From positions 1 to 64,000 of the forward strand of contig JAGPFE010000012.1 in the NCBI GenBank assembly GCA_018056705.1: 64,000 bases of DNA, given 5' to 3'. Positions 1 to 64,000 of the stretch are shown here, piece by piece. The notes under the pieces were generated by a model. It saw only the letters and a program-made list of their open reading frames with translations. It did no database searches and was not told the origin of the DNA. Source of the DNA: Candidatus Hydrogenedentota bacterium. Lineage in GTDB: Bacteria > Hydrogenedentota > Hydrogenedentia > Hydrogenedentales > CAITNO01. Numbering within the stretch: position 1 is the first letter of the stretch; each line of letters opens with the position of its first letter. Position numbers and translations under genes: made by a program.

Positions 1-50
1 GAAGCGCGCGAGCATGAATCCGGAATAGAAGGAATGGTCTGGAGCGCGGG

Positions 51-258
51 GGAGAAGATTTCTCGCTGCGCTCGAAATGACAGTGTGGGGGTGAAATGAC
101 AGTGTGGGGGTGAAATGACAGTGTGGGGGGTGAAATGACAGTGTGGGGGGTGAAATGACAGGTTAGGGGTGAAATGACCGTGTCGAAGTGAAAGGACTGT
201 ATGACAGGGGGCAAGAGTAGCGCGGGGAAAAAGATTTCTCGCTGCGCTCGAAATGACA
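51..258. repeat. Two dispersed repeat copies; the first seeds a 19-20 bp tandem array
   Basis: Two copies of a dispersed element read GATTTCTCGCTGCGCTCGAA followed by ATGACA, at 51-82 and 230-258. Directly after the first copy, the tail GAAATGACAGTGTGGGGGT repeats about six times in tandem at 74-189 with a 19-20 bp period, decaying to the right. No gene overlaps it. The same seed element starts the larger array at 10921. Function is unknown. Confidence 0.85.
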
Positions 259-324
259 ATATTTGGGGAACAGGATAAAACTACGGCAGGAATGACACTA
301 CGAAAGTAACTACGACACGTTACC

Positions 325-359
325 TTGTCATTTCGACGAACGAAGTGAGGAGAAATCTT
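325..359 (-). repeat. Dispersed repeat copy, minus orientation
   Basis: This is a reverse-orientation copy of the dispersed element (TGTCATTTCGACGAACGAAG, then TGAGGAGAAATCTT). Other copies lie at 10902, 15640, 16039-16123 and 33932. It faces the copies at 51 and 230. Such elements resemble REP-like intergenic palindromic sequences, which is inference. Confidence 0.75.
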
Positions 360-360
360 A

Positions 361-509
361 GCGAGTCCCCCCGCTCGCCTGGAAACAATCCTGTACGGCG
401 TGGGTAACGTGGCGCGCCCGGACGAGTCCCCCGCTCGCCTGGGAGCAATGGAGTGGGGTGGGTAGGTGAGGGGTGGAGAGGCGAGTCCCCCCGCTCGCCT
501 GGGAGCAAT
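361..509. repeat. Three copies of a 28-29 bp repeat at about 60-bp spacing
   Basis: Copies lie at 361-389, 422-449 and 481-509. Each contains GTCCCCCCGCTCGCCTGG (the middle copy is one C shorter) and ends in ACAAT or AGCAAT. The two gaps are 32 and 31 bp and unlike each other. Each copy can pair GGCGAG with CTCGCC around a C-rich loop. The spacing resembles a minimal CRISPR array, but no cas gene is in the window and one gap is low-complexity G-rich sequence, so I call it a plain repeat. Confidence 0.7.
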
Positions 510-573
510 CCCTTCCCCCCGGCGGCGCGCGACATTCCTTGAGCCCACGCGAGGCAAAAGGCCCCGTGGAAAG

Positions 574-603
574 TTGCGCATCGCGGGTGGGGGCTGGTAT
601 GAT
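574..603 (+). promoter_or_regulatory. Sigma-70-type promoter for tRNA-Ala
   Basis: TTGCGC (574-579) and TATGAT (598-603) are separated by 18 bp. The predicted start is about 609-610, a few bases before the tRNA 5' end. Confidence 0.5.
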
Positions 604-614
604 TAACGGGCCTT

Positions 615-690
<76 letters not shown>

Positions 691-701
691 TGTCAGTAAA
701 G

Positions 702-741
702 AAAAAACGCTGGTTTTCCGCGGAAAACCAGCGTTTTTTTT
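702..741. terminator. Bidirectional intrinsic terminator
   Basis: A near-perfect palindrome with stem ACGCTGGTTTTCC/GGAAAACCAGCGT is flanked by an A-run on the left and a T-run on the right. It can end the tRNA-Ala transcript on the plus strand and the carbohydrate cluster on the minus strand, whose last stop is at 756. Confidence 0.9.
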
Positions 742-755
742 CTTGATGATACCGG

Positions 756-1919
756 TCAGGGCATGGGGCCACGGTTGAGAAAGAGGTAGAGTCCTTCTTT
801 CCCCGGCGCGAGGATATCCTTCCATCCGTTGCCGTCCACGTCATCAACCCAGAAATAGATCCCCACGCCACTGGCCCGGTCTGGCGGACCATAATCAATG
901 ACGTGCCGGGAAAACTGCCCGTTATCGATGGTGTAGTAGTACACGCCCACGGGGTCGCGAGCGCCGGGGTCATGACCATTATGAGCCCAGAACCGTTTAC
1001 CCGTGACCAGTTCGAGCCTGCCGTCGTTGTCGAGATCCCATAACTGCAGGTCATGAAACTGGGAACGGTCGGTTTCGATGTCGTGGCGGGTCCAGGAACG
1101 CTTTCCGTCGGCTTCGCGGCGCTGTTCCATCCAGAACAGGCCGTACCCGTGGGCTTCCCCCACGATGAGATCCGCAAGGCCATCGCCGTTGACGTCATGC
1201 ACGAGGATGGGCACGCTGACGAGCCCGAAAGACCAGTCGGGGTGCCATGTCCAGCCTTTCATGTTCCAGGTATCCGCCGGAGCCTCGAGCCAGCCGGTGG
1301 CGAACACGAGGTCGGGATGTCCGTCGCCATTGACATCTCCGGCCCCCATGCCGTGCCCGCCACCACCGTCGGTTTCCACGGTAACCTGCTCAAACCGGCC
1401 GGCACCTTTTCCGGAAGCGTCACGGGCAAGACGAAATATATGCACGGGCCGGGTGACGGGGATGACTTCGGGGGTACCGTCCCCATCAAGATCGTGGAAC
1501 ACCGCGCGCTCGATGTTGCCCACCCGTGCCACGACGTGAGTGGTCCATCCCGGGGTCCTGCCGCCGGGATTTTCCCGCCAGCGCAGTTCTTCTCCCCACC
1601 AGCCGCCGGTAACGATGTCCAGGCGCCCGTCCCCGTTCACATCGATGGGGTAATTGGAAAAATCGTCGTAATAGGTGTCGACATGCTGGATATCGGCGAT
1701 CTTGACCCGCTCCTGGTAATCCGGACCGGGATACCACCACTCTCCCGAAACAAGGTCCTTTACCCCATCGCCGTCCACGTCGAAAATCGCGGCCGCCTCG
1801 AAGGTTGCCGCCTCGCCGCCAATTCGCATCCGGTCGAAACGCAACGGCGCGCTATCCGACAGGGCCGGTCCCGCGGCGAAGATCATCGCGGTCCCCACGA
1901 TCCACAAGGTGCTCTTCAT
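756..1919 (-). CDS. Exported FG-GAP/VCBS repeat protein
   Basis: A 387-aa secreted protein made almost entirely of FG-GAP/VCBS-type beta-propeller repeats. Calcium-loop motifs such as DVDGDGVKD, DVNGDGRLD, DLDGDGTPE, DVNGDGHPD, DVNGDGLAD and DLDNDGRLE recur about every 50 residues. The N-terminus (MKSTLWIVGTAMIFAAGPA) is a signal peptide. The ATG at 1919 was chosen because AAGGA lies just upstream; a longer frame reaches 1958 but runs into the upstream gene. It is the last gene of a minus-strand carbohydrate cluster. A role in binding a polymer outside the cytoplasm is inference; no catalytic domain is visible. Confidence 0.85.
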   Translation of the reverse strand: MKSTLWIVGTAMIFAAGPALSDSAPLRFDRMRIGGEAATFEAAAIFDVDGDGVKDLVSGEWWYPGPDYQERVKIADIQHVDTYYDDFSNYPIDVNGDGRLDIVTGGWWGEELRWRENPGGRTPGWTTHVVARVGNIERAVFHDLDGDGTPEVIPVTRPVHIFRLARDASGKGAGRFEQVTVETDGGGGHGMGAGDVNGDGHPDLVFATGWLEAPADTWNMKGWTWHPDWSFGLVSVPILVHDVNGDGLADLIVGEAHGYGLFWMEQRREADGKRSWTRHDIETDRSQFHDLQLWDLDNDGRLELVTGKRFWAHNGHDPGARDPVGVYYYTIDNGQFSRHVIDYGPPDRASGVGIYFWVDDVDGNGWKDILAPGKEGLYLFLNRGPMP

Positions 1920-1951
1920 GCTGCCGATCCTTTCCGTTGTCAGGGAACCTT

Positions 1952-4117
1952 TTACCATGGCACGACGGAAAACGCGAGCGGTCCCCCACCTTCATCGGTC
2001 AGGCGCGCCTGAAATCCCCAGCCGCCCGCCCGCTGGGTAATCACGAGGGTCAAGCGGTTTTCGCCCGCTTTCAATTCGACCGGAACCTGGTCCTGGTCCG
2101 GGGCCATGCCCCGATCACAATCGTTTTCGAACACCGACTGGCCATTCACCCAGACCTTCAGCCCATCATCCGATCCGCAGCGCAATACCGCCTTTACCGG
2201 TTCCGGAACCGACACCACGGTTACCGCCACGGCCGCCGCGCCGTCCACCATGCCCAGCAGGCCCGCGAGGTTTACCTCGCCAAGCGGCCCCGTTTCCGAG
2301 ACGGTTTTCCACGTGACGCTCCCGTGGATTCCTTCCGCGGAGGCCGCGAAATCGATCCCGGGTTCCGCCGAGAAACGGCCGGAAAATCCTTCCGACATGG
2401 CCCAGGGCAACGGTCCCAGTATCCGCCAGTTCCGGAGGATCCCCAACTGGCTGGCCAGTTCGTCGGGCATGCCCTCGGCCGCAAGGGCAGCCAGTATTTT
2501 CCCGGATTCGCCGGGCGTCACGCCGCGTAACGCCTCCAGGACAAGGGCACTACCCTCTTCGCGGTCACCCTGTTGCATCAGCGCGACCGCGAGTCCGGCC
2601 AGGGCAGAGGCGGACGCCCCGGAAAGTTTTCCCTCCTTCAGTTCAGCCCGCAGCACGTCCAGGGCCTCGGGAATGGGATATGCCCGAATCCATCGCATGG
2701 CCTCGTCCACGGTCTCCCCGTCTTTCGACTGGCGGACGAGGAGCAGCGCGGCCAGGGAAGCGGCCCGTTTCATGGACTCGTCGCCCGAGGCCATTTCCGC
2801 GGCGTACATCCGCAAGGGCAATTCCCACGGTTCAAAGGCTTCATCGGGAAACGCGTCGAAACCGGCTGCCAGGCATTCGGCGGCGGCAAGGCGACGTCCC
2901 CTGATCATGCCCCTGATGGCGGCGAGCCGCACCGGGCGTTCCGCGTTCCGGGCGAGGTCGTTCACCCATTCGGCCTCCAAGTCACCGCCAGTGGCTCCCC
3001 ACTGTTCCGCGATGGCCGCGCGGAAATCTTCGGGCCACTGTTCCCATCGCGCCTGAACAGCCCTCGCGACGTTCCGTCCCCGCAGGGTGAGCAAGGCACC
3101 CAGAACGGGGGCTTCCAGGGACCCGGCGTCGGCGCGGCGCAGCGCCATCAAAAGGTCCGGCACCACCGATTCATCGCCAAAGCGCGCGAGCCCCATGATG
3201 GCCCCGGAAGCGATCACGGTATCGGGCGCGCTGGCCAGGATTTCGCGGAACCACGCCATGGCCAGTTCCCACTGCCCCCCGGCCCGGGCCGCGCGATCGG
3301 CAAAACGCAGGCAGGCGTCCCAGAACTCAAACCGGATCGGCCCGGGCAGGTCCGCGGGCAACGAGGCAACGGCCGCGCGCAGGACGGCCGCGTCGGCAGG
3401 ATCCCCGGATTCCGCCAGGAGACGCGCGCCCGCGGCAGCCACCCCGGGATCGGCATCGGTCACGAGACGCCGGGCCCGCGCGGCGGCGTCGGGCCATCCC
3501 GGTCGCCCGACAAGGGCCAGCGCGGCCTCGCGCCGGGCGCCAGGATCGTGGGTTGGATCTTCCGCGAACCGCGCGATCGCGTCCAGGGCCGCCGGGGTGG
3601 CGGTCTCGTTGAGGGCGCGCAGGGCGGCTTCACGCAGTTCCGAACGCCCGAGCAGCGACGCGATGGGCGCGGGATCATCCTCATCCGCCCAGACCATGGG
3701 CACGAGATTGAGGACCCGGCGGACCAGGTTCTCGTTGTCCGCCGAGGCGAGGGCCTCGGCAATCGCCCGTTGAACGGCCACCCTTGGCGGCACGGTGACG
3801 CGCCGATCCATCGCGACCGGGGCAGGTTGAAACGCGATATCCCGCAGGCAGATCGAAGCGGTCCGCCACACGGCGGCCTCATCCCGGGCCAGCAGTTGCA
3901 CCAGGCCGGGAATGGCTTCCACGCCGTAGCGGGGGATCACCTGCCTGGCCATGGCGCGGGCCTGGTCATCGGGCCCCGCCAGGCGATCCAGCAGCACGTC
4001 CAGGGTCACCGTGATCCGGTCCGCCCCGGAAGGAATGGTTTCTCCGGCCACCGCCACGGCCGCCGCCATCCAGCAGGCCGTCACCAGGGCCGTCATCAGA
4101 CCGTTACGCGTCCACAT
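1952..4117 (-). CDS. Secreted HEAT-like repeat protein with C-terminal beta-sandwich
   Basis: A 721-aa exported protein. An N-terminal signal segment (MWTRNGLMTALVTACWMAAA) is followed by about 500 residues of Ala/Leu/Arg-rich helical repeats resembling HEAT or PBS-lyase repeats (for example GLVQLLARDEAAVWR, EAALRALNETATPAALDA). The last 140 residues (NWRILGPLPWAM onward, with GSDDGLKVWVNG) look like the PA14/sialate-esterase-like beta-sandwich found in planctomycete-type carbohydrate proteins. The start at 4117 follows GGAGGA; the open frame extends further only into the neighbouring gene. The stop lies 32 bp before the next start. A scaffold or substrate-binding role is inferred. Confidence 0.8.
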   Translation of the reverse strand: MWTRNGLMTALVTACWMAAAVAVAGETIPSGADRITVTLDVLLDRLAGPDDQARAMARQVIPRYGVEAIPGLVQLLARDEAAVWRTASICLRDIAFQPAPVAMDRRVTVPPRVAVQRAIAEALASADNENLVRRVLNLVPMVWADEDDPAPIASLLGRSELREAALRALNETATPAALDAIARFAEDPTHDPGARREAALALVGRPGWPDAAARARRLVTDADPGVAAAGARLLAESGDPADAAVLRAAVASLPADLPGPIRFEFWDACLRFADRAARAGGQWELAMAWFREILASAPDTVIASGAIMGLARFGDESVVPDLLMALRRADAGSLEAPVLGALLTLRGRNVARAVQARWEQWPEDFRAAIAEQWGATGGDLEAEWVNDLARNAERPVRLAAIRGMIRGRRLAAAECLAAGFDAFPDEAFEPWELPLRMYAAEMASGDESMKRAASLAALLLVRQSKDGETVDEAMRWIRAYPIPEALDVLRAELKEGKLSGASASALAGLAVALMQQGDREEGSALVLEALRGVTPGESGKILAALAAEGMPDELASQLGILRNWRILGPLPWAMSEGFSGRFSAEPGIDFAASAEGIHGSVTWKTVSETGPLGEVNLAGLLGMVDGAAAVAVTVVSVPEPVKAVLRCGSDDGLKVWVNGQSVFENDCDRGMAPDQDQVPVELKAGENRLTLVITQRAGGWGFQARLTDEGGGPLAFSVVPW

Positions 4118-4134
4118 CCCGTGTTCCTCCCGAG

Positions 4135-5439
4135 TCAAAGGTGCCAGGGCGCGCGGTAGGCGCGCCGGAGCAGGCGGTCGGCTTGCCCGTTTCCGATGAA
4201 CTGTTCCCGATCGCCATCCCACAGCAGTTTCCCGCCGGTTTTCAGGGCAATGCCGGCGAGCAGCACGGCCGAGGTGGAACGGAATCCCTGCTCGATATCG
4301 GCCACGGGACGAAGGCGCGAACGGACGCATTCGAAGAAGTTGTTATGATGCGGCGGGTAGGCCCAGCTTTTCTCGGGTTCACCGACCCATTCCCGGCGGC
4401 CGTCGGCGGTCTCGACCACGAAACTGCCCCGGTCCACGAACAACGCGCCATCGGTGCCGTAAAAAGCGATGCCATATCCTTTTCCACCGTGGGTATTGCT
4501 GTGACGCTGCTCCCACGTGACGGTCACGCCGGGGTACTCAAGGATGGCCTCGATGGTTTCGTAGTTGTCCTGTCCGGCATGGCCGCGGTAACTGCCGCCA
4601 AGGGCCTGGACCGCAAGGGGACGATCATGGCCAATCCCCCACTGCACGACGTCCACGAGGTGCACGCCCCAGTTGGTCAACTGTCCACCGCGGGCGTAAT
4701 CGTGCCATCCCATCCAGTCCATGTACCGTTCCATGGAAAACGGCACCCATGGCGCGGGTCCCAGCCACATGTCCCAGTCCAGCCCCTTGGGCGGATCGGT
4801 GTAATTTTCCTGTCGAACCTGCCAGCCGTTCACGCCTACCCAGGCGGTGGCGTGGGTCACCTGGCCGATCCGTCCACCGCGCACGAGGGAGATGGCCTTC
4901 TGAAACACGGGCATTGACCGTTGCTGCGTGCCGACCTGGACCACCCGGCCGTAGCGCCGCGCGGCTTCCACCATGGCGCGGCCTTCCTCTATGGTGGTGC
5001 ACACCGGTTTTTCGACGTAGACGTCCTTGCCCGCCTCGCAGGCCATGATGGTCAGCAGGGGATGCCAGTGGTCCGGCGTCACCACGAACACGGCGTCCAC
5101 GTCGGGACGATCCAGCACCTCCCGGAAATCCTGGTACACGGGCACGGGCTGGCCGAGCCAGGTCCTGACCTTTTCCAGCAGGGGCATGCTCCGTCCCTTG
5201 GCCACGTCGCACAGCCCCACCAGTTCACACTGGGGATTGGCGCACAGGGCCTCGGTATGACGGGTCCCCATGCCCCCGTTTCCAATCACCACCACCCGCA
5301 CGCGATCATTGGGACCGACCCGGCGCGCCGCCTGGACGGCATGGCCGCGCGCCGGCAGAATGGCGAACAGGCCGGCCCCCGCCACCGACGCCAGGAAGCG
5401 TCGGCGAGTCACTGGTTTTCGTTTTCCTGAAGTAGTCAT
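4135..5439 (-). CDS. Tat-exported Gfo/Idh/MocA family oxidoreductase
   Basis: 434 aa. The N-terminus has a twin-arginine signal (TRRRFLASVAGAGLF), so the folded NAD(P)-dependent enzyme is probably exported with its cofactor. A Rossmann domain follows (VVVIGNGGMGTRHTEA), with the family's EKP motif in DVYVEKPVCTT and the usual C-terminal alpha/beta domain. The start at 5439 is supported by GGGAGA upstream. Exported members of this family often oxidise sugars or glycosides, in some cases at C3. It sits 17 bp upstream of the HEAT protein and 19 bp downstream of the GH4 gene, in what looks like one operon. The substrate cannot be told from sequence. Confidence 0.9.
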   Translation of the reverse strand: MTTSGKRKPVTRRRFLASVAGAGLFAILPARGHAVQAARRVGPNDRVRVVVIGNGGMGTRHTEALCANPQCELVGLCDVAKGRSMPLLEKVRTWLGQPVPVYQDFREVLDRPDVDAVFVVTPDHWHPLLTIMACEAGKDVYVEKPVCTTIEEGRAMVEAARRYGRVVQVGTQQRSMPVFQKAISLVRGGRIGQVTHATAWVGVNGWQVRQENYTDPPKGLDWDMWLGPAPWVPFSMERYMDWMGWHDYARGGQLTNWGVHLVDVVQWGIGHDRPLAVQALGGSYRGHAGQDNYETIEAILEYPGVTVTWEQRHSNTHGGKGYGIAFYGTDGALFVDRGSFVVETADGRREWVGEPEKSWAYPPHHNNFFECVRSRLRPVADIEQGFRSTSAVLLAGIALKTGGKLLWDGDREQFIGNGQADRLLRRAYRAPWHL

Positions 5440-5458
5440 CAGCGATTCTCCCGCGCGG

Positions 5459-6901
5459 TCAGCCCGCGTGCTGTTCCGATTCCGCCCTGCGGGCCAATTC
5501 GCCGAAACGGTGCACCACGGCCAGTGCCGGGTCAAGAGGTACGGGGGCGTGAGCCGTGCCGGGTGGCGTGTCGATATGGGGCGTAGGCCTGGGTTTACGG
5601 CCTTCGAACTGCGGCAACCATTCGCGTTCGGCCTCCAGCATTTCGGTCACCATGTCCCGGATTTCCTTGAGGGTCAGGCAGGCCGAGGTCAGGGGATCGA
5701 GGGCGCATGCCGCCACCACCAGTTCCGGGTCACCCGTGATGGCCGCTTCCACGGCCAGTCCCTGGACCGTGACATTGCTCATGTTCAACGCGGCGCACTG
5801 GCTGGGCAACGGACCCACCACCGTGGGATGTAATCCCGCGCGGTCCGCGAAGACCGGTACCTCCACGCAGCAGCCAGCGGGCAGGTTGGCGATGTATCCC
5901 TCGTTGCGCACGTTCCCCTGGAACTTGAAGGGCACGCCGGTTTCGAGCGCTTCCAGAATGTAGGAGCAGTACTCCACGCTGCGGGGCGGGAGGGCCGAGG
6001 ATTCCTCGGCAAGCAGGTCTTTCTGTTCCAGTTGTTCCGCGACCAGCCTGCACCACTTGTAGTAGGCACCGGACTCCCCGCCGAAGGCGGGCTCGTCACA
6101 ATAGCGTTCCAGGGCGCGCGGACTGGAACGGAACCACGGCACGTACTCGGAAAGATGGCCCGTGCTCTCGGTCATGAAATACCCGAAATGGCGCATCACT
6201 TCAATCCGGACCTTTTCATTGATGTAGTACTCAGGCTTCTCGCAGATGGCCCGGAACCTGGGGTAGAGATCCTCGCCGCGATGTTCGAGCCGGAGGAACC
6301 AGGCCATGTGATTGATGCCCGCGGCCACGAAGTCAATATCCTGCTTGGGCAGACCGAGATACCCCGCGATCAGGTCCAGGGTAGTCTGCACGCCGTGGCA
6401 CAGGCCCACGAAGGACAGGCCGGGCACGGTACCCAGGGCCCAGCAGACCATGGCCATGGGGTTGACGTAATTGAGCAGTACCGCGCGTGGACAGCGCTGG
6501 CGCATGTCCCGGGCAAGGTCCAGCATGACGGGGATGGTGCGCAGCGCGCGGAAAATGCCCCCCGGGCCCATCGTGTCGCCGATACACTGGTCCACGCCGT
6601 ACTTCATGGGAATTTCGTAATCCAGGCGGAACGCGTCGAGTCCCCCCACCTGCAGCATGGCGATGACGTAATCGGCCCCGTCGATCGCCTCGCCGCGGTC
6701 GGTGGTAACCATGGTGGTGGCGTCCAGCCGGTTGTCCCGGATCACCCGCTGCACATACCGGTCCAGCCGTTCGAGCTTGGGCATGGTGCGGCTCATGAAC
6801 CGGAACTCACCGTTCCGGAACGCGGGTACCGCCAGCAGATCCATCAGCAGGGTGCGGGTGAACACGATGCTGCCCGCACCGATCATGGCGATCCTGGGCA
6901 T
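5459..6901 (-). CDS. GH4 family NAD-dependent glycosidase (alpha-galactosidase-like)
   Basis: 480 aa, the usual length for glycoside hydrolase family 4. It has the N-terminal dinucleotide loop (IAMIGAGSIVFT), NYVNPMAM, the metal-ligand region GLCHGVQ with its Cys and His, and GINHMAW. GH4 enzymes need NAD+ and Mn2+ and work by transient oxidation at C3, elimination and re-reduction. The overall pattern is closer to the MelA/LplD-like branch than to 6-phospho-beta-glucosidases, but specificity is uncertain. There is no signal peptide, so it is cytoplasmic. A strong GAGGAGG site precedes the ATG at 6901. Confidence 0.92.
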   Translation of the reverse strand: MPRIAMIGAGSIVFTRTLLMDLLAVPAFRNGEFRFMSRTMPKLERLDRYVQRVIRDNRLDATTMVTTDRGEAIDGADYVIAMLQVGGLDAFRLDYEIPMKYGVDQCIGDTMGPGGIFRALRTIPVMLDLARDMRQRCPRAVLLNYVNPMAMVCWALGTVPGLSFVGLCHGVQTTLDLIAGYLGLPKQDIDFVAAGINHMAWFLRLEHRGEDLYPRFRAICEKPEYYINEKVRIEVMRHFGYFMTESTGHLSEYVPWFRSSPRALERYCDEPAFGGESGAYYKWCRLVAEQLEQKDLLAEESSALPPRSVEYCSYILEALETGVPFKFQGNVRNEGYIANLPAGCCVEVPVFADRAGLHPTVVGPLPSQCAALNMSNVTVQGLAVEAAITGDPELVVAACALDPLTSACLTLKEIRDMVTEMLEAEREWLPQFEGRKPRPTPHIDTPPGTAHAPVPLDPALAVVHRFGELARRAESEQHAG

Positions 6902-6948
6902 CGTATGGTTTCCTCCTCTCGGTTGACCGGTGGTTACGCGGAAAGATG

Positions 6949-8250
6949 TCACAATTCCCGGACCAGGATGTTCCGGAAATACATGGGCGTGTCGTGGTTC
7001 TGCAGGCCGATGTATCCCTTCAGCCGCTGGAGTCCCGGATGATCCTTGACCTTGTCCAGGTGTTCCGACAGGTCGCCGTTGACGATCTGCTCCCCGTTCA
7101 AGGTCACCTGGATCTTCTGGCCCTGTACCCGGATCACCATTTTCTGCCATTCCCCGGCAGGTTTCGTGGCCCGTTTCGCCGGGGCAATGGTGGCATACAC
7201 GCTGCCGCAGTACTGGTAGGGTTTCAATTCCTTGTACCGATCGGAGTAGTCGTCGAGGATCTGGATCTCGGAGCCCTCGAAAGCGGGGTTGCCCTCCCGG
7301 GGGGCGCGGATGAACACGCCGCTGTTACCGCCCGGCGGCGACTTGAATTCCACGCTCAGTTCGAAGTCCCCGAACTCCCGGGTGGTGGAAATCCAGTTTC
7401 CCCCGCCGCCCACGGTCACGAGCATTCCGTGTTCCACCCGCCAGGAGGAGGGACCGCCCCCAACCTCTTCCAGCCCGGTCAGGTCCCGGCCATTGAACAA
7501 AGGAGTCCATCCATCCGCCTCGCCAAGGGCTTTACCCAGCCAGGGTTCGAGGGCTTCGGCCCACAGGGCATATCCCTTCCTGTTGGGATGCAGCAGGTCA
7601 GGCATGATGTCCTTCGGGATTTTTCCGCTCTCGTCCAGGAACGTCCAGTTGATGTCCACGAATTCAACCATGGGATCGGCGTCCAGCGTGGCGAATAACG
7701 CCGTGGCCTCGCGCAATTTTTGCTGCACGGGTTCCGGCTGATCGTTACGCGGAAAGATGGCCAGCAGGAGAATCCGGGTATTCGGCGTTTTTTCCCGGAT
7801 CAGGTTCACGATGGCCTTGACGCCATCGGCGATTTCTTCGGCCGTCTGATCGGTGGGGCCGTTGTTGGTACCGATCATGATCACGGCCACCTTCGGGTGA
7901 ATGCCTTCGAGGTTGCCGTTCTGCAGCCGCCAGAGCACGTGGCAGGTCTGGTCACCGCCGATGCCCAGGTTGACCGCGTTGCGGGGCGCGTATACCGCGT
8001 CCCAGATTTCCCGGCCCTCGCCTTCCCACCCGTGGGTAATGGAATCGCCGATAAAAACGATATCCACGTTGCCCTGCCTGACCCGTTCATTGAAACTGTT
8101 ATGCCGTTCCATCCACCACGCGTCCTGTCGAGGCATGGGGGTCACGGCGGAAGATGCCCCGTTTTCCCCGGTATACGCGGGGGACTGCGAAAGCATCCCG
8201 CCTAACACCAGCAGACAGATCATCAGCCACACGAAACGCGTCTCGCGCAT
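6949..8250 (-). CDS. Secreted SGNH/GDSL hydrolase fused to DUF1080 (3-keto-disaccharide hydrolase-like) domain
   Basis: 433 aa with a signal peptide. Residues about 40-235 are an SGNH esterase resembling PAF-acetylhydrolase: block I VFIGDSITHGW (Ser70), block II GIGGDQT, block III GTNNG, and the catalytic Asp-His in DLLHPNRKGY. Residues about 240-433 are a DUF1080/LamG-like beta-sandwich (GGNSGVFIRAP, EIQILDDY, YIGLQNHD). Some DUF1080 proteins hydrolyse 3-keto-glycosides. The start at 8250 follows AAGGAGG. The fusion pairs deacylation with glycan cleavage or binding and fits the surrounding sugar genes. Confidence 0.9.
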   Translation of the reverse strand: MRETRFVWLMICLLVLGGMLSQSPAYTGENGASSAVTPMPRQDAWWMERHNSFNERVRQGNVDIVFIGDSITHGWEGEGREIWDAVYAPRNAVNLGIGGDQTCHVLWRLQNGNLEGIHPKVAVIMIGTNNGPTDQTAEEIADGVKAIVNLIREKTPNTRILLLAIFPRNDQPEPVQQKLREATALFATLDADPMVEFVDINWTFLDESGKIPKDIMPDLLHPNRKGYALWAEALEPWLGKALGEADGWTPLFNGRDLTGLEEVGGGPSSWRVEHGMLVTVGGGGNWISTTREFGDFELSVEFKSPPGGNSGVFIRAPREGNPAFEGSEIQILDDYSDRYKELKPYQYCGSVYATIAPAKRATKPAGEWQKMVIRVQGQKIQVTLNGEQIVNGDLSEHLDKVKDHPGLQRLKGYIGLQNHDTPMYFRNILVREL

Positions 8251-8338
8251 GACGGAAACCTCCTTCACGGTTATGTTACGGCCTCGTAACAACGACACGA
8301 CTCGGTCCCATCCACTCCCCTAGGACTGGACGTTCCGT

Positions 8339-9343
8339 TTAATCCCAAGGTTCGATCGGGGTACGGGGCATGGGTTTGCCTTCGCGCTGCAGATAGCGTA
8401 ATTCACGATAACTGATCAGTTCCACGCCCTGTCCCAGGATCCATTTACGGGTCTCCGGATTGCTGAAAAAATCGGTATCGGCGATCCGCCGCGCCGCCGA
8501 GCCGGTGGTGGCGCGGATTTCCGGAGACTCCACCGCGCAATGAATGTAGATTTCGGAAACCTTGCCGGGTTGTAACTGGCTGATCCGCTCTTTCCAGAAG
8601 GACTCGGTGGCCTCGATGGAAGGCGGATCGTCCATGTACAGCACGTCGGGATGCAGCACGCCCATCCTGTCCGCCATTTCAATCAGGTACCCGCCCCCAA
8701 ACCGGTCCATGAGGTCGTGACCCGCCATGCGGCAAGGCAGGTTGTAGTCCTTGGCGATACGGATATACAACTCGTGATAGGCGGGCATGTACTGCATCGT
8801 GCCCATGTGGGAATCGATGTGGGTGACGTCAATGCCCGCCTGCAGCGCCTTGTCTACCTGGGCCCGCACCTCCTTCTCCACCTCCTCGAGGTTCGCGCTC
8901 AAGTACACCAGGGGAACGTCATCCCAGAAATACCCCTGGGGATCGCACAGGCCGGGTACCGCCTTCCAGCCCAGCACGGGCCCCCACTTGTATTTACCCC
9001 ATTCGCTGGTCAGCGTGGTGTGCACGCCCACGTTGGCCCGGGGATTCTTCCGGGCGAATTCCGCGGCTTCCAGGAACCACGGACAGGGCACCATCACCGT
9101 CGTCGAGGTAATCCCCCCGCTCTTCAGTGCCTTGATGGTGCCCTCGTTGGTGGCGTGATTCATGCCGAAATCGTCGCCGTTGATAATCAGGACCCGGGCA
9201 TCCGGAGGAAATCCCAGGCGCGTCACCAGGGATTCATTCGGAGGGGTCGCTTCATTGGCGTCCTCAGCGAACACGGGAAGCCAGGAAACAAACAAACCGA
9301 GGACAGCCTGTATCACGAGGATCCGGAACCCGTAGCGTCGCAT
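8339..9343 (-). CDS. Exported ChbG/HpnK (YdjC)-family carbohydrate deacetylase
   Basis: 334 aa. An N-terminal hydrophobic segment (ILVIQAVLGLFVSWLPVF) suggests export, unlike cytoplasmic ChbG. The catalytic core has the metal and catalytic residues of the YdjC fold: INGDDFGMNH, VGVHTTLT and HIDSHMGTM. Family members deacetylate chito-oligosaccharides or N-acetylated sugars. The ATG at 9343 was chosen for the GGGAG site and because it opens directly into the signal segment. It is the first gene of the minus-strand sugar cluster, about 90 bp from the preceding gene. Confidence 0.88.
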   Translation of the reverse strand: MRRYGFRILVIQAVLGLFVSWLPVFAEDANEATPPNESLVTRLGFPPDARVLIINGDDFGMNHATNEGTIKALKSGGITSTTVMVPCPWFLEAAEFARKNPRANVGVHTTLTSEWGKYKWGPVLGWKAVPGLCDPQGYFWDDVPLVYLSANLEEVEKEVRAQVDKALQAGIDVTHIDSHMGTMQYMPAYHELYIRIAKDYNLPCRMAGHDLMDRFGGGYLIEMADRMGVLHPDVLYMDDPPSIEATESFWKERISQLQPGKVSEIYIHCAVESPEIRATTGSAARRIADTDFFSNPETRKWILGQGVELISYRELRYLQREGKPMPRTPIEPWD

Positions 9344-9434
9344 GGCAGTACTCCCACGTTCGCGGGCCACCCGGACCGGGCGTCCGCGCGGTTCATTTTC
9401 GTATTGGACTTATCCCCCCGCGACGGGGTTTTCG

Positions 9435-10808
9435 CTACTCGCCCGATCCCGCGGCCAGCCGACGCCGGTTGGCCTGGTACAGGCGGGCACTGAGAATCGT
9501 AATCACGTTCAACAGCAACTGGATGGAAACCGCGGGATCGAAACGGCCGCGAATGTCTTCCAGGGTAAACTCCAGCAGCGCGGTCTGTTCCACCGCCCGG
9601 ACGGCGGCAGACCGGCAGCGCTCATCGGCCAGCGCCATTTCCCCGACGGTTTCGCCCTGGCCTAACAGGGCGAGCCGGTGGTCTCCATCCATTACCTCGA
9701 CCTGTCCGGCCAGGATGGCAAAAACGCTCTCGCCGGGTGCGCCTTTTTCGAAGATTACCTGGCCCGGCTGGTATTCATGCACCTTGCCCATGGCGAATAT
9801 CCGGGCAACCTCCTGGGGCGGAATCCCCCGCAGGAGTTCAAGTCTACGGGCAAGCACCCCGTAGGCGTTGCGCATGCTGTCGACGAGCACGTGCGCCAGC
9901 CGTTGAGCCGTGGCGTTCAGGTCCTCGGCATCCGGTTCAGGTGCCTCGGCCAGGCGTCCCAAGTCTTCCCCGGTTTCTTCGTCTTCCTCCTCGTGGGGCG
10001 TGAACATCGTGGAGAGGATCTCGGCCGCGCCCTCCGGAGGAGAGACCTCCCCGGCCTGTTCCAAAACCGCCCGCGCTTCCCCGGACAGCGGCGGCAGGGA
10101 CGCGGTATCCGACAGGGATGCAGCGGGAGAAACGTCCGGGGACCCCTCGAGCGAGGCGTCTACTCCCGGTCCGGACGCCACGGATCCCTCCGCGCTCAGG
10201 CGGCGGATATAGGTGGGGATGACGCTTTTCTTCTTTTCCCCTTCGAGGAAACGCCGGGCGACCTCTTCGAACTGGGCGGAGGAACAGAGAATCGGCTTGA
10301 TTCGCACATCAGGACAACATTCCCGGAGGGCATGGTGGGCCGCGCCGTCGAGGGGATTCACCATGGCCACCGTGAGGTTGCGTCCAATGCGGTCAAGCGG
10401 CAGGACGCGGTGTTTCCGGCAGACGTCGGGCGGAACGAGCCGCAACAAGGATTCATCAATTACATAGTTCAAAATACTGACGTGTGGAATCCGGCAGTTC
10501 CGCGACAGGAAGGTCAGCAGGGAATCTTCATCAATCAGCCCTTCCCGTACCAGGATATCTCCAATGAATTCTCCCGTTTCCCGCTGCAGGAGCATCGCGC
10601 GTTTGATGGCGTCCCGGCCCACCTTGCCCTGCTGAAAGAGCATCCGGGGCAGGGCATCCAGTGAAAGCGGCTGGGAAGGACTGGCGGGAGAGGGCCCCGC
10701 ACTCCCGGAATCGATTGGGGCAGACCCGGTGGGGGGACCGGAAGCCCGATCCGGAGGGGATAACTCCTCCCCCCTGTCAGGCGTATGGTCTTTTTTTCTC
10801 CACAGCAT
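9435..10808 (-). CDS. MshEN/GspE-N domain and cyclic-nucleotide-binding domain protein
   Basis: 457 aa, cytoplasmic. Residues about 50-190 match the N-terminal domain of GspE/PilB ATPases (IGDILVREGLIDEDSLLTFL, later HRVLPLDRIGRNLTVAMVNP), a module that can bind c-di-GMP (MshEN). There is no P-loop ATPase domain. A long acidic, Pro-rich linker follows, then a cNMP-binding domain at about 335-440 (YQPGQVIFEKGAPGESVF, GETVGEMALADE). The architecture suggests a second-messenger sensor rather than a motor. The start at 10808 has a GGAAAG site. There is no operon partner: an unusual repeat array lies upstream. Confidence 0.85.
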   Translation of the reverse strand: MLWRKKDHTPDRGEELSPPDRASGPPTGSAPIDSGSAGPSPASPSQPLSLDALPRMLFQQGKVGRDAIKRAMLLQRETGEFIGDILVREGLIDEDSLLTFLSRNCRIPHVSILNYVIDESLLRLVPPDVCRKHRVLPLDRIGRNLTVAMVNPLDGAAHHALRECCPDVRIKPILCSSAQFEEVARRFLEGEKKKSVIPTYIRRLSAEGSVASGPGVDASLEGSPDVSPAASLSDTASLPPLSGEARAVLEQAGEVSPPEGAAEILSTMFTPHEEEDEETGEDLGRLAEAPEPDAEDLNATAQRLAHVLVDSMRNAYGVLARRLELLRGIPPQEVARIFAMGKVHEYQPGQVIFEKGAPGESVFAILAGQVEVMDGDHRLALLGQGETVGEMALADERCRSAAVRAVEQTALLEFTLEDIRGRFDPAVSIQLLLNVITILSARLYQANRRRLAAGSGE

Positions 10809-10860
10809 GGTTTCGCTTTCCACGACGCGGGCTGTTGACACGCGTCCCATGTCAGGATTA

Positions 10861-10886
10861 TAGACCTTGTTCTCCCGCGAGGTCTA
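10861..10886. repeat. Inverted repeat upstream of the MshEN/cNMP gene
   Basis: TAGACCT and AGGTCTA form 7-bp arms around 12 bp, about 55 bp upstream of the start at 10808. It has no T-run and so is not an obvious terminator. It could be an operator; no matching regulator is recognised. Confidence 0.4.
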
Positions 10887-10901
10887 GAGTTGGGAGCAGG
10901 G

Positions 10902-11180
10902 GGAAGATTTCTCGCTTCGCTCGAAATGACAGTGTGGTATGGGAAATGACCGTGTTGTATGGGAAATGACAGTGTGGTATGGGAAATGACAGTGTGGTAT
11001 GGGAAATGACAGTGTGGTATGGGAAATGACAGCGTTTTGTGGGAGAGGGCAGTACTTTGAGGGAAAGGACAGTGCTCTGAGGGAAAGAACAGTGCTTTGT
11101 GGGAGAGGGCAGTACTTTGAGGGAAAGGACCGTACTTTGAGGGAAAGGATAGTGTTTTGGGGGAAGAATAGTGTTTGGGG
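10902..11180. repeat. 20-bp tandem repeat array seeded by a dispersed repeat
   Basis: A dispersed element copy (GATTTCTCGCTTCGCTCGAA) at 10902-10932 runs into twelve consecutive units of exactly 20 bp (10921-11160) plus a thirteenth decayed unit. Units 2-6 are mostly GGGAAATGACAGTGTGGTAT. Units 7-9 and 10-12 form a 60-bp higher-order repeat beginning GGGAGAGGGCAGTACTTTGA. No stop codons fall in several frames, so long spurious reading frames appear. The array is non-coding and its function is unknown. Confidence 0.95.
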
Positions 11181-11554
11181 GAAAGGATATCGCCATGGTG
11201 ATGAAACGCTTCGCTTGAAAGCGCAGGATTCGCGCGCCAGAACGCCCCGGTATTCCCAGAAAAGAACCTGAACCACAACGTTCCATCGAGACCTGTCGCG
11301 AATCTGCAGAAGAGAACCGTGTCATCCTTATTTTGCCCGCCACCATCGCCCCATTCAAGGCCTTCCGGGAACCCCCGCAAAACAGCCTTCTATCTGCCCG
11401 TGATCACCACCCTATTCGAAATTTCCGCGCAATCAGTAGCAAGCACGACGCGTTCCGATCCCTGATTCACATTTCCCGGTAACCACTTCACGAGCCCGAG
11501 CCCTCAACACCCAGCCTGTTATAATACCGATGGGGCGTTGAGCAGGAGTTTGTT
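11181..11554. other. Non-coding stretch before the epimerase-aminotransferase gene
   Basis: No gene, RNA or clear repeat is seen apart from a degenerate trace of the dispersed element near 11205. A TATAAT at 11520-11525 may be a -10 box for the gene at 11555, but I see no convincing -35 box. Confidence 0.5.
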
Positions 11555-13600
11555 ATGCGCGTGCTGATCACCGGCGGCGGAGGATTTCTTGGATCGCTGG
11601 TCACCGAGCAGGTTGCCCGCCGGGGACATGACGCGGTGGTCCTGGATCGCTTCTGTTTCCTGGATCCGGATACCTTTTCGGGCCTGCTTTCGCGATCACG
11701 GGGGAGCGTTCTTCCGGTCCGGGGGGATATCCGACGGCTGCAGGCCGTTCCGGAAGCCACGCGTGAGGTAGACCGGGTTATTCATCTCGTCATGCCGGGC
11801 CCGGAGGACCTGGAAGCACTGGGCGAGGAAACGCTACGGGACCTCTGCGTGGAGGCAACCCGGGAACTGGCCGCGGCGGCGTCCCGGGCGGGGGCGCGGC
11901 GTTTCGTGCTGGTCACGGACTCCCCGGAATCCGTGGACCCGGTAGTCGACGCGCTTCACCGGGAAGCGGAAACCGCCGTGCTCTCCTTCGCCGATACCGG
12001 CATGATGCCGGTGATCATCCGGTCGGGGCCCCTGTTTGGCGTTTCCCATCGCATGCGGTTCGACCTGCCCATGCACCGGCTGGCACGACAATCGCTGGAG
12101 GAAAACACGCCGGTCAAAACGCTTTTGCGGGCGATCCTCGAGGCGGGCGGCATGCCCGTCGGCCACGTGGCCGCCCACGTTACGGACGCGGCCCTGGATG
12201 AAGCGGAAGAGGCAGGAACCGGCGTGTCCAGAGCCAATGGCGCGGGGGATTCCGACACGAAAACCCTGTACCCGCCCAAGCCATCCGAAACGGACATGCG
12301 CGCGGCCCTTGAAGCACTCGTGGAGGGACTGCGGACGGGACGATGGAACCCGGATGCGGCGGCACACCATAACCGCCGCGTCTGGGAAAGGTTGCGCGCG
12401 GTCGCGGCCCGGGATGGCGGCGAACCGGTCGCGCCCCGGTTCATTCCGCTGGCCCGTCCCTGCGTGGGAGCAGAAGAGGAACAGGCCGTGGTGGAAGCCA
12501 TACGTTCAGGCTGGATGACCTCGGGTCCCCACGTGCCAGCCTTCGAACGGCTTTTCAGCGAGACCGTGGGGGCCCGGGGCGCGGTAGCCCTGGTCTCCTG
12601 CACGGCGGCCATCCACGCCTGCCTGGTTCACGCCGGGGTCAAGGCCGGCGACATGGTAGCCACCTCCCCCATCACGTGGGCATCCACGGGGAATACCCTG
12701 TGGCAGATGGGCGTAAAACCCTGGTTCGTGGATATTGAACCGGACACCCTGAACCTGAACCCGGACCTGCTTGAGGAAGCCCTGCGGGCCGGGGTCCGAG
12801 CCGTGATCCCCGTGCACATGGCCGGTCATCCCTGCCGCATGGAGGAAATCCGCGCGCTGGCTGACCGGCATGGCGTGCCGGTGATCGAGGACGCCGCTCA
12901 CGCGCTGGGCGCCTCTTACCACGGGGATCCGATCGGCACGCGGGGTTCTTACGTCTGTTTCAGTTTTTACGCGATCAAGAACATCACCACCATGGAGGGG
13001 GGGATGATCACCACGGACCGGCCCGAGACTGCCGCGGAACTGAAGCACATCGCGGCCAACGGCATGAGCGCGACCGCCTGGGACCGCTACGGCCGTAGCG
13101 CGGTACCCGGTCCAGCGGTGGTCACGGGGCCGGGATTCAAGTACGCCATGGGCAACGTGTCGGCCGCGATGGGCATCTGCCAGTTACGGAAACTGGAGCG
13201 GTTTCAGCGGCGGCGGCGCGAAGTGGCGGCACGCTACCTGGAAAAACTGGCGGACGTGGAAGAGATCGTCCTGCCCAGCGAAAAAACCTACGCGCGTTCG
13301 GCGTGGCACCTGTTCATCATCCGGCTGCGGCTTGACCGCCTGACAGTGGACCGGGACCAGTTCTGCGATGACCTGCGCCACGAAAACATCGGCACGGGAA
13401 TTCATTTCTATGGCATGCACCTTCATCCCTGGTTCCGCGAGCAGTTCGGAGACTGGACGGATCGCCTACCCGAAGCCACGGCCGCGTCGCGCGAGGTCAT
13501 CTCCCTGCCGCTCTGGCCGGGAATAACCGATGAACAGGTGGACGCGGTGGCAGCGGCCATTCGGAAGGTCGTGACCGCGCGTCACAAGAAACGGGGCTGA
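11555..13600 (+). CDS. NAD-epimerase-like domain fused to DegT/DnrJ/EryC1/StrS aminotransferase
   Basis: 681 aa. Residues 1-about 255 are an extended SDR Rossmann domain (LITGGGGFLGSLVTEQ). Where the catalytic YxxxK should be, the sequence reads VVDALHREAE, so the Tyr and Lys are absent and the domain may only bind ligand or be inactive. Residues about 296-681 are a complete sugar aminotransferase: GWMTSGPHVPAFE, the PLP region VIEDAAHALGASY, and Lys475 in YAIKNITTMEGGM. Such enzymes make amino sugars for surface polysaccharides. AGGAG lies 6 bp before the ATG. The downstream gene starts 3 bp after the stop. Confidence 0.88.
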   Translation: MRVLITGGGGFLGSLVTEQVARRGHDAVVLDRFCFLDPDTFSGLLSRSRGSVLPVRGDIRRLQAVPEATREVDRVIHLVMPGPEDLEALGEETLRDLCVEATRELAAAASRAGARRFVLVTDSPESVDPVVDALHREAETAVLSFADTGMMPVIIRSGPLFGVSHRMRFDLPMHRLARQSLEENTPVKTLLRAILEAGGMPVGHVAAHVTDAALDEAEEAGTGVSRANGAGDSDTKTLYPPKPSETDMRAALEALVEGLRTGRWNPDAAAHHNRRVWERLRAVAARDGGEPVAPRFIPLARPCVGAEEEQAVVEAIRSGWMTSGPHVPAFERLFSETVGARGAVALVSCTAAIHACLVHAGVKAGDMVATSPITWASTGNTLWQMGVKPWFVDIEPDTLNLNPDLLEEALRAGVRAVIPVHMAGHPCRMEEIRALADRHGVPVIEDAAHALGASYHGDPIGTRGSYVCFSFYAIKNITTMEGGMITTDRPETAAELKHIAANGMSATAWDRYGRSAVPGPAVVTGPGFKYAMGNVSAAMGICQLRKLERFQRRRREVAARYLEKLADVEEIVLPSEKTYARSAWHLFIIRLRLDRLTVDRDQFCDDLRHENIGTGIHFYGMHLHPWFREQFGDWTDRLPEATAASREVISLPLWPGITDEQVDAVAAAIRKVVTARHKKRG

Positions 13601-13603
13601 GAC

Positions 13604-14161
13604 ATGACACAGGACGAGAAGTCACCCATTGGAAAAATTTCCAAGTGTCCGCGTTGCAGGAAGATGTTCACGAAAAGCGGGCACCAGTTGGTATGTCCGG
13701 CGTGCGAACCGCTGGAACTGGCGGATTACGAAAAGGTGTCCGACGTGCTGGCGCAACATCCCGGCATGGGAATGGAAGCGGTGGCGGCACTGGCCGGTGT
13801 GCCCACGGCGGTAGTATTGCGGATGCTGGACAGCGGACGCCTGGAAAAACAGGACCAGGAACAGCAATACGCGTGTGGACGGTGCGGCAAGCCGGCTATC
13901 AGCAAGAGTAAGCGATTGTGCCAGGCATGCCTGATGAAACTGGACCAGGAATGGGCGGAAACCATCCGGAGCATGCGGGAAACCCTGAATCCCAGGCCCG
14001 GGGTGCGGATCAGTGACGTGCACGAATCGCTGGAGTCCCGACGGGGCATGACACCGGTCGCCCGGCTCCTCGATCCCCGCAAATCCGCGCCGGAACCGGA
14101 AACGAAAAGCGGACACCGCATGGTCACCCCGGAAAAGTTCAAAAACAAGAAACGGCCATAG
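13604..14161 (+). CDS. YvyF-like zinc-ribbon protein (flagellar-operon type)
   Basis: 185 aa. It starts with a zinc ribbon (CPRCRKMF, later CPAC), then a small helix-turn-helix-like segment (LAQHPGMGMEAVAALAGVP), a second CxxC pair (CGRCGKPAI, CQAC), and a basic low-complexity tail. This order matches the flagellar-operon protein family represented by Bacillus YvyF, a flagellum-associated protein, although no flagellar genes adjoin it here. The start is 3 bp after the aminotransferase stop, so translation is probably coupled. It converges on the LacI gene with stops 3 bp apart. The family assignment is from motif order only. Confidence 0.7.
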   Translation: MTQDEKSPIGKISKCPRCRKMFTKSGHQLVCPACEPLELADYEKVSDVLAQHPGMGMEAVAALAGVPTAVVLRMLDSGRLEKQDQEQQYACGRCGKPAISKSKRLCQACLMKLDQEWAETIRSMRETLNPRPGVRISDVHESLESRRGMTPVARLLDPRKSAPEPETKSGHRMVTPEKFKNKKRP

Positions 14162-14164
14162 GGG

Positions 14165-15316
14165 TCAGAGCAGGTCCACGATACGAATGACCCGATGAGG
14201 CCGTTTCGCGGGCTGACGCCGGGTGCTCAGGATCGGGGGCTCCAGATGCTGGATAATGGGAACGGGGGACGGCCGGGACAAGCGAGGCTCACCGGGTTGT
14301 TTGTCCACTTCGGGTGGCTTGCCCACGAGACGGGCAACCTCGTCGATGCCGCGAACGACCGCTTTACGCACGGGAATCCACACATGTGCCGAGGCTTCCG
14401 GCAGGATGACCCCATCCTCCTCGTAGGTCCAGACAACAACCTCCAGATCTTTCCCTGGCAGCCGGCTCGCCCGGGCGCAGGCGGACCGGATCGCTCCCGC
14501 GTCTTCGTAGGCCGTGGAATCGATGATCGCCGTATAGGTTCCGGTCAGCAGGGCATCACCGAGCGCGTCCGCCAGATGTTCGGGGCGGGTGCCGGCGTCG
14601 ATGATCATGTTCATGGCTTCCTCGCGGTCCACGCCGGTCTCGGCCATGGCCCGGCAGAAGCCCTCGCGGCGTTCCCAGTCCGCGCTGTACCCTTCGAACG
14701 CCGAAACCAGCAGTATCCGGCGGTGCCCCCGGGACAGGAGGAATTTGGCGCTTTCGTAGGACGCCCGTTCGAGGTCCACCGCGGCGTAATTGCAGGATTC
14801 ACAGGGAATGGGACGTCCCAGCGCGAGATAGGGAATCCCGGAGAAGTGAATACGGGTGATCGTGTTGTCATCCATGGGAAAAGGACCGATGATGAAACAC
14901 AGGTCGTACATGCGTTCCCAGACCCCGCGCCCGTAGTCGATCATCAGGCCTTCGCTCAGCCGGCTGGTGTCAAAGGTCAGGTACGCCCCGCTGGCCGAAA
15001 AGGTAGTGGATAACTTGGCCAGCAGCCAGACCAGGAAATCCTCGCGCAAGGGCACCATGCTCAACGGCGGCGCCACCGCCACGCCTATACAGTTCCTCCG
15101 GGTCGCCCGGAGCGATCGGGCCCCATAGTGGGGGTAATAGCCCAGTTCCCGGACAACCTTGAGCACCCGGTTTCGGGTTTCATCACTGACCCCGGGCTGA
15201 TGGTTCATCACCTTGCTGACAGTCTTGGTGGAAACCCCTGCCTCCCGCGCAACGTCAAAAATGGTCAGACGCGTTTTGGGCCGCTTGGCGCGTGTTTTTC
15301 TGAACTGACGTTCCAT
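14165..15316 (-). CDS. LacI-family transcriptional regulator
   Basis: 383 aa. The N-terminal helix-turn-helix is clear (LTIFDVAREAGVSTKTVSKV), followed by the hinge helix region and a periplasmic-binding-protein-like effector domain to about residue 320. The last 60 residues are a Pro/Arg-rich extension not usual in LacI proteins. GGGGAAG precedes the ATG at 15316. The target is unknown. The nearest sugar genes are the 756-9343 cluster and the amino-sugar fusion; the former is a reasonable but unproven regulon. Confidence 0.92.
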   Translation of the reverse strand: MERQFRKTRAKRPKTRLTIFDVAREAGVSTKTVSKVMNHQPGVSDETRNRVLKVVRELGYYPHYGARSLRATRRNCIGVAVAPPLSMVPLREDFLVWLLAKLSTTFSASGAYLTFDTSRLSEGLMIDYGRGVWERMYDLCFIIGPFPMDDNTITRIHFSGIPYLALGRPIPCESCNYAAVDLERASYESAKFLLSRGHRRILLVSAFEGYSADWERREGFCRAMAETGVDREEAMNMIIDAGTRPEHLADALGDALLTGTYTAIIDSTAYEDAGAIRSACARASRLPGKDLEVVVWTYEEDGVILPEASAHVWIPVRKAVVRGIDEVARLVGKPPEVDKQPGEPRLSRPSPVPIIQHLEPPILSTRRQPAKRPHRVIRIVDLL

Positions 15317-15636
15317 GACACTTCCCCGCTATCCGTTGCCGCGGACGTTACCCTGAACCCTGACCCATATACGCCCAACGCGAGCAGACTACCTCCGCGC
15401 AAGGTCATTATTGCACATTTCCAGTAGATCCGGCAACTGTCCTGAAACATCCCCGGGAAACGTGCGGGCGCGTTTAAGGCGCGCTGTGCTGTTTTGGACT
15501 GGACTTCGGGGAAGCACTGAAGGGGGATCCTGGATGTGCTCTTTCGATGGGAACGCCGATTTTTCGAGCGAAACATGAATTTCATCGCAACCTCGTCGTG
15601 GGCATGTCATGGATGGGACGGGTATATGTCCCGTCA
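15317..15636. other. Non-coding spacer upstream of LacI gene
   Basis: No gene is supported. It contains the LacI promoter region, in which I could not identify clear -35/-10 boxes, and degenerate traces of the dispersed element near 15555-15590. Confidence 0.5.
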
Positions 15637-16391
15637 AGATTTCTCCTCACTTCGTTCGTCGAAATGACAGCGGTCGTTATCCCCGGAGGAGACCAGCACT
15701 GAGAGAAAAGGCGGAACTAACGCCTTACCGCGTCCGTCACTTCGTTCGTCGAAATGACATAGAGCGCGTCCGTAGAGGGGATCGCCTCCAGAGGAAATGA
15801 GGCGCGCCAACACCCTTCTGCGTTCGGCTCTTCGTTCGTCGAAATGACAGGGGGGGTATCCCCAGGGGAGGCCGGCACTAAGGGGAAGAACGGGACCAAC
15901 GCTTCACCGCGTTCGGCTCTTCGCGGGTCGCAATGACCGTTTTTTGCTCCGACCGGGCCCCCACACCAACCCAATCCCTGAATCCGTCAATTCTTTTTAA
16001 CCTGGTAATTCAGTTACCTGTATCATTTCGATCACATCTGTCATTTCGAGCGAAGCGAGAAATCTTTTTCTCTGCGCCAGACTGGGGAAAAGATTTCTCC
16101 TCACTTCGTTCGTCGAAATGACATAGAGCCCGTCCGTAGAGGGAATCGCCTCCAGAGTAAACAAGGCGCGCCCACACCTTACCGCGTTCGGCCTTCGTTC
16201 GTTGAAATGACATAGAGCGCGTCCGTAAAAGGAATCGCCTCCAGAAAAAATGAGGCGCGCCAACACCTTACCGCGTTCGGCTCTTCGTTCGTCGAAATGA
16301 CAGCGTGTGTTATCCCCGGAGGAGGCCAGCACCATGGAGAAGGGCGGGACCAACGCTTCACCGCGTTCGGCTCTTCGCGGGTCGCAATGAC
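15637..16391. repeat. Mosaic of two roughly 90-bp repeat types joined by a shared 20-bp core
   Basis: The core TTCGTTCGTCGAAATGACA or a close variant occurs at about 15651, 15740, 15832, 16106, 16190 and 16284, with GCGGGTCGCAATGACC variants at about 15923 and 16376. Between cores are two unit types. Type 1 contains TTATCCCCGGAGGAG or its variants (from about 15675, 15855 and 16310). Type 2 contains GCGTCCGTAGAGGG...CGCCTCCAGA (from about 15762, 16125 and 16215). The order is 1-2-1, then an inverted pair, then 2-2-1. Minus-strand reading frames across it are repeat artefacts. Confidence 0.85.
16039..16123. repeat. Inverted pair of dispersed repeats (long imperfect palindrome)
   Basis: The left arm, TGTCATTTCGAGCGAAGCGA then GAAATCTTTTTC (16039-16070), faces the right arm, GAAAAGATTTCTCCTCACTT then CGTTCGTCGAAATGACA (16087-16123). 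The arms can form a long hairpin with a small loop, like a BIME/REP pair. This seems to be the full form of the element seen as single arms elsewhere. Confidence 0.8.
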
Positions 16392-16645
16392 CGGCCGTGG
16401 TCTGCCGGATGACAGGCAACTGTTTCCCGCGAAACACCCCCGTTCACCTGGAGCCCGCATAATGCCCACGCGCCAGCCCCCTCCGTGGGGCCATGTGCGA
16501 GGACAAGCGCCTATCACATAATGCCCGCGCGCCAAGGCCCCCAGCCAGACACGGAATCCGTGGTACCGTCTACAAAAAGTTCCGCGCGCCGGGACTACGG
16601 ATGCGGTACCATAACCCGGTTTCTGCCAACGGAAAGGATATTCCC

Positions 16646-17359
16646 ATGCGACTGCTCCAAAATCTTTACCAGGTCGGCGGAGACCTGAACGGCATCACGT
16701 GGTGCGGCGTGGACGCGTCTTTCGAAGACGCCAATACCTACGCCGTGCGGACGGGAGACGGTATCGTCCTGATCGATTGCGGTAATGGGGAGACCCTGCC
16801 CCAGATTTTCGAGAACATGCGCTACTGGGAACTGGATCCTGGCGATATCCGCGCGTGTTTTCTCACCCACGCCCACCGGGACCACGCGGGGGCAGCCCAC
16901 CTGCTGAAACAGAGGAACGTCACGTTGCACGCCCACCGGGAAACGGCCCTTGCCGTGGCCGCGGGAGATGAACGCTGTTGCGGGTTTCTCTACCACAAGC
17001 CCTTTGTCCCGTGTGAAATCGACGTGATCGTGCACGACGGGGACCATATTCATATCGGGGATGTGGCGTTCACGGCCATGCACCTGCCGGGCCATACCCG
17101 GGGATGCACGGCGTGGCTGTTCACCCTGGAAAACCGGAAAATCGTGGCGTGCGGTGACGTGATTGGCACCCTGATGCGTGGAGATTTCGGCTGGGACGGC
17201 TCGATTGATTTCGACAAGCCGACGTATATCGAATCGCTTCGTCGTTTCGCCCGGGTGGACACGGACATCATGCTTGCGGGGCACGGCCTGTCCTATTTTC
17301 ACCAGCCCCGCCGCCGGGTGGAACAGGTTCTCGCGAGCGCCCTTTCCCTGTGGCGGTAA
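16646..17359 (+). CDS. Metallo-beta-lactamase-fold hydrolase
   Basis: 237 aa, cytoplasmic. It has the MBL metal-binding motif THAHRDHAG, a second His in LPGHTRGC, the Asp in ACGDVIGT and the final His in LAGHGLSYF. The size and motifs resemble glyoxalase-II-like thioester hydrolases, but the substrate is unknown. The start at 16646 follows GGAAAGGAT; an open frame extends upstream into repeat sequence and was not used. Its stop abuts the stop of the convergent small membrane protein with no base between. Confidence 0.9.
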   Translation: MRLLQNLYQVGGDLNGITWCGVDASFEDANTYAVRTGDGIVLIDCGNGETLPQIFENMRYWELDPGDIRACFLTHAHRDHAGAAHLLKQRNVTLHAHRETALAVAAGDERCCGFLYHKPFVPCEIDVIVHDGDHIHIGDVAFTAMHLPGHTRGCTAWLFTLENRKIVACGDVIGTLMRGDFGWDGSIDFDKPTYIESLRRFARVDTDIMLAGHGLSYFHQPRRRVEQVLASALSLWR

Positions 17360-17815
17360 CTACCGGGGCGTTTTCTCGCTTTCCCCGCCCCGCCACCGTT
17401 TCCAGAAAGGCTTGCGGTCGTGGAACAAGATGGCTAAAAACGGCGGGATGCCGATCATCATCCCGATAACCATCCCGGAACAGGCCACCCGCAAAAATGG
17501 GTCACGGAACAGGATGTCGAGTAGATCATCCTGCCCCGCGCTCGTGAACATCACGTTCAGCCACAGGCAGGTCAGCACGACCACGGCGGGCAGTAACAGC
17601 CACCAGGAAAACAGCATGAACATCACGCCGCCCGCCATGATGGCCAGAGAAAAGCGGGCGTCGTCTCCCGGCACGGCCTCGTATACCACGGCCCCGGCGA
17701 GCGCGGTGAGCAGGATCCGCACCCCCAGCGTGATCACTACCGCCGGCCTGGGCTTACGAAGAAGCCTTTTTTTCTGCCGTTTAACCCATGCCCAGGCGCT
17801 GTGCCACATCTTCAT
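17360..17815 (-). CDS. Small multi-spanning membrane protein
   Basis: 151 aa, not recognised. After a basic N-terminus (WVKRQKKRLLRKPRP) there are about four hydrophobic segments: VVITLGVRILLTALAGAVVY, a segment at about 50-70, LLLPAVVVLTCLWLNVMF, and VACSGMVIGMMIGIPPFLAI. The ATG at 17815 has GGAAGAG 7 bp upstream and lies 35 bp inside the end of the DUF4236-TPR gene, so the two are probably translationally coupled and may work together. There is no conserved catalytic motif. Confidence 0.75.
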   Translation of the reverse strand: MKMWHSAWAWVKRQKKRLLRKPRPAVVITLGVRILLTALAGAVVYEAVPGDDARFSLAIMAGGVMFMLFSWWLLLPAVVVLTCLWLNVMFTSAGQDDLLDILFRDPFLRVACSGMVIGMMIGIPPFLAILFHDRKPFWKRWRGGESEKTPR

Positions 17816-18827
17816 AGTCGGGCTCTTCCGCGTAGATCTTTTCGAACTCTGAGCGGGCCCGCCCGGGTTTACCCAGTGCCTCCCAGCACAGCCCCCTTTC
17901 GTACCGGATGCCCTGAAAGAGCGCGTCCGGCCGATCCCGACGGTAACGGCCAACCTCTTTCAACACCTGCATCGCCGCGTCCACGAGGCCCGACAGCCTG
18001 AGGGCCCGGGCACGGTACAGCAGGAGGGCGGCGTGTATCGTCGATTCGTTACGGATGTTCTCGGTCAGTTCCAGGACTTTTTTCCGGATATCCGGATGGT
18101 CTGGGCGGGCATCCAGCAACAGTTCCACGATGCCCAGCCGCAGCACCGGATCCGCCGGGTACATGCGATGCAGCATCCGCAGGTATTCCAAGGCCCGATC
18201 GGGCTCGCCGGCATGCTGCCAGGACTCGGAGAGGGCCAGGAGCAGTCCCCGGACATCCGGCCGGATCTCCGCGTAAACCTGGGGCGTAACGGGCAGTTGC
18301 GCCGTTGGGGTCACCCCGTATTTTCGCGCGAGCGCCCCAAGTTCGTCCTGTCGGGCGCGCGCCCATTCCAGGAGGGTCGCCGCGTCCCGGAAGCGTTTCT
18401 GCTTCATGGCCACCATCCCGGCCATGAATGCCCCATCCGTCAGCGAATCTGCCAGGGAAAACCACTTCGCCGCCTCGTCGATCTGGTCCGCCAGCACGGC
18501 CCGAAGCCCCTTGAGGTAGGCCTGTTCCGGACCCGTTGCTCCGGGCTGGGGCGCGAGCAGGGTGTCGTAGTCCACCTCGGGGGGCGTGTCGGAAAGCGCT
18601 TCATCCGCGAGCGAAGCGTTCCGGGCGCGGCGGGTGTAACGGGGCTGATCGAGCCGGGTAGTATAGAAAAGCCCAGTGCCCGGTATGCCCGCGGTGGCCC
18701 GGATGCCGCGGGGGCCCCAAGTGAGTTTAGCCCCGCAGGGTCCCACGGAAACGGAGACGCCGGAACCACTGAAATTCAGGGAAATTCCCGGCAGGATATG
18801 CACGCGTCGCCAGAACCGGAAACCCAT
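17781..18827 (-). CDS. DUF4236 and TPR-like repeat protein
   Basis: 348 aa. It opens with a near-complete DUF4236 domain (MGFRFWRRVHILPG, SGSGVSVSVGPCGAKLT, GIRATAGIPGTGLFYT), a short beta-rich module of unknown function usually at the extreme N-terminus. That is why I start at 18827 rather than at the more distal ATG at 18911, which would add a hydrophobic 28-aa leader. Residues about 115-345 are helical TPR-like repeats (SLADSLTDGAFMAGMVAMKQ, YLRMLHRMYPADPVLRLG). It is coupled to the downstream membrane protein by a 35-bp overlap. A scaffolding role is likely. Confidence 0.82.
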   Translation of the reverse strand: MGFRFWRRVHILPGISLNFSGSGVSVSVGPCGAKLTWGPRGIRATAGIPGTGLFYTTRLDQPRYTRRARNASLADEALSDTPPEVDYDTLLAPQPGATGPEQAYLKGLRAVLADQIDEAAKWFSLADSLTDGAFMAGMVAMKQKRFRDAATLLEWARARQDELGALARKYGVTPTAQLPVTPQVYAEIRPDVRGLLLALSESWQHAGEPDRALEYLRMLHRMYPADPVLRLGIVELLLDARPDHPDIRKKVLELTENIRNESTIHAALLLYRARALRLSGLVDAAMQVLKEVGRYRRDRPDALFQGIRYERGLCWEALGKPGRARSEFEKIYAEEPDYEDVAQRLGMG

Positions 18828-18920
18828 GCGATTCCACCCGATCCATGTTATGGCAATCCAGTATACAACTTCAGGAAATAAAATGAATAGGCCTGAAGTT
18901 GTAAAGTACAAAAAAAAGAC

Positions 18921-18949
18921 TTGAATCTGGACCGCATTTCTGCTAGACT
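18921..18949 (+). promoter_or_regulatory. Sigma-70 promoter of the prepilin-like gene
   Basis: TTGAAT (18921-18926) and TAGACT (18944-18949) are separated by exactly 17 bp, about 55 bp upstream of the start codon. Confidence 0.65.
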
Positions 18950-19004
18950 ACCAGCGGTGGTAAACATTAGGTCTTTGGCATCTTCAACTAAAAGGAGACT
19001 GCAG

Positions 19005-20045
19005 ATGCGCAAAAAAGGTTTCACACTCATCGAACTGCTCGTCGTCATCGCCATCATCGGCATCCTGGCGGCCATCCTGTTGCCGGCGCTGGCCCGCGCG
19101 CGGGAAGCGGCCCGTCGTTCGTCCTGCCAGAACAACCTGAAGCAGTGGGGCCTGGTTTACAAGATGTACTCCAACGAGGCGAAAGGCGCCTTCCCGCCCC
19201 TGCAGGTGTACTACGACTGCGTGTTCCGCAATCCGCAGATCGGGAATGGCCTGGCAGCCGGTCCGCAACTGGCGGCCATATACCCTGAATACCTGACGGA
19301 TCTGAATATCGTTTTGTGCCCCTCCGATCCGGAACTGAGCACGCACCAGCGGGACATGTACTACCAGGCCGGGAACCCGGAAGGACAACCGGAAGGCAAC
19401 CCCCGGATGCCCTGCAATCCGGAAGAAATAGATAATTCCTATTTCTACCTGGCCTGGGTAATCGACCGGCCGGAAATCTGCCTTCCCCTGAACACCTTCC
19501 CCTTCGTCCAGTTGCTGACCATCGGTAATTTCAGCACGATTCCGGCGACGGCTCCCATGCCCGCCCAGGTTGGCGCGGCCCTGGAGAAATTTGCCGCCAC
19601 GCCGGGCGTGGTGCCGCTTATCGCCAGAAACGATGCCTCACAGTTAAGCAGCGTGCAGAACGCCGCCCAGAGCGATATTCAACTGGACAGCGCGTTCGCG
19701 GGCTATGGTAATGGCGGGGGTAACACGATTTACCGGTTGCGGGAAGGTATCGAACGCTTCCTGATCACGGATATCAACAACCCGGCCGCCAGCAACATGG
19801 CGCAGAGCACCGTGTTCATCATGTTCGACGGTTTCGGAACGGGATCTTCGGCCAACCTGTTCAACCATATCCCTGGCGGCTCGAACGTGCTGTACATGGA
19901 TGGCCACGTGGAATTCAAGCGTTACGTCGCGGTCCCGGGTATCGAGAACCTGGACGCCGCCACGGCTACCCAGAAAATGTACGGCTGCGAAGCCCCGATC
20001 CTGCCCACGGTGGCGACCTTCCTGGGCGCGCTGTTCGCCTCCTGA
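19005..20045 (+). CDS. Prepilin-type N-terminal cleavage/methylation protein (DUF1559-like, DG motif)
   Basis: 346 aa. The N-terminus [20 protein letters not shown] is a textbook type IV pilin-like signal cleaved after Gly5 by prepilin peptidase and N-methylated on Phe. The C-terminus has the DG motif of the family common in Planctomycetes, Lentisphaerae and Hydrogenedentes ([17 protein letters not shown]), here with ten rather than nine residues between His and Asp. Such proteins are pseudopilins or surface proteins. AAGGAG precedes the ATG. It has its own promoter and a strong terminator, so it is monocistronic. Confidence 0.95.
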
Positions 20046-20085
20046 TGCAACCATGACAACAGGGTAAGCCCCTTCGGGCGCTTGC

Positions 20086-20120
20086 GCCGCGGCTGTCTTC
20101 CGGACAGCCGCGGCCTTTTT
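20086..20120 (+). terminator. Intrinsic terminator after the prepilin-like gene
   Basis: A perfect 12-bp stem GCCGCGGCTGTC/GACAGCCGCGGC with a 5-nt loop is followed by a T-run at 20116-20120. Confidence 0.9.
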
Positions 20121-20248
20121 CATGGATTACGGTAGGTTGCGGGACCTGAGGAAGGCGGCATATGATACAATGCGTGTCGCGGACGCGGCGGTGTCCGCTC
20201 TTTTTATATCCCTGGACTCAGCAACGCTTTATTTACGGGGGTATTCCG

Positions 20249-21271
20249 GTGAAGCGCATACGGGTTGGACTGGTTGGGGCCACCGGCTACGGTGGCCGGG
20301 AACTCCTGCGGTTGCTCGCGTCGCACCCGGGCGTGACAGTGACTGCCCTGGCGTCGACCAGCGCGGCGGGCGGGCACGTCAGTGACGTGCTACCCGCGTT
20401 CCGGGGCATCTTTGACCTGCAATTTGAGCCCTTTGATCCTGATCACCTGGCGGTATCCTGCGACGCGGTCTTTGTCGGGGTTCCGGGCAAGGCGTCGATG
20501 GAACCCGTGGCGGCCCTGCGGGCGGCCGGGGCCACCGTGCTGGATATTGGTCCGGACTTCAGGTTGAAGGATCCGGGGGCATTCCGGACGTATTACGGCG
20601 TGGACCACGCGGCCGCGGCCCTGCTTGGGGAAAGCGTGTACGGCCTGGTTCCCCGATACCGGGAGGCCATCCGCGACGCCAAGCTGGTGGCGGTTCCCGG
20701 ATGTTACCCGATCAGCGCGCTGATTCCCCTTATTCCCCTGCTGGACGCGCCGGTGGACTGGTCCGTCCCCCCCGTGATTGACAGCGTTTCCGGTATTTCC
20801 GGCGCGGGGCGCACGCCCAGCGAGGCCTATCACTTCCCGGAAATGAACGAAAACATGAAAGCCTACCGGGTGGGTGGACACCAGCATATTCCCGAGATCG
20901 AGCAGGAACTGGAAGGCCGGACCCGGGTACAGTTCACCCCCCATGTCGCGCCACTGACCCGCGGGATCCTGACCACCATCACGCTCCGGGTCCGGGAAGA
21001 TTTCGATCCCATGCCATGGTATGCCGCGTGGCAGCGGGAGCCCTTTATCCGGGTACTGGGCGAAGGGATCCTGCCCGAAATCAAGCATGTCCGGGCGTCC
21101 AATTTCTGCGACTTCGGGTGGGTCAGGGACCGGCGTACCGGGAACCTGATCATCGTCAGCGCCATAGATAATCTCATGGGGGGCACGGCAGGCATGGCCA
21201 TCCAGTGCCTGAACGTGATGTTCGGATTCGAGGAGCGGGCGGGCATCTGGTTTGGAGGCATGGCGCCATGA
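20249..21271 (+). CDS. argC: N-acetyl-gamma-glutamyl-phosphate reductase
   Basis: 340 aa; third step of arginine synthesis (NADPH reduction of N-acetylglutamyl phosphate). It has the N-terminal Rossmann motif VGLVGATGYGGRELLRLL, the active-site Cys in VPGCYPISALIPL, and the SGISGAGRTPSEAYHF motif. The start is GTG at 20249, placed right at the conserved N-terminus after a GGGGG run; an upstream in-frame ATG adds an unconserved 29 residues. The stop overlaps the argJ start (ATGA), beginning an arginine operon. Confidence 0.95.
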   Translation: MKRIRVGLVGATGYGGRELLRLLASHPGVTVTALASTSAAGGHVSDVLPAFRGIFDLQFEPFDPDHLAVSCDAVFVGVPGKASMEPVAALRAAGATVLDIGPDFRLKDPGAFRTYYGVDHAAAALLGESVYGLVPRYREAIRDAKLVAVPGCYPISALIPLIPLLDAPVDWSVPPVIDSVSGISGAGRTPSEAYHFPEMNENMKAYRVGGHQHIPEIEQELEGRTRVQFTPHVAPLTRGILTTITLRVREDFDPMPWYAAWQREPFIRVLGEGILPEIKHVRASNFCDFGWVRDRRTGNLIIVSAIDNLMGGTAGMAIQCLNVMFGFEERAGIWFGGMAP

Positions 21272-22482
21272 ACCCGTGGACACCGGTGGACGGCGGGGTA
21301 TGCGCCCCGCGGGGTTTTCAAGCCGCGGCCGCCGCGATGGGCATTAAAAACCCGGCCGCGCGACGGCTGGACTGCGCCCTGATTTACAGCGAACGTCCGG
21401 CGACGGTCGCCGGGGTGTTCACCACGAACAGGGTAAAGGCCGCGCCCGTGCTGTGGGACCAGGGGGTGTGCGTGCGGGGGGTGGCGAGGGCCATCTTCGC
21501 CAACAGCGGTAACGCCAACGCCTGCACCGGGGAACGGGGCATCGCGGACGCCCGGGAAACGGCGGCCCGGGTGGCAGCGCGCCTGGACATTGCCGTCACC
21601 GAAGCCTGCGTGGCCAGCACGGGGCTCATCGGCGTCCCGTTGCCCATGGACCGGATCCTCGCGGGCGTGGACGCGTGCGCGGCGGCCCTTTCCACGTCCG
21701 GCAGCAGCGAAGCGGCGCGGGCCATCATGACCACCGACACGGTTCCCAAGGAAATGGCCATTGCGCTGGCGATGCCCGGCGGCACAATCCGGATCGGGGC
21801 CATCGCCAAGGGCGCGGGCATGATCGCGCCGAACATGGCGACCATGCTCTGTTTCATCACCACCGACGGGGCCATCGAGCCGGAAAGTCTAAAAGCCATG
21901 CTGGGGCGCGCGGTGGAACAGTCGTTCAACTGCATCTGCGTGGACAACGACATGAGCACGAACGACACGGTGCTGATGCTGGCCAACGGGGCATCCGGCG
22001 TGACGATTGACCGGGACCCGGAAAGCACGCGGATTTTCGAGGATGGCTTGCGACACGTCTGCGCGGAGATGGCGCGGGCCCTGGTCCGGGACGGGGAAGG
22101 CGCGACCCGATTCGTCACCATCGAGGTATCCGGCGCCGCGGACGACCGGTCCGCGCGGACCGCGGCCCAGTCCGTCGCCCGGTCCATGCTGTGCAAAACG
22201 GCGTTTCACGGCGGTGATCCCAACTGGGGCCGCATTGCCTGCGCGGTGGGTTATTCGGGCGTGGATTTCGAACCGAGCCGGCTGCGCGTGCGCATCGGCA
22301 ACGTGACGGTGATGGCGGAAGGCCTGCCGACCGATTACCGGGAGGATGAGGCCGCGGCAGCCATGAAAGAACGGGATATTTACATCGGGATCTCCCTGGG
22401 AGATGGTCCGGGCCGCGCGGTGTGCTGGACTTCGGACCTGAGCGCGGAATACGTGCGGATCAACGCGGATTACCGCAGTTGA
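21268..22482 (+). CDS. argJ: Bifunctional ornithine acetyltransferase/N-acetylglutamate synthase
   Basis: 404 aa. ArgJ transfers the acetyl group from N-acetylornithine to glutamate; many members also use acetyl-CoA. Family motifs are clear: IFANSGNANACTG, STGLIGVPLPM, KGAGMIAPNMATMLCFITTD (with the Ala-Thr autocleavage point that frees the nucleophilic Thr) and DPNWGRI. The ATG overlaps the argC stop by 4 bp. Having ArgJ means the cyclic, acetyl-recycling arginine pathway is used. Confidence 0.96.
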   Translation: MNPWTPVDGGVCAPRGFQAAAAAMGIKNPAARRLDCALIYSERPATVAGVFTTNRVKAAPVLWDQGVCVRGVARAIFANSGNANACTGERGIADARETAARVAARLDIAVTEACVASTGLIGVPLPMDRILAGVDACAAALSTSGSSEAARAIMTTDTVPKEMAIALAMPGGTIRIGAIAKGAGMIAPNMATMLCFITTDGAIEPESLKAMLGRAVEQSFNCICVDNDMSTNDTVLMLANGASGVTIDRDPESTRIFEDGLRHVCAEMARALVRDGEGATRFVTIEVSGAADDRSARTAAQSVARSMLCKTAFHGGDPNWGRIACAVGYSGVDFEPSRLRVRIGNVTVMAEGLPTDYREDEAAAAMKERDIYIGISLGDGPGRAVCWTSDLSAEYVRINADYRS

Positions 22483-22513
22483 GCGGCGGAACCCGTTGGG
22501 AGCGTAAAGGAAA

Positions 22514-23410
22514 ATGCGGCAACTGATTGAAAAAGCGGAAGTCCTGATCGAGGCCCTGCCCTACATCCGCGCCTTCGAGGGAAAAACGGTAGTCATCAAG
22601 TATGGCGGGGCGGCCATGCTGGACGCCGGGTTGCGGGCGCTTACGGCGCAGGATATCGTGCTCATGCGGTACGTGGGCATGAACCCGGTGGTGGTACACG
22701 GGGGCGGACCGGCCATCAACCAGATGCTGAAGCGCCTGAACCTGGAATCGAAGTTCACCCGGAACGGCCTGCGGATCACGGATGACGCCACCATGGAAGT
22801 GGTGGAGATGATGCTGTGTGGCCAGGTCAACAAGGATATTGTCGCGCTGCTCAACCGGGCGGGGGGCGAGGCGGTGGGCCTGAGCGGGAAGGATGGCAAC
22901 CTGCTGATGGCGCGCAAGATCGACGCGCAGGACGGGGAAGACATCGGCCGCGTGGGACAGATCGTCAGCGTGAACGTGAAGGTGCTCAAGGCGGTGTGCG
23001 ACGCGGGAATGATTCCCGTGATCGCGCCGGTCGCCACGGACCGGGACGGTGGCGCGTGGAACATCAACGCCGACACCGCGGCAGGTGACATCGCCGCCGC
23101 CCTGCAGGCGGAAAAACTGGTCTTCCTGACCGACACGCCGGGGCTGTTGCGGGACAAGAACGACCCGGAGTCCCTGATTCACCGCCTGCATTCGAAAGAC
23201 GTGGAAGATTTGAAGGCCAAGGGTATCATTACGGGCGGCATGGCCCCGAAAATCGACGCCTGCCTTAAAGCGCTGGACTTTGGCGTGCGGCGGACGCACA
23301 TCATCGACGGACGGGTGCCGCACAGCCTGCTGCTCGAGATTTTCACGCGCAAAGGACTGGGCACGCTGGTCAGCCACGACGTGCCGGCAGGCATGGGAGA
23401 CGAAGCATGA
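22514..23410 (+). CDS. argB: Acetylglutamate kinase
   Basis: 298 aa; phosphorylates N-acetylglutamate. It shows the amino-acid kinase motifs VIKYGGAAM, VVVHGGGPAINQML, GLSGKDGNLL and NINADTAAGDIA, and the Lys in GGMAPKIDACLKAL. The N-terminal helix before the kinase core is the type associated with arginine-feedback-inhibited hexameric enzymes. AAAGGA precedes the ATG. The stop overlaps exbB (ATGA), so arginine synthesis and the ExbB/D module are co-transcribed. Confidence 0.96.
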   Translation: MRQLIEKAEVLIEALPYIRAFEGKTVVIKYGGAAMLDAGLRALTAQDIVLMRYVGMNPVVVHGGGPAINQMLKRLNLESKFTRNGLRITDDATMEVVEMMLCGQVNKDIVALLNRAGGEAVGLSGKDGNLLMARKIDAQDGEDIGRVGQIVSVNVKVLKAVCDAGMIPVIAPVATDRDGGAWNINADTAAGDIAAALQAEKLVFLTDTPGLLRDKNDPESLIHRLHSKDVEDLKAKGIITGGMAPKIDACLKALDFGVRRTHIIDGRVPHSLLLEIFTRKGLGTLVSHDVPAGMGDEA

Positions 23411-24042
23411 GCCTGAACATCATCGATATCATCCGCCAGGGCGGCATCCTGATGTGGCCCATCATGTTCACGTCGGTGGTGGCCCTCGCGATCATCATCG
23501 AGCGCTGGCTGGCCCTGCGCCGGGCGGACATCGATACCCGGGAATTCATGGATACCATGCGGCAGGTCATCCGGCAGAACCGGATCCAGGAAGCGATCAA
23601 CATCTGCGACGAAACGGACGTGCCCGTGGCCCGGATCATCAAGGCGGGGCTGCTCAAGCACCGGCAATCCCGGGACATCATCCGGGAAGCCATCGAAGAC
23701 GCGGGCCGGTTCGAAATTCCGCGGCTCGAGCGTTACCTCGCGGGCCTGGCGACCTGCGCCACCGTCGCGCCCATGCTGGGCCTGCTCGGAACGGTACAGG
23801 GCATGATCCTGGCGTTCGCCCAGATCCAGAACAAGCGAGGGCAGGTGAATCCATCCGATCTGGCCGAGGGTATCGGCAACGCGCTGATCACGACCGCCGC
23901 CGGGCTGGCCGTGGCCATTCCCGTGCTGATCCTGTACAACTATTTTACGAGCCGGGTCGAGAACATGATCGTGGAAATGGAGGCCTGTTCGTCGGAACTG
24001 GTGGACATGCTGACCCGCTACCGCGGCGATACCGAGATCTGA
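23407..24042 (+). CDS. exbB: MotA/TolQ/ExbB proton-channel family protein
   Basis: 211 aa inner-membrane protein with three membrane spans: GGILMWPIMFTSVVALAIII near the N-terminus, then LATCATVAPMLGLLGTVQGM and ALITTAAGLAVAIPVLILYN, the last two being the conserved TolQ/ExbB motifs. With ExbD it converts proton flow into motion to energise an outer-membrane or envelope partner. Its start lies within the argB stop (ATGA). Assignment to ExbB rather than TolQ rests on the following ExbD and TonB-like genes. Confidence 0.92.
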   Translation: MSLNIIDIIRQGGILMWPIMFTSVVALAIIIERWLALRRADIDTREFMDTMRQVIRQNRIQEAINICDETDVPVARIIKAGLLKHRQSRDIIREAIEDAGRFEIPRLERYLAGLATCATVAPMLGLLGTVQGMILAFAQIQNKRGQVNPSDLAEGIGNALITTAAGLAVAIPVLILYNYFTSRVENMIVEMEACSSELVDMLTRYRGDTEI

Positions 24043-24043
24043 C

Positions 24044-24565
24044 ATGCAATTACGGCGATCCACGACCAAAAAAGTCAGGGCCACGCTGGACATGACGCCG
24101 ATGATCGACGTCACGTTCCAGTTGATCATCTTTTTCCTGCTTTCTTCCACTTTCGTGGTCCAGAGTTCGGTGCCGGTGGAGTTGTCCCAGGTACCGGAGG
24201 GTGCCGTCACCCACGAAAAGAAGCAACTGACCATCACCCTGCAGACCGGTGAAGGTGGCCCGGACAACAAGGGCGGCGTGTACGTGGACGACACGCCCAT
24301 CAAGACGTGGACGGAGTTGCGGGGCATTCTGCTGGCCCTCAAGGAACGGGATCCGGAGGCCCTGGTGCTGATCCGGCCGGATCGCGCCGTGCCCACCGAA
24401 CGCCTGCTCTACGTGATGGGTATGGCTAACGCTTGCGGCTTGTCGCACTACGGCGTGGCCGCGGAATCTCCCCTGCCGGAGACGCTACCCGGCTCGCCCG
24501 GGGTTCCCGCATCCCCGGCGGGTGGCGCCCCGGGCACACCGGCCGCGCCCGGCCAGGGACCCTGA
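24044..24565 (+). CDS. exbD: ExbD/TolR family biopolymer transport protein
   Basis: 173 aa. A single N-terminal membrane span carries the conserved proton-relay Asp in LDMTPMIDVTFQLIIFFLL. A periplasmic domain follows (GVYVDDTPIKTW, VLIRPDRAVPTERLL), then a Pro/Gly/Ala-rich tail (GSPGVPASPAGGAPGTPAAP) longer than usual. It starts 1 bp after the exbB stop, and is the expected stator partner. Confidence 0.92.
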   Translation: MQLRRSTTKKVRATLDMTPMIDVTFQLIIFFLLSSTFVVQSSVPVELSQVPEGAVTHEKKQLTITLQTGEGGPDNKGGVYVDDTPIKTWTELRGILLALKERDPEALVLIRPDRAVPTERLLYVMGMANACGLSHYGVAAESPLPETLPGSPGVPASPAGGAPGTPAAPGQGP

Positions 24566-24571
24566 GGCACC

Positions 24572-25402
24572 ATGCGGACGGCAACGCGGGATAACGGCTT
24601 GACGAATCCCGCGGGCTTGCCGGCGGGGCACGCGCAGGCCAGTCTACAGCGCGTCCGCCGGCGATTCAGGTGGGCCCTGCTGGTGTCCGCCCTGTTTCAC
24701 CTTTCCATGATCACCGTGTTCCGAATCGTGGTGATGTTTCCGCAAGGACCGGTAGACTACTACCTGCTCCAGATCGTGCCGGATACCCCTCCCGCCGCGG
24801 GAAACGGGCGACCCAGCCTGCGACTGGGCTCGGCTGACCTTTACGCCGGCAGGCAGGACGTGGACCTGCCCGTGCTGGATTTCGCGGAAATCGATCGACT
24901 GCGGATCCGGCGCGCCCTTCCGGAAGATTTCGAAGCCCTGGATACCCTGTCCGGGGGTTATCCCGAAGACAGCTGGAGCCGGTTCACCGGCGGCCTGCAG
25001 GAACTGGGGGCCCGCCTGCGCGATCGTCTCACGGGCAGCCCGTCGTCGCCGGACGTCTCGGATCCTGTCCCGGCCGCCATCCACCGCCCCGCGCCAGGCT
25101 GGGAAGGCGCGGTCTTCTGGAAAGACCCGGGAGACAGACGGGGGCTCCTGTTCACCCCGCCCCTGGAGCCCTTGTGGAACATTCCGGAAAATGGTCCTTC
25201 CCGCTTTGAATTCACGATCACCGTGGATAACTCGGGGCGGGTCACAGACGCCTGGACACCGGACGCCGAACCCGCGGACATTCTCGAACCGCTCCAGTTG
25301 AAACTGCTGCAGTACCGGTTTGAGCCTCTTCCGGACGGTGGCATCGCGGCCAGCCGGATGGGCACGCTGATCCTGCGGCGCGCCCGGGACGGTGGATCAT
25401 GA
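24572..25402 (+). CDS. TonB-like energy-transducer protein (divergent)
   Basis: 276 aa. It has a cytoplasmic N-terminus, one membrane span (FRWALLVSALFHLSMITVFR, about residues 30-52), a Pro-rich periplasmic linker, and a C-terminal domain (RFEFTITVDNSGRVTDAWTP) that resembles the beta-alpha-beta start of TonB C-terminal domains. This topology and its place right after exbD make it the likely mechanical partner. Similarity to TonB is weak by eye, so no symbol is given. The stop overlaps the next start (ATGA). Confidence 0.7.
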   Translation: MRTATRDNGLTNPAGLPAGHAQASLQRVRRRFRWALLVSALFHLSMITVFRIVVMFPQGPVDYYLLQIVPDTPPAAGNGRPSLRLGSADLYAGRQDVDLPVLDFAEIDRLRIRRALPEDFEALDTLSGGYPEDSWSRFTGGLQELGARLRDRLTGSPSSPDVSDPVPAAIHRPAPGWEGAVFWKDPGDRRGLLFTPPLEPLWNIPENGPSRFEFTITVDNSGRVTDAWTPDAEPADILEPLQLKLLQYRFEPLPDGGIAASRMGTLILRRARDGGS

Positions 25403-25791
25403 TTACCATCACCCTGACAACGGCCCTCTGGCTGTACGGAACGGTAATCCTGGTGGGGACAGCCGCGCTGTGGCTGTACACGGAATGGACCAGCGGACGC
25501 GTGCGTCGGACCCTGGAAAAACAGTCCTGCTGGCGTTGCGCCTACTGCGGATACATCTACCTCGACGATGGCGTAATCACCCATTCCACCTGTCCCCGTT
25601 GCGGCAGCATCAACGTGCCCGCCGAGGGACAGGATCCGCTGGTCAGCCGGCAGAAGGAACAGTCGTCGCGCCGGGAACAGGGTGACGACGCGGGGGAATC
25701 CGTCCCGGACGATTCCACCACCCGCCGGAATCCTTCCCGGAAAAAACGGCCCCATGCCACCCGCCGGGGTCCCCGGAAACGCCGCGGCTGA
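25399..25791 (+). CDS. Small membrane protein with zinc ribbon
   Basis: 130 aa. One N-terminal membrane span (ALWLYGTVILVGTAALWLYT) is followed by a zinc ribbon (CWRCAYCGYIYLDDG, then STCPRCGSIN; four to five Cys, rubredoxin-like spacing) and a highly basic, Arg/Lys-rich tail. It overlaps the TonB-like gene by 4 bp and ends the plus-strand operon, 35 bp from the convergent helicase. The function is unknown; it may be an accessory of the ExbB/D complex. Confidence 0.75.
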   Translation: MITITLTTALWLYGTVILVGTAALWLYTEWTSGRVRRTLEKQSCWRCAYCGYIYLDDGVITHSTCPRCGSINVPAEGQDPLVSRQKEQSSRREQGDDAGESVPDDSTTRRNPSRKKRPHATRRGPRKRRG

Positions 25792-25826
25792 CCCGCAGTC
25801 GCGCGCCTCAACCTACCGGAAACGTT

Positions 25827-27872
25827 TCAGGATTGCCGTCGGCGCTTGCCGTTTCTGTCAGCAGCGGGGGCCTTCGCCCTTGCCGGTGGGGCCACCCGCG
25901 CCTGGCGCACGAGCAGGGCTTCGGGGATCTCCGCGAGAAACCGGCTGGGTTCGGCAGGGCGCGTCTTCTCTCCCTGTCGGCGCTCCAGCGCGTGGAACAG
26001 GCTGACCATTTTCATGCCACGGGTCAGGGCGACATAAAACAATCGCCGTTCTTCTTCGATACCGTTTTCTTCCACGCTCCGGGCATGCGGAAACAACCCC
26101 TCTTCCATGCCCAGGATGAACACGTAGGGAAACTCCAGCCCTTTCGCGCTATGGGCCGTCATGAGGGAAACCGCGTCGACGGAGCGATCGTCCCGACCGT
26201 TGCCGAAACGGTCGGCGTTCAGGTGGGTTCGATCAAGGAAATCCCGCAGGGATGGAAATTCCGCCGTCGCGGCGTATTTTTCGATGGCGTTCAGCACAAG
26301 GTTAACGCCCTCGGCCCGGGTATCATACTGGGCCTGGCTCCTGCTGGAGGACCGTAGGGCTTCGAGGTACCCGATCTCCGCCACGAGATCGCGGGCCACA
26401 CCCGCCAGGTTTCGCCCGGCTTCATGGAACCGTTTCCGGTAGGTCATCACGATCCGCAGGAAGGAACGGATGCCGGCCACGGCGGGCCTTGGCGCCGCGT
26501 CCCGCTCGAGGATGGCGGCAAGGGCCATGCCGAGCGTTTTATTTTCCTGCTGGCAGATCCGGTGCGCCAGTTCCAGCGTGGCGTCACCGATCCCCCGGCG
26601 GGGAACGTTCACCACCCGGAGAAAGGCCTGCTCGTCCCTGGGATTCACCATCAGCCGGAGATAGGCGATGATATCCCGCACCTCGATTCGTTCAAAGAAA
26701 TCCTGGCTACCGAACACCTCGTAGGGAATATCGGCCGCGCGCAGCGCCATCTCCAGGGGACGCGACTGGGCACCGGTCCGGTACAGCATGGCGAAAGCCG
26801 ACCAGGGCGCGCCGGTTTTGCGCCGGATGTGCAGGAGCCAGCGTATCGCCTCGAGTGCCTCGTGGTCTTCATCCGCCACGGTGAACAGGTCCAGTTTCCT
26901 TCCCGGGGCGTTCACGGCCCTGAGCGTCTTTTCGCGTCGCTGACGGTTGTGGGCAACCACGTGGTTGGCTGCCTCGATGATCATGCCGGTGGAGCGATAG
27001 TTGACGTCCAGCGTGATCACGCGCGCGCCCGGGAAATGCCGCTCAAACTGGAGAATGTTGCGCACGTCCGCGCCGCGCCACCCGTAGATAGCCTGGTCGT
27101 CATCGCCCACGACGCAGACGTTCCGGTCCGGGCCGGCCAGGGTCCGGATCAGCTCGAACTGGACGCGGTTGGTATCCTGGTACTCGTCCACGAGGATGAA
27201 CCGGGCCCGGCGCCGGGCGTCTCCGAGCACATCTGGGCAGGATTTCCAGAGGCGCAGGGTCATGACGAGCAGGTCGTCGAAATCCATGCTGTTGGCCGCG
27301 CGCAGGGCGGACTGGTACCGGTCAAAGATCAGGCGCAGGTGCTGCCGGTACTTTTCGCCCCGCGCGCTTGCAGCCAGGGTATCGGGTAGTTCGGGCTCTC
27401 CTTCCAGGGTGTCGTCCGCGCCGTTGTTCTTCATGCGGCTGAAACAGTCCCGCACGATGTCGAAGCTCAGCCCGTCTCCCCCCAGGGCGATATCCTCCGC
27501 GGCCCGGCGAATGAGCGCCCGGGCATCGCTTTCGGACGCGATGGAGAAATCCTTCCTCCAGCCCAGGCGATCCGCGAACCGGCGCAACTCCCGGACGCAA
27601 TAGGCATGAAAGGTTTCCACGCAGACGCGCCGGGCGTCATCACCGACAAGGGCGAAAATCCGGTCCCGCATTTCGGCCGCGGCCTTATTGGTAAAGGTCA
27701 CGGCGAGCACTTCATCCGGGCGGGCGTATCCCCGGCCAATCAGCGCGGCCACGCGATGGGTGATCACGCGGGTCTTTCCGCTGCCCGCCCCCGCGATAAC
27801 CAGGAGAGGTCCCGACACGTGGTTGACGGCGGCCTGCTGCGCCTCGTTCAATCCCTGTTCGTATCGGTCCAC
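25827..27872 (-). CDS. UvrD/PcrA/Rep-family ATP-dependent 3'-5' DNA helicase
   Basis: 681 aa, slightly shorter than typical PcrA. All superfamily-1A motifs are present: LLVIAGAGSGKTRVITHR (Walker A), VTFTNKAAAEMRDR, LVDEYQDTN (Walker B), VVGDDDQAIYGWRGA, LDVNYRST, MTAHSAKGLEFPYVFI and YVALTRG. The C-terminus ends in a short basic tail. A GTG start at 27872 is inferred from GGGGTGAG upstream. It acts in DNA repair or replication restart. It is the last gene of the tpiA-secG-murA-his run, 34 bp after the HAD gene. Confidence 0.94.
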   Translation of the reverse strand: MDRYEQGLNEAQQAAVNHVSGPLLVIAGAGSGKTRVITHRVAALIGRGYARPDEVLAVTFTNKAAAEMRDRIFALVGDDARRVCVETFHAYCVRELRRFADRLGWRKDFSIASESDARALIRRAAEDIALGGDGLSFDIVRDCFSRMKNNGADDTLEGEPELPDTLAASARGEKYRQHLRLIFDRYQSALRAANSMDFDDLLVMTLRLWKSCPDVLGDARRRARFILVDEYQDTNRVQFELIRTLAGPDRNVCVVGDDDQAIYGWRGADVRNILQFERHFPGARVITLDVNYRSTGMIIEAANHVVAHNRQRREKTLRAVNAPGRKLDLFTVADEDHEALEAIRWLLHIRRKTGAPWSAFAMLYRTGAQSRPLEMALRAADIPYEVFGSQDFFERIEVRDIIAYLRLMVNPRDEQAFLRVVNVPRRGIGDATLELAHRICQQENKTLGMALAAILERDAAPRPAVAGIRSFLRIVMTYRKRFHEAGRNLAGVARDLVAEIGYLEALRSSSRSQAQYDTRAEGVNLVLNAIEKYAATAEFPSLRDFLDRTHLNADRFGNGRDDRSVDAVSLMTAHSAKGLEFPYVFILGMEEGLFPHARSVEENGIEEERRLFYVALTRGMKMVSLFHALERRQGEKTRPAEPSRFLAEIPEALLVRQARVAPPARAKAPAADRNGKRRRQS

Positions 27873-27906
27873 GATGGCTCACCCCGCTGCGTAAGGACTG
27901 GATTGT

Positions 27907-28587
27907 TCACCACGGAAACCCCGTGAGTTCGCCTGGATCCCGGAAAACGTGGTCGGGATCGCCCCTGCGGAGGCGGGCTTCATCGTGCCATCCCCACGTA
28001 ACGGCGGCAACCCGGGCGCCGGCCCGTTTGCCCTCCAGCATGTCGCCAAGGGTGTCCCCAATGTACCAGGGTACGCGTCCCTGTTCCGCGCGTCGCACCT
28101 GGAGGATCTTTCGGATCTTACTGGTGTGCGCGTCGGAACCGATCACGCCGCGGATTCCTTTCAAGCCGAACCGCTCCAGGAATTCCAGCACAAAGTCCGA
28201 ACGGTTGCTGGTAATGATGTAAACGCTATGCTTATCCGCGAGATGGTTAACAATACCGGGCATCGTCGGAAAAGGCCGAACCCGGGCGAACACTTCGCGG
28301 ATACGGGGCTCATAGTGGGCCGCGAGGGCGCGTAATTTCCGCAACGGAAACCCCTGCCGCATGAGCTGCACCGCGAAATTGCCATCCATCAGGGACAAAA
28401 AGGCCTCCCGGGACTGGATATGGCGCGCGCCGATTTCGCCGCAGGCCTCCAGGAAGGTCTCCAGGTAGATTTCCAGGCTGTCGGCGATCACGCCGTCGAA
28501 ATCGAACATCAGCAGGCGCGGGGCATCGGGATCCGGATTTTTCCGGATTCCCCACCACCATTCCCTTGCCCGGATCGCGAGGCTCAT
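27907..28587 (-). CDS. HAD-superfamily hydrolase (phosphoglycolate-phosphatase type)
   Basis: 226 aa. Motif I is LLMFDFDGVIADSLEIY (Asp nucleophile and acid), motif II is YIITSNRS, motif III Lys is in HTSKIRKI, and motif IV is WYIGDTLGDMLEGKRAG. A four-helix cap lies after motif I. Known relatives remove phosphate from small metabolites. Its start overlaps the hisC stop (ATGA); since hisC and hisD precede it and no HisB or HisN is seen here, a histidinol-phosphatase role is possible but unproven. Confidence 0.9.
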   Translation of the reverse strand: MSLAIRAREWWWGIRKNPDPDAPRLLMFDFDGVIADSLEIYLETFLEACGEIGARHIQSREAFLSLMDGNFAVQLMRQGFPLRKLRALAAHYEPRIREVFARVRPFPTMPGIVNHLADKHSVYIITSNRSDFVLEFLERFGLKGIRGVIGSDAHTSKIRKILQVRRAEQGRVPWYIGDTLGDMLEGKRAGARVAAVTWGWHDEARLRRGDPDHVFRDPGELTGFPW

Positions 28588-29636
28588 CCTCGCAACAGGT
28601 CCCTGAGCGCGGCTACCAGCGCGTCACACTGGGCGTCGTCCCCGACGGTCACGCGCAGGGCGTTCTCCAGCCGCCGGACCGGGAAATACCGCACGAAGAT
28701 GTTCCGTTCGCGGAGCGCCTCGAACAGCGCGCGCGCGGAAGGTTCACCGTCGCGAATGGCCAGCAGAAAGTTGGCCTGGGAAACGGGCACGCGGAAACCG
28801 AGTTCCATCAGTTGCTGACGCAGGCGTTCCCGGGACGCGCGGACCCGCTCGACACAGGCGCGCGTGTAGTCCCAGTCTGCCAGCGCGGCCAGGGCGGCAG
28901 CCTGGCTGAAGGCGTTGACGTTGTAGGAATCCTTCACCTTCATCATCTCGGCGATCAGGTCCGGGTGACCGGCGGCCACTCCCACGCGCAGCCCCGCCAT
29001 GCTGAAAGACTTGGAAAAGGTGCGCGCCACCAGCGTGTTTTCATAGCGGACGGCGTAATCCATGCAGTGATCGTCGGCGAAATCGACGTAGGCCTCGTCG
29101 ATGAACATCACGCCGGGAAAGCGTTCGCAGAGCGCGGCGGTTTCCTCCCGGGTCGCGGCAACGCCCGTGGGCGCGTTCGGCCGGGTCAAAAAACACAGCC
29201 GGCCGGTCGCCTGGTACAGCGACTCCGGCAGGGCGAACCTTTCATCCAGGTCATGGTAGACAAGCCGCGCGCCGTGCAGGGCGCAGAGCACTTCGTACAG
29301 CGAGTAGGTGGGATACGTGGCTACCACGTCGTCCCCCGGATCCACGAAGGCGCGCACCGCCAGGGAAAGAATGTCGTCCATGCCATTGCCGACGATGACC
29401 CATTCCGGCCCGGGCAGCCCGAACCGCTCGGCCCAGGCCTTCCGCAACCGGGAACACACCGGGTCGGGATATCTCCGGATACTCTCGGTGTCCAGCGCCC
29501 GCAAGGCTTCCAGCACCGCCGGCGAAGGTGGATAGGGGTTTTCGTTGGTATTCAGTTTCACGACATGGGGTTTTTCCGGCTGTTCCCCCGGCACGTAGCC
29601 GCTCACGCCGGCCAGTAAACGCCGCTGGTATTTCAT
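28584..29636 (-). CDS. hisC: Histidinol-phosphate aminotransferase
   Basis: 350 aa, fold-type I PLP enzyme converting imidazole-acetol phosphate and glutamate to histidinol phosphate. It has the NTNENPYPPSP substrate-loop motif, LTRPNAPTGV, the PLP-phosphate Asp in FIDEAYVDF, and the Schiff-base Lys in ARTFSKSFSMAGLRVG. The start overlaps hisD's stop by 4 bp and its stop overlaps the HAD start by 4 bp, giving a tightly coupled hisD-hisC-HAD unit. Confidence 0.95.
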   Translation of the reverse strand: MKYQRRLLAGVSGYVPGEQPEKPHVVKLNTNENPYPPSPAVLEALRALDTESIRRYPDPVCSRLRKAWAERFGLPGPEWVIVGNGMDDILSLAVRAFVDPGDDVVATYPTYSLYEVLCALHGARLVYHDLDERFALPESLYQATGRLCFLTRPNAPTGVAATREETAALCERFPGVMFIDEAYVDFADDHCMDYAVRYENTLVARTFSKSFSMAGLRVGVAAGHPDLIAEMMKVKDSYNVNAFSQAAALAALADWDYTRACVERVRASRERLRQQLMELGFRVPVSQANFLLAIRDGEPSARALFEALRERNIFVRYFPVRRLENALRVTVGDDAQCDALVAALRDLLRG

Positions 29637-30961
29637 GGGTTCCGCCCTTCCCTGTTTACCCGGATCCGGATCGAACGCGCGTGCGCCTCGAGTCCTTCAA
29701 GATCCGCGAAAGAAGCGTAGTAATCCGCCTCGGCGGCCAGTCGCGGGCGGGAAAAACACAGCACGCTCGAAACCTTCCTGAAATCCTCGGCCGTCAGGGG
29801 CGACGCGAATCGGGCACGACCCATGGTAGGCAGAATATGGTTGGGCCCCGCGCCGTAATCGCCCAGGGCCACCGGGGTCATCGCGCCCAGCATGACGGCC
29901 CCGGCGTTGCGAATCTGGTCAAGCAGGCGGTTGGGATACCGCGTCTGCACGCTGAGATGCTCGGGCGCGAAGGCGTTCACGAGCAGCACGGCATCTTCCA
30001 GGGACCGGGTCAGCACGGCCTGGCCGAAACGCGTGAGGGCCGCAACGGCGATCGCCGCGCGAGCCAGTTTCGGTGCCTGGGTGGCCACCACGTTCATGAC
30101 CTCCGTAAGCAGCCGCTCCGACGGCGTAATCAGCACACAGACGGCTTCTTCATCATGTTCAGCTTGGGCGAACAGTTCCGCCGCGACCTGCTCGGGATGG
30201 GCGTCATCGTCTGCCAGCACGACGACCTCGGAAGGCCCTGCCTCGCTGTCAATCTCCACCATACCGCGCACCATCGCCTTGGCCAGCGTGACATAGGCGT
30301 TTCCGGGACCGGTGATCTTGGACACGGCGGGAATCTTCTCCGTGCCGTAGGCCAGCGCGGCCACCGACTGCGCGCCGCCGACCCGGAATACCCGGTCCGC
30401 GCCCGCGATGTACGCCGCCGCGAGCACGGCGGGATGAATCGTGCCGTTCCAGGACGGCGGCGATACCATGACCACCTCGCCCACGCCGGCCACCTTGGCG
30501 GGCACGATGTTCATGAGCACGGAAGAGGGATAAAAAGCCTTGCCGCCGGGCACGTAGACACCGACGCGATCCAGCGGCAACACCCGCTGTCCCACGAAGG
30601 AACCGTCGTCATACTCGATCTGCCAGGACTCGCGCAATCCCCGGGCATGGAAGGCCCGGATCTGTTCGTGGGCCTTCTGGAGCAGGTTGTAGGTTTCCCT
30701 GGGGAGGTCCCGGCTGGCCTGCTCCATTTCGTTTCTGGACACCTCAAAGGCGTCCGGGGACAGGTCCACACCGTCGAAACGCCGGGTAAATTCCGCGACG
30801 GCCTCGTCGCCCCGGTCGCGCACGGCATCCACGATTTCCGTGACCGCGGCGCGTCGGGCGTCCTGCTCCGAACGGTGGGTAATGCCCCGGGTCCGGTAGG
30901 CCCGAAGCAACGATTGCAATTTGCCGTCATCCGTGACATCGATTCGCTGCAGCATAGTCAT
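29633..30961 (-). CDS. hisD: Histidinol dehydrogenase
   Basis: 442 aa, normal length. It oxidises histidinol to histidine with two NAD+ and a zinc ion. Motifs are GPGNAYVTLAKAMV, AGPSEVVVLADD, the zinc-site region HPEQVAAELFAQAEHDEEA, and NHILPT. GAGGAA precedes the ATG at 30961. It lies 55 bp downstream of murA in a mixed housekeeping operon. Confidence 0.96.
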   Translation of the reverse strand: MTMLQRIDVTDDGKLQSLLRAYRTRGITHRSEQDARRAAVTEIVDAVRDRGDEAVAEFTRRFDGVDLSPDAFEVSRNEMEQASRDLPRETYNLLQKAHEQIRAFHARGLRESWQIEYDDGSFVGQRVLPLDRVGVYVPGGKAFYPSSVLMNIVPAKVAGVGEVVMVSPPSWNGTIHPAVLAAAYIAGADRVFRVGGAQSVAALAYGTEKIPAVSKITGPGNAYVTLAKAMVRGMVEIDSEAGPSEVVVLADDDAHPEQVAAELFAQAEHDEEAVCVLITPSERLLTEVMNVVATQAPKLARAAIAVAALTRFGQAVLTRSLEDAVLLVNAFAPEHLSVQTRYPNRLLDQIRNAGAVMLGAMTPVALGDYGAGPNHILPTMGRARFASPLTAEDFRKVSSVLCFSRPRLAAEADYYASFADLEGLEAHARSIRIRVNREGRNP

Positions 30962-31016
30962 CCGTTCCTCACGACCTTGTCCAGGCCGTCATCTGAAACC
31001 GCGGGCATGGAATCCA

Positions 31017-32270
31017 TCAGTCCCGCACGCGGACGATATCCGCCCCCAGCATGGCCAGGCGATCCTCGATACGCTCGTAGCCCCGGTCAATGTGATATAC
31101 CCGGGACACCATGGTTTCTCCCCGCCGGGCCATCAGGCCCGCGATGACGAGGGCGGCACTTGCCCGCAGATCCGACGCCATGACCGGCGCCCCGGTCAGT
31201 TCACTCACCCCCCGCACGACCGCGGTATTGCCGTCCACCTCGATGTCCGCGCCCATGCGGCACAATTCAGCCGCTTGCATGAAGCGGTTTTCGAAGACGG
31301 TTTCCCGGATGACGCTCGTGCCGCGGGCGCAGGTCAGGCAGGCCATGGTCTGGGCCTGTAGATCGGTGGCAAAACCGGGGTAGGGATGGGTGGTGATATC
31401 CACCGCGCGCAGGCCTTCCGGCGCGGCCACGCGGACCCGCCGCTCACCGATTTCAACCAGCGCGCCGGCCTCGCGCATCTTTTCCAGGAACGCGGCCAGG
31501 TGGTGGGGTCGAACGTCGGTCACCGTCACGTCGCCGCCCGTGGCTGCCCCGGCCGCGAGGAAGGTTCCCGCTTCAATGCGGTCGGGAATGGTCTCGTGTT
31601 CCACGCCCTGTAAACTGTCCACGCCCACGATGGTGATCAGGTCCGAGCCCGCCCCCGAAATCCGCGCGCCCATGGCGTTCAGAAACGCCGCGAGGTCTTC
31701 GATTTCGGGTTCCCGGGCGGCGTTCACGATGCGGGTCAGACCCCGTGCCCGCGTCGCGGCCATCATGATGTTTTCCGTGGCGCCAACGCTGGGAAAATCC
31801 AGGGTAATCGTGGCGCCGGTCAGCGGTCCCTGGGCCTCCACGTACCCTTCGACAAGGTTGATTTCCGCCCCGAGCGCGGCCAGGCCCTTCAGGTGGATAT
31901 CCACCGGTCGCGCCCCGATGGCGCATCCCCCCGGCAGCGACACCCGCGTGCGGCCATGGCGGGCCAGCAGGGGTCCCAGCACGAAGAAGGACGCGCGCAT
32001 CTTCCGCACAAGGTCATACGGTGCCTCGGGCCGGTTCAGCGTGGTGGCGTCCAGCGTCATGTAACGGCCGGTGAACTCGATGGACATGCCCATCCAGGAC
32101 AGCAACTTGTCCATGGAGAACACGTCGTGCAGGCAGGGCACATTGTGCAGGGTACAGGGGCTTTCCGCCAGGATGGACGCGGCCATCAGGGGCAACGCCG
32201 CGTTCTTCGCGCCCCGCACCGGAACCGTGCCGCTCAACGGCCGGCCGCCACGTATGATGATCCTGTCCAT
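31017..32270 (-). CDS. murA: UDP-N-acetylglucosamine 1-carboxyvinyltransferase
   Basis: 417 aa; the first committed step of peptidoglycan synthesis, adding enolpyruvate from PEP. It has the N-terminal PVRGAKNAALPLMAASIL, the fosfomycin-target Cys in SLPGGCAIGARPVD (Cys, not the resistant Asp), and the C-terminal VYHIDRGYERIEDRL. The ATG at 32270 is chosen at the conserved N-terminus with a GGGGG run upstream; a longer frame to 32363 adds unconserved residues. Confidence 0.96.
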   Translation of the reverse strand: MDRIIIRGGRPLSGTVPVRGAKNAALPLMAASILAESPCTLHNVPCLHDVFSMDKLLSWMGMSIEFTGRYMTLDATTLNRPEAPYDLVRKMRASFFVLGPLLARHGRTRVSLPGGCAIGARPVDIHLKGLAALGAEINLVEGYVEAQGPLTGATITLDFPSVGATENIMMAATRARGLTRIVNAAREPEIEDLAAFLNAMGARISGAGSDLITIVGVDSLQGVEHETIPDRIEAGTFLAAGAATGGDVTVTDVRPHHLAAFLEKMREAGALVEIGERRVRVAAPEGLRAVDITTHPYPGFATDLQAQTMACLTCARGTSVIRETVFENRFMQAAELCRMGADIEVDGNTAVVRGVSELTGAPVMASDLRASAALVIAGLMARRGETMVSRVYHIDRGYERIEDRLAMLGADIVRVRD

Positions 32271-32366
32271 GCGGTACCCCCGACCTGCTTTGGGTCGCCG
32301 GCATTGTTGTATACACGAAAGGCCCGGGGTTCGACACAACCCGCGGGCCTCAAGGTTTTCCACGTA

Positions 32367-32921
32367 TTACTGGGACGGCGGGGTATTCGCGTCCCCGGCG
32401 GGCGGAGCGGCCACGCCCGTGGGCGGCTGCTCCATGGGCTTGCCCGTCGCGGGATCCAGGGTGATCACGTTGACCGGTCCCGATTCCGTCTGCACCTGGG
32501 TGGGCGTGACGGTCACGGGTTCCGTCGCCGCGCCGGTTTCTACCGGGGGCGTGGTCACGCTCTCGGCCGGCTGGCCCTCGGGCTGCTGGCCCCCGGACTG
32601 GTCAAACAGCGTGTTCAACTCCGAAGCCGTGGGCACTTCTTCCTTAACCAGTTCCGGGGCGGCCGCGCGACCCACCCGGCCGGAAATCATGGACATCACC
32701 AGGGCCAGTCCCATGAACAGCCCCGCCGAAACATAGGTGATTTTCTGGGGAAGACTCTTCGATGACCGGGGCCCAAAAATGGTATCGCTACCGGATCCCA
32801 CGCCAAAGGCCCCCGCGAATCCTACCCCTTTGCCCCGCTGGAGCAGCACGATCACGATCAGCCCCACGCAGGCCAGCAGGTAGGGAATCAGGATGAACCA
32901 CCAGATCACTGTCCAGATCAT
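32367..32921 (-). CDS. secG: Preprotein translocase subunit SecG
   Basis: 184 aa. The first 85 residues are canonical SecG: two membrane spans around the LLQRGKGVGFAGAFGVGSG loop, which is the conserved cytoplasmic signature. The remaining roughly 100 residues are a Pro/Glu/Thr/Gly-rich tail, which makes it more than twice the E. coli length of 110 aa; such extensions occur in some phyla. It lies 27 bp downstream of tpiA, a neighbour pairing seen in many bacteria. Confidence 0.94.
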   Translation of the reverse strand: MIWTVIWWFILIPYLLACVGLIVIVLLQRGKGVGFAGAFGVGSGSDTIFGPRSSKSLPQKITYVSAGLFMGLALVMSMISGRVGRAAAPELVKEEVPTASELNTLFDQSGGQQPEGQPAESVTTPPVETGAATEPVTVTPTQVQTESGPVNVITLDPATGKPMEQPPTGVAAPPAGDANTPPSQ

Positions 32922-32948
32922 AGCCTGTCACCTTGTCTTGTTTTCAGG

Positions 32949-33704
32949 TCAGCACGCCGCTTTCACGATAGCCGCGAAACTTTCAGCCTTCAGGGACGCG
33001 CCGCCCACCAGGAAACCGTCCACGTTTTCTTTCGCGAACAACTCCGCCGCGTTATCCGGTTTCACGCTGCCGCCATACTGAATCCGGACGGCATTGGCCG
33101 CGGCCTGGCCAAACATGCCGGCAAAAACCTCCCGGGTAAACACGTGGGCTTCTTCCGCCTGTTCAGGCGTGGCGGTTTCGCCGGTGCCAATGGCCCACAC
33201 GGGTTCGTAAGCGATCACGAGCCGGTCCAGCAGGTTACCGGGAAGATTTTTCAATCCCTCTTCCACCTGCCGACGCAACACGTCATGCATCTTGCCGGCC
33301 TTGCGTTCCTCGAGCAGTTCGCCGATGCAGAACATCACGCTCAGGCCACTTTCCAGCGCGAAACGGCATTTCTCGTTGAGCAGGGCGTCGGTCTCGCCAA
33401 TGATATGCCGCCGTTCACTGTGACCAATGATGGTCCACGTGGCCCCCGCGTCCAGGATCATCTGGGGGGAGACCTCGCCGGTGTAGGCCCCGCTGGCCTT
33501 CACGTAGGCGTCCTGGGCCCCAACGGCCACGCTGGAACCCTTGAGCGCTTCCGCCACCGCGGGCAGGGAAACATACGTGGGGCACACCACCACGTCCACC
33601 GCCGTGACATCGCCCAGAAGCGCCTTCACGCCTTCGGCCAGCGCCACGGATTCCCTGATCGTATTGTTCATCTTCCAGTTACCGGCCACAATCGGTTTTC
33701 TCAT
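32949..33704 (-). CDS. tpiA: Triosephosphate isomerase
   Basis: 251 aa, exact family length. It interconverts dihydroxyacetone phosphate and glyceraldehyde 3-phosphate. The catalytic Lys is in AGNWKMNN, His in TIIGHSERR, and Glu in IAYEPVWAIGTG; the phosphate loop is YGGSVKPDN. GAGAGGA precedes the ATG at 33704. It is the first gene of the minus-strand tpiA-secG-murA-hisD-hisC-HAD-helicase run. Confidence 0.97.
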   Translation of the reverse strand: MRKPIVAGNWKMNNTIRESVALAEGVKALLGDVTAVDVVVCPTYVSLPAVAEALKGSSVAVGAQDAYVKASGAYTGEVSPQMILDAGATWTIIGHSERRHIIGETDALLNEKCRFALESGLSVMFCIGELLEERKAGKMHDVLRRQVEEGLKNLPGNLLDRLVIAYEPVWAIGTGETATPEQAEEAHVFTREVFAGMFGQAAANAVRIQYGGSVKPDNAAELFAKENVDGFLVGGASLKAESFAAIVKAAC

Positions 33705-34169
33705 GATGGCATCCTCTCGGGTTTTATCCGGCAGCGAACAGAAAACACCCCCGCCAAAGCGTCAAAGGCCTCCGGCTGCTACCATCGGGGGGAAGAAATC
33801 ATAACAGATACGCCCCTGGCACGCCAAACCCCGGATCCAGGACATCTATGCGTGAAATATGTAACGTCGTGTTTTTCGCGGGAAGCAGGTATTCCCTGGC
33901 GAGCGTGGGTTTACCAAGGATTTGTCCTCTCCGCGTTCGTCGAAATGACACGTGCTGTTGGACCGCTGGTTGTCGGGCTACCCTCCACATGACGTTTCAG
34001 CCCATTTCGCTCGAAGCGTGATTGAAATGGCCACCGATAACCGCACCCGCGAAAAGCGCGAACTGTACGCGGAACCTGCCGGTTAACATCCGGACCGGCC
34101 AGAATCCTATAATACTGTGAACTTCAAGATTACCGGTAAAGATTTTCAGAAGCAACGCAGGATTTCACG
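33705..34169. other. Divergent intergenic region with a dispersed repeat copy
   Basis: This 465-bp gap separates tpiA from the transporter. It holds one copy of the dispersed repeat core (CGCGTTCGTCGAAATGACA) at 33932-33953 and a degenerate inverted relic near 33995-34030. A possible promoter for the transporter is TTAACA (34083-34088) and TATAAT (34108-34113), though its 19-bp spacing is long. No gene is supported. Confidence 0.55.
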
Positions 34170-35357
34170 ATGAAAGGATCCCGGAGCGACGGATGGGTGA
34201 CGCGATTCGGACTGATCATGGCCATGGCGGGCAACGCGGTGGGCCTGGGTAACTTTCTTCGGTTTCCTGGCAAGGCGGCCCCCTACGGCGGGGCCTTCAT
34301 GATTCCCTATTTTCTGACGTTGTTGCTGGTCGGGATTCCCCTGATGTGGGTGGAATGGACCATTGGCCGTCACGGCGGGGGATTCGGTCACGGTACCACG
34401 CCCGGCATGTTCCACCGGTTGTGGAAACATCCCCTCTCGAAGTACCTGGGGGTCTTCGGCGTGCTGATCCCGGCCATGGTGGGCGTGTACTACGTGTACA
34501 TCGAGTCGTGGTCCCTGGGATACGCCTGGCTGACCGCCACCGGCCATTACTGGGGCCAGACCTCCAACGATGCCATGCGGGACGTGTTTAACCATTATCT
34601 TGGCCTGGACGGCAACGGGCCAGTATCCTTCTCCCCCCTGGCTTACCTGTTTTTCCTGGTAACGTTCGCGATCAATATCACGGTTTTCGCCCTGGGTATT
34701 TCAAAAGGCATCGAGGTGGTCGCCAAGTACTGCATGCCGACGCTGGTGGTGCTGGGCGTGGTGCTCATGGTCCGCGTGCTCACGCTGCCACCCGTCGATG
34801 GCCGCACCATCGGCGACGGCCTGGCACAGATCTGGTCCGTGCGGGACTGGTCCGTACTGCTCAAGCCGGACATCTGGCTGGCGGCATCGGGACAGATCTT
34901 CTTTACCCTGAGCGTGGGCCTTGGCATGATCCACACCTACGCGAGTTACCTGCGCAAACACGAGGACGTCGTGCTCAGTGGCCTGACCGCCTGCGCCACC
35001 AACGAACTGGTGGAAGTGGTCATCGGGGCCAGCATCGCCATCCCGGCGGCGGTGTTGTTTTTCGGCGTTTCCCAGGCCCAGGAAATCGCCGCGGGGGGAA
35101 CCTTTTCCATCGGCTTCTTTGCCCTGCCGGTCATTTTCCAGCAGATGCCGGGTGGGCAATTTTTCGGCACCCTGTGGTTTCTGCTGCTGTTCCTGGCAGG
35201 GCTGACCTCCTCGATGGCGATGTTCACGCCCCTGCTGGTGTTCCTGGAAGACGAACTGCAACTGCCCCGCCGCAAGGGTGTCATGCTGGTGGGCGCCATG
35301 GTGTTCATCATGATGCAACCCGTGATCCTGTTCATGAAACACGGCATGGTGGATTAA
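34170..35357 (+). CDS. Neurotransmitter:sodium symporter family transporter, N-terminal part (ends at an in-frame TAA)
   Basis: 395 aa. It is a clear SNF/NSS sodium-coupled amino-acid-type transporter: TM1 motif AGNAVGLGNFLRFPGKAAPY, then about nine more membrane spans. It stops at TAA (35355-35357). The next codons in the same frame resume the family sequence (LDYWMGEACLVLFVAIE), and the expected residue at the stop is Glu (GAA), one base from TAA. The family is normally 450-550 aa, so this product lacks the last spans unless the stop is read through, is a sequencing error, or the gene is decaying. The small-subunit gene is intact downstream. Confidence 0.85.
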   Translation: MKGSRSDGWVTRFGLIMAMAGNAVGLGNFLRFPGKAAPYGGAFMIPYFLTLLLVGIPLMWVEWTIGRHGGGFGHGTTPGMFHRLWKHPLSKYLGVFGVLIPAMVGVYYVYIESWSLGYAWLTATGHYWGQTSNDAMRDVFNHYLGLDGNGPVSFSPLAYLFFLVTFAINITVFALGISKGIEVVAKYCMPTLVVLGVVLMVRVLTLPPVDGRTIGDGLAQIWSVRDWSVLLKPDIWLAASGQIFFTLSVGLGMIHTYASYLRKHEDVVLSGLTACATNELVEVVIGASIAIPAAVLFFGVSQAQEIAAGGTFSIGFFALPVIFQQMPGGQFFGTLWFLLLFLAGLTSSMAMFTPLLVFLEDELQLPRRKGVMLVGAMVFIMMQPVILFMKHGMVD

Positions 35358-35369
35358 CTGGATTACTGG

Positions 35370-35738
35370 ATGGGAGAAGCGTGTCTCGTGCTTTTCGTGG
35401 CCATCGAATCCATCGTGTTTGCCTGGATTTTCGGGCTCAGGCAGGGCTGGGAGGAAATGCACCGGGGCGCGGACATCCGCCTGCCGAAGATTTTCTATTA
35501 CATCATCCAGTGGGTCACGCCGACTTTCGTGGTCGTGATCGTCATGTGGTGGCTGGGCGGCAGTTTTCGGGACAAACTGCTGATGGTGGGGGTTCCGCCG
35601 GAAAGCAGGCCGTTCCTCTGGCTGGCCCGGATCATAATGATCGGCATGCTCGTATTCCTGCTGGCAGGCATCCGCCACGCGTGGCGCACCCATCCGAAGT
35701 TTTTTGAAACCATCGAGAAGGAGCCCATTGAGCCATGA
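35370..35738 (+). pseudogene. C-terminal part of the same NSS transporter, in frame after the stop
   Basis: 122 codons from the first in-frame ATG, in the same frame as the preceding 395 codons and with only four codons between. It has two membrane spans (VLFVAIESIVFAWIFGL, VTPTFVVVIVMWWL) and a third (IIMIGMLVFLLAGI), as expected for the end of an NSS carrier. No ribosome-binding site precedes the ATG, so independent translation is unlikely. Together with 34170-35357 it restores a 522-residue carrier. Its stop overlaps the small-subunit start (ATGA). Confidence 0.8.
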
Positions 35739-35866
35739 GCCTCATCTCCTGGTGTTACATGCTGCTCACCTGGGCGGCCATCATCGGCCTGAACGTGTTC
35801 TGTTTCTACCAGATTTTCACGCGCCGGAATGGCGGAGAAAACACATCGCCTGGTAACAAGGAATGA
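35735..35866 (+). CDS. MetS-like NSS transporter small subunit
   Basis: A 43-codon gene starting inside the transporter stop (ATGA). The product begins MSLISWCYMLLTWAAIIGLN and has a single membrane span followed by a basic, polar tail (YQIFTRRNGGE). Many bacterial NSS carriers are followed by a one-span small subunit (MetS of the Corynebacterium MetPS methionine/alanine system is the known example). Position, length and topology fit; sequence identity could not be tested. Confidence 0.75.
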   Translation: MSLISWCYMLLTWAAIIGLNVFCFYQIFTRRNGGENTSPGNKE

Positions 35867-35926
35867 CTGGACACCCTGAAGGGGTTATTTCAGAGTAGGA
35901 CGATCAAACCGAAAGGAGGATCCAGT

Positions 35927-36541
35927 ATGCGCATGACGCGACAGTGGTACATGTCTGGCGTAGGTATGGGCACCGTGGTTCTTGCCGTGTTATCCCTGGT
36001 AACACTGGGTTGCGAGGGAACCGCTACCGCCCAGGTGGAACCGGGACAGGCCATGCCCAATTTCACCTTGAATGACCTTGACGGCAAGTCACACAGCCTG
36101 ACCGATTTCAAGGGCAAGATCGTGGTCATCGAGTTCTGTTCCCACAATTGCCCGTATTCCCGGGGTACTGACCCCCAATTAATCGAACTGGCGAACAAGT
36201 ACGCGGAAAAAGGAGTGGTCGTTCTGGGGATCGACTCCAACACGCCGAACGACGTGGAATCGATCAGGAAGTATGCCGAGGAAAAAGGGAAGAAGTACCC
36301 CATCCTGAAGGACGTGGATAACGTCTACGCGGACAAGGTGGGCGCGACCCGCACGCCGGAAGTATTCGTGGTCGACAAGGAAGGAAAAGTAGCGTATCAT
36401 GGGGCGTTCGATGACCGGAAGAACCCGGAGAAACCGGGCGAAACGCCCTACGTGGAAAACGCCGTGAAAGCCCTGCTGGAGGGCAAGCCCGTGGCCACGC
36501 CTACCGCCAAGGCGTGGGGTTGCACCATTAAACGAAAATAA
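35927..36541 (+). CDS. Thioredoxin-fold lipoprotein (AhpC/TSA-like redoxin)
   Basis: 204 aa. The signal peptide ends in a lipobox (LSLVTLGC), so the protein is probably anchored to a membrane facing the periplasm. The redoxin domain (PGQAMPNFTLNDLDGKSHSL) has CSHNCPYS in place of the usual CxxC or TxxC, leaving two Cys with three residues between, then ATRTPEVFVVDKEGK with the cis-Pro. A strong AAAGGAGGA lies before the ATG. The next redoxin lipoprotein begins 9 bp after the stop, suggesting a shared oxidative or disulfide task. Confidence 0.88.
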   Translation: MRMTRQWYMSGVGMGTVVLAVLSLVTLGCEGTATAQVEPGQAMPNFTLNDLDGKSHSLTDFKGKIVVIEFCSHNCPYSRGTDPQLIELANKYAEKGVVVLGIDSNTPNDVESIRKYAEEKGKKYPILKDVDNVYADKVGATRTPEVFVVDKEGKVAYHGAFDDRKNPEKPGETPYVENAVKALLEGKPVATPTAKAWGCTIKRK

Positions 36542-36550
36542 GGAAATCAG

Positions 36551-37078
36551 ATGAAGAAACCATGCTTACGCCTGGTACTGCTGGCAGGTCTGGCCGGCTT
36601 GTTACCAGTTTTTTCCTGCTCCGCCCAGCCACCCACGCCGGAGGAACTGAAAAACGCCAGGGTGGATGCCATTACCATCGCCGCCGCCGAGCAACTGCTC
36701 AAAGACGCGAAGGGTAAGGTCGTGGTAGTCAACCTGTGGGCGACGTGGTGTCCTCCCTGCCGGGCGGAATTACCAGACCTGAACGCGTTCTACAAGGAGT
36801 CGGATAAAGACAAGGTCGTGTTCCTGTCTTTTTCCGTGGATGATCCGGAGGAACTGGAAAAGACGGTACGTCCTTTTGTCGCAAAGCAGCAACTGGCGTT
36901 TCCCGTCCATATCCTGAAGGATCCCGACCTGGAGGCGCTGTCCAAGAAACTGGGGGTTGAACTGGAAGGCGCGATCCCTACCACCATCGTCTACAACCGG
37001 GAGGGTAAACCCTCCAAGCCCTGGGTGGGCGGCATCAGCAAGAAAGAACTTCAGGATCTCGTGAAACCCCTCCTGTGA
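36551..37078 (+). CDS. TlpA/ResA-like thiol-disulfide reductase lipoprotein
   Basis: 175 aa. A short signal peptide ends at LLPVFSC, a plausible though imperfect lipobox. The thioredoxin domain contains WATWCPPCRAELPDL (CxxC redox site) and the cis-Pro motif GAIPTTIVYNREGK. This is the TlpA/ResA type that reduces periplasmic disulfides, for example in cytochrome c maturation. It is co-transcribed with the preceding redoxin and followed by a terminator. Confidence 0.9.
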   Translation: MKKPCLRLVLLAGLAGLLPVFSCSAQPPTPEELKNARVDAITIAAAEQLLKDAKGKVVVVNLWATWCPPCRAELPDLNAFYKESDKDKVVFLSFSVDDPEELEKTVRPFVAKQQLAFPVHILKDPDLEALSKKLGVELEGAIPTTIVYNREGKPSKPWVGGISKKELQDLVKPLL

Positions 37079-37099
37079 ACATTCCCGCGAGGTGGTAAC

Positions 37100-37134
37100 G
37101 CGGCCTGGAAAATGTTTTCCAGGTCGCTTTTTTT
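37100..37134 (+). terminator. Intrinsic terminator after the redoxin pair
   Basis: A 13-bp stem GCGGCCTGGAAAA/TTTTCCAGGTCGC (one G-U pair, 2-nt loop) is followed by seven T residues. Confidence 0.9.
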
Positions 37135-37244
37135 GTTCCGGCAAGAGACCTCCCCTGAAACCCGGTGGCGACATCGATGGTCCAACGAATCGGGTACAGG
37201 TGTGCCCGTGGAGTGGAGTTCTTTAACCCTGAGAGGAACGTAAA

Positions 37245-38696
37245 ATGCGCGGGTTTTACCAGTTTCGGTGGATAGCGTTGGCGATTTGCGCGCTCGCGAT
37301 TTCGGTGACGGGATTTGGAGCGGACCACCTCCGGGCCCCGGAGGGCGCGCGCACGCCGCTGGACGAGTACGTGGCCCAGCCCGATCCCCACTACGCGTGG
37401 GAAATCGTGACCACCTTCGAAGGGGACAATTTCACCAGTTACACGATTGATCTGACCTCCCAGGCCTGGCAGCCGCCCGAGAAGGTGGATCCCACCATAT
37501 GGAAACACTGGCTAACCGTGGTGGTACCGAAAGAAGTTAAGTCCGACAAGGCGTTACTGCTCATTGGCGGTGGGAGCAATAAATCCGATGCCCCCAAGGC
37601 GGCCTCGGCCGTTGTCCGGCAGGCCGCTTTATCCAGTGGCGCGGTATGCGCGGAACTGGGCCAGATCCCCAACCAGCCCACGGTGTTCGAATCGGACGGC
37701 CGGAAACGCTCGGAAGATGCCATCATCGCGTACGGCTGGGCGAAGTTCATGCGCTCGGGGGATCCCCTGTGGCTGTTGCGCCTGCCCATGACCAAGGCCG
37801 CCGTGCGCGCGATGGATACCATCCAGGACATGTGCGCCAAGTTGGAACCGCGTCCCGTCCCCATCAACGGTTTCGTGGTGGTAGGGGGGTCGAAACGGGG
37901 CTGGACCACCTGGACCACCGCGGCAGTGGATAACCGGGTGGTGGCCTGCATGCCCGCCGTCATCGACCTGCTGAACATGGTGCCCTCGTTCATTCACCAT
38001 TACCAGGCATACGGGAACTGGGCTCCGGCCGTCTTCGACTACGTGAAGGAAGGCGTCATGGGGTGGATGAATTCCCCGGAAATGGACGCGCTGTGCCGCA
38101 TCGTGGAACCCTACAGTTACCGGGACCGGTTGACCATGCCCAAGTACATCGTGAACGCGGCGGGGGACCAGTTCTTCCTGAACGATTCCTGGAAGTTCTA
38201 CCTGCATGACCTGCAGGGACCGACATGGATCCGGTACTGCCCCAATTCGGGACATGGCCTGGAGAACGCGAAACCCTACGAGGCAGCCACCGCTTTTCTG
38301 CGGTTCATCGCGGAAAATAAGCCCGTTCCCACCTACCAGTGGACCTTCGAAGACGCCAACACCGTCCGCGTGACGGCCGACACGAAACCCCTGGCCGTGA
38401 AACTCTGGCAGGCCACCAACCCCGAACGACGGGATTTCAAGGTGGATACCTTCGGGCGGAACTGGACCAGCACGGACCTGCAACCGGAACCGGACGGTTC
38501 CTGGCGAGCACGGGTGGAACCCCCCGAAAAAGGCTGGACGGCCTTCCTGGTCGAACTGACCTTCCCCGGCCCGGGCGAGGAAACCTTCGTGGTCACCACC
38601 CCCACCCAGGTGGTTCCCGATACCCTGCCCAATGATCCACCCAAGCCGGGAGACTGGTCGGAAGGTTTCCTGCACAAAAAACCGTCCGGCAACTAA
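37245..38696 (+). CDS. PhoPQ-activated pathogenicity-related protein (PqaA-like), exported
   Basis: 483 aa with an N-terminal signal peptide (WIALAICALAISVTGFGA). It belongs to the PhoPQ_related alpha/beta-hydrolase family: a characteristic start (TPLDEYVAQPDPHYAWEI), LLIGGGSN, the nucleophile elbow VVVGGSKRGWTTW (Ser), and a late His in NSGHGLENA. The family is named after Salmonella PqaA but is common in environmental PVC bacteria; its substrate is unknown. GAGAGGAA precedes the ATG. No operon partner is obvious. Confidence 0.92.
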   Translation: MRGFYQFRWIALAICALAISVTGFGADHLRAPEGARTPLDEYVAQPDPHYAWEIVTTFEGDNFTSYTIDLTSQAWQPPEKVDPTIWKHWLTVVVPKEVKSDKALLLIGGGSNKSDAPKAASAVVRQAALSSGAVCAELGQIPNQPTVFESDGRKRSEDAIIAYGWAKFMRSGDPLWLLRLPMTKAAVRAMDTIQDMCAKLEPRPVPINGFVVVGGSKRGWTTWTTAAVDNRVVACMPAVIDLLNMVPSFIHHYQAYGNWAPAVFDYVKEGVMGWMNSPEMDALCRIVEPYSYRDRLTMPKYIVNAAGDQFFLNDSWKFYLHDLQGPTWIRYCPNSGHGLENAKPYEAATAFLRFIAENKPVPTYQWTFEDANTVRVTADTKPLAVKLWQATNPERRDFKVDTFGRNWTSTDLQPEPDGSWRARVEPPEKGWTAFLVELTFPGPGEETFVVTTPTQVVPDTLPNDPPKPGDWSEGFLHKKPSGN

Positions 38697-38730
38697 CTTC
38701 GTGCCCCCTCTTTCTTCCTCTTCCTCCTGC

Positions 38731-38769
38731 GCGCGGGGCCGTATCGGAAATATCCATACGGCCCCGCGC
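38731..38769. terminator. GC-rich hairpin between the PhoPQ-related gene and murB
   Basis: A 14-bp stem GCGCGGGGCCGTAT/ATACGGCCCCGCGC with an 11-nt loop. There is no T-run, so it may be a weak terminator or an mRNA-stabilising structure. Confidence 0.5.
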
Positions 38770-38819
38770 CTTGTGAAGGTTTGATGGCCTTTCCGCGGCT
38801 ATGTCATACTGAGTTTCGT

Positions 38820-39776
38820 ATGAACACGCGCCCCATAATCCCCGTCACCACGCAACCCGACTTCACGGCGGATATCCCGTGTCCTTTCCGGGAAAACTGG
38901 CCCATCGCGCCGGCCACCCGCTACCGCATTGGCGGTCCCGCGCGGATCGCCCTGTTTCCCCGTTCAAAAGAGGAACTGGATGCGGCCTGGAGGTGGGCCG
39001 CGCGGCAGCATCTCCCACGCCTGGTCCTTGGCGGGGGATCCAACGTGCTGGTATCTGACGCGGGTTTTGATGGAATCGTCCTGGTTACCACGGAACTCAG
39101 GGGCACGCGCGCGCTGGGCGATCATCGATACCGCGTGGCGGCGGGGGAACCCCTAGACCGCCTGGTACGGGAAATCATGTTAGCCCATAATTACGCGGGG
39201 GTTGGCGCCCTGACCGGCATCCCGGGCACCGTGGGCGGCGCCATGTTCATGAACGCCGGCACCGTAAACGGCGCGATCTGTGATTTCCTGGAATCGGTAC
39301 TGGTATTTGGACCGGAAGGCCCCCGAGAGGTCCGCATGGACCCCTCCCTCTACGGTTACCGTCACCAGGTTTTCCTGGCACCGGACGAAGTCATCGCGGA
39401 AGGGCTGTTCCGCTTTCAGCCGGCCGAAGAGGACCAGCAGAAGATCTACGATCACTACATCCAGCGCCGGCGGGAAAAACAGCCCGCGGGCTGGTGCTGC
39501 GGCAGCGTGTTCAAAAATCCCCCGGGGGACCATGCCGGACGACTGATCGAGGCCTGCGGCCTCAAGGGCGTCCGGTACGGGGGGGCCCTCATCAGTCCCC
39601 TTCACGCGAACTTCATCATGAACGACCAGAACGCCACCTTCGAAGACGTGCTGTACCTCATCCGCCTGGTCCGCGGAACGGTACGGGAACGTTTCGGCAT
39701 CGAACTGGAACCGGAAGTGCGGATCATCGGGGCTCCCCCGGATACCTGGAGACACGACCCAGCGCAAGGAGCGTAA
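38820..39776 (+). CDS. murB: UDP-N-acetylenolpyruvoylglucosamine reductase
   Basis: 318 aa; reduces the MurA product with NADPH and FAD. Motifs are RYRIGGPARIALFP, LGGGSNVLVSDAG (FAD), ALTGIPGTVGGAMFMNAG, the catalytic Ser in CGSVFKNPPGDHAG, and the late Glu in LEPEVRIIG. The 38820 ATG is preferred over an in-frame ATG at 38784, whose 12 extra residues are unconserved; neither has a strong ribosome site. The next gene starts 1 bp after the stop. Confidence 0.94.
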   Translation: MNTRPIIPVTTQPDFTADIPCPFRENWPIAPATRYRIGGPARIALFPRSKEELDAAWRWAARQHLPRLVLGGGSNVLVSDAGFDGIVLVTTELRGTRALGDHRYRVAAGEPLDRLVREIMLAHNYAGVGALTGIPGTVGGAMFMNAGTVNGAICDFLESVLVFGPEGPREVRMDPSLYGYRHQVFLAPDEVIAEGLFRFQPAEEDQQKIYDHYIQRRREKQPAGWCCGSVFKNPPGDHAGRLIEACGLKGVRYGGALISPLHANFIMNDQNATFEDVLYLIRLVRGTVRERFGIELEPEVRIIGAPPDTWRHDPAQGA

Positions 39777-39777
39777 C

Positions 39778-40752
39778 ATGGAGCGGCATGAACTTTCACG
39801 ACGTGGGTTTCTGACGGGAATGGGCGGCCTGGCGGCCGCGGGTGGCATGTGGACCGCGACGGACGGCCACGCGGAGCCGGCGGCGTCGGATGCCCCGGGA
39901 GAAAAACGCTGGCAGGGGGGCGCGTCGCCATGGCCCCTCGCGCTGAACGCGAGCACCATTCGTCCCACCCCCATAGCCGAAAAACTGGAAATCGCGGCAA
40001 AAACCGGCTGGGACGCTTTCGAACCCTGGATTAATGACCTGGAAACGTACGAGGCGGAGCACGGTTCCCTCAAGGAATTCGCCCGTCGCGCCGAGGACCT
40101 GGGCCTGTTTATCAACAACGTGATCGGACTGTGGGACTGCATGCCAGAGGGCGAAGAGGCTTTCCAGGCCTCGTTGCCGGCCACCCGGGAACGCATGCGG
40201 CGGTGTGCTGAAGCGGGATCCCGGTTCGTGGCGGCCATCCCCGCGCCCGACCGTCCAGACTTTGACCCCAAGTGGGCCATTCATTGTTACCGGGAACTGA
40301 TGCGCATCGGCCGGGAGGATTACAACCTGCGGGTGGCTTTCGAATTCGTGGGGTTCATGAAGGGGATCTACCGATTCGGCGAAGCGGCGGGCATCGCCCT
40401 GGACACCAACGATGACCAAGCCTGCCTGATCATGGATACCTTTCACCTGTTCCGGGGTGGTTCCGGCTTCAACTGCGTGCGGCTCGTCCAGGGCGATTTC
40501 ATCGCCAACTTCCATGTCAACGACGTGCCCGGCGATGTGCCCCGGGAAGAACAGGGCGACGAACATCGACTGTACACCGGCGACGGCATCCTGCCGTTGG
40601 AACAACTGTTCCGGGACCTCAAGGCTATCGGCTATCGCCGTACCCTGTCCCTGGAAATATTCAAGCGGGAATACTGGGCCATGCCGCCCGAAGAAGTGGC
40701 CGCGCGGGGCAAGGAAAAACTGCTCGAGGTCATCGCCAGGGCGGGGGTATGA
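39778..40752 (+). CDS. Tat-exported sugar phosphate isomerase/epimerase-like TIM barrel
   Basis: 324 aa. It begins with a twin-arginine signal (ELSRRGFLTGMGGLAAAG). The rest is a xylose-isomerase-like AP-endonuclease-2 barrel with the usual metal ligands: Glu in VAFEFVGFMKG, Asp-His in LIMDTFHLFRGG, His in ANFHVNDVP, and Glu in TLSLEIFKREYW. Exported relatives act on sugars, in some cases 3-keto sugars, which fits the Tat-exported oxidoreductase at 4135. AAGGAG lies 6 bp upstream. Coupling to murB is by spacing only. Confidence 0.88.
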   Translation: MERHELSRRGFLTGMGGLAAAGGMWTATDGHAEPAASDAPGEKRWQGGASPWPLALNASTIRPTPIAEKLEIAAKTGWDAFEPWINDLETYEAEHGSLKEFARRAEDLGLFINNVIGLWDCMPEGEEAFQASLPATRERMRRCAEAGSRFVAAIPAPDRPDFDPKWAIHCYRELMRIGREDYNLRVAFEFVGFMKGIYRFGEAAGIALDTNDDQACLIMDTFHLFRGGSGFNCVRLVQGDFIANFHVNDVPGDVPREEQGDEHRLYTGDGILPLEQLFRDLKAIGYRRTLSLEIFKREYWAMPPEEVAARGKEKLLEVIARAGV

Positions 40753-40760
40753 GCCCCACG

Positions 40761-42236
40761 TCAATCGTCCAGGGTTACGCCAAGACGCGCCAGGTGGGCC
40801 CGCGCCTGTAACCTCGCCAGGGGCCATGCCTGGGGAGCCACATCCGCGTAGGCGTGGGCGAGCAACTCGGTCATGGAACGCGCGCCCCGCTCCAGGGCGA
40901 CCCGGATACGGTTTTCCCGTTCCAGCCTGTGGTCCCGGGTCCGGACGATCAATTCCCGGCCCTCGGTTTCATTCAATGGCCAGCCGTGGGCGGGCACCAG
41001 CATGGTAAACCCGGGAATTTCCAGCAGCTTATTCAGGCTGTCCAGGTAGGCGGTCATGTCTCCGCCATGTTCAGGAGAGATGAGGATGGTGCCGGGATTG
41101 CTCACGAGGTCACCGGCCACCAGGGTCCCCGTGGTTTCTTCCAGAAAGGCCACGTGATCGGGACAATGTCCCGGCGCGTGAAGCGCGCGAATCCGCCAGG
41201 GTCGAAACGGATGAGGCACCTCGATCACGTCTCCATCCCGCAACGGCCGGGAATCGAGCCCTGAAAACCGGGCGGTCAACAGGGGATGCCCATACACCGG
41301 AATATCCCAGGCCCGCGCCAGCGGTTCCACCGCTCCCGTGTGATCCCCGTGACCATGGGTGAGCAGGACCATGGCCGGGTGGGCACCCAGGGCCTGAAAA
41401 TCTTCCAGGCGTCCACGCAACAGGGCCTGCTGTTCCGCGTCCGACGGCCCGGGATCGATAATGGCCAGGCATTCCCACCCCACGGTGACGCAGTTGGTAT
41501 GGGTGGCCGGGGGCAACGTGTCGGTACGAAGGGGAATCACGGCTATCCCCGGGCGCGGCTCGATGAAGGGTGCGCGCCCGTCATCCCCCTGGGGCGGATG
41601 TTCGATCCGGTCCAGGACGTCCGATTCCGGCAGCCTGGCGAAAGCGCGCAACACGAAAGACACCGGCGTGGACAGGCGGATTTCATCCCGGCGCCACCTG
41701 TCCAGCGCGTCGGATGGGTCACACCACTCCAGCGCGGTCAGTTCGGGGGGATCCACCGCGGGAGGCGATACCGGCGGAAAGGATTCCTGCCGCACCAGGA
41801 AATAGGCCGTGTCAAATCGGCGCGGCACGAATACCGGGGTCACCCACCGGGCAGTCAGGCGAAAAAAACGGCCGTCGACGCGCGCGTTCCGGTCCGCCAG
41901 CACCCGGGAAAACCGTAATTGCCCGGAAAGCAGTCCCGCCCGTAACTCGGGCCACTCCCGCTGGGGAATGCCCTCCACCCCCAGGAGAATGCCGGTCTCC
42001 TCGAAAAATTCCCGGCAGGCCGCCGCGACAAACGGCGTGGCGTCGGGTGGCGCGTGCTCCACGACCACCTGGTTATCATCCTCGTCGAGTCGCCCGCCGG
42101 GAAAGGCGTGATGTCCGCCGAGAAACGCGAGACCTTCATGCCGTCTGGCCAGCAGGATGCGCCCCCGTCCATCCACGGCGATCACTACCGCCGCTGGCAC
42201 GGTTTCCACGGGATTCAGGCCGTCGGTATACCGCAT
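40761..42236 (-). CDS. Nudix hydrolase fused to metallo-beta-lactamase-fold (LACTB2-like) domain
   Basis: 491 aa. The N-terminal half is a Nudix domain: FPGGRLDEDD...FVAAACREFFEETGILLG keeps the REFxEExG helix but has about eight extra residues between the Gly-rich loop and the helix. The C-terminal half is an MBL domain (LLTHGHGDHTGA, HAPGHCPDHVAF, VAGDLVS, LVPAHGWPL) like LACTB2/glyoxalase-II proteins, ending in a winged-helix-like tail. The ATG at 42236 was used; a TTG at 42251 is an alternative. The substrate of neither half can be told. Confidence 0.88.
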   Translation of the reverse strand: MRYTDGLNPVETVPAAVVIAVDGRGRILLARRHEGLAFLGGHHAFPGGRLDEDDNQVVVEHAPPDATPFVAAACREFFEETGILLGVEGIPQREWPELRAGLLSGQLRFSRVLADRNARVDGRFFRLTARWVTPVFVPRRFDTAYFLVRQESFPPVSPPAVDPPELTALEWCDPSDALDRWRRDEIRLSTPVSFVLRAFARLPESDVLDRIEHPPQGDDGRAPFIEPRPGIAVIPLRTDTLPPATHTNCVTVGWECLAIIDPGPSDAEQQALLRGRLEDFQALGAHPAMVLLTHGHGDHTGAVEPLARAWDIPVYGHPLLTARFSGLDSRPLRDGDVIEVPHPFRPWRIRALHAPGHCPDHVAFLEETTGTLVAGDLVSNPGTILISPEHGGDMTAYLDSLNKLLEIPGFTMLVPAHGWPLNETEGRELIVRTRDHRLERENRIRVALERGARSMTELLAHAYADVAPQAWPLARLQARAHLARLGVTLDD

Positions 42237-42280
42237 TCCTTTCTCATCCAATCACCCGGGGAGAACACGTCCGGGGCCCG

Positions 42281-43642
42281 TCACGCTTCCCGCAGTTCCA
42301 GCGCGCCCAGGTCACCACGGCGTAACACGAAGTGGTCCAGGGGTGTCCCGTCCAGTCCGACGGAACGGTATTCCAGCGTTTCCGGCGTGACCCGGATCGC
42401 CTGCACCGAGCGGGTCTTGTCGTACTGTTTCGCCATCAGCCCGGCGAACTTCGGACCCAGGTCATACAGTTTCGGTCCCAGCACGGTGGTCACGTAAATC
42501 ACGCCCGGAGCATCTCCATCCACCACGCGATCTCCCGCGCACTTGAAGGTGCGCCCATAACAATGGTCATGTCCCTGGAGTACCAGGTGGACCCCGTGCT
42601 TTTCAAATAACGGCCTGAGGCGTTCCCTGAGCGCGGCGTTGTCCCGGCCCTTGGCCACCGAATACACGGGCTGGTGGAAAAAAACCATTTTCCAGGCGTT
42701 CCCGGCCTCGGCCAGGACGCGGTCGAGCCATGCCAGTTGCGCGTCGATGCACCGGGCAGACAGGGTATCCGGCCGGGACTCCTCGAGATGGTTGGCGTTG
42801 AGTGAAACCAGCCGGGCGCCCTGGTAATCCACGAAGTATGCTTCGTTACCCAGTTCCGGCACGTCCGTCGGGCCATTTTCCGGGTGGGTAAAGTGGGCGT
42901 TGAAGAGCGGGTGAGCCGTGTTCTCTCCCCAGCCCGCCTCATCTTTACGGTGGCGGCGGGTATCGTGGTTACCCGGGGTGGCCAGAACGGGCAGCCACGA
43001 GGGCGTGTACCCCATGGCGTCGTATACCTCGCTCCAGAGGGCATCATCGTAGCCGTTTTCCACCACGTCCCCCGCGCTGACCAGGAACCGCGCGCCTGAA
43101 TCCAGTCGCCAGGCCGCCTGGAACGCGGCCGCGCACTGGTTCCGGATGTCGTTCTGGATATCGCCCACGTACAGGAAACTGAACGGGGCATCGGCGGATC
43201 CGGCCGTTTGAAACGTATACCAGGGACTCCAGTTCGACCCGTCCCCCACGCGGTATAGGTAGGTTTTCCCGGGTTCCAGTCCGGCCAGGCGCGCGCGGGC
43301 CTGCCGGATTACCCCCGATTCCACGGTGATTTCACGCACCGCGGCCTCCGTCGTTTGAAAGGCAAGGTCCTTGATAGCCGCGTTGACGGACGGCGCCCAT
43401 TGAACCGCCGCGGTCTCGACGGGCCCGTCCATCCGCCACGCCAGGCCCATTTCCCGGGAGGCGTCTCCCCCCGGGCTGAGGGTGATCCTGGCGCATTTCA
43501 CGCCGTCCGCCAGGGCGCCAGTCGGGCCTGCCTCCGCGGCGCGGGCCGCTCCGGACATCCACAGTCCCGTGGATGCCATGACGGTTCCCAGGAATCCCCT
43601 GCGGGTGAGGGTTAAACCGGACTTCTGCTGGACAAATCGCAT
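42281..43642 (-). CDS. Tat-exported purple acid phosphatase-like metallophosphoesterase
   Basis: 453 aa. It has a twin-arginine signal (TLTRRGFLGTVMAS), then a fibronectin-like N-terminal domain of purple acid phosphatases (ARLAGLEPGKTYLYRVGDG), then the dimetal phosphoesterase core: YVGDIQND, SAGDVVENG, ATPGNHDTRR, FFHQPVYS and LQGHDHCYGR. It likely releases phosphate from esters outside the cytoplasm. AAAGGAG precedes the ATG at 43642, and it is divergent from the Fur-like gene. Confidence 0.92.
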   Translation of the reverse strand: MRFVQQKSGLTLTRRGFLGTVMASTGLWMSGAARAAEAGPTGALADGVKCARITLSPGGDASREMGLAWRMDGPVETAAVQWAPSVNAAIKDLAFQTTEAAVREITVESGVIRQARARLAGLEPGKTYLYRVGDGSNWSPWYTFQTAGSADAPFSFLYVGDIQNDIRNQCAAAFQAAWRLDSGARFLVSAGDVVENGYDDALWSEVYDAMGYTPSWLPVLATPGNHDTRRHRKDEAGWGENTAHPLFNAHFTHPENGPTDVPELGNEAYFVDYQGARLVSLNANHLEESRPDTLSARCIDAQLAWLDRVLAEAGNAWKMVFFHQPVYSVAKGRDNAALRERLRPLFEKHGVHLVLQGHDHCYGRTFKCAGDRVVDGDAPGVIYVTTVLGPKLYDLGPKFAGLMAKQYDKTRSVQAIRVTPETLEYRSVGLDGTPLDHFVLRRGDLGALELREA

Positions 43643-43767
43643 GGGATCTCCTTTCCATGGTTGTTGCTGATGGCGCGTCACGAAATGAATGGGGATGGTT
43701 ACCTGTTGAAGTGTATGATACGCGCGTGTTCTTTTTTTTCGAAAACGGTTAAGTTGTAATGAATCCC

Positions 43768-43782
43768 TTATAATGATAGTGT
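43768..43782 (+). promoter_or_regulatory. Overlapping -10 box and PerR-box-like half-site
   Basis: TTATAATGATAGTGT has one perfect half of the Bacillus PerR box (TTATAAT) and a degraded second half. It contains a consensus -10 (TATAAT, 43769-43774) for the regulator at 43807. This suggests autoregulation, by inference. Confidence 0.45.
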
Positions 43783-43806
43783 AAACCTGTTGAGAAGGAA
43801 TAACCC

Positions 43807-44226
43807 ATGAAAGAGGCCCCGGTCAGACGTCGGATGACCCGCCAGAGACGGATTATCCTCGAAACGCTGCGGTCAATGCGTACCCACCCCACCGCGGAAG
43901 AACTGTTCCAGGTGGTCCGCCAGAAAATGCCGCGCATCAGCCTGGGCACGGTATACCGAAACCTTGACGTGCTGTGCCGTTCCGGCCAGGTGCTGAAACT
44001 GGATAACGCGGGGCAGCAGGCTCATTACGACGGGGACGTGGGACGGCATTACCACATCCGTTGCGTGGAATGCGGCAGGATCGAAGATCTTTACCCGGCG
44101 GAGGTCAGCGGAATATCCTTCCCCCAGGTTCACAATCCATCCTATCGGGTACTGGGCTGGGCGTTGCTGTTCGAAGGCATCTGCCCGGACTGCGCGGAAC
44201 GGGTGGACCAGGAAGGGAGAAACTAA
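43807..44226 (+). CDS. Fur/PerR-family metalloregulator
   Basis: 139 aa. The winged helix is seen in MTRQRRIILETLRSMRTHPT and ISLGTVYRNLDVLCRSG. The metal domain has HYHIRCVECGRIEDL and CPDC, giving two CxxC pairs that hold structural zinc. The spacing and genomic context (ferritin and peroxiredoxin downstream) favour a PerR-like peroxide or iron sensor over Zur. It probably represses itself and its neighbours. Confidence 0.92.
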   Translation: MKEAPVRRRMTRQRRIILETLRSMRTHPTAEELFQVVRQKMPRISLGTVYRNLDVLCRSGQVLKLDNAGQQAHYDGDVGRHYHIRCVECGRIEDLYPAEVSGISFPQVHNPSYRVLGWALLFEGICPDCAERVDQEGRN

Positions 44227-44245
44227 TCAGGAATAATTACTGATT
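44225..44245. promoter_or_regulatory. Inverted repeat between the regulator and ferritin genes
   Basis: AATCAG and CTGATT flank 9 A/T-rich bases. The left arm overlaps the regulator's stop codon and lies about 43 bp before the ferritin start. It could be an operator for the Fur-like protein; it does not match the canonical Fur box. Confidence 0.4.
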
Positions 44246-44287
44246 TTATGGCGTTCTTTCGATAAACCAAAAAGGAGGAGAAGATCC

Positions 44288-44815
44288 ATGCTGAAGAAGG
44301 AAATGCAGGACGCCCTGAACGACCAGATCAACGAAGAACTGTCTTCCGCCTACATTTACGCGGCCATGGTGGCTTACTTCGAAGAGATCAACCTGAAGGG
44401 CATGGCCCACTGGATGCGCATCCAGGTGCAGGAAGAACTGATCCATGCCCACAAACTCTTCGAGTACGTGCTGACCCGGGGTGGTAGCGTCGCGCTGAAG
44501 GCCATTCCGGCTCCCAAGGCCAACTGGAAGAGTCCCGTGGACGTGTGGGAAACCACCTACAAACACGAATGCCACATCACCCAGTGCATCGAAAAACTGT
44601 ACGCCAAGGCCCAGGCCCTGAAAGATCCGGCGGCACAGTCCTTCCTCGACTGGTACCTCAACGAGCAGGTCGAAGAGGAGGCTAACGCCCAGGACATTCT
44701 GGCCCAGGTCAAGATGGTTCAGAACGCCCCCGGCGGACTGTTCCTGGTGGACCGGGAACTGGCGAATCGTCCCGCTCCAGCGGCCGCGGGCACGGGCGAG
44801 GCCAGTGCCACCTGA
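44288..44815 (+). CDS. Ferritin
   Basis: 175 aa non-haem bacterial ferritin, FtnA-like. The four-helix bundle carries the ferroxidase ligands: Glu in LNDQINEELSSAYIYAAM, ExxH in VQEELIHAHKLFEYV, and the third-helix Glu in LNEQVEEEANA. It oxidises Fe(II) and stores iron as a 24-mer. A strong AAGGAGGAG precedes the ATG. The last 15 residues are an Ala/Pro-rich tail. It is 61 bp after the Fur/PerR gene. Confidence 0.95.
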   Translation: MLKKEMQDALNDQINEELSSAYIYAAMVAYFEEINLKGMAHWMRIQVQEELIHAHKLFEYVLTRGGSVALKAIPAPKANWKSPVDVWETTYKHECHITQCIEKLYAKAQALKDPAAQSFLDWYLNEQVEEEANAQDILAQVKMVQNAPGGLFLVDRELANRPAPAAAGTGEASAT

Positions 44816-44918
44816 TCCGTGCCTGTGCGTTGGATCGCGAATAAACCCTGATTTGACCCATCGTCGAATCAACGGGAGATGTTTGTCAATAGAAACCACC
44901 TAGAAGGAGGATTGACCT

Positions 44919-45515
44919 ATGGCCGTGATCGTAACCCAACCCGCCCCTGATTTCGAGGCGACTGCCGTCATGCCCGACGGTTCCTTCAACGAGAAGTTCC
45001 GCCTGTCCGACTACAAGGGGAAAAAGTACGTCGTCCTGTTTTTCTACCCCCTGGATTTCACCTTCGTGTGTCCTTCGGAAATCCTTGCCTTTGACAAAAA
45101 GGTCAAGGAGTTCGAAGAGCGGAACACGCAGGTCATCGGCGTTTCGGTGGATTCCCATTTCTGCCACTGGGCGTGGCGGAACACCCCGGTGGAAAAGGGC
45201 GGCATTGGCAACGTCCAGTTCCCCCTAGTGGCGGACATCACCAAGCAGATTTCCCGGGATTATGGCGTGCTGTTCAACGAGGCCGTAGCCCTGCGCGGGC
45301 TGTTCCTGATTGACAAGGAAGGCATCGTGCGCCACGCGCTGGTCAACGATCTGCCCCTTGGTCGCAGCGTCGATGAAGCCATTCGCGTGGTTGACGCGCT
45401 GCAGCACTTCGAGAAACACGGTGAAGTGTGCCCGGCCAACTGGCGCAAGGGCGAAGAAGCCATGAAACCCTCGGCTGAAGGCGTGGCCGAATACCTTGCC
45501 AAGCACGCGAAGTAA
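44919..45515 (+). CDS. Typical 2-Cys peroxiredoxin (AhpC/Prx type)
   Basis: 198 aa. The peroxidatic Cys is in FYPLDFTFVCPSEILAFD and the resolving Cys in GEVCPANWRKGEEAMKPS, as in AhpC/BCP1 subunits. It reduces hydrogen peroxide and organic peroxides. GAAGGAGG precedes the ATG. With the regulator and ferritin upstream it forms an iron and peroxide defence cluster. A hairpin terminator follows. Confidence 0.96.
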   Translation: MAVIVTQPAPDFEATAVMPDGSFNEKFRLSDYKGKKYVVLFFYPLDFTFVCPSEILAFDKKVKEFEERNTQVIGVSVDSHFCHWAWRNTPVEKGGIGNVQFPLVADITKQISRDYGVLFNEAVALRGLFLIDKEGIVRHALVNDLPLGRSVDEAIRVVDALQHFEKHGEVCPANWRKGEEAMKPSAEGVAEYLAKHAK

Positions 45516-45546
45516 GAAGCAAGCGCCAGTCTCCGCGAAACGACAG

Positions 45547-45580
45547 CGGGCGGCGATGGAAACATCGCCGCCCGTTTCAT
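45547..45580 (+). terminator. Intrinsic terminator after the peroxiredoxin gene
   Basis: A perfect 12-bp stem CGGGCGGCGATG/CATCGCCGCCCG with a GAAA tetraloop is followed by TTTCATTTT. Confidence 0.85.
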
Positions 45581-45604
45581 TTTAAGCCCTGGGCCAGGCG
45601 AGCA

Positions 45605-46957
45605 TTACACCGCTCCGGACCCGACGTTTTTATCCGGGGTAGACGTCTCGGCGGGACGCTGGGAATCGGGCGGGTTTTCGGGAGTCAGGGGAACCAGGCC
45701 GTCCGATTCCGGCGTGTAAACCTCCACAATGTCCACGGGCGTGGAACGCACCACAAGGTCGTAGAGTTCTTCCACGTCCTCCTTCAGCATGCGGGCGCAC
45801 CCGTGAGAACTGTACTTGCCGATGGATTCGGGCGCGATCGTGCCGTGAATCCCCAGGTCGGTGGGCAATCCCGATTCCACCGGCACCAGCGGCATCCACC
45901 GGGTTCCCAGTTCGTTGGCGGGATCCCCGGCGGGGATGGGGCCCACGCCAGGCTTGTGCCAGACGGGGTCTTTCTGCTTGTTGCCGATGGTGTACCGGCC
46001 AAGGGTGGTTTCGTGCCCCGGCATGCCCAGGCCGACCCGGTAAAACTTGAACAGCCCCTGGGCGTCCAGCAGGTAGAGTCGGCAGGTGCTCCGCTCGATC
46101 ACGATCCGGAAATCCTTGGGGGTGTACCGCAACCGCTGACCGGGACGCAGTTGCGCGTCCTCGGCAAGGTTGTTGGCCCGGGTCAGCATGCCCACCGGGA
46201 CGTTCAGCTTGACGCCAATCCGGATGAGGGTATCCCCCCGTTCCACCGTGTACCAGCGGCTTTTCGGGGTATCCACCGGTTCAAGCACCGAGGCCACGTT
46301 CAGCCGGCCCAGGGGCTCGGCCGCCTCCATCCAGGCTTCACCTCCCCATGAAGCCGAGGCAACCGCTTCCTGGTACAACTGGAGGGCTCCCCAGGTATCG
46401 CCCGCCCGTTCCCGCGCCCTGGCCAGCCCGGACAACGCCATGGCCCGCGGGTCGCCCGAGCCATGCTCCCGTAACTGGTTGAATGTCTCCATGGCCTGGT
46501 CGGTCTTTCCGACCGTTTCCAGCGTTTTGCCGTACCGGGCCAGCAGATCCGGATAGGCGGCATGCTGCCGGAACCGGTTCAGGGCCTCTTCCAGCAGGAC
46601 GACGGCCTGGTCCGGGACGCCCCGCCGCAGGCTGGTCTCCGCCAGCAGCATCGCCGCCCGGGGACCATACTCGGGATGCGTCGCGCCGCGCAGGGGCGTG
46701 AGCAGTTGTTCCGCCTCCGCGGCGTTCCCGTTCTTCAGGGCACCTTCAGCGCGGGACAGCAGCGCGGCAGCTTCTTCCGGGCTGGGAGCCCCACTCAACA
46801 GGCGCAGGCCTCCGCCGTCATGGCGCGTCCACATCGTGTACAGGTAAAACACGCCCAGCAGTACCAGGCCGGACGCAAGCAGGATCGCCAGGATCTTCAA
46901 CAGCAGGCTGGTTCCCCGGCGGGAACGGGAAAAATAGCGTTTGCCGGATCTTTTCAT
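45605..46957 (-). CDS. L,D-transpeptidase with TPR-like and LysM domains
   Basis: 450 aa. A basic N-terminus and one membrane span (LLKILAILLASGLVLLGVFY) anchor it. Residues about 75-225 are TPR-like helices, then a LysM domain (WYTVERGDTLIRIGVKLNVP, about 237-282), then a YkuD catalytic domain ending in LGIHGTIAPESI and SSHGCARM (nucleophile Cys387). It would form 3-3 crosslinks in peptidoglycan or attach proteins to it. The start at 46957 follows GGAG. The kinase gene lies 36 bp upstream. Confidence 0.93.
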   Translation of the reverse strand: MKRSGKRYFSRSRRGTSLLLKILAILLASGLVLLGVFYLYTMWTRHDGGGLRLLSGAPSPEEAAALLSRAEGALKNGNAAEAEQLLTPLRGATHPEYGPRAAMLLAETSLRRGVPDQAVVLLEEALNRFRQHAAYPDLLARYGKTLETVGKTDQAMETFNQLREHGSGDPRAMALSGLARARERAGDTWGALQLYQEAVASASWGGEAWMEAAEPLGRLNVASVLEPVDTPKSRWYTVERGDTLIRIGVKLNVPVGMLTRANNLAEDAQLRPGQRLRYTPKDFRIVIERSTCRLYLLDAQGLFKFYRVGLGMPGHETTLGRYTIGNKQKDPVWHKPGVGPIPAGDPANELGTRWMPLVPVESGLPTDLGIHGTIAPESIGKYSSHGCARMLKEDVEELYDLVVRSTPVDIVEVYTPESDGLVPLTPENPPDSQRPAETSTPDKNVGSGAV

Positions 46958-46993
46958 CAGGTAACTCCGTTGTCCGGGGGCTCCCCAGACCGG

Positions 46994-47947
46994 TCATATC
47001 CGCGTGGAGGATTCGAACACCCGGTTGAGATCGAGTAATACTTCCGTGCAGGTCTGGTAACGTTCCCGAAGATCGCGCCGTAAACACTTGAGAATGACCC
47101 GATCCAGTCTCTCCGGGATTTCCCGGTTGAGGGACGATGGGATGGGCCACGTGTAGGAGGGACTCACGATCTGTTTCACCCGCTGGCGCATATCCAGACC
47201 GTTACAGGGGTGTTTGCCGGTAAAAAATTCGAACATGGTGATGCCGAAAGAAAAAATATCGGAGCGGGCGTCAAGGCTCTTTTTCCGCAACTGCTCGGGA
47301 GACATGTACAACTTGGTACCACCGCTCTCTTTTACCCACCGCAACCACCAGTTCTGGCTGGACTTGGACAGGCCGAAGTCGCAAATCTTGATCTGTTTTC
47401 CGTCTTTCGAGAACAGGAAATTGGCCGGCTTGATGTCCCGGTGCACAATCCCCTTCTGGTGCAGAAAGTCGAGACCTTCGCACAACTTGATGCAGATGTG
47501 CATCATCTGCCTGATGTTAAGCACCCGGTTTTCAATGAAATAACGCAGGTTATACCCGTCCACGTACTCCATGACAATGCACCGCCGGAGATTCCCCTCG
47601 TTGTCCTCCTGAACGATGATGTCCTTGCTCATCCGGATGATGTTCGGGTGATTAAGTGACGATGCGATCATGACCTCGCGGCCGATGTAATCGCGACGAC
47701 GGCGTTTCCGGTCGAGGTCGAAACGGCGGTCCAGCACCTTGATGGCCACGGTGACGTCCTTGACGGGGTCGATGGCCTTGTACACCGTTCCCATGCCGCC
47801 TGAGCCAATGGGGGCGATAATTTTGTACGGCCCCACCCAGGTCAACTCAAACTGGTGTTCACCGTCCTGTCCCCCGTTGTCAGCATCCGGGTTCAGACGG
47901 CTCCCCTGTACCACCCGGAATCCCTTGAGTTTATCGAGCAGTCCCAT
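46994..47947 (-). CDS. Eukaryotic-like serine/threonine protein kinase
   Basis: 317 aa, almost all kinase domain. It has the glycine loop APIGSGGMGTVYKAI, VAIKVLDRRF (VAIK Lys), the catalytic loop IVHRDIKPANFLF, DFGLSKSS, and an activation segment ending GGTKLYMSPEQL. No transmembrane span or extracellular sensor is present, so it is soluble. It is 36 bp upstream of the L,D-transpeptidase on the same strand, which hints at control of cell-wall growth. Confidence 0.95.
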   Translation of the reverse strand: MGLLDKLKGFRVVQGSRLNPDADNGGQDGEHQFELTWVGPYKIIAPIGSGGMGTVYKAIDPVKDVTVAIKVLDRRFDLDRKRRRRDYIGREVMIASSLNHPNIIRMSKDIIVQEDNEGNLRRCIVMEYVDGYNLRYFIENRVLNIRQMMHICIKLCEGLDFLHQKGIVHRDIKPANFLFSKDGKQIKICDFGLSKSSQNWWLRWVKESGGTKLYMSPEQLRKKSLDARSDIFSFGITMFEFFTGKHPCNGLDMRQRVKQIVSPSYTWPIPSSLNREIPERLDRVILKCLRRDLRERYQTCTEVLLDLNRVFESSTRI

Positions 47948-48025
47948 AACACGTTACCCTGGTAGCCCCTGACCATTATTGTATCTTCATGGCCTGCGCT
48001 GATCAATTTCCGCGGACACGGGATT

Positions 48026-48055
48026 TTGCGACTCCGGAATATTCCATCGTATAAT
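48026..48055 (+). promoter_or_regulatory. Sigma-70-type promoter upstream of the DUF486 gene
   Basis: TTGCGA (48026-48031) and TATAAT (48050-48055) lie 18 bp apart. The predicted start near 48062 puts the stem-loop at 48070-48087 in the mRNA leader. Confidence 0.55.
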
Positions 48056-48069
48056 ATCGTTATCGTCGA

Positions 48070-48087
48070 CTGCCCCGTTCGGGGCAG
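48070..48087 (+). promoter_or_regulatory. Leader stem-loop
   Basis: CTGCCCC/GGGGCAG forms a 7-bp GC-rich hairpin with a 4-nt loop in the predicted leader, ending 2 bp before an in-frame ATG at 48090 and 60 bp before the preferred start at 48147. It has no T-run. It would hide a start at 48090. Confidence 0.5.
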
Positions 48088-48146
48088 TTATGAATACCCG
48101 CGCTGCTGAAATTTTCCGTTTTCGTCCAAGTGGAATTGTACCGGTC

Positions 48147-48506
48147 ATGCGGATTCCGATACTCGCTCAAACGGTGGGCCTGCTTATACTTTCCAACGTG
48201 TTCATGACCTTCGCCTGGTACGCGCACCTGAAGGAACTGAACAACCGGCCGTGGATCATCGCGGCGGTCGCCAGTTGGGGTATCGCGCTGTTCGAGTACC
48301 TGATCCAGGTGCCCGCCAACCGGATCGGGTTCACCGCTTACAATGTGGGACAATTGAAAATCCTGCAGGAAGTTATCACCCTGTCGGTGTTCATCCCCTT
48401 CATGGTGTTCTATTTCCGGCAGCCTTTCAAACTGGATTACCTGTGGGCCGCGCTGTGCATGGTAGCCGCCGTGTATTTCGTGTTCCGGGGGGAATTACAT
48501 TTTTAA
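48147..48506 (+). CDS. DMT/DUF486 family membrane protein
   Basis: 119 aa with four membrane spans (LAQTVGLLILSNVFMTFAWY, WIIAAVASWGIALFEYLI, ITLSVFIPFMVFYF, LDYLWAALCMVAAVYFVF), matching the length and signature FMTFAWYAHLK and FEYLIQVPANRIG of DUF486 proteins, small relatives of drug/metabolite transporters. The start at 48147 fits the family N-terminus, but its ribosome site is weak; 48090 would add 19 residues. No substrate is known. Confidence 0.85.
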   Translation: MRIPILAQTVGLLILSNVFMTFAWYAHLKELNNRPWIIAAVASWGIALFEYLIQVPANRIGFTAYNVGQLKILQEVITLSVFIPFMVFYFRQPFKLDYLWAALCMVAAVYFVFRGELHF

Positions 48507-48579
48507 CCGGGCGTCGCGCCACCACACCCGTTGAAACCGTCCTCGTGCAACCGGGGTCCCTGCCGTAAAGGACCGGAGC

Positions 48580-49674
48580 ATGTACCCTCTTCTGCTCACG
48601 TGCGCGGCACTGTTCAGCCAGTGCGGTATCTCCGCGACTCCCCCGGAGCCGGTGGACCGGCATGCCACCCCGGAAACGCGCGCGTTACTGCTGTTCCTAG
48701 ACGCCGCGCGGCAAGCGTACATCCTCTTTGGTCACCAGGAGACCACCCTTTACGGCGTGGGGTGGACTGCCACGGGAACCGATGATTCCGACGTGAAACG
48801 GGTGACCGGAAAATTCCCGGCCGTGTTCGGCTGGGAACTGGGGAACCTGTCGCCCGATCACCTGGACGCGTTGCGCGAACACGTCCTCGCGGCCCACGGC
48901 CGCGGCGGGATCAATACCTTCAGTTGGCATTGCCCCAACCCCGTGTCGGGCGGCAATTTTTACGACACCACCCCCGCCGTGACAGCCCTGCTACCCGGAG
49001 GGGACCATCATGCCTGGTTCCGCGAAAAACTGGACATCCTGGCGGACTTCTTCCTCGCCCTGAAGGACCCGGAGGGACGCCCCATACCGGTTGTCTTTCG
49101 ACCATGGCACGAACACAATGGCAACTGGTTCTGGTGGGGAACGCCCTTTTTCTGCGCGCCCGAACAGTTCGCAGATCTCTGGCGGTTCACCGTGGCATAC
49201 CTGTGCCAGGAAAAATCCGTCCACAACCTGCTTTTCGCGTGGTCTCCGAACAAGTCGACCGGGAAAACATCCGGGTATTTCACCGGTTATCCCGGCGACG
49301 CCCACGTGGACATCCTCGGGCTGGACGCGTACGCCCCGTCCCTGAAAACGGTACTGCCGGAGATCCGGAACGTGGTCCAGGAAGCCGAAACCCGGCGGAA
49401 GATCCCCGCCCTGACGGAAACGGGGTATCCGGATGGCTTGAGCGCGTGCCGCCGTGACGCGCCGTTCACCGGGTCCATCCTGGAGCCCCTGCGGGGGGAT
49501 CCGGTGGCCCGCCGGATCGCGTGGCTGCTCGTGTGGCGAAACGCCCATGAGCACCATTACTGGGTCCCCCGGCCTGACGACTGCTTCGCGGACGATTTCC
49601 GGGCGTTCTGCGCGGAGCCGCTGATCGTCATGGGTGACCGGCTGGAAATCATCCGCCGGAACCCCATGCCGTGA
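48580..49674 (+). CDS. Glycoside hydrolase family 26 (beta-mannanase-like)
   Basis: 364 aa. The GH26 TIM barrel is recognised by the acid/base motif VVFRPWHEHNGNWFWWG (Glu178) and the nucleophile in ALTETGYPD (Glu280), with FGWELGNLSPDHLD early in the barrel. It would cleave beta-1,4-mannan or a related beta-glycan. The N-terminus (MYPLLLTCAALFSQCGISA) looks like a short signal, perhaps lipoprotein-like, but lacks basic residues. AAAGGA lies before the ATG. It has no sugar-gene neighbours. Confidence 0.9.
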   Translation: MYPLLLTCAALFSQCGISATPPEPVDRHATPETRALLLFLDAARQAYILFGHQETTLYGVGWTATGTDDSDVKRVTGKFPAVFGWELGNLSPDHLDALREHVLAAHGRGGINTFSWHCPNPVSGGNFYDTTPAVTALLPGGDHHAWFREKLDILADFFLALKDPEGRPIPVVFRPWHEHNGNWFWWGTPFFCAPEQFADLWRFTVAYLCQEKSVHNLLFAWSPNKSTGKTSGYFTGYPGDAHVDILGLDAYAPSLKTVLPEIRNVVQEAETRRKIPALTETGYPDGLSACRRDAPFTGSILEPLRGDPVARRIAWLLVWRNAHEHHYWVPRPDDCFADDFRAFCAEPLIVMGDRLEIIRRNPMP

Positions 49675-49791
49675 TCGTCGGGCGCATCCCGATATGCGGC
49701 AATCCGGACAGGTTCGGTACAATAGATTCCACGTTTCCACTACAGGCCGCGTAACGGCCACCTGCCTTGGCCATTGATCCGGAGTATTGGG

Positions 49792-51534
49792 ATGGGTGAT
49801 ACAGCATCTTTCGAACGAACCCTGGTGACCAGCGCGCTACCGTACGCGAACGGCCCCATTCACCTGGGACACATCGCGGGCGCCTACCTTCCCGCGGACA
49901 TTTACACCAGGTACCTGCGGCTGCGGGGCCGGAAAGTCCTTTACATCGGGGGGTCGGATGAGTACGGCGTCGCCATTACCCTGTCCGCCCTGAAAGAAGG
50001 GGTTTCCCCCCAGGAGATCATCGACCGGTATCATTTCGCCAACGCGGCAGCCTTCGAGGAACTGGGCATTTCCTATGACCTTTACGGTCGCACCTCCTGG
50101 CCCCTGCACACCGACACCACCCAGTCGTTTTTCCGCAACCTGCACGAAGGGGGGTACATCTCCCGGCAGACCATGGAGTTGTGGTATTCACGGAAACTCG
50201 ACCGTTTCCTGCCGGACCGTTACGTTAAAGGAACCTGCCCCCGGTGCGGGTATCCGGATGCCAATGGCGACGAATGCGAGAAATGCGGGGCGCAGTACAC
50301 CGCCCGCGACCTGATCAGTCCTCGCAGTAATGTGCCCGGAGACGATTCCACCCCGGAACTGCGGCCTTCCAGTCACTGGTTCCTGGATCTACCCAAGTTC
50401 GCGGACCGTCTGCGCGACTGGCTGGATACCCACCCCGAATGGCGGCCGAACGTGCGGGGAATCGCCTATGGCTGGGTCAACGACCTGCGTCCCCGGTGTA
50501 TCACCCGCGACCTGGACTGGGGCGTACCGATCCCCCTGAATGATCCCGACGCGACCAGAAAACGCATTTACGTGTGGTTCGACGCGCCCATAGGATACGT
50601 AACCAATACCCGGCAGTGGGGGATCGAACGCCTCAATGATCCCGACGCGTGGCAGACATGGTGGAAGGATCCCGCCACCCGACTCGTGCATTTCATTGGC
50701 AAGGACAACGTACCGTTCCACGCGGTCATTTTCCCCGCCATGCTCATGGGACAGCGCGATTTCATCCTGCCTGACCAGGTCGTGGGTAACGAGTACCTGA
50801 ATATTTTCAACCGGCGGACGGGACAGTCCGAAAAAGGGTCCAAGTCCAAGGGCAACATGATCAGCGTCCGCTGGGCCCTGGATCACCTGCCCGTGGATGC
50901 CATCCGGTACTACCTGTGCGCGATCGCCCCGGAATCCAAGGACGCCGATTTTGACTGGGACGACCTGATGAACCGGTACAACGGCGAGTTATGCGACGTG
51001 GTGGGAAACTTCATTCACCGTTCGCTAACCATGACCTGGAAAAACTTTGAAGGCCGGGTTCCGCGTCCCGGTGAACTCGAAGCGGAAGACGTCGCCATGG
51101 TGGACGCCATATCCACCTATGCCACGGACATCGCGGACGCGCTGGAAACTTTCCGGTTCCGCCTGGCCATCGAACGGTTCATCGATCTTGGCCGTCGCGG
51201 CAACGTGTACTTTGACGCGATGAAACCATGGGTGACCCGGAAAACGGATCCGGTTCGGACGGCCACCACGCTGCACGTGTGTTTCCGGGCGGTCAGGGCG
51301 CTGGGCGTCTTCATGACGCCTTTTCTGCCCCACGCTTCAGCCCGTCTTGCTGAAATCCTGGGGCTAAGCCTGCCCAAGGGTGGTCCGGAAGGTGGTCCCG
51401 ACGGCTGGAATCTCGCGCTGGAACCCGTGGAACCGGGAACCCCCTTCGGTGAACCCCGGGCCCTTTTCCCGAAACTGGATCCCGACCAGGTCACGACCTT
51501 GGCGGAACAGCACCTGCAAGGGCAGGCGTCATGA
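49792..51534 (+). CDS. metG: Methionyl-tRNA synthetase
   Basis: 580 aa, class I. The HIGH motif appears as YANGPIHLGHIAGAYL. The zinc knuckle is CPRCGYPDANGDECEKCG. The KMSKS loop reads EKGSKSKGN, with Gly in place of Met at position 2. The anticodon-binding helical domain follows, with no C-terminal EMAP/MetG-C extension. The ATG at 49792 was chosen with GGAG 7 bp upstream. The stop overlaps a 25-codon frame that reaches the next gene. Confidence 0.95.
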   Translation: MGDTASFERTLVTSALPYANGPIHLGHIAGAYLPADIYTRYLRLRGRKVLYIGGSDEYGVAITLSALKEGVSPQEIIDRYHFANAAAFEELGISYDLYGRTSWPLHTDTTQSFFRNLHEGGYISRQTMELWYSRKLDRFLPDRYVKGTCPRCGYPDANGDECEKCGAQYTARDLISPRSNVPGDDSTPELRPSSHWFLDLPKFADRLRDWLDTHPEWRPNVRGIAYGWVNDLRPRCITRDLDWGVPIPLNDPDATRKRIYVWFDAPIGYVTNTRQWGIERLNDPDAWQTWWKDPATRLVHFIGKDNVPFHAVIFPAMLMGQRDFILPDQVVGNEYLNIFNRRTGQSEKGSKSKGNMISVRWALDHLPVDAIRYYLCAIAPESKDADFDWDDLMNRYNGELCDVVGNFIHRSLTMTWKNFEGRVPRPGELEAEDVAMVDAISTYATDIADALETFRFRLAIERFIDLGRRGNVYFDAMKPWVTRKTDPVRTATTLHVCFRAVRALGVFMTPFLPHASARLAEILGLSLPKGGPEGGPDGWNLALEPVEPGTPFGEPRALFPKLDPDQVTTLAEQHLQGQAS

Positions 51535-51608
51535 CCATCCGACCGGCCATGGCGGCCCCGTCCGCCCGGGTAAGCCTTAACAACCGGACCACCCGGAGAC
51601 TCCGCTGA
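51531..51608 (+). CDS. Possible 25-aa bridging ORF between metG and yqaA-like gene
   Basis: A 25-codon frame (MTIRPAMAAPSARVSLNNRT then TRRLR) starts inside the metG stop (ATGA) and ends at a TGA that overlaps the next gene's ATG (TGATG). The product would be small and basic. It may be a translational-coupling leader or pure chance; no homologue is known to me. Confidence 0.25.
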   Translation: MTIRPAMAAPSARVSLNNRTTRRLR

Positions 51609-52198
51609 TGGGCTGGATCCGGAAACTGTACGACTGGGTGCTCTCCTGGGCGGATACCCCTTATGGAGCGGCGGCGCTCGTGGTGCTGGCCTTCGCGGAG
51701 GCCAGTTTTTTCCCCATACCGCCGGACGTGCTGCTGATCGCCCTGTGCCTGGGCAGCCCGAAACGCTGGTGGCGTTTCGCGGGGCTGTGCACGGCGGCAT
51801 CCGTCCTGGGGGGAGCGGCGGGTTACCTGATTGGCTGGGGATTGTGGACCGCGGTCGACCAGTTCTTCTTCACCTACGTCCCAGGGTTCACCGAGGAAGC
51901 CTTTCAACGGGTGGCGGACAAGTACGAAGCGTGGAATTTCTGGGTAGTGTTTATCGCCGCGTTCACCCCGATTCCCTTCAAGGTGTTTACCATCGCGGCC
52001 GGCGTGTGCGGCATCAATTTCCCCATGTTCCTGGTCGCGGCGATCGTGGGACGGGGCGCGCGATTTACCGCGGTAAGCCTGCTGCTGCGAATTTTCGGCG
52101 AACCCATACGTGGCTTCATCGATCGATGGTTCAACCTGTTAACCATCGTCTTCGTGGTTTTGCTGATCGGCAGTTTCTTTCTGCTCAAGTACTTCTGA
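51608..52198 (+). CDS. YqaA-type VTT/SNARE-associated membrane protein (DedA-like)
   Basis: 196 aa. It has several membrane segments with the VTT-domain pattern: LVVLAFAEASFFPIPPDVLL (acidic residue near FPIPPD, as in YqaA proteins), GGAAGYLIGWGLW, FIAAFTPIPFKVFTIAAGVC and FLVAAIVGRGARF. Relatives are inner-membrane proteins linked to lipid scrambling or transport and proton-motive-force homeostasis. GGAG lies 8 bp before the ATG. Confidence 0.9.
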   Translation: MGWIRKLYDWVLSWADTPYGAAALVVLAFAEASFFPIPPDVLLIALCLGSPKRWWRFAGLCTAASVLGGAAGYLIGWGLWTAVDQFFFTYVPGFTEEAFQRVADKYEAWNFWVVFIAAFTPIPFKVFTIAAGVCGINFPMFLVAAIVGRGARFTAVSLLLRIFGEPIRGFIDRWFNLLTIVFVVLLIGSFFLLKYF

Positions 52199-52339
52199 AC
52201 CCAAGGGTCGCCTTTCGCGGGCCACTGAATCCGAAAAGCCCGGCAGAACGGTCATAATGTTTGCATCCGGTTCCGTTATTAGGCCATGCTGATGGCGGGC
52301 GGGCGCGCCCTTGGCAAGCATATGACGCGTGGCGCATGC

Positions 52340-54079
52340 ATGAAAACACGATGGTACTGCTTGACGGCCCTGCTGTGCGGGGTATGGTTGACTTCCTGCG
52401 ATTTCAGGCAGGAAGCCATCGGACTGTCCAACTGGACCATTGACTTCAGCCGGAACGATACGCCCTTTCCGCTTTACGTCTGGAACCTGAACCCCTATAT
52501 TTCCGATCTGACCGTGGAACTGGAGCCCACGGAAGACTGGATCCTGCTGAGCCGGACCAAGTTAACGAGTAAAGCGCCAGAAGATCCCCAAAAGGGGCCT
52601 TTCGACAAGCAGGTGGTTTTCGTGCGCGTGGATCGATACCAACTGGACAAGGGGGAACACAAGGGTAAAATCAAGATCACCTCCAAGGGGGTAAAGACCA
52701 AGACGGTCGATGTCCGGGTTCTCATGGATTACGACGGTCGACTGGATCCGCTGAACGCCATAGACGTGGCCGTCACCTTCTCTAAGCCATATCTCATCGA
52801 CTTCGTCTTTGGTTTACGGGACGCCAAGAATCGGCCCGTGGTGGCCGATCCCGCCCTCTTTCTCGTCGAGGGACTGGAAGACGATGAACCGGTGCGGCCC
52901 GAGTCGGGCATCCAGTTGCGGCGGGCCAAGTCGCGGCAACTGAAAGTAGACCTGGTCATGGACTACAGCGCGCCCATGCAGGACCTGTTCGGCGCGATTC
53001 CCGCCATGGAAGATCTCGTCATCAATACCCTGCTGCCCGCACTGGGACCGGAGACGCAGGTCGGCATCACGGAATTTCACCGGGACGACCAGCCGCCCGC
53101 GAGGATTGCCGATTTCACCATGGATCAGCCCTTCATCCGGGAACGCATCCGGGCAATTCAATCCGACATGGTAGGAGGATGGTATTCCGGTTCCAGGCTC
53201 TACGACGCCATCGTGTTTTCCTCCCAGCAGTTCGACAAGGATTCCGCCCTGCAGGAGTCCCGCTACGCGATCGTGTTTACCGCGGGCGTGGATACCTCCA
53301 GCCGGTACTACCTTGATGAAGCGGTGGACGCCGCGTCTGACAAGGGGATCCGCCTGCTGACCATCGGCTTTGGCCCGGAAGCCAATCTGCCGGTCTTGCT
53401 CGACCTGGCTTCGCGCACGGAGGGCGAGTATTACGCCGCGACGGATGTGGAGACCCTTCCCACGGCCATCAACGAGATCATCAATAACCTTAACGGGCAA
53501 TACATTCTGCGCTGGGCCACGTTGCAACGACGGGATGAGAGTTCATTCATTCCATCCTTCTCCATCCGGCTGGGTAACGGTCGGGTGATTTACGAGTCCA
53601 AAAAGAAATTTTCCGTGCGAAGTTACAAAGGGGATGTACTGCAGGCAAAACTGCAGTTGTCCAATGCCTCCTCGGCCGCCAGCACCGCCGCCGTGCTTCG
53701 GGCTAACTATATTCCCCGCTTCCTGCAACGGATGCGGTTCTACGTATACAGTCGTTTTCCCTTTCAGACCAGTCTCGTGCAGACGGCCGATGACGGCCTG
53801 ATCGGCGACTGGCAACTCTCCATCCAGGAAGACGCGGGCACGGCGGGATACTGGATCGACGTCCGGTCCGCCTCGGGCAGATCCATTCCCTTCGCCGCGT
53901 TCGGACCCTTGCTGCGATTCGATTTTTCCGGCCCACTGCCGAAAGATCAACCGCTGTTCGAGGAATTTGCCGCGGACAACAGCATTTACGGCCAGGGAAC
54001 ATCCGTCGATGTCGCGGGATTCGATGAACTGGACGAGGACGCGAACGTTCCCTCGGATGACACCCCGCCCGATGAATGA
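52340..54079 (+). CDS. Lipoprotein with BACON-like and von Willebrand A domains
   Basis: 579 aa. The signal peptide ends in a lipobox (CGVWLTSC). Residues about 25-125 resemble a BACON-type Ig fold (LTVELEPTEDWILLSRT, GKIKITSKGVKTKTVDV). A VWA domain follows at about 205-390 (LKVDLVMDYSAPMQDLFGAI, YAIVFTAGVDTSSRYYLDEA); its MIDAS motif reads DYSAP rather than DxSxS. The C-terminal 150 residues look beta-rich and end in an Asp/Glu-rich tail. It may be an outer-membrane-associated adhesin or assembly factor. The start is uncertain (52322 is also possible). Confidence 0.82.
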   Translation: MKTRWYCLTALLCGVWLTSCDFRQEAIGLSNWTIDFSRNDTPFPLYVWNLNPYISDLTVELEPTEDWILLSRTKLTSKAPEDPQKGPFDKQVVFVRVDRYQLDKGEHKGKIKITSKGVKTKTVDVRVLMDYDGRLDPLNAIDVAVTFSKPYLIDFVFGLRDAKNRPVVADPALFLVEGLEDDEPVRPESGIQLRRAKSRQLKVDLVMDYSAPMQDLFGAIPAMEDLVINTLLPALGPETQVGITEFHRDDQPPARIADFTMDQPFIRERIRAIQSDMVGGWYSGSRLYDAIVFSSQQFDKDSALQESRYAIVFTAGVDTSSRYYLDEAVDAASDKGIRLLTIGFGPEANLPVLLDLASRTEGEYYAATDVETLPTAINEIINNLNGQYILRWATLQRRDESSFIPSFSIRLGNGRVIYESKKKFSVRSYKGDVLQAKLQLSNASSAASTAAVLRANYIPRFLQRMRFYVYSRFPFQTSLVQTADDGLIGDWQLSIQEDAGTAGYWIDVRSASGRSIPFAAFGPLLRFDFSGPLPKDQPLFEEFAADNSIYGQGTSVDVAGFDELDEDANVPSDDTPPDE

Positions 54080-54103
54080 TTATCCACGGGGCACCTCTCT
54101 CCA

Positions 54104-54433
54104 ATGACGGACCAGGACATCCACACCGAATCCCCGGACCCGGAAACGCCGAGACGGCTATATAACAAGCCCGATTCCTGGATTGATCTACGGCCCGCGG
54201 AACAAGCCGGGGATTCTGCCGAACCGGCGGAAGAACCGCCCCGGTACGTGGTCCTGGAACGGCAGGTGGTTTGGACGGGCCCAGGTTGCGCGGGATGTCT
54301 TCCGGGATGCCTGGCAGGGCTCATCCTTGGGTTGGCGACGATCGGTATCAGTATCCTCTGGGTATTCCAGAGGATACTCCTGGGTATCTCGCGAGGCTTC
54401 CGGATCAGCGACCGACGCGAAAAAAGATGGTGA
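54104..54433 (+). CDS. Small single-span membrane protein
   Basis: 109 aa, not recognised. A polar, acidic N-terminal 60 residues precede a Cys/Gly-rich hydrophobic segment (GCAGCLPGCLAGLILGLATI then GISILWVF) and a basic tail. It begins 24 bp after the VWA lipoprotein stop and may work with it. The ribosome site is weak. Its 3' end overlaps the 3' end of the antisense tRNA-Lys by 6 bp. Confidence 0.6.
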   Translation: MTDQDIHTESPDPETPRRLYNKPDSWIDLRPAEQAGDSAEPAEEPPRYVVLERQVVWTGPGCAGCLPGCLAGLILGLATIGISILWVFQRILLGISRGFRISDRREKRW

Positions 54434-54503
54434 ACGGGGCGGGATTCGAACCCGCGGCCACCGGATTAAAAGTCCGATGCTCTACCTGCTGAGCTACCCG
54501 TCC
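54428..54503 (-). tRNA. tRNA-Lys (anticodon TTT)
   Basis: A full cloverleaf on the minus strand: acceptor GGACGGG/CCCGTTC, D arm GCTC/GAGC, anticodon loop CTTTTAA (TTT), T loop GTTCGAA, and an encoded CCA (54428-54430). A T6 run on the minus strand lies directly after the CCA and may help termination. A minus-strand TATAAT at 54533-54538 is a possible own -10 box. Confidence 0.96.
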
Positions 54504-54594
54504 ACGCGATGGCCCCACAGCAAGGCGAATGGATTATACAGTAAAGACGTCCACCCCACCAATCCCCGCCGCCGATTTCCCCCGTAAAAACGAG

Positions 54595-54681
54595 TGGTGC
54601 CGGGAGAGGGAGTCGAACCCTCACGGTGTCGCCACCGGCGGATTTTGAGTCCGCTGCGTCTGCCAATTTCGCCATCCCGGC
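54595..54681 (-). tRNA. tRNA-Leu (anticodon CAA)
   Basis: An 87-nt class II tRNA with a long variable arm (TGGCGACACCGT). The acceptor is GCCGGGA/TCCCGGC, the anticodon loop CTCAAAA gives CAA (reads TTG), and CCA is encoded (54595-54597). It lies 91 bp upstream of tRNA-Lys on the same strand. Confidence 0.95.
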
Positions 54682-54690
54682 AACAGGGAT

Positions 54691-54696
54691 ATTATA
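54691..54696 (-). promoter_or_regulatory. -10 box for tRNA-Leu
   Basis: On the minus strand this reads TATAAT, placing transcription start about 3-4 nt before the tRNA 5' end. No strong -35 match is seen. Confidence 0.4.
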
Positions 54697-54816
54697 TGTT
54701 ATCTTCCATCCCGGAAACCAAACGGTACGGACTTCATGGGGAAGTTTCCCTGGCGTCGCGCGGGACAGACCCATTACAAAAAAAATTTTTTACCCCGAAA
54801 ATACCGTATGGAAAGG

Positions 54817-54850
54817 CCTATTGGGAAATTCTCAATAGGGTTTTTATTTT
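54817..54850 (+). terminator. Intrinsic terminator in AT-rich spacer
   Basis: The stem CCTATTG/CAATAGG is followed by GTTTTTATTTT on the plus strand. It would stop read-through from the VWA gene pair before the flagellin promoter. The surrounding 54770-54960 is much more AT-rich than the rest of the window. Confidence 0.75.
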
Positions 54851-54955
54851 AAATTATTGAAAATAAAGAGTTTATGAAAAAAGTCCGTTTCCAGCTGTTT
54901 CCATGGTAAGAGCTTAATACATGGCATAGCCTGAAAAAAAAGTCTAAAATCCCGC

Positions 54956-54982
54956 TAAAGTTTTAACTAAAGTTGCCGATAA
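54956..54982 (+). promoter_or_regulatory. Sigma-28 (FliA) flagellar promoter
   Basis: TAAAGTTT (54956-54963), exactly 11 bp, then GCCGATAA (54975-54982): a full match to the E. coli FliA consensus. It drives the flagellins through a leader of about 200 nt. No fliA gene is in the window. Confidence 0.95.
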
Positions 54983-55192
54983 CTAAGACGGGTGGCCGGG
55001 AAGGCACCCAAAAGAAAGTTGAAGCAATGCGGGCCGCGGGGCAGGGACATCCCAATAAGCGGCCTGTTTTGCGGCATCCAGCCCCGGGAACAGGCTGGGT
55101 GCCACCCCGGAGGTACCAACGGGACTGGTGCCGCCGGATTTCGCTGGGATCGGCGCAGGGACGCGCCAGGCACACTCAAGGAGGATCGAACC

Positions 55193-56008
55193 ATGGGACT
55201 GAGGATCAACACCAACATCTCGGCGTTGAACGCGGGGCGTAACCTGCGGACGTCGACCACTGACCTGAACCGGAGCCTGGAACGCCTGTCGAGCGGGTTG
55301 CGGATCAACCGCGCCCGTGACGACGCGGCGGGACTGGCCGTCGCCGAAGGGTTCCGCGCCCAGGTGCGGGGTACCCAGGTGTCGCAGCGGAACGCCCAGG
55401 ACGGCATCAACATCGTGCAGACCGCGGAAGGCGGACTGACCGAGACCACGAACATCCTGCAGCGCATCCGCGAACTGGCGGTGCAGTCGGCCAACGGCAC
55501 CCAGAGCGACACCAACCGCGCCGCGATCAACACGGAAGTGACCCAGTTGCTGGGCCAGATCGACGCCATCGCCCTGCAGACCGACTTCAACGGCGTGGCC
55601 GTGCTCAGCGCGTCGCAGACCATCACGCTCCAGGTCGGCGCGTACACCAGCCAGACCCTCTCTGTCGTGGTGTCCGGAGCCAAAACGAACGACCTGGGCG
55701 TGAACAACGTCTCCGTGTCCACCATGGCCCTGGCCGTGTCGGCCATCAGCACGGTAGACGTGGCGTTGCGGAGCGTCAACAACCTGCGGGCCACGCTGGG
55801 CGCATACCAGAACCGCCTGGAGTTCACCATCAACACCCTGGCAATCCAGGAAGAAAACGCGGCGGCCTCTGAGAGCGCGATCCGGGATGCGGACATCGCC
55901 CAGGAAACCATCCGGTTCACCCGGAACCAGATCCTGGTCAACGCGGGCACGTCGGTGCTGGCCCAGGCGAACGTGCTTCCACAGACGGCCCTGCAGTTGC
56001 TGCGATAA
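55193..56008 (+). CDS. fliC: Flagellin (copy 1)
   Basis: 271 aa, short for a flagellin. It has complete D0/D1 N-terminal (MGLRINTNISALNAGRNLRT, LSSGLRINRARDDAAGLA) and C-terminal (NRLEFTINTLAIQEENAAAS, SESAIRDADIAQETI) coiled-coil regions, with almost no D2/D3 surface domain. This is the minimal filament-forming type. AAGGAGG precedes the ATG at 55193. A FliA promoter lies upstream with a leader of about 200 nt rich in GGA motifs, which could be CsrA sites. It is the first of two near-identical copies. Confidence 0.97.
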   Translation: MGLRINTNISALNAGRNLRTSTTDLNRSLERLSSGLRINRARDDAAGLAVAEGFRAQVRGTQVSQRNAQDGINIVQTAEGGLTETTNILQRIRELAVQSANGTQSDTNRAAINTEVTQLLGQIDAIALQTDFNGVAVLSASQTITLQVGAYTSQTLSVVVSGAKTNDLGVNNVSVSTMALAVSAISTVDVALRSVNNLRATLGAYQNRLEFTINTLAIQEENAAASESAIRDADIAQETIRFTRNQILVNAGTSVLAQANVLPQTALQLLR

Positions 56009-56038
56009 GCAGTTGACACAGTTGAACCGTGATTTTTT

Positions 56039-56069
56039 CCCCGGACCCGCCGTTCCCGCGGGTCCGGGG
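56039..56069 (+). promoter_or_regulatory. GC-rich hairpin between the flagellin genes
   Basis: CCCCGGACCCGC/GCGGGTCCGGGG forms a strong stem. The T-run lies before, not after it, so it is not an intrinsic terminator for the plus strand. It may protect the 3' end of the first flagellin message or separate the two expression levels. Confidence 0.5.
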
Positions 56070-56198
56070 TAACCCCATGATGGAAAGGAGGTGGTAAGAA
56101 CGGGATCCTGGCGGCTTGGGATAACCGCCGGGACGGCAAGAACGGCAACCAAAGGCTGGGAGGGATGCCCGGCCTGAAACACGCAAGGAGGTAAGACC

Positions 56199-57014
56199 AT
56201 GGGACTGCGCATTAACACCAACATCGCGGCTCTGAATTCGAACCGCAACCTGCGGACGTCGACCGCCGACCTGAACCGAAGCCTGGAACGCCTGTCGAGC
56301 GGGTTGCGGATCAACCGCGCCCGTGACGACGCGGCGGGACTGGCCGTCGCCGAAGGGTTCCGCGCCCAGGTGCGGGGCTCGCAGGTATCGCAGCGGAACG
56401 CCCAGGAAGGCATCAACCTGGTGCAGACCGCGGAAGGCGGCCTGAGCGAGACCACGAACATCCTGCAACGCATCCGCGAACTGGCGGTGCAATCGGCCAA
56501 CGGCACCCAGAGCGACACCAACCGCGCCGCCCTGAACACGGAAGTGACCCAGTTGCTGGGCCAGATCGACGCCATCGCCCTGCAGACCGACTTCAACGGT
56601 GTGGCCGTGCTCAGCGCGTCGCAGACCATCACGCTCCAGGTCGGCGCGTACACCAGCCAGACCCTGGCGGTGATGGTTTCCGGTGCTAAAACGAACGACC
56701 TGGGCGTGAACAACGTCTCCGTGTCCACCATGGCCCTGGCCGTGTCGGCCATCAGCACGGTAGACGTGGCCCTGCGGAGCGTCAACAACCTGCGGGCCAA
56801 TCTTGGCGCGTACCAGAACCGCCTGGAGTTCACCATCAACACCCTGGCAATCCAGGAAGAAAACGCGGCGGCCTCTGAGAGCGCGATCCGGGACGCGGAC
56901 ATCGCCCAGGAAACCATCCGGTTCACCCGGAACCAGATCCTGGTCAACGCGGGCACGTCCATCCTGGCGCAGGCGAACGTGGTGCCCCGAACGGCACTGT
57001 CTCTGTTAGGCTGA
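56199..57014 (+). CDS. fliC: Flagellin (copy 2)
   Basis: 271 aa, the same length as copy 1. I count about 17 differences by eye, mostly conservative and near the ends (for example NIAALNSNRN and the final PRTALSLLG), so about 94% identity. The D0/D1 regions are complete and the central domain is absent. AAGGAGG precedes the ATG. No sigma-28 promoter is seen in the 190-bp gap, so it is probably read from the promoter at 54956. FlaG follows 17 bp later. Confidence 0.97.
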   Translation: MGLRINTNIAALNSNRNLRTSTADLNRSLERLSSGLRINRARDDAAGLAVAEGFRAQVRGSQVSQRNAQEGINLVQTAEGGLSETTNILQRIRELAVQSANGTQSDTNRAALNTEVTQLLGQIDAIALQTDFNGVAVLSASQTITLQVGAYTSQTLAVMVSGAKTNDLGVNNVSVSTMALAVSAISTVDVALRSVNNLRANLGAYQNRLEFTINTLAIQEENAAASESAIRDADIAQETIRFTRNQILVNAGTSILAQANVVPRTALSLLG

Positions 57015-57031
57015 TCTGAAGGAGGCGGAGC

Positions 57032-57424
57032 ATGGACATCTCGCGCATAACCGGCATGGGCGCGCCGCGACCGGCGGATGCGGTCCCGTCGGGGCGTGCG
57101 CCTGCTCCGCGGCCTGAATCCTCTCCAGATCCCGCCCGGTCCGGAGAGGTGACGCGTCAGGTTGAATCCCTTCGCAAGCCGCAAGTGGAACCGGAACCGG
57201 AAAAGCAGGACCAGCGCGAAGCCGCGCGGACGGAAGAAAGGCGTAACCCGCAATTGCCCCAGGTCAGCGCGCGCATCCGGTTCGAGGAAACGCTGAACCG
57301 CCCGATCATCCAGTTCCTGGATGAGAACCGGCAGGTGATACGCCAGTATCCGCCGGAGGCCCTGGTCCAGTTTTCCCTGCGGTTCCGCGAACTGCAGCAA
57401 CGATTGTTCGACCAGCGCGGCTGA
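57032..57424 (+). CDS. flaG: FlaG-family flagellar protein
   Basis: 130 aa. A variable, Pro/Arg/Glu-rich N-terminal 85 residues precede the conserved FlaG C-terminal segment (IRFEETLNRPIIQFLDENRQ then VIRQYPPEALVQF). FlaG affects filament length. GAAGGAGG precedes the ATG. It ends the flagellin operon; no fliD or fliS follows, which is unusual. Confidence 0.9.
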   Translation: MDISRITGMGAPRPADAVPSGRAPAPRPESSPDPARSGEVTRQVESLRKPQVEPEPEKQDQREAARTEERRNPQLPQVSARIRFEETLNRPIIQFLDENRQVIRQYPPEALVQFSLRFRELQQRLFDQRG

Positions 57425-57443
57425 GGCCGCGGTCTGAACGCGG

Positions 57444-57478
57444 GCCGGCTCTCAGGAAGGTGAGGGCCGGCTTTTTTT
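57444..57478 (+). terminator. Intrinsic terminator of the flagellin operon
   Basis: A GCCGGC...GCCGGC stem with inner CTCA/TGAG pairs is followed by seven T residues, reaching the stop of the convergent phosphatase gene at 57477. Confidence 0.85.
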
Positions 57479-58427
57479 ACTGGTCGGAAATGGCCTGCTG
57501 TGCCTCTCCCGGGTACACCTTCACGATCGTGAAAAAACCGGGGTGGTCGCTCAATTCGAGGGATACCCCATCTTCCTCCCAGTGCTTCTCGATCCGCTGG
57601 GTATACAGGACTTCGACCCGGGACCCTCCCTGTTGAAGGACGTGAAAGATGTGGTCTATGCCACTGGGAATGGCCATGGCCCGTTCCATGAATCCACCAC
57701 CTGTAAGGGTAGAGAAGGGTGGACTCTGTTCCCCGCTATTGATGTCTCCCAGGAAAAACGCCGGAATGGATGGATGTGTCCGATGCTCCACGAATCGCCT
57801 GGCCTGCGCCAACTGGCGGTTCCGGATCTCTTCATAACGGTTCCAAGAATACGCCGCCTGGACATGGGTATTAAAAATATCGACCAACACGCCGGAAGGC
57901 AGTGTCAGCCTTGCCATCGCCACGCCTTTTCGGGCAAGGCCATCGGCCTCCCAGAATCGCCAGATCGGCGCATGATCCGCGTAAGGTTCAAAAGCGATTT
58001 TATGAATGGGAAAAGCACTGGAGATCAGCAGGCCGCTACCCGCCCGGCTGCTGGGATACCGCTGGTGATGGATCAATCGGGTTATTTTACGCAACAGGTC
58101 GGTCAGCAACTGGACATCCGCGTCGACAAAGGCCTCCTGAAAAGCGACCACGTCCGGATCTAGTTGTCGCAATTCTTCGGCGATGGCGCGGGCCCGCGCG
58201 GCGCGATGTCGCCCGACCACCCGGGTCAACTGCACGTTGAAGGTGGCCAGCCGTAATTCGAAGGGATTCCCTTGGGAACCGGATTCCCCGGCGAACTGTT
58301 GAGGATCCCCGGGCGGAATCATGTCCGGCCTTGGGGAGGCTATTATGTACGCTGCGAGAAACAACCCCAGAGGCAACAGTACCGCGATCCCCAGGATCAC
58401 GGCCGCAATCCTGATAATCCAGCGCAT
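57477..58427 (-). CDS. Membrane-anchored endonuclease/exonuclease/phosphatase family protein
   Basis: 316 aa. An N-terminal membrane span (IIRIAAVILGIAVLLPLGLF) is followed by an EEP domain: LRLATFNVQL, DPDVVAFQEAF (metal Glu), DIFNTHVQAAY, FLGDINSG and SLELSDHPGFF (catalytic His). The pattern and topology resemble bacterial sphingomyelinase-C-like or DNase I-like phosphodiesterases acting outside the cytoplasm. GAGGA precedes the ATG at 58427. It converges on the flagellin operon. Confidence 0.88.
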   Translation of the reverse strand: MRWIIRIAAVILGIAVLLPLGLFLAAYIIASPRPDMIPPGDPQQFAGESGSQGNPFELRLATFNVQLTRVVGRHRAARARAIAEELRQLDPDVVAFQEAFVDADVQLLTDLLRKITRLIHHQRYPSSRAGSGLLISSAFPIHKIAFEPYADHAPIWRFWEADGLARKGVAMARLTLPSGVLVDIFNTHVQAAYSWNRYEEIRNRQLAQARRFVEHRTHPSIPAFFLGDINSGEQSPPFSTLTGGGFMERAMAIPSGIDHIFHVLQQGGSRVEVLYTQRIEKHWEEDGVSLELSDHPGFFTIVKVYPGEAQQAISDQ

Positions 58428-58585
58428 AACTCGTCCTCGTTCCCTATGATAGACCAAGGAATCGCTGTCCTGGTTTAACGGCACCAAAAACCCTTGTCTT
58501 AATCCAGTATAAACCGTTTGTTACAGCATGCAACGCGAGAACCGTAAATCCTGAATAAGTGATGGGTTTTCCAGTCTATTTAACG

Positions 58586-58633
58586 ACCGGTAGATAAACC
58601 GTTTTTTCAATAATGCGCAACTTATCTACCGGT
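58586..58633. promoter_or_regulatory. 12-bp inverted repeat upstream of the acs promoter
   Basis: ACCGGTAGATAA (58586-58597) and TTATCTACCGGT (58622-58633) are exact inverted copies with a 24-bp spacer. The right arm ends 4 bp before the -35 box of the acs promoter. A partial ACCGGTAA copy lies near 58735. A dimeric regulator's binding site is the simplest reading. Confidence 0.6.
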
Positions 58634-58637
58634 AGGT

Positions 58638-58667
58638 TTGAAAATGAAGAGAGAACTGTACTAAAAT
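58638..58667 (+). promoter_or_regulatory. Sigma-70 promoter of acs
   Basis: TTGAAA (58638-58643), 18 bp, then TAAAAT (58662-58667). The predicted start near 58674 gives a leader of about 150 nt before acs. Confidence 0.6.
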
Positions 58668-58821
58668 ACCTTGTGTTCTGGTAATGACGGGACAAGATCG
58701 GGATTCAAAAAGCATCGGCTTTTTCCCGTTTTTACCGGTAACAAGCGGGGGTGGTCCCCGGACGGGCAGGGCGCCCAAGGTCGGGCGTCCGCCAGCATAC
58801 ACAACAGGAAAGGGAGATGCC

Positions 58822-60822
58822 ATGAGCGACGAGAAGAAAGCCATCAGTTCGTTGATGACGGAAAGCCGGACTTTCCCGCCGCCGCCTGCCCTGTCCGCCC
58901 AGGCGTACATCAAGTCCATGGAAGAGTACGAGAAACTGTGGCGGCAGTCGCTGGATGATCCGGACGGCTTCTGGCTGGAACAGGCCAAGAGCCTGGCGTG
59001 GTTCAAGTTCCCCACCAAGTCCCTGGAGTACACCTGGGACACCGAAAAGCGGGTTATTGAGCACACGTGGTTCAAGGACGGCCAGTTGAACGTGTCGGTC
59101 AACTGCCTGGATCGTCACCTGGGCACGCCCAAGGAAAATCAGGTGGCCCTGATCTGGCAGGGTGAGCCGGAAGAGGACGTCCGGAAAATCACGTACGGGG
59201 AACTGCACCGCGAAGTGTGCAAATTCGCGAACGTGCTCAAGAAACTGGGCGTGAAGAAGGGCGACCGGGTGTGCATCTACCTGCCCATGATCCTGGAGTT
59301 GCCGATCGTGATGCTCGCCTGCACCCGCATTGGCGCGATTCACTCCATCGTGTTCGGCGGTTTCAGCGCGGACGCCATCGCCAGCCGCGTGGAAGACGCA
59401 ACCTGCAAACTGCTGATCACCAGCAACGTGTCGCTCCGTTCCGGCAAGCACATTGGCCTGAAAGCCATCGCGGACGAAGCCCTGGCCAAGCCGGGTTGCG
59501 CTTCCATCGAAAAGGTCGTGGTGGTCAAGCGCACCGAAGATCCCTGTCCCATGACGCCCGGCCGGGACCTGTGGTATGACGAACTCATGGCGGAAGCATC
59601 CGATGTCTGCGAACCCGAGGTCATGAATGCCGAAGATCCGCTTTTTATCCTGTACACCTCGGGATCCACCGGCAAACCCAAGGGCGTGGTGCACACGACG
59701 GCCGGTTACCTGCTGCACGTTTCGCTGACCCACAAGCTGGTGTTCGATTACAAGGACGGTGACATTTACTGGTGCACCGCGGACATCGGCTGGGTCACGG
59801 GCCATTCCTACATCGTCTACGGGCCGCTGGCGAACGGGGCCATTTCGCTGATGTTCGAAGGCGTGCCGACCTACCCGGATCCGGGTCGTTTCTGGCAGAT
59901 CTGCGAAAAGTTCAAGGTAAACCAGTTCTACACGGCCCCGACGGCAATCCGCGCCCTGATTCAGAAGGGGGATGAATGGGTCAACAAGTACGACCTCAGT
60001 TCCCTTCGGATCCTGGGGTCGGTGGGCGAACCGATCAACCCCGAAGCGTGGATGTGGTATTACACGGTGGTGGGCAAGAGCCGTTGCCCGATCGTGGACA
60101 CCTGGTGGCAGACGGAAACCGGCGGTTTCCTGATTACCCCGCTGCCCGGCGCGATGACCCTGAAACCCGGCAGCGCGAGCCGGCCATTTTTCGGCGTGGA
60201 TCCGGTCATCCTGCGGGATGACGGCACCGAGTGCGGTCCCAACGAAGGGGGCAAACTCTGCATCCGTCGGCCGTGGCCCGGCATGATGCGCACCACGTGG
60301 GGCGATCATGACCGGTTCATCGACACCTACTTCACCATGTACAAGAACCTGTACTTCACCGGTGACGGTTGCCGCAAGGACGAGGACGGCGACTACTGGC
60401 TGATGGGTCGCATCGACGACGTGGTGAACGTGTCCGGTCACCGCATCGGCACCGCCGAGGTGGAAAGCGCGCTGGTGAGCCATCCCAAGGTCGCCGAGGC
60501 CGCCGTGGCCCCGATGCCCCACGAGATCAAGGGGCAGGCCCTGTACGCGTACGTCACGCTGGTGGAAGGCGTGGAACCCAGTGACGAACTGCGCAAGGAA
60601 CTGGTCAACCACGTCCGCAAGGAGATCGGGCCGATCGCCGCGCCGGACGTGATCCAGTTCGCGCCCGCGCTGCCCAAGACCCGCTCGGGTAAGATCATGC
60701 GCCGCATCCTGCGCAAGATCGCCGAAGACGCGGTGGACCAGATCGGCGACACGACTACCCTGGCCGATCCGACCGTGGTGGACGCGCTGGTGGCCGAACA
60801 CCATCGCCTAACCAAAAAATAG
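58822..60822 (+). CDS. acs: Acetyl-CoA synthetase (acetate-CoA ligase)
   Basis: 666 aa, typical Acs length. Motifs are [20 protein letters not shown] (P-loop), the [11 protein letters not shown] acetate/AMP pocket with Trp, [20 protein letters not shown] hinge, [16 protein letters not shown], and the acetylatable Lys in [12 protein letters not shown]. It activates acetate to acetyl-CoA with ATP. The ATG at 58822 follows AAAGGGAG. The preceding 394-bp gap (58428-58821) holds a promoter and an inverted repeat. An OFA transporter follows. Confidence 0.97.
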
Positions 60823-60846
60823 TCCATGACCTGAGGAATATCAACC

Positions 60847-60883
60847 GGGGCGCCAGTTCCGGCCGGTGGCCGGCTGGCGCCCC
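60847..60883 (+). terminator. Hairpin between acs and the transporter
   Basis: The stem GGGGCGCCAG/CTGGCGCCCC with a GC-rich inner loop has no T-run. It may partly terminate acs transcripts or stabilise them; the transporter could still be co-transcribed. Confidence 0.45.
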
Positions 60884-60928
60884 GTGTTCACAACAAACAG
60901 CGCGTGTCGCGCAGGGAGGAATGGGTTT

Positions 60929-62284
60929 ATGTCATCAGAACAGAGCGGTGTGAACCGCTGGGTGATCGTGATCGGGGCCATCCTGATCCAGTTGTGTCTC
61001 GGGGCGATTTACGCGTGGAGTGCCTTCACCGGCGCGCTGGCCAAGCCCGTGGCGGAAGGCGGTTACGGCTTCACCGCCAGCCAGACCCAGTGGATCTTTT
61101 CCGTGGGACTGGCCGTGTTCGCCATCATGACGGTCGTGAGCGGCCGGCTGACCACGAAATACACTCCCCGGACACTGGCCCTGTCGGGAGGCGTCATTCT
61201 CGGCCTGGGATACATCCTTGGCGGGTTGCTGGGAAAAACCTTCCCCATGCAACTGCTCTGCATCGGCCTGATTGGCGGCGCGGGCATCGGCATGGCCTAC
61301 GTGGTGCCCATCGCCGTGTGCGTGAAATGGTTCCCCGACAAGAAGGGCCTTATCACGGGGCTCGCCGTGGCGGGGTTCGGGTTCGGAGCGACCATCTGGG
61401 TAAAACTGGCGGGCGGATTCAAGACCATTCTCTGGCTGGTGCCCATGCCCTTTGATGGATTGCTCAAGACCGTGAGCCTGGCCGGACTGCCCGGCGTGCA
61501 AAGCGTTTTCATCGTTTACGGCATCGCGTTTCTGGTACTGGTCGTCCTGGGCAGCCTCGTGATGATCAATCCTCCCGCCGGCTATTCACCGCCCGGCTGG
61601 AAGGCCCCCGTGGCCGGAACCCCGGCCGCCAGCGGCGCGTTGAATTTCAACGAGTCCCAGATGCTGGGGACGCCGCAGTTTTACATGATCTTCCTGACGT
61701 TCGCGGGATCGGCAATGGCGGGGCTGATGGTTATCGGTTGTATCCAGTTGTTCGGCATTGACGCGCTCCAGGCCAGCAAGGCAGCGGCCGACGTGGCCAC
61801 GGCGACAGCCACCGCTGGAACGGCCATGGCCATGTACGCGATCCTGAATGGACTGGGACGCATCGCGTGGGGCGCGATTTCCGACCGGATCGGCCGCAAG
61901 ACTTCGATTGTCCTGATGTGCGCCTCCCAGGCCGTCATGATGGCCGTTCTGTTCTACCTGGGTCGTTCCAATCTCGGCCTGACGCTTGCCGCGTGCGTGA
62001 TCGGTTTCAATTTCGGCGGGAACTTCGCCCTCTTCCCCGCCATTACCGCCGACTTTTTCGGAAACGCCAACGTGGGACGCAACTACGGTTACGTTTTCCT
62101 TTCCTACGGCGTGGCCGGCATCGTTGGCCCCTACATCGCGGGGTATTTCAAGGACGCGGCGAAAGCGTCCGGGGCCGGCGTGAACGCGTGGTTAACCCCC
62201 TTCATGATCGCGGCCGCCGCCTGCGCCGCCGCCGCGGTCATCGCCGCGCTGACCAGGCCGCCCAAGCAGGTACCCGGCCGTTAA
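60929..62284 (+). CDS. OFA-family MFS transporter (oxalate/formate antiporter-like)
   Basis: 451 aa, about twelve membrane spans. It opens with RWVIVIGAILIQLCLGAIYA WSAF, typical of the OFA family, and has the MFS loop motif DRIGRKTSIVLM between the halves. The large central loop is at about 210-235. OFA carriers move oxalate, formate, lactate or other monocarboxylates. Its place 106 bp after acs suggests acetate or a similar acid as substrate. GGGAGGA precedes the ATG at 60929. Confidence 0.88.
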   Translation: MSSEQSGVNRWVIVIGAILIQLCLGAIYAWSAFTGALAKPVAEGGYGFTASQTQWIFSVGLAVFAIMTVVSGRLTTKYTPRTLALSGGVILGLGYILGGLLGKTFPMQLLCIGLIGGAGIGMAYVVPIAVCVKWFPDKKGLITGLAVAGFGFGATIWVKLAGGFKTILWLVPMPFDGLLKTVSLAGLPGVQSVFIVYGIAFLVLVVLGSLVMINPPAGYSPPGWKAPVAGTPAASGALNFNESQMLGTPQFYMIFLTFAGSAMAGLMVIGCIQLFGIDALQASKAAADVATATATAGTAMAMYAILNGLGRIAWGAISDRIGRKTSIVLMCASQAVMMAVLFYLGRSNLGLTLAACVIGFNFGGNFALFPAITADFFGNANVGRNYGYVFLSYGVAGIVGPYIAGYFKDAAKASGAGVNAWLTPFMIAAAACAAAAVIAALTRPPKQVPGR

Positions 62285-62315
62285 TCCTTGATAACCCCGT
62301 ATCCTTGTATCCAGT

Positions 62316-62346
62316 CCCCGGCCACGCGCCGGGGATTTCTTTTTTA
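62316..62346 (+). terminator. Intrinsic terminator after the OFA transporter
   Basis: The stem CCCCGGC/GCCGGGG with a 5-nt loop is followed by ATTTCTTTTTT, reaching the stop of the convergent antiporter. Confidence 0.85.
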
Positions 62347-64000
62347 TCCGACCGGTTTGGTCGTCGCTGTACCGCCGGCGGACAAGAACGCCCGGGCCGC
62401 GCGAATCTGCTCGGGGTGACCGAGCAGCAACAGGTGATCCCCCCGGTTCAGGACCATGTCCGGTCCGGGGTTTACCATGCTTTCACCGTCCTGGCGTTCG
62501 ATGCCCACGATGGTCGCTCCGGTAACAGCCCGGAGGTTCAGGTCCCCGATACGTTTCCCTGCCACATCCTGGTTGTCGATTACCACCACTTCCAGCGAGG
62601 CGCGCGCCAGCACCGGGGGCATGACGGCTTCTTGACCGGTTTCTTCCCGCGCCATCGAGACACCACCCGTCAGGGTGGCATCCAGGGGGGCCTCGAAAAT
62701 CTCCCGGATCATGATCTGGCCGCGCGAATACAGGCGCACCAGTTGATCACGCAGTAGCAGCGCCAACAGGAGGGCCAGCGTGGTGAGCACCGCCAGCATG
62801 GGCCATGGCGGAAGGATCAGCGCGCTGGCCATCAGCAGCCACCCGAACACCAGGGTCAACGCAGTGGTCCGAATTACCGTGGTCACGATACTCCGAAAGG
62901 ACTGCACCTGGAGCGGCGCGATCGACGCGGGCGTGGCCATCTCGGCGAGGATCATGGCGACTGCCTGGGCCTTGCGCACGATGGCCACCAGGAACGGCAG
63001 AGACACCAGCACCGCGCCAAACCAGCATACCGCGTTGACGCGTCCCGTGAACGCGGGCAACGCTTCCAGCGCGCCGACGCGCGCGTCGAGACGCCGGGCC
63101 ACCGAGATGGCCACCAGGAAAAATCCCGTGCACAGCAGCAGATTCACCAGCATCTGCAGCAGGGATCGCCGCAGCACCGCCCGGACCGGCGCGTATTCGG
63201 GACGGCTCCCCCGCAACGATGAAATCCACTGGCCATAGGCGATCAGGGCTGTCAGCAGCGGCGCGGGAGCCCGGCGTTCTACCCGGGCGGCAATCGCCTC
63301 GTGCCGTTCCAGCAGCAGGGGCGCGAGCGTCACGGTCAGAATGGACACGCTCACGGCGATGGGAAACAGGGCGGGATCGATCACCCCCAGGGAAAGGCCC
63401 AAAGACGCGATGATAAAGGAAAACTCCCCCACCTGCCCCATGCCAAGACCCACGGCAATGGCCGAACCCAGGCCATGCCCCGCCAGGAGCGCGCCCAGCG
63501 CGCACGCCGCGCTTTTGAACAGCATCACGCAACCGGTAATCACCGCGATCGGCATGGCGTACCCGAAGATTGCCGCGGGATCCGTCAGCATCCCAATGGT
63601 CACGAAAAAGACCGCGCTGAACAGATCCCGGACAGGTTCAATCAGGCGGACAACGGTCCGTCGCGAGCCCGATTCGGCCACGACCGCGCCCGACAGGAAC
63701 GCGCCGAGGGCCACGCTGAGGCCGGTTTCTATCGCCAGCAGGCATACCGTGAAACAGACGCCCAGCATCCCGATCAGCAGCATTTCCGCGCTGTGATACC
63801 GGCGGAGATACCGCGTGAAAGGGGGTACCACCAGCAGGCCGAGTACCACGACGCTGGTCATGAACACGCTGACTTTGCCCAGCGATACCAGCACGCCCGT
63901 CACGTCCACCTGCCGGGTTATGGCGATACCGGAAAGCAGGCCCAGCACGCACACGCCCAGAATATCTTCAAAAACCAGAATGCCCATCATGAATTCGCCG
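62344..64000 (-). CDS. Kef-type cation/proton antiporter with TrkA-C domain (5' end outside window)
   Basis: At least 551 codons are in the window and the frame stays open to the right edge, so the N-terminus is missing. The visible part starts at the KefB-like motif MMGILVFEDILGV, continues through the CPA2 antiporter spans (ETGLSVALGAFLSGAVVAES, GMGQVGEFSFIIASLGLSLG), a second membrane block at about 280-420, and a C-terminal RCK/TrkA-C domain (KRIGDLNLRAVTGATIVGIE, RGDHLLLLGHPEQI). It probably exports K+ or Na+ under ligand control. Confidence 0.9.
   Translation of the reverse strand, partial: GEFMMGILVFEDILGVCVLGLLSGIAITRQVDVTGVLVSLGKVSVFMTSVVVLGLLVVPPFTRYLRRYHSAEMLLIGMLGVCFTVCLLAIETGLSVALGAFLSGAVVAESGSRRTVVRLIEPVRDLFSAVFFVTIGMLTDPAAIFGYAMPIAVITGCVMLFKSAACALGALLAGHGLGSAIAVGLGMGQVGEFSFIIASLGLSLGVIDPALFPIAVSVSILTVTLAPLLLERHEAIAARVERRAPAPLLTALIAYGQWISSLRGSRPEYAPVRAVLRRSLLQMLVNLLLCTGFFLVAISVARRLDARVGALEALPAFTGRVNAVCWFGAVLVSLPFLVAIVRKAQAVAMILAEMATPASIAPLQVQSFRSIVTTVIRTTALTLVFGWLLMASALILPPWPMLAVLTTLALLLALLLRDQLVRLYSRGQIMIREIFEAPLDATLTGGVSMAREETGQEAVMPPVLARASLEVVVIDNQDVAGKRIGDLNLRAVTGATIVGIERQDGESMVNPGPDMVLNRGDHLLLLGHPEQIRAARAFLSAGGTATTKPVG

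Follow-up and report, generated by a model that had tools for sequence, protein, structure and literature searches.

A single in-frame TAA interrupts an otherwise constrained LeuT-type transporter gene that precedes a conserved small gene

Among the closest described systems to the gene reported here is LeuT of Aquifex aeolicus, a member of the NSS/SLC6 family (PF00209) in which a salt bridge between Arg30 and Asp404 closes the outer gate and TM10 is termed a gating helix (PMC11886772). Our gene resembles LeuT in being a 12-TM long form with a DExD motif starting TM10, but differs from it in that the equivalent of Glu402 is replaced by an in-frame stop. As a lesion, a single altered base in a gene that is intact elsewhere also recalls ordinary nonsense alleles and point pseudogenes of bacterial genomes and draft assemblies; nothing notable sets our allele apart from these, and it is too young for decay. 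The MetPS layout consists of an NSS transporter gene and, after it, the gene for a very small membrane protein. MetPS of Corynebacterium glutamicum, in the account of Troetschel et al. (2008; doi 10.1021/bi801206t) as cited in PMC5105988, combines the NSS transporter MetP with the small subunit MetS. Our locus likewise has an NSS transporter gene followed by a gene for a very small membrane protein; unlike MetS, this gene has no match at threshold in Pfam or NCBIfam, and the resemblance seen is one of layout.

The analysed stretch (the window, 64,000 nucleotides) comprises bases 1-64000 of a 71.7 kb contig in a 3.3 Mb draft assembly of 120 contigs that is 94.1% complete, with 0.59% contamination. 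Among named genomes, its nearest relatives are metagenome-assembled genomes of Candidatus Hydrogenedentota. Positions 34170-35738 of the forward strand are one continuous LeuT-type sodium symporter (NSS/SLC6) frame cut by a single TAA (Table 1), as had been claimed when the two open reading frames were described as one frame joined by a stop. The Pfam SNF domain (PF00209) is recognized in the 5′ part (5.7e-45, profile positions up to 410) and picks up in register in the 3′ part, at profile positions 416-479. Translated across the TAA, the gene matches LeuT over nearly its whole length (phmmer, 483 bits, 1e-143, query residues 6-499). Comparison with the nearest relative, a genome of the same genus (G001), aligned 522 of 522 residues with no gap at 91% protein identity, with 93% identity in the 5′ part. 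Since both alignments run across the TAA, the 126 codons after it belong to the same gene and are not a chance reading frame. With the SNF domain along its full length, in both halves, the gene is an NSS member by descent; the uninterrupted 12-TM frame of its intact relatives is broken before TM10, and the product as written is truncated. The ribosome site, originally called intact, lies at the usual distance from the start, but is modest rather than strong.

Table 1. Positions of the transporter gene, its in-frame stop and neighbouring features in the window
Feature	Positions	Strand	Remarks
Probable ribosome site of the transporter gene, GCAGGA	34150-34169	+	From the sequence; modest match
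LeuT-type NSS gene, 5′ part	34170-35354	+	395 codons; TM1-TM9 and the pre-TM10 loop
In-frame TAA	35355-35357	+	Opposite LeuT Glu402
LeuT-type NSS gene, 3′ part	35358-35735	+	126 codons; TM10-TM12; purifying-selection signature
First in-frame ATG past the TAA	35370-35372	+	Long-standing internal Met codon in the family, not a new start
Native transporter stop (TGA)	35736-35738	+	TGA at the native end in 11 of 11 family relatives examined
Small gene	35735-35866	+	43 aa with one probable membrane helix; its start codon overlaps the native TGA (ATGA)

The stop falls within the LeuT motif Asp401-Glu402-Met403-Asp404, at the outer end of TM10. The codon at this site is Glu in 92 aligned homologue segments (47 GAA and 45 GAG), Asp in one and a stop in none; a few of these segments are repeats of one gene present as two loci, and four more, low-identity (~31%) second matches whose residue at this site cannot be compared, were set aside. 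This bears out the expectation of a Glu. Because all aligned relatives read through the position, homologues that end naturally here are excluded, and we rejected the idea of a shorter family form with its natural end at this residue.

Within the family, the transporter gene is present in 13 of 17 genomes, counting the window's own. All nine genomes with a completeness of 90% or more and a contamination of 5% or less have it, and it is intact in all eight besides the window's; the G001 gene is intact and has GAG at the TAA site. The sole internal stop among the family transporter genes is that of the window genome, and the disabling change is thus missing from orthologues, as in a nonsense allele. 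We also searched the window genes for other breaks by comparison with G001: the transporter was the only broken gene found, and the other genes compared were intact. In the genome as a whole, no second NSS gene was found at the thresholds used.

Two further features of the window came up in the comparison with G001. On the reverse strand, 54986-57451 contains two adjacent matches to one G001 gene, L133:8259-9260 (73% at 57263-56268 and 60% at 56242-55262), which suggests a tandem duplication in the window genome relative to the same-genus genome. Elsewhere, 18985-19207 and 19690-19927 have many similar copies (~70-87% DNA identity) on about 20 contigs of G001 and are probably part of a large paralogous gene family.

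A GAA precursor changed by one G-to-T substitution, as originally proposed, is plausible rather than proven: Glu codon usage in the window genes (435 GAA and 269 GAG) shows that the species prefers GAA, but the nearest relatives carry GAG. GAG to GAA to TAA is a natural path, with GAG to TAG to TAA as another possible one. At 35350-35369, the TAA creates a short direct repeat (GGATTA ACT GGATTA CT GG), as the base change makes the local GGATTAACTGG resemble the adjoining GGATTACTGG. A repeat-templated origin of the change is possible, and the likeness may be a one-in-three coincidence.

We asked how long the 3′ part could have been released from selection. Relative to G001, dN/dS was 0.040 before the stop and 0.063 after it, with dS of ~1.2 in both parts, and the 3′ part contained no second stop, frameshift or indel. 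The higher 3′ value is not a sign of decay, since the intact pair G001 and G013 shows a similar difference (0.119 in the 5′ part and 0.151 in the 3′ part). When amino-acid changes were polarised with ten outgroups, the 3′ part showed 9 for the window lineage and 7 for that of the relative, and the 5′ part 12 for each. A lack of constraint on the 3′ part over 5% of the branch would predict 16 changes (Poisson, P(≤9) = 0.036), and over 10% of it, 25 changes (P = 0.0003). The model sets the window branch at half the pairwise dS and expects 8 changes under constraint, which makes the bound a rough one. As a longer release would have left a trace, the stop is either very young (less than ~5% of the lineage's branch) or not in the true population consensus. 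After the stop, amino-acid changes are not in excess, which agrees equally with a very young change and with an artefact. An old pseudogene is rejected by this constraint analysis.

Together, these results favour a model, to which we give a probability of about 0.93, in which a gene for a LeuT-type sodium-coupled amino-acid transporter, under strong selection until very recently, acquired a TAA by one base change, as a young null allele or as a strain or assembly variant. Programmed or suppressor-dependent read-through of the UAA to a full-length protein would likewise keep the 3′ part constrained. However, this constraint is fully explained by the recency of the change, and no homologue has a stop at the position; thus, there is no relative in which a stop is conserved with coding sequence beyond it. 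No UAA-reading (ochre-suppressor) tRNA was present among the 45 tRNA genes found, although in a genome that is 94% complete one may be missing. RNA structure after the stop did not exceed that of shuffled sequence (z = -0.16), which gives no indication of a stimulating RNA structure, and TAA is the normal end of 10 of the 30 window genes. We therefore regard read-through as very improbable. The same use of TAA as an ordinary stop led us to reject its reassignment as Glu; the other window genes have no internal stops in comparison with G001.

It is similarly hard to credit a two-piece transporter, in which the product of 34170-35354 and a separately started fragment assemble in the membrane. 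The in-frame ATG at 35370 is 12 bases past the TAA, within reach of termination-reinitiation, but it is an ancestral internal codon (of 11 relatives, 8 also have ATG here and 3 have GTG). No new ribosome site or recognisable ribosome-binding sequence was found before this ATG, no relative is split, and there is no sign of adaptation. If the gene did operate in this way, it would mean that a LeuT-fold transporter can function in two pieces, divided immediately ahead of TM10. Taken together, a real and fixed TAA that is tolerated through separate halves (by reinitiation at 35370) or through read-through has only a slim chance of being correct. Of the four options originally listed, fresh pseudogene, strain variant and assembly error survive, while programmed read-through is unsupported. 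The most fitting interpretation of the stop is a mutation of very recent date, or a variant of strain or assembly, and not a new mechanism.

Within this preferred reading of a recent change or variant, we lean slightly towards a real, fresh nonsense mutation that is fixed or frequent in the population sampled, judging from the assembled sequence. The consensus looks good, given the long contig (71.7 kb), the low contamination (0.59%) and the intactness of the other window genes compared, and a random consensus error of exactly this form would be rare. Against a real loss, no decay accompanies the stop. Moreover, this is the genome's single NSS gene, and it is kept intact by the eight other quality-passing family genomes; since true loss would be unusual under these circumstances, the balance tilts somewhat towards an artefact or a minority strain. 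A sequencing, assembly or strain-collapse artefact, with a Glu codon in the population consensus and an intact gene, is accordingly a substantial possibility, at somewhat under even odds. It would explain why decay is wholly absent from the gene, and drafts such as this one, with 120 contigs, may mix strains. G-to-T changes are a common class of damage and sequencing error. The likeness of GGATTAACTGG to GGATTACTGG could also reflect a templated error, subject to the same one-in-three chance of a match. On the other hand, if the contig is well covered, a consensus error would be uncommon.

What follows for the cell depends on whether the base is real. If it is, the single-base change of codon 396 to TAA would halt the ribosome before TM10 and yield a 395-residue fragment without TM10 and TM11-12. 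As this product would lack the equivalent of Asp404 as well as TM10-12, loss of transport is expected. The downstream gene would probably be translated less, through polarity: ATGA overlaps usually couple translation, and a premature stop may for this reason lower expression of the small gene. If the population consensus has another base, the stop would be a strain variant or assembly artefact, and the gene would simply be intact.

The small gene itself is intact, as originally claimed. A small gene follows the transporter gene in all 12 family genes examined (including L003-L013), with its start overlapping the native stop, as ATGA in the window and as GTGA in G001. The family proteins have 36-45 residues and share invariant M1, W6, M9, W13, I16, N20, C23 and F24. 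A profile built from the family small genes had a match immediately downstream of the transporter gene in 52 of 77 distant loci (among L016-L095, from many phyla) and in 55 of 77 after iteration. It gave no match in four kinds of control stretch, namely the other strand, upstream and two further downstream. Overall, the small proteins have ~30-50 aa and one helix, and the start of the gene often overlaps the end of the transporter gene in an ATGA. When the 12 family members and 8 distant examples were compared with Pfam and NCBIfam, no model was matched at threshold, and neither library places 35735-35866 among the MetS-type small subunits. Judged by sequence and position, the small gene appears to encode an accessory microprotein that is widespread with LeuT-type transporters and lacks a family model in Pfam and NCBIfam; our literature search was short, and a prior description is possible.

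The stop itself serves as a caution, in that one base in a draft genome may cause a transporter to be reported as lost. The microprotein gene is more interesting than the stop. As LeuT is the main structural model of its family, the question of whether related transporters act together with a small partner is directly testable.
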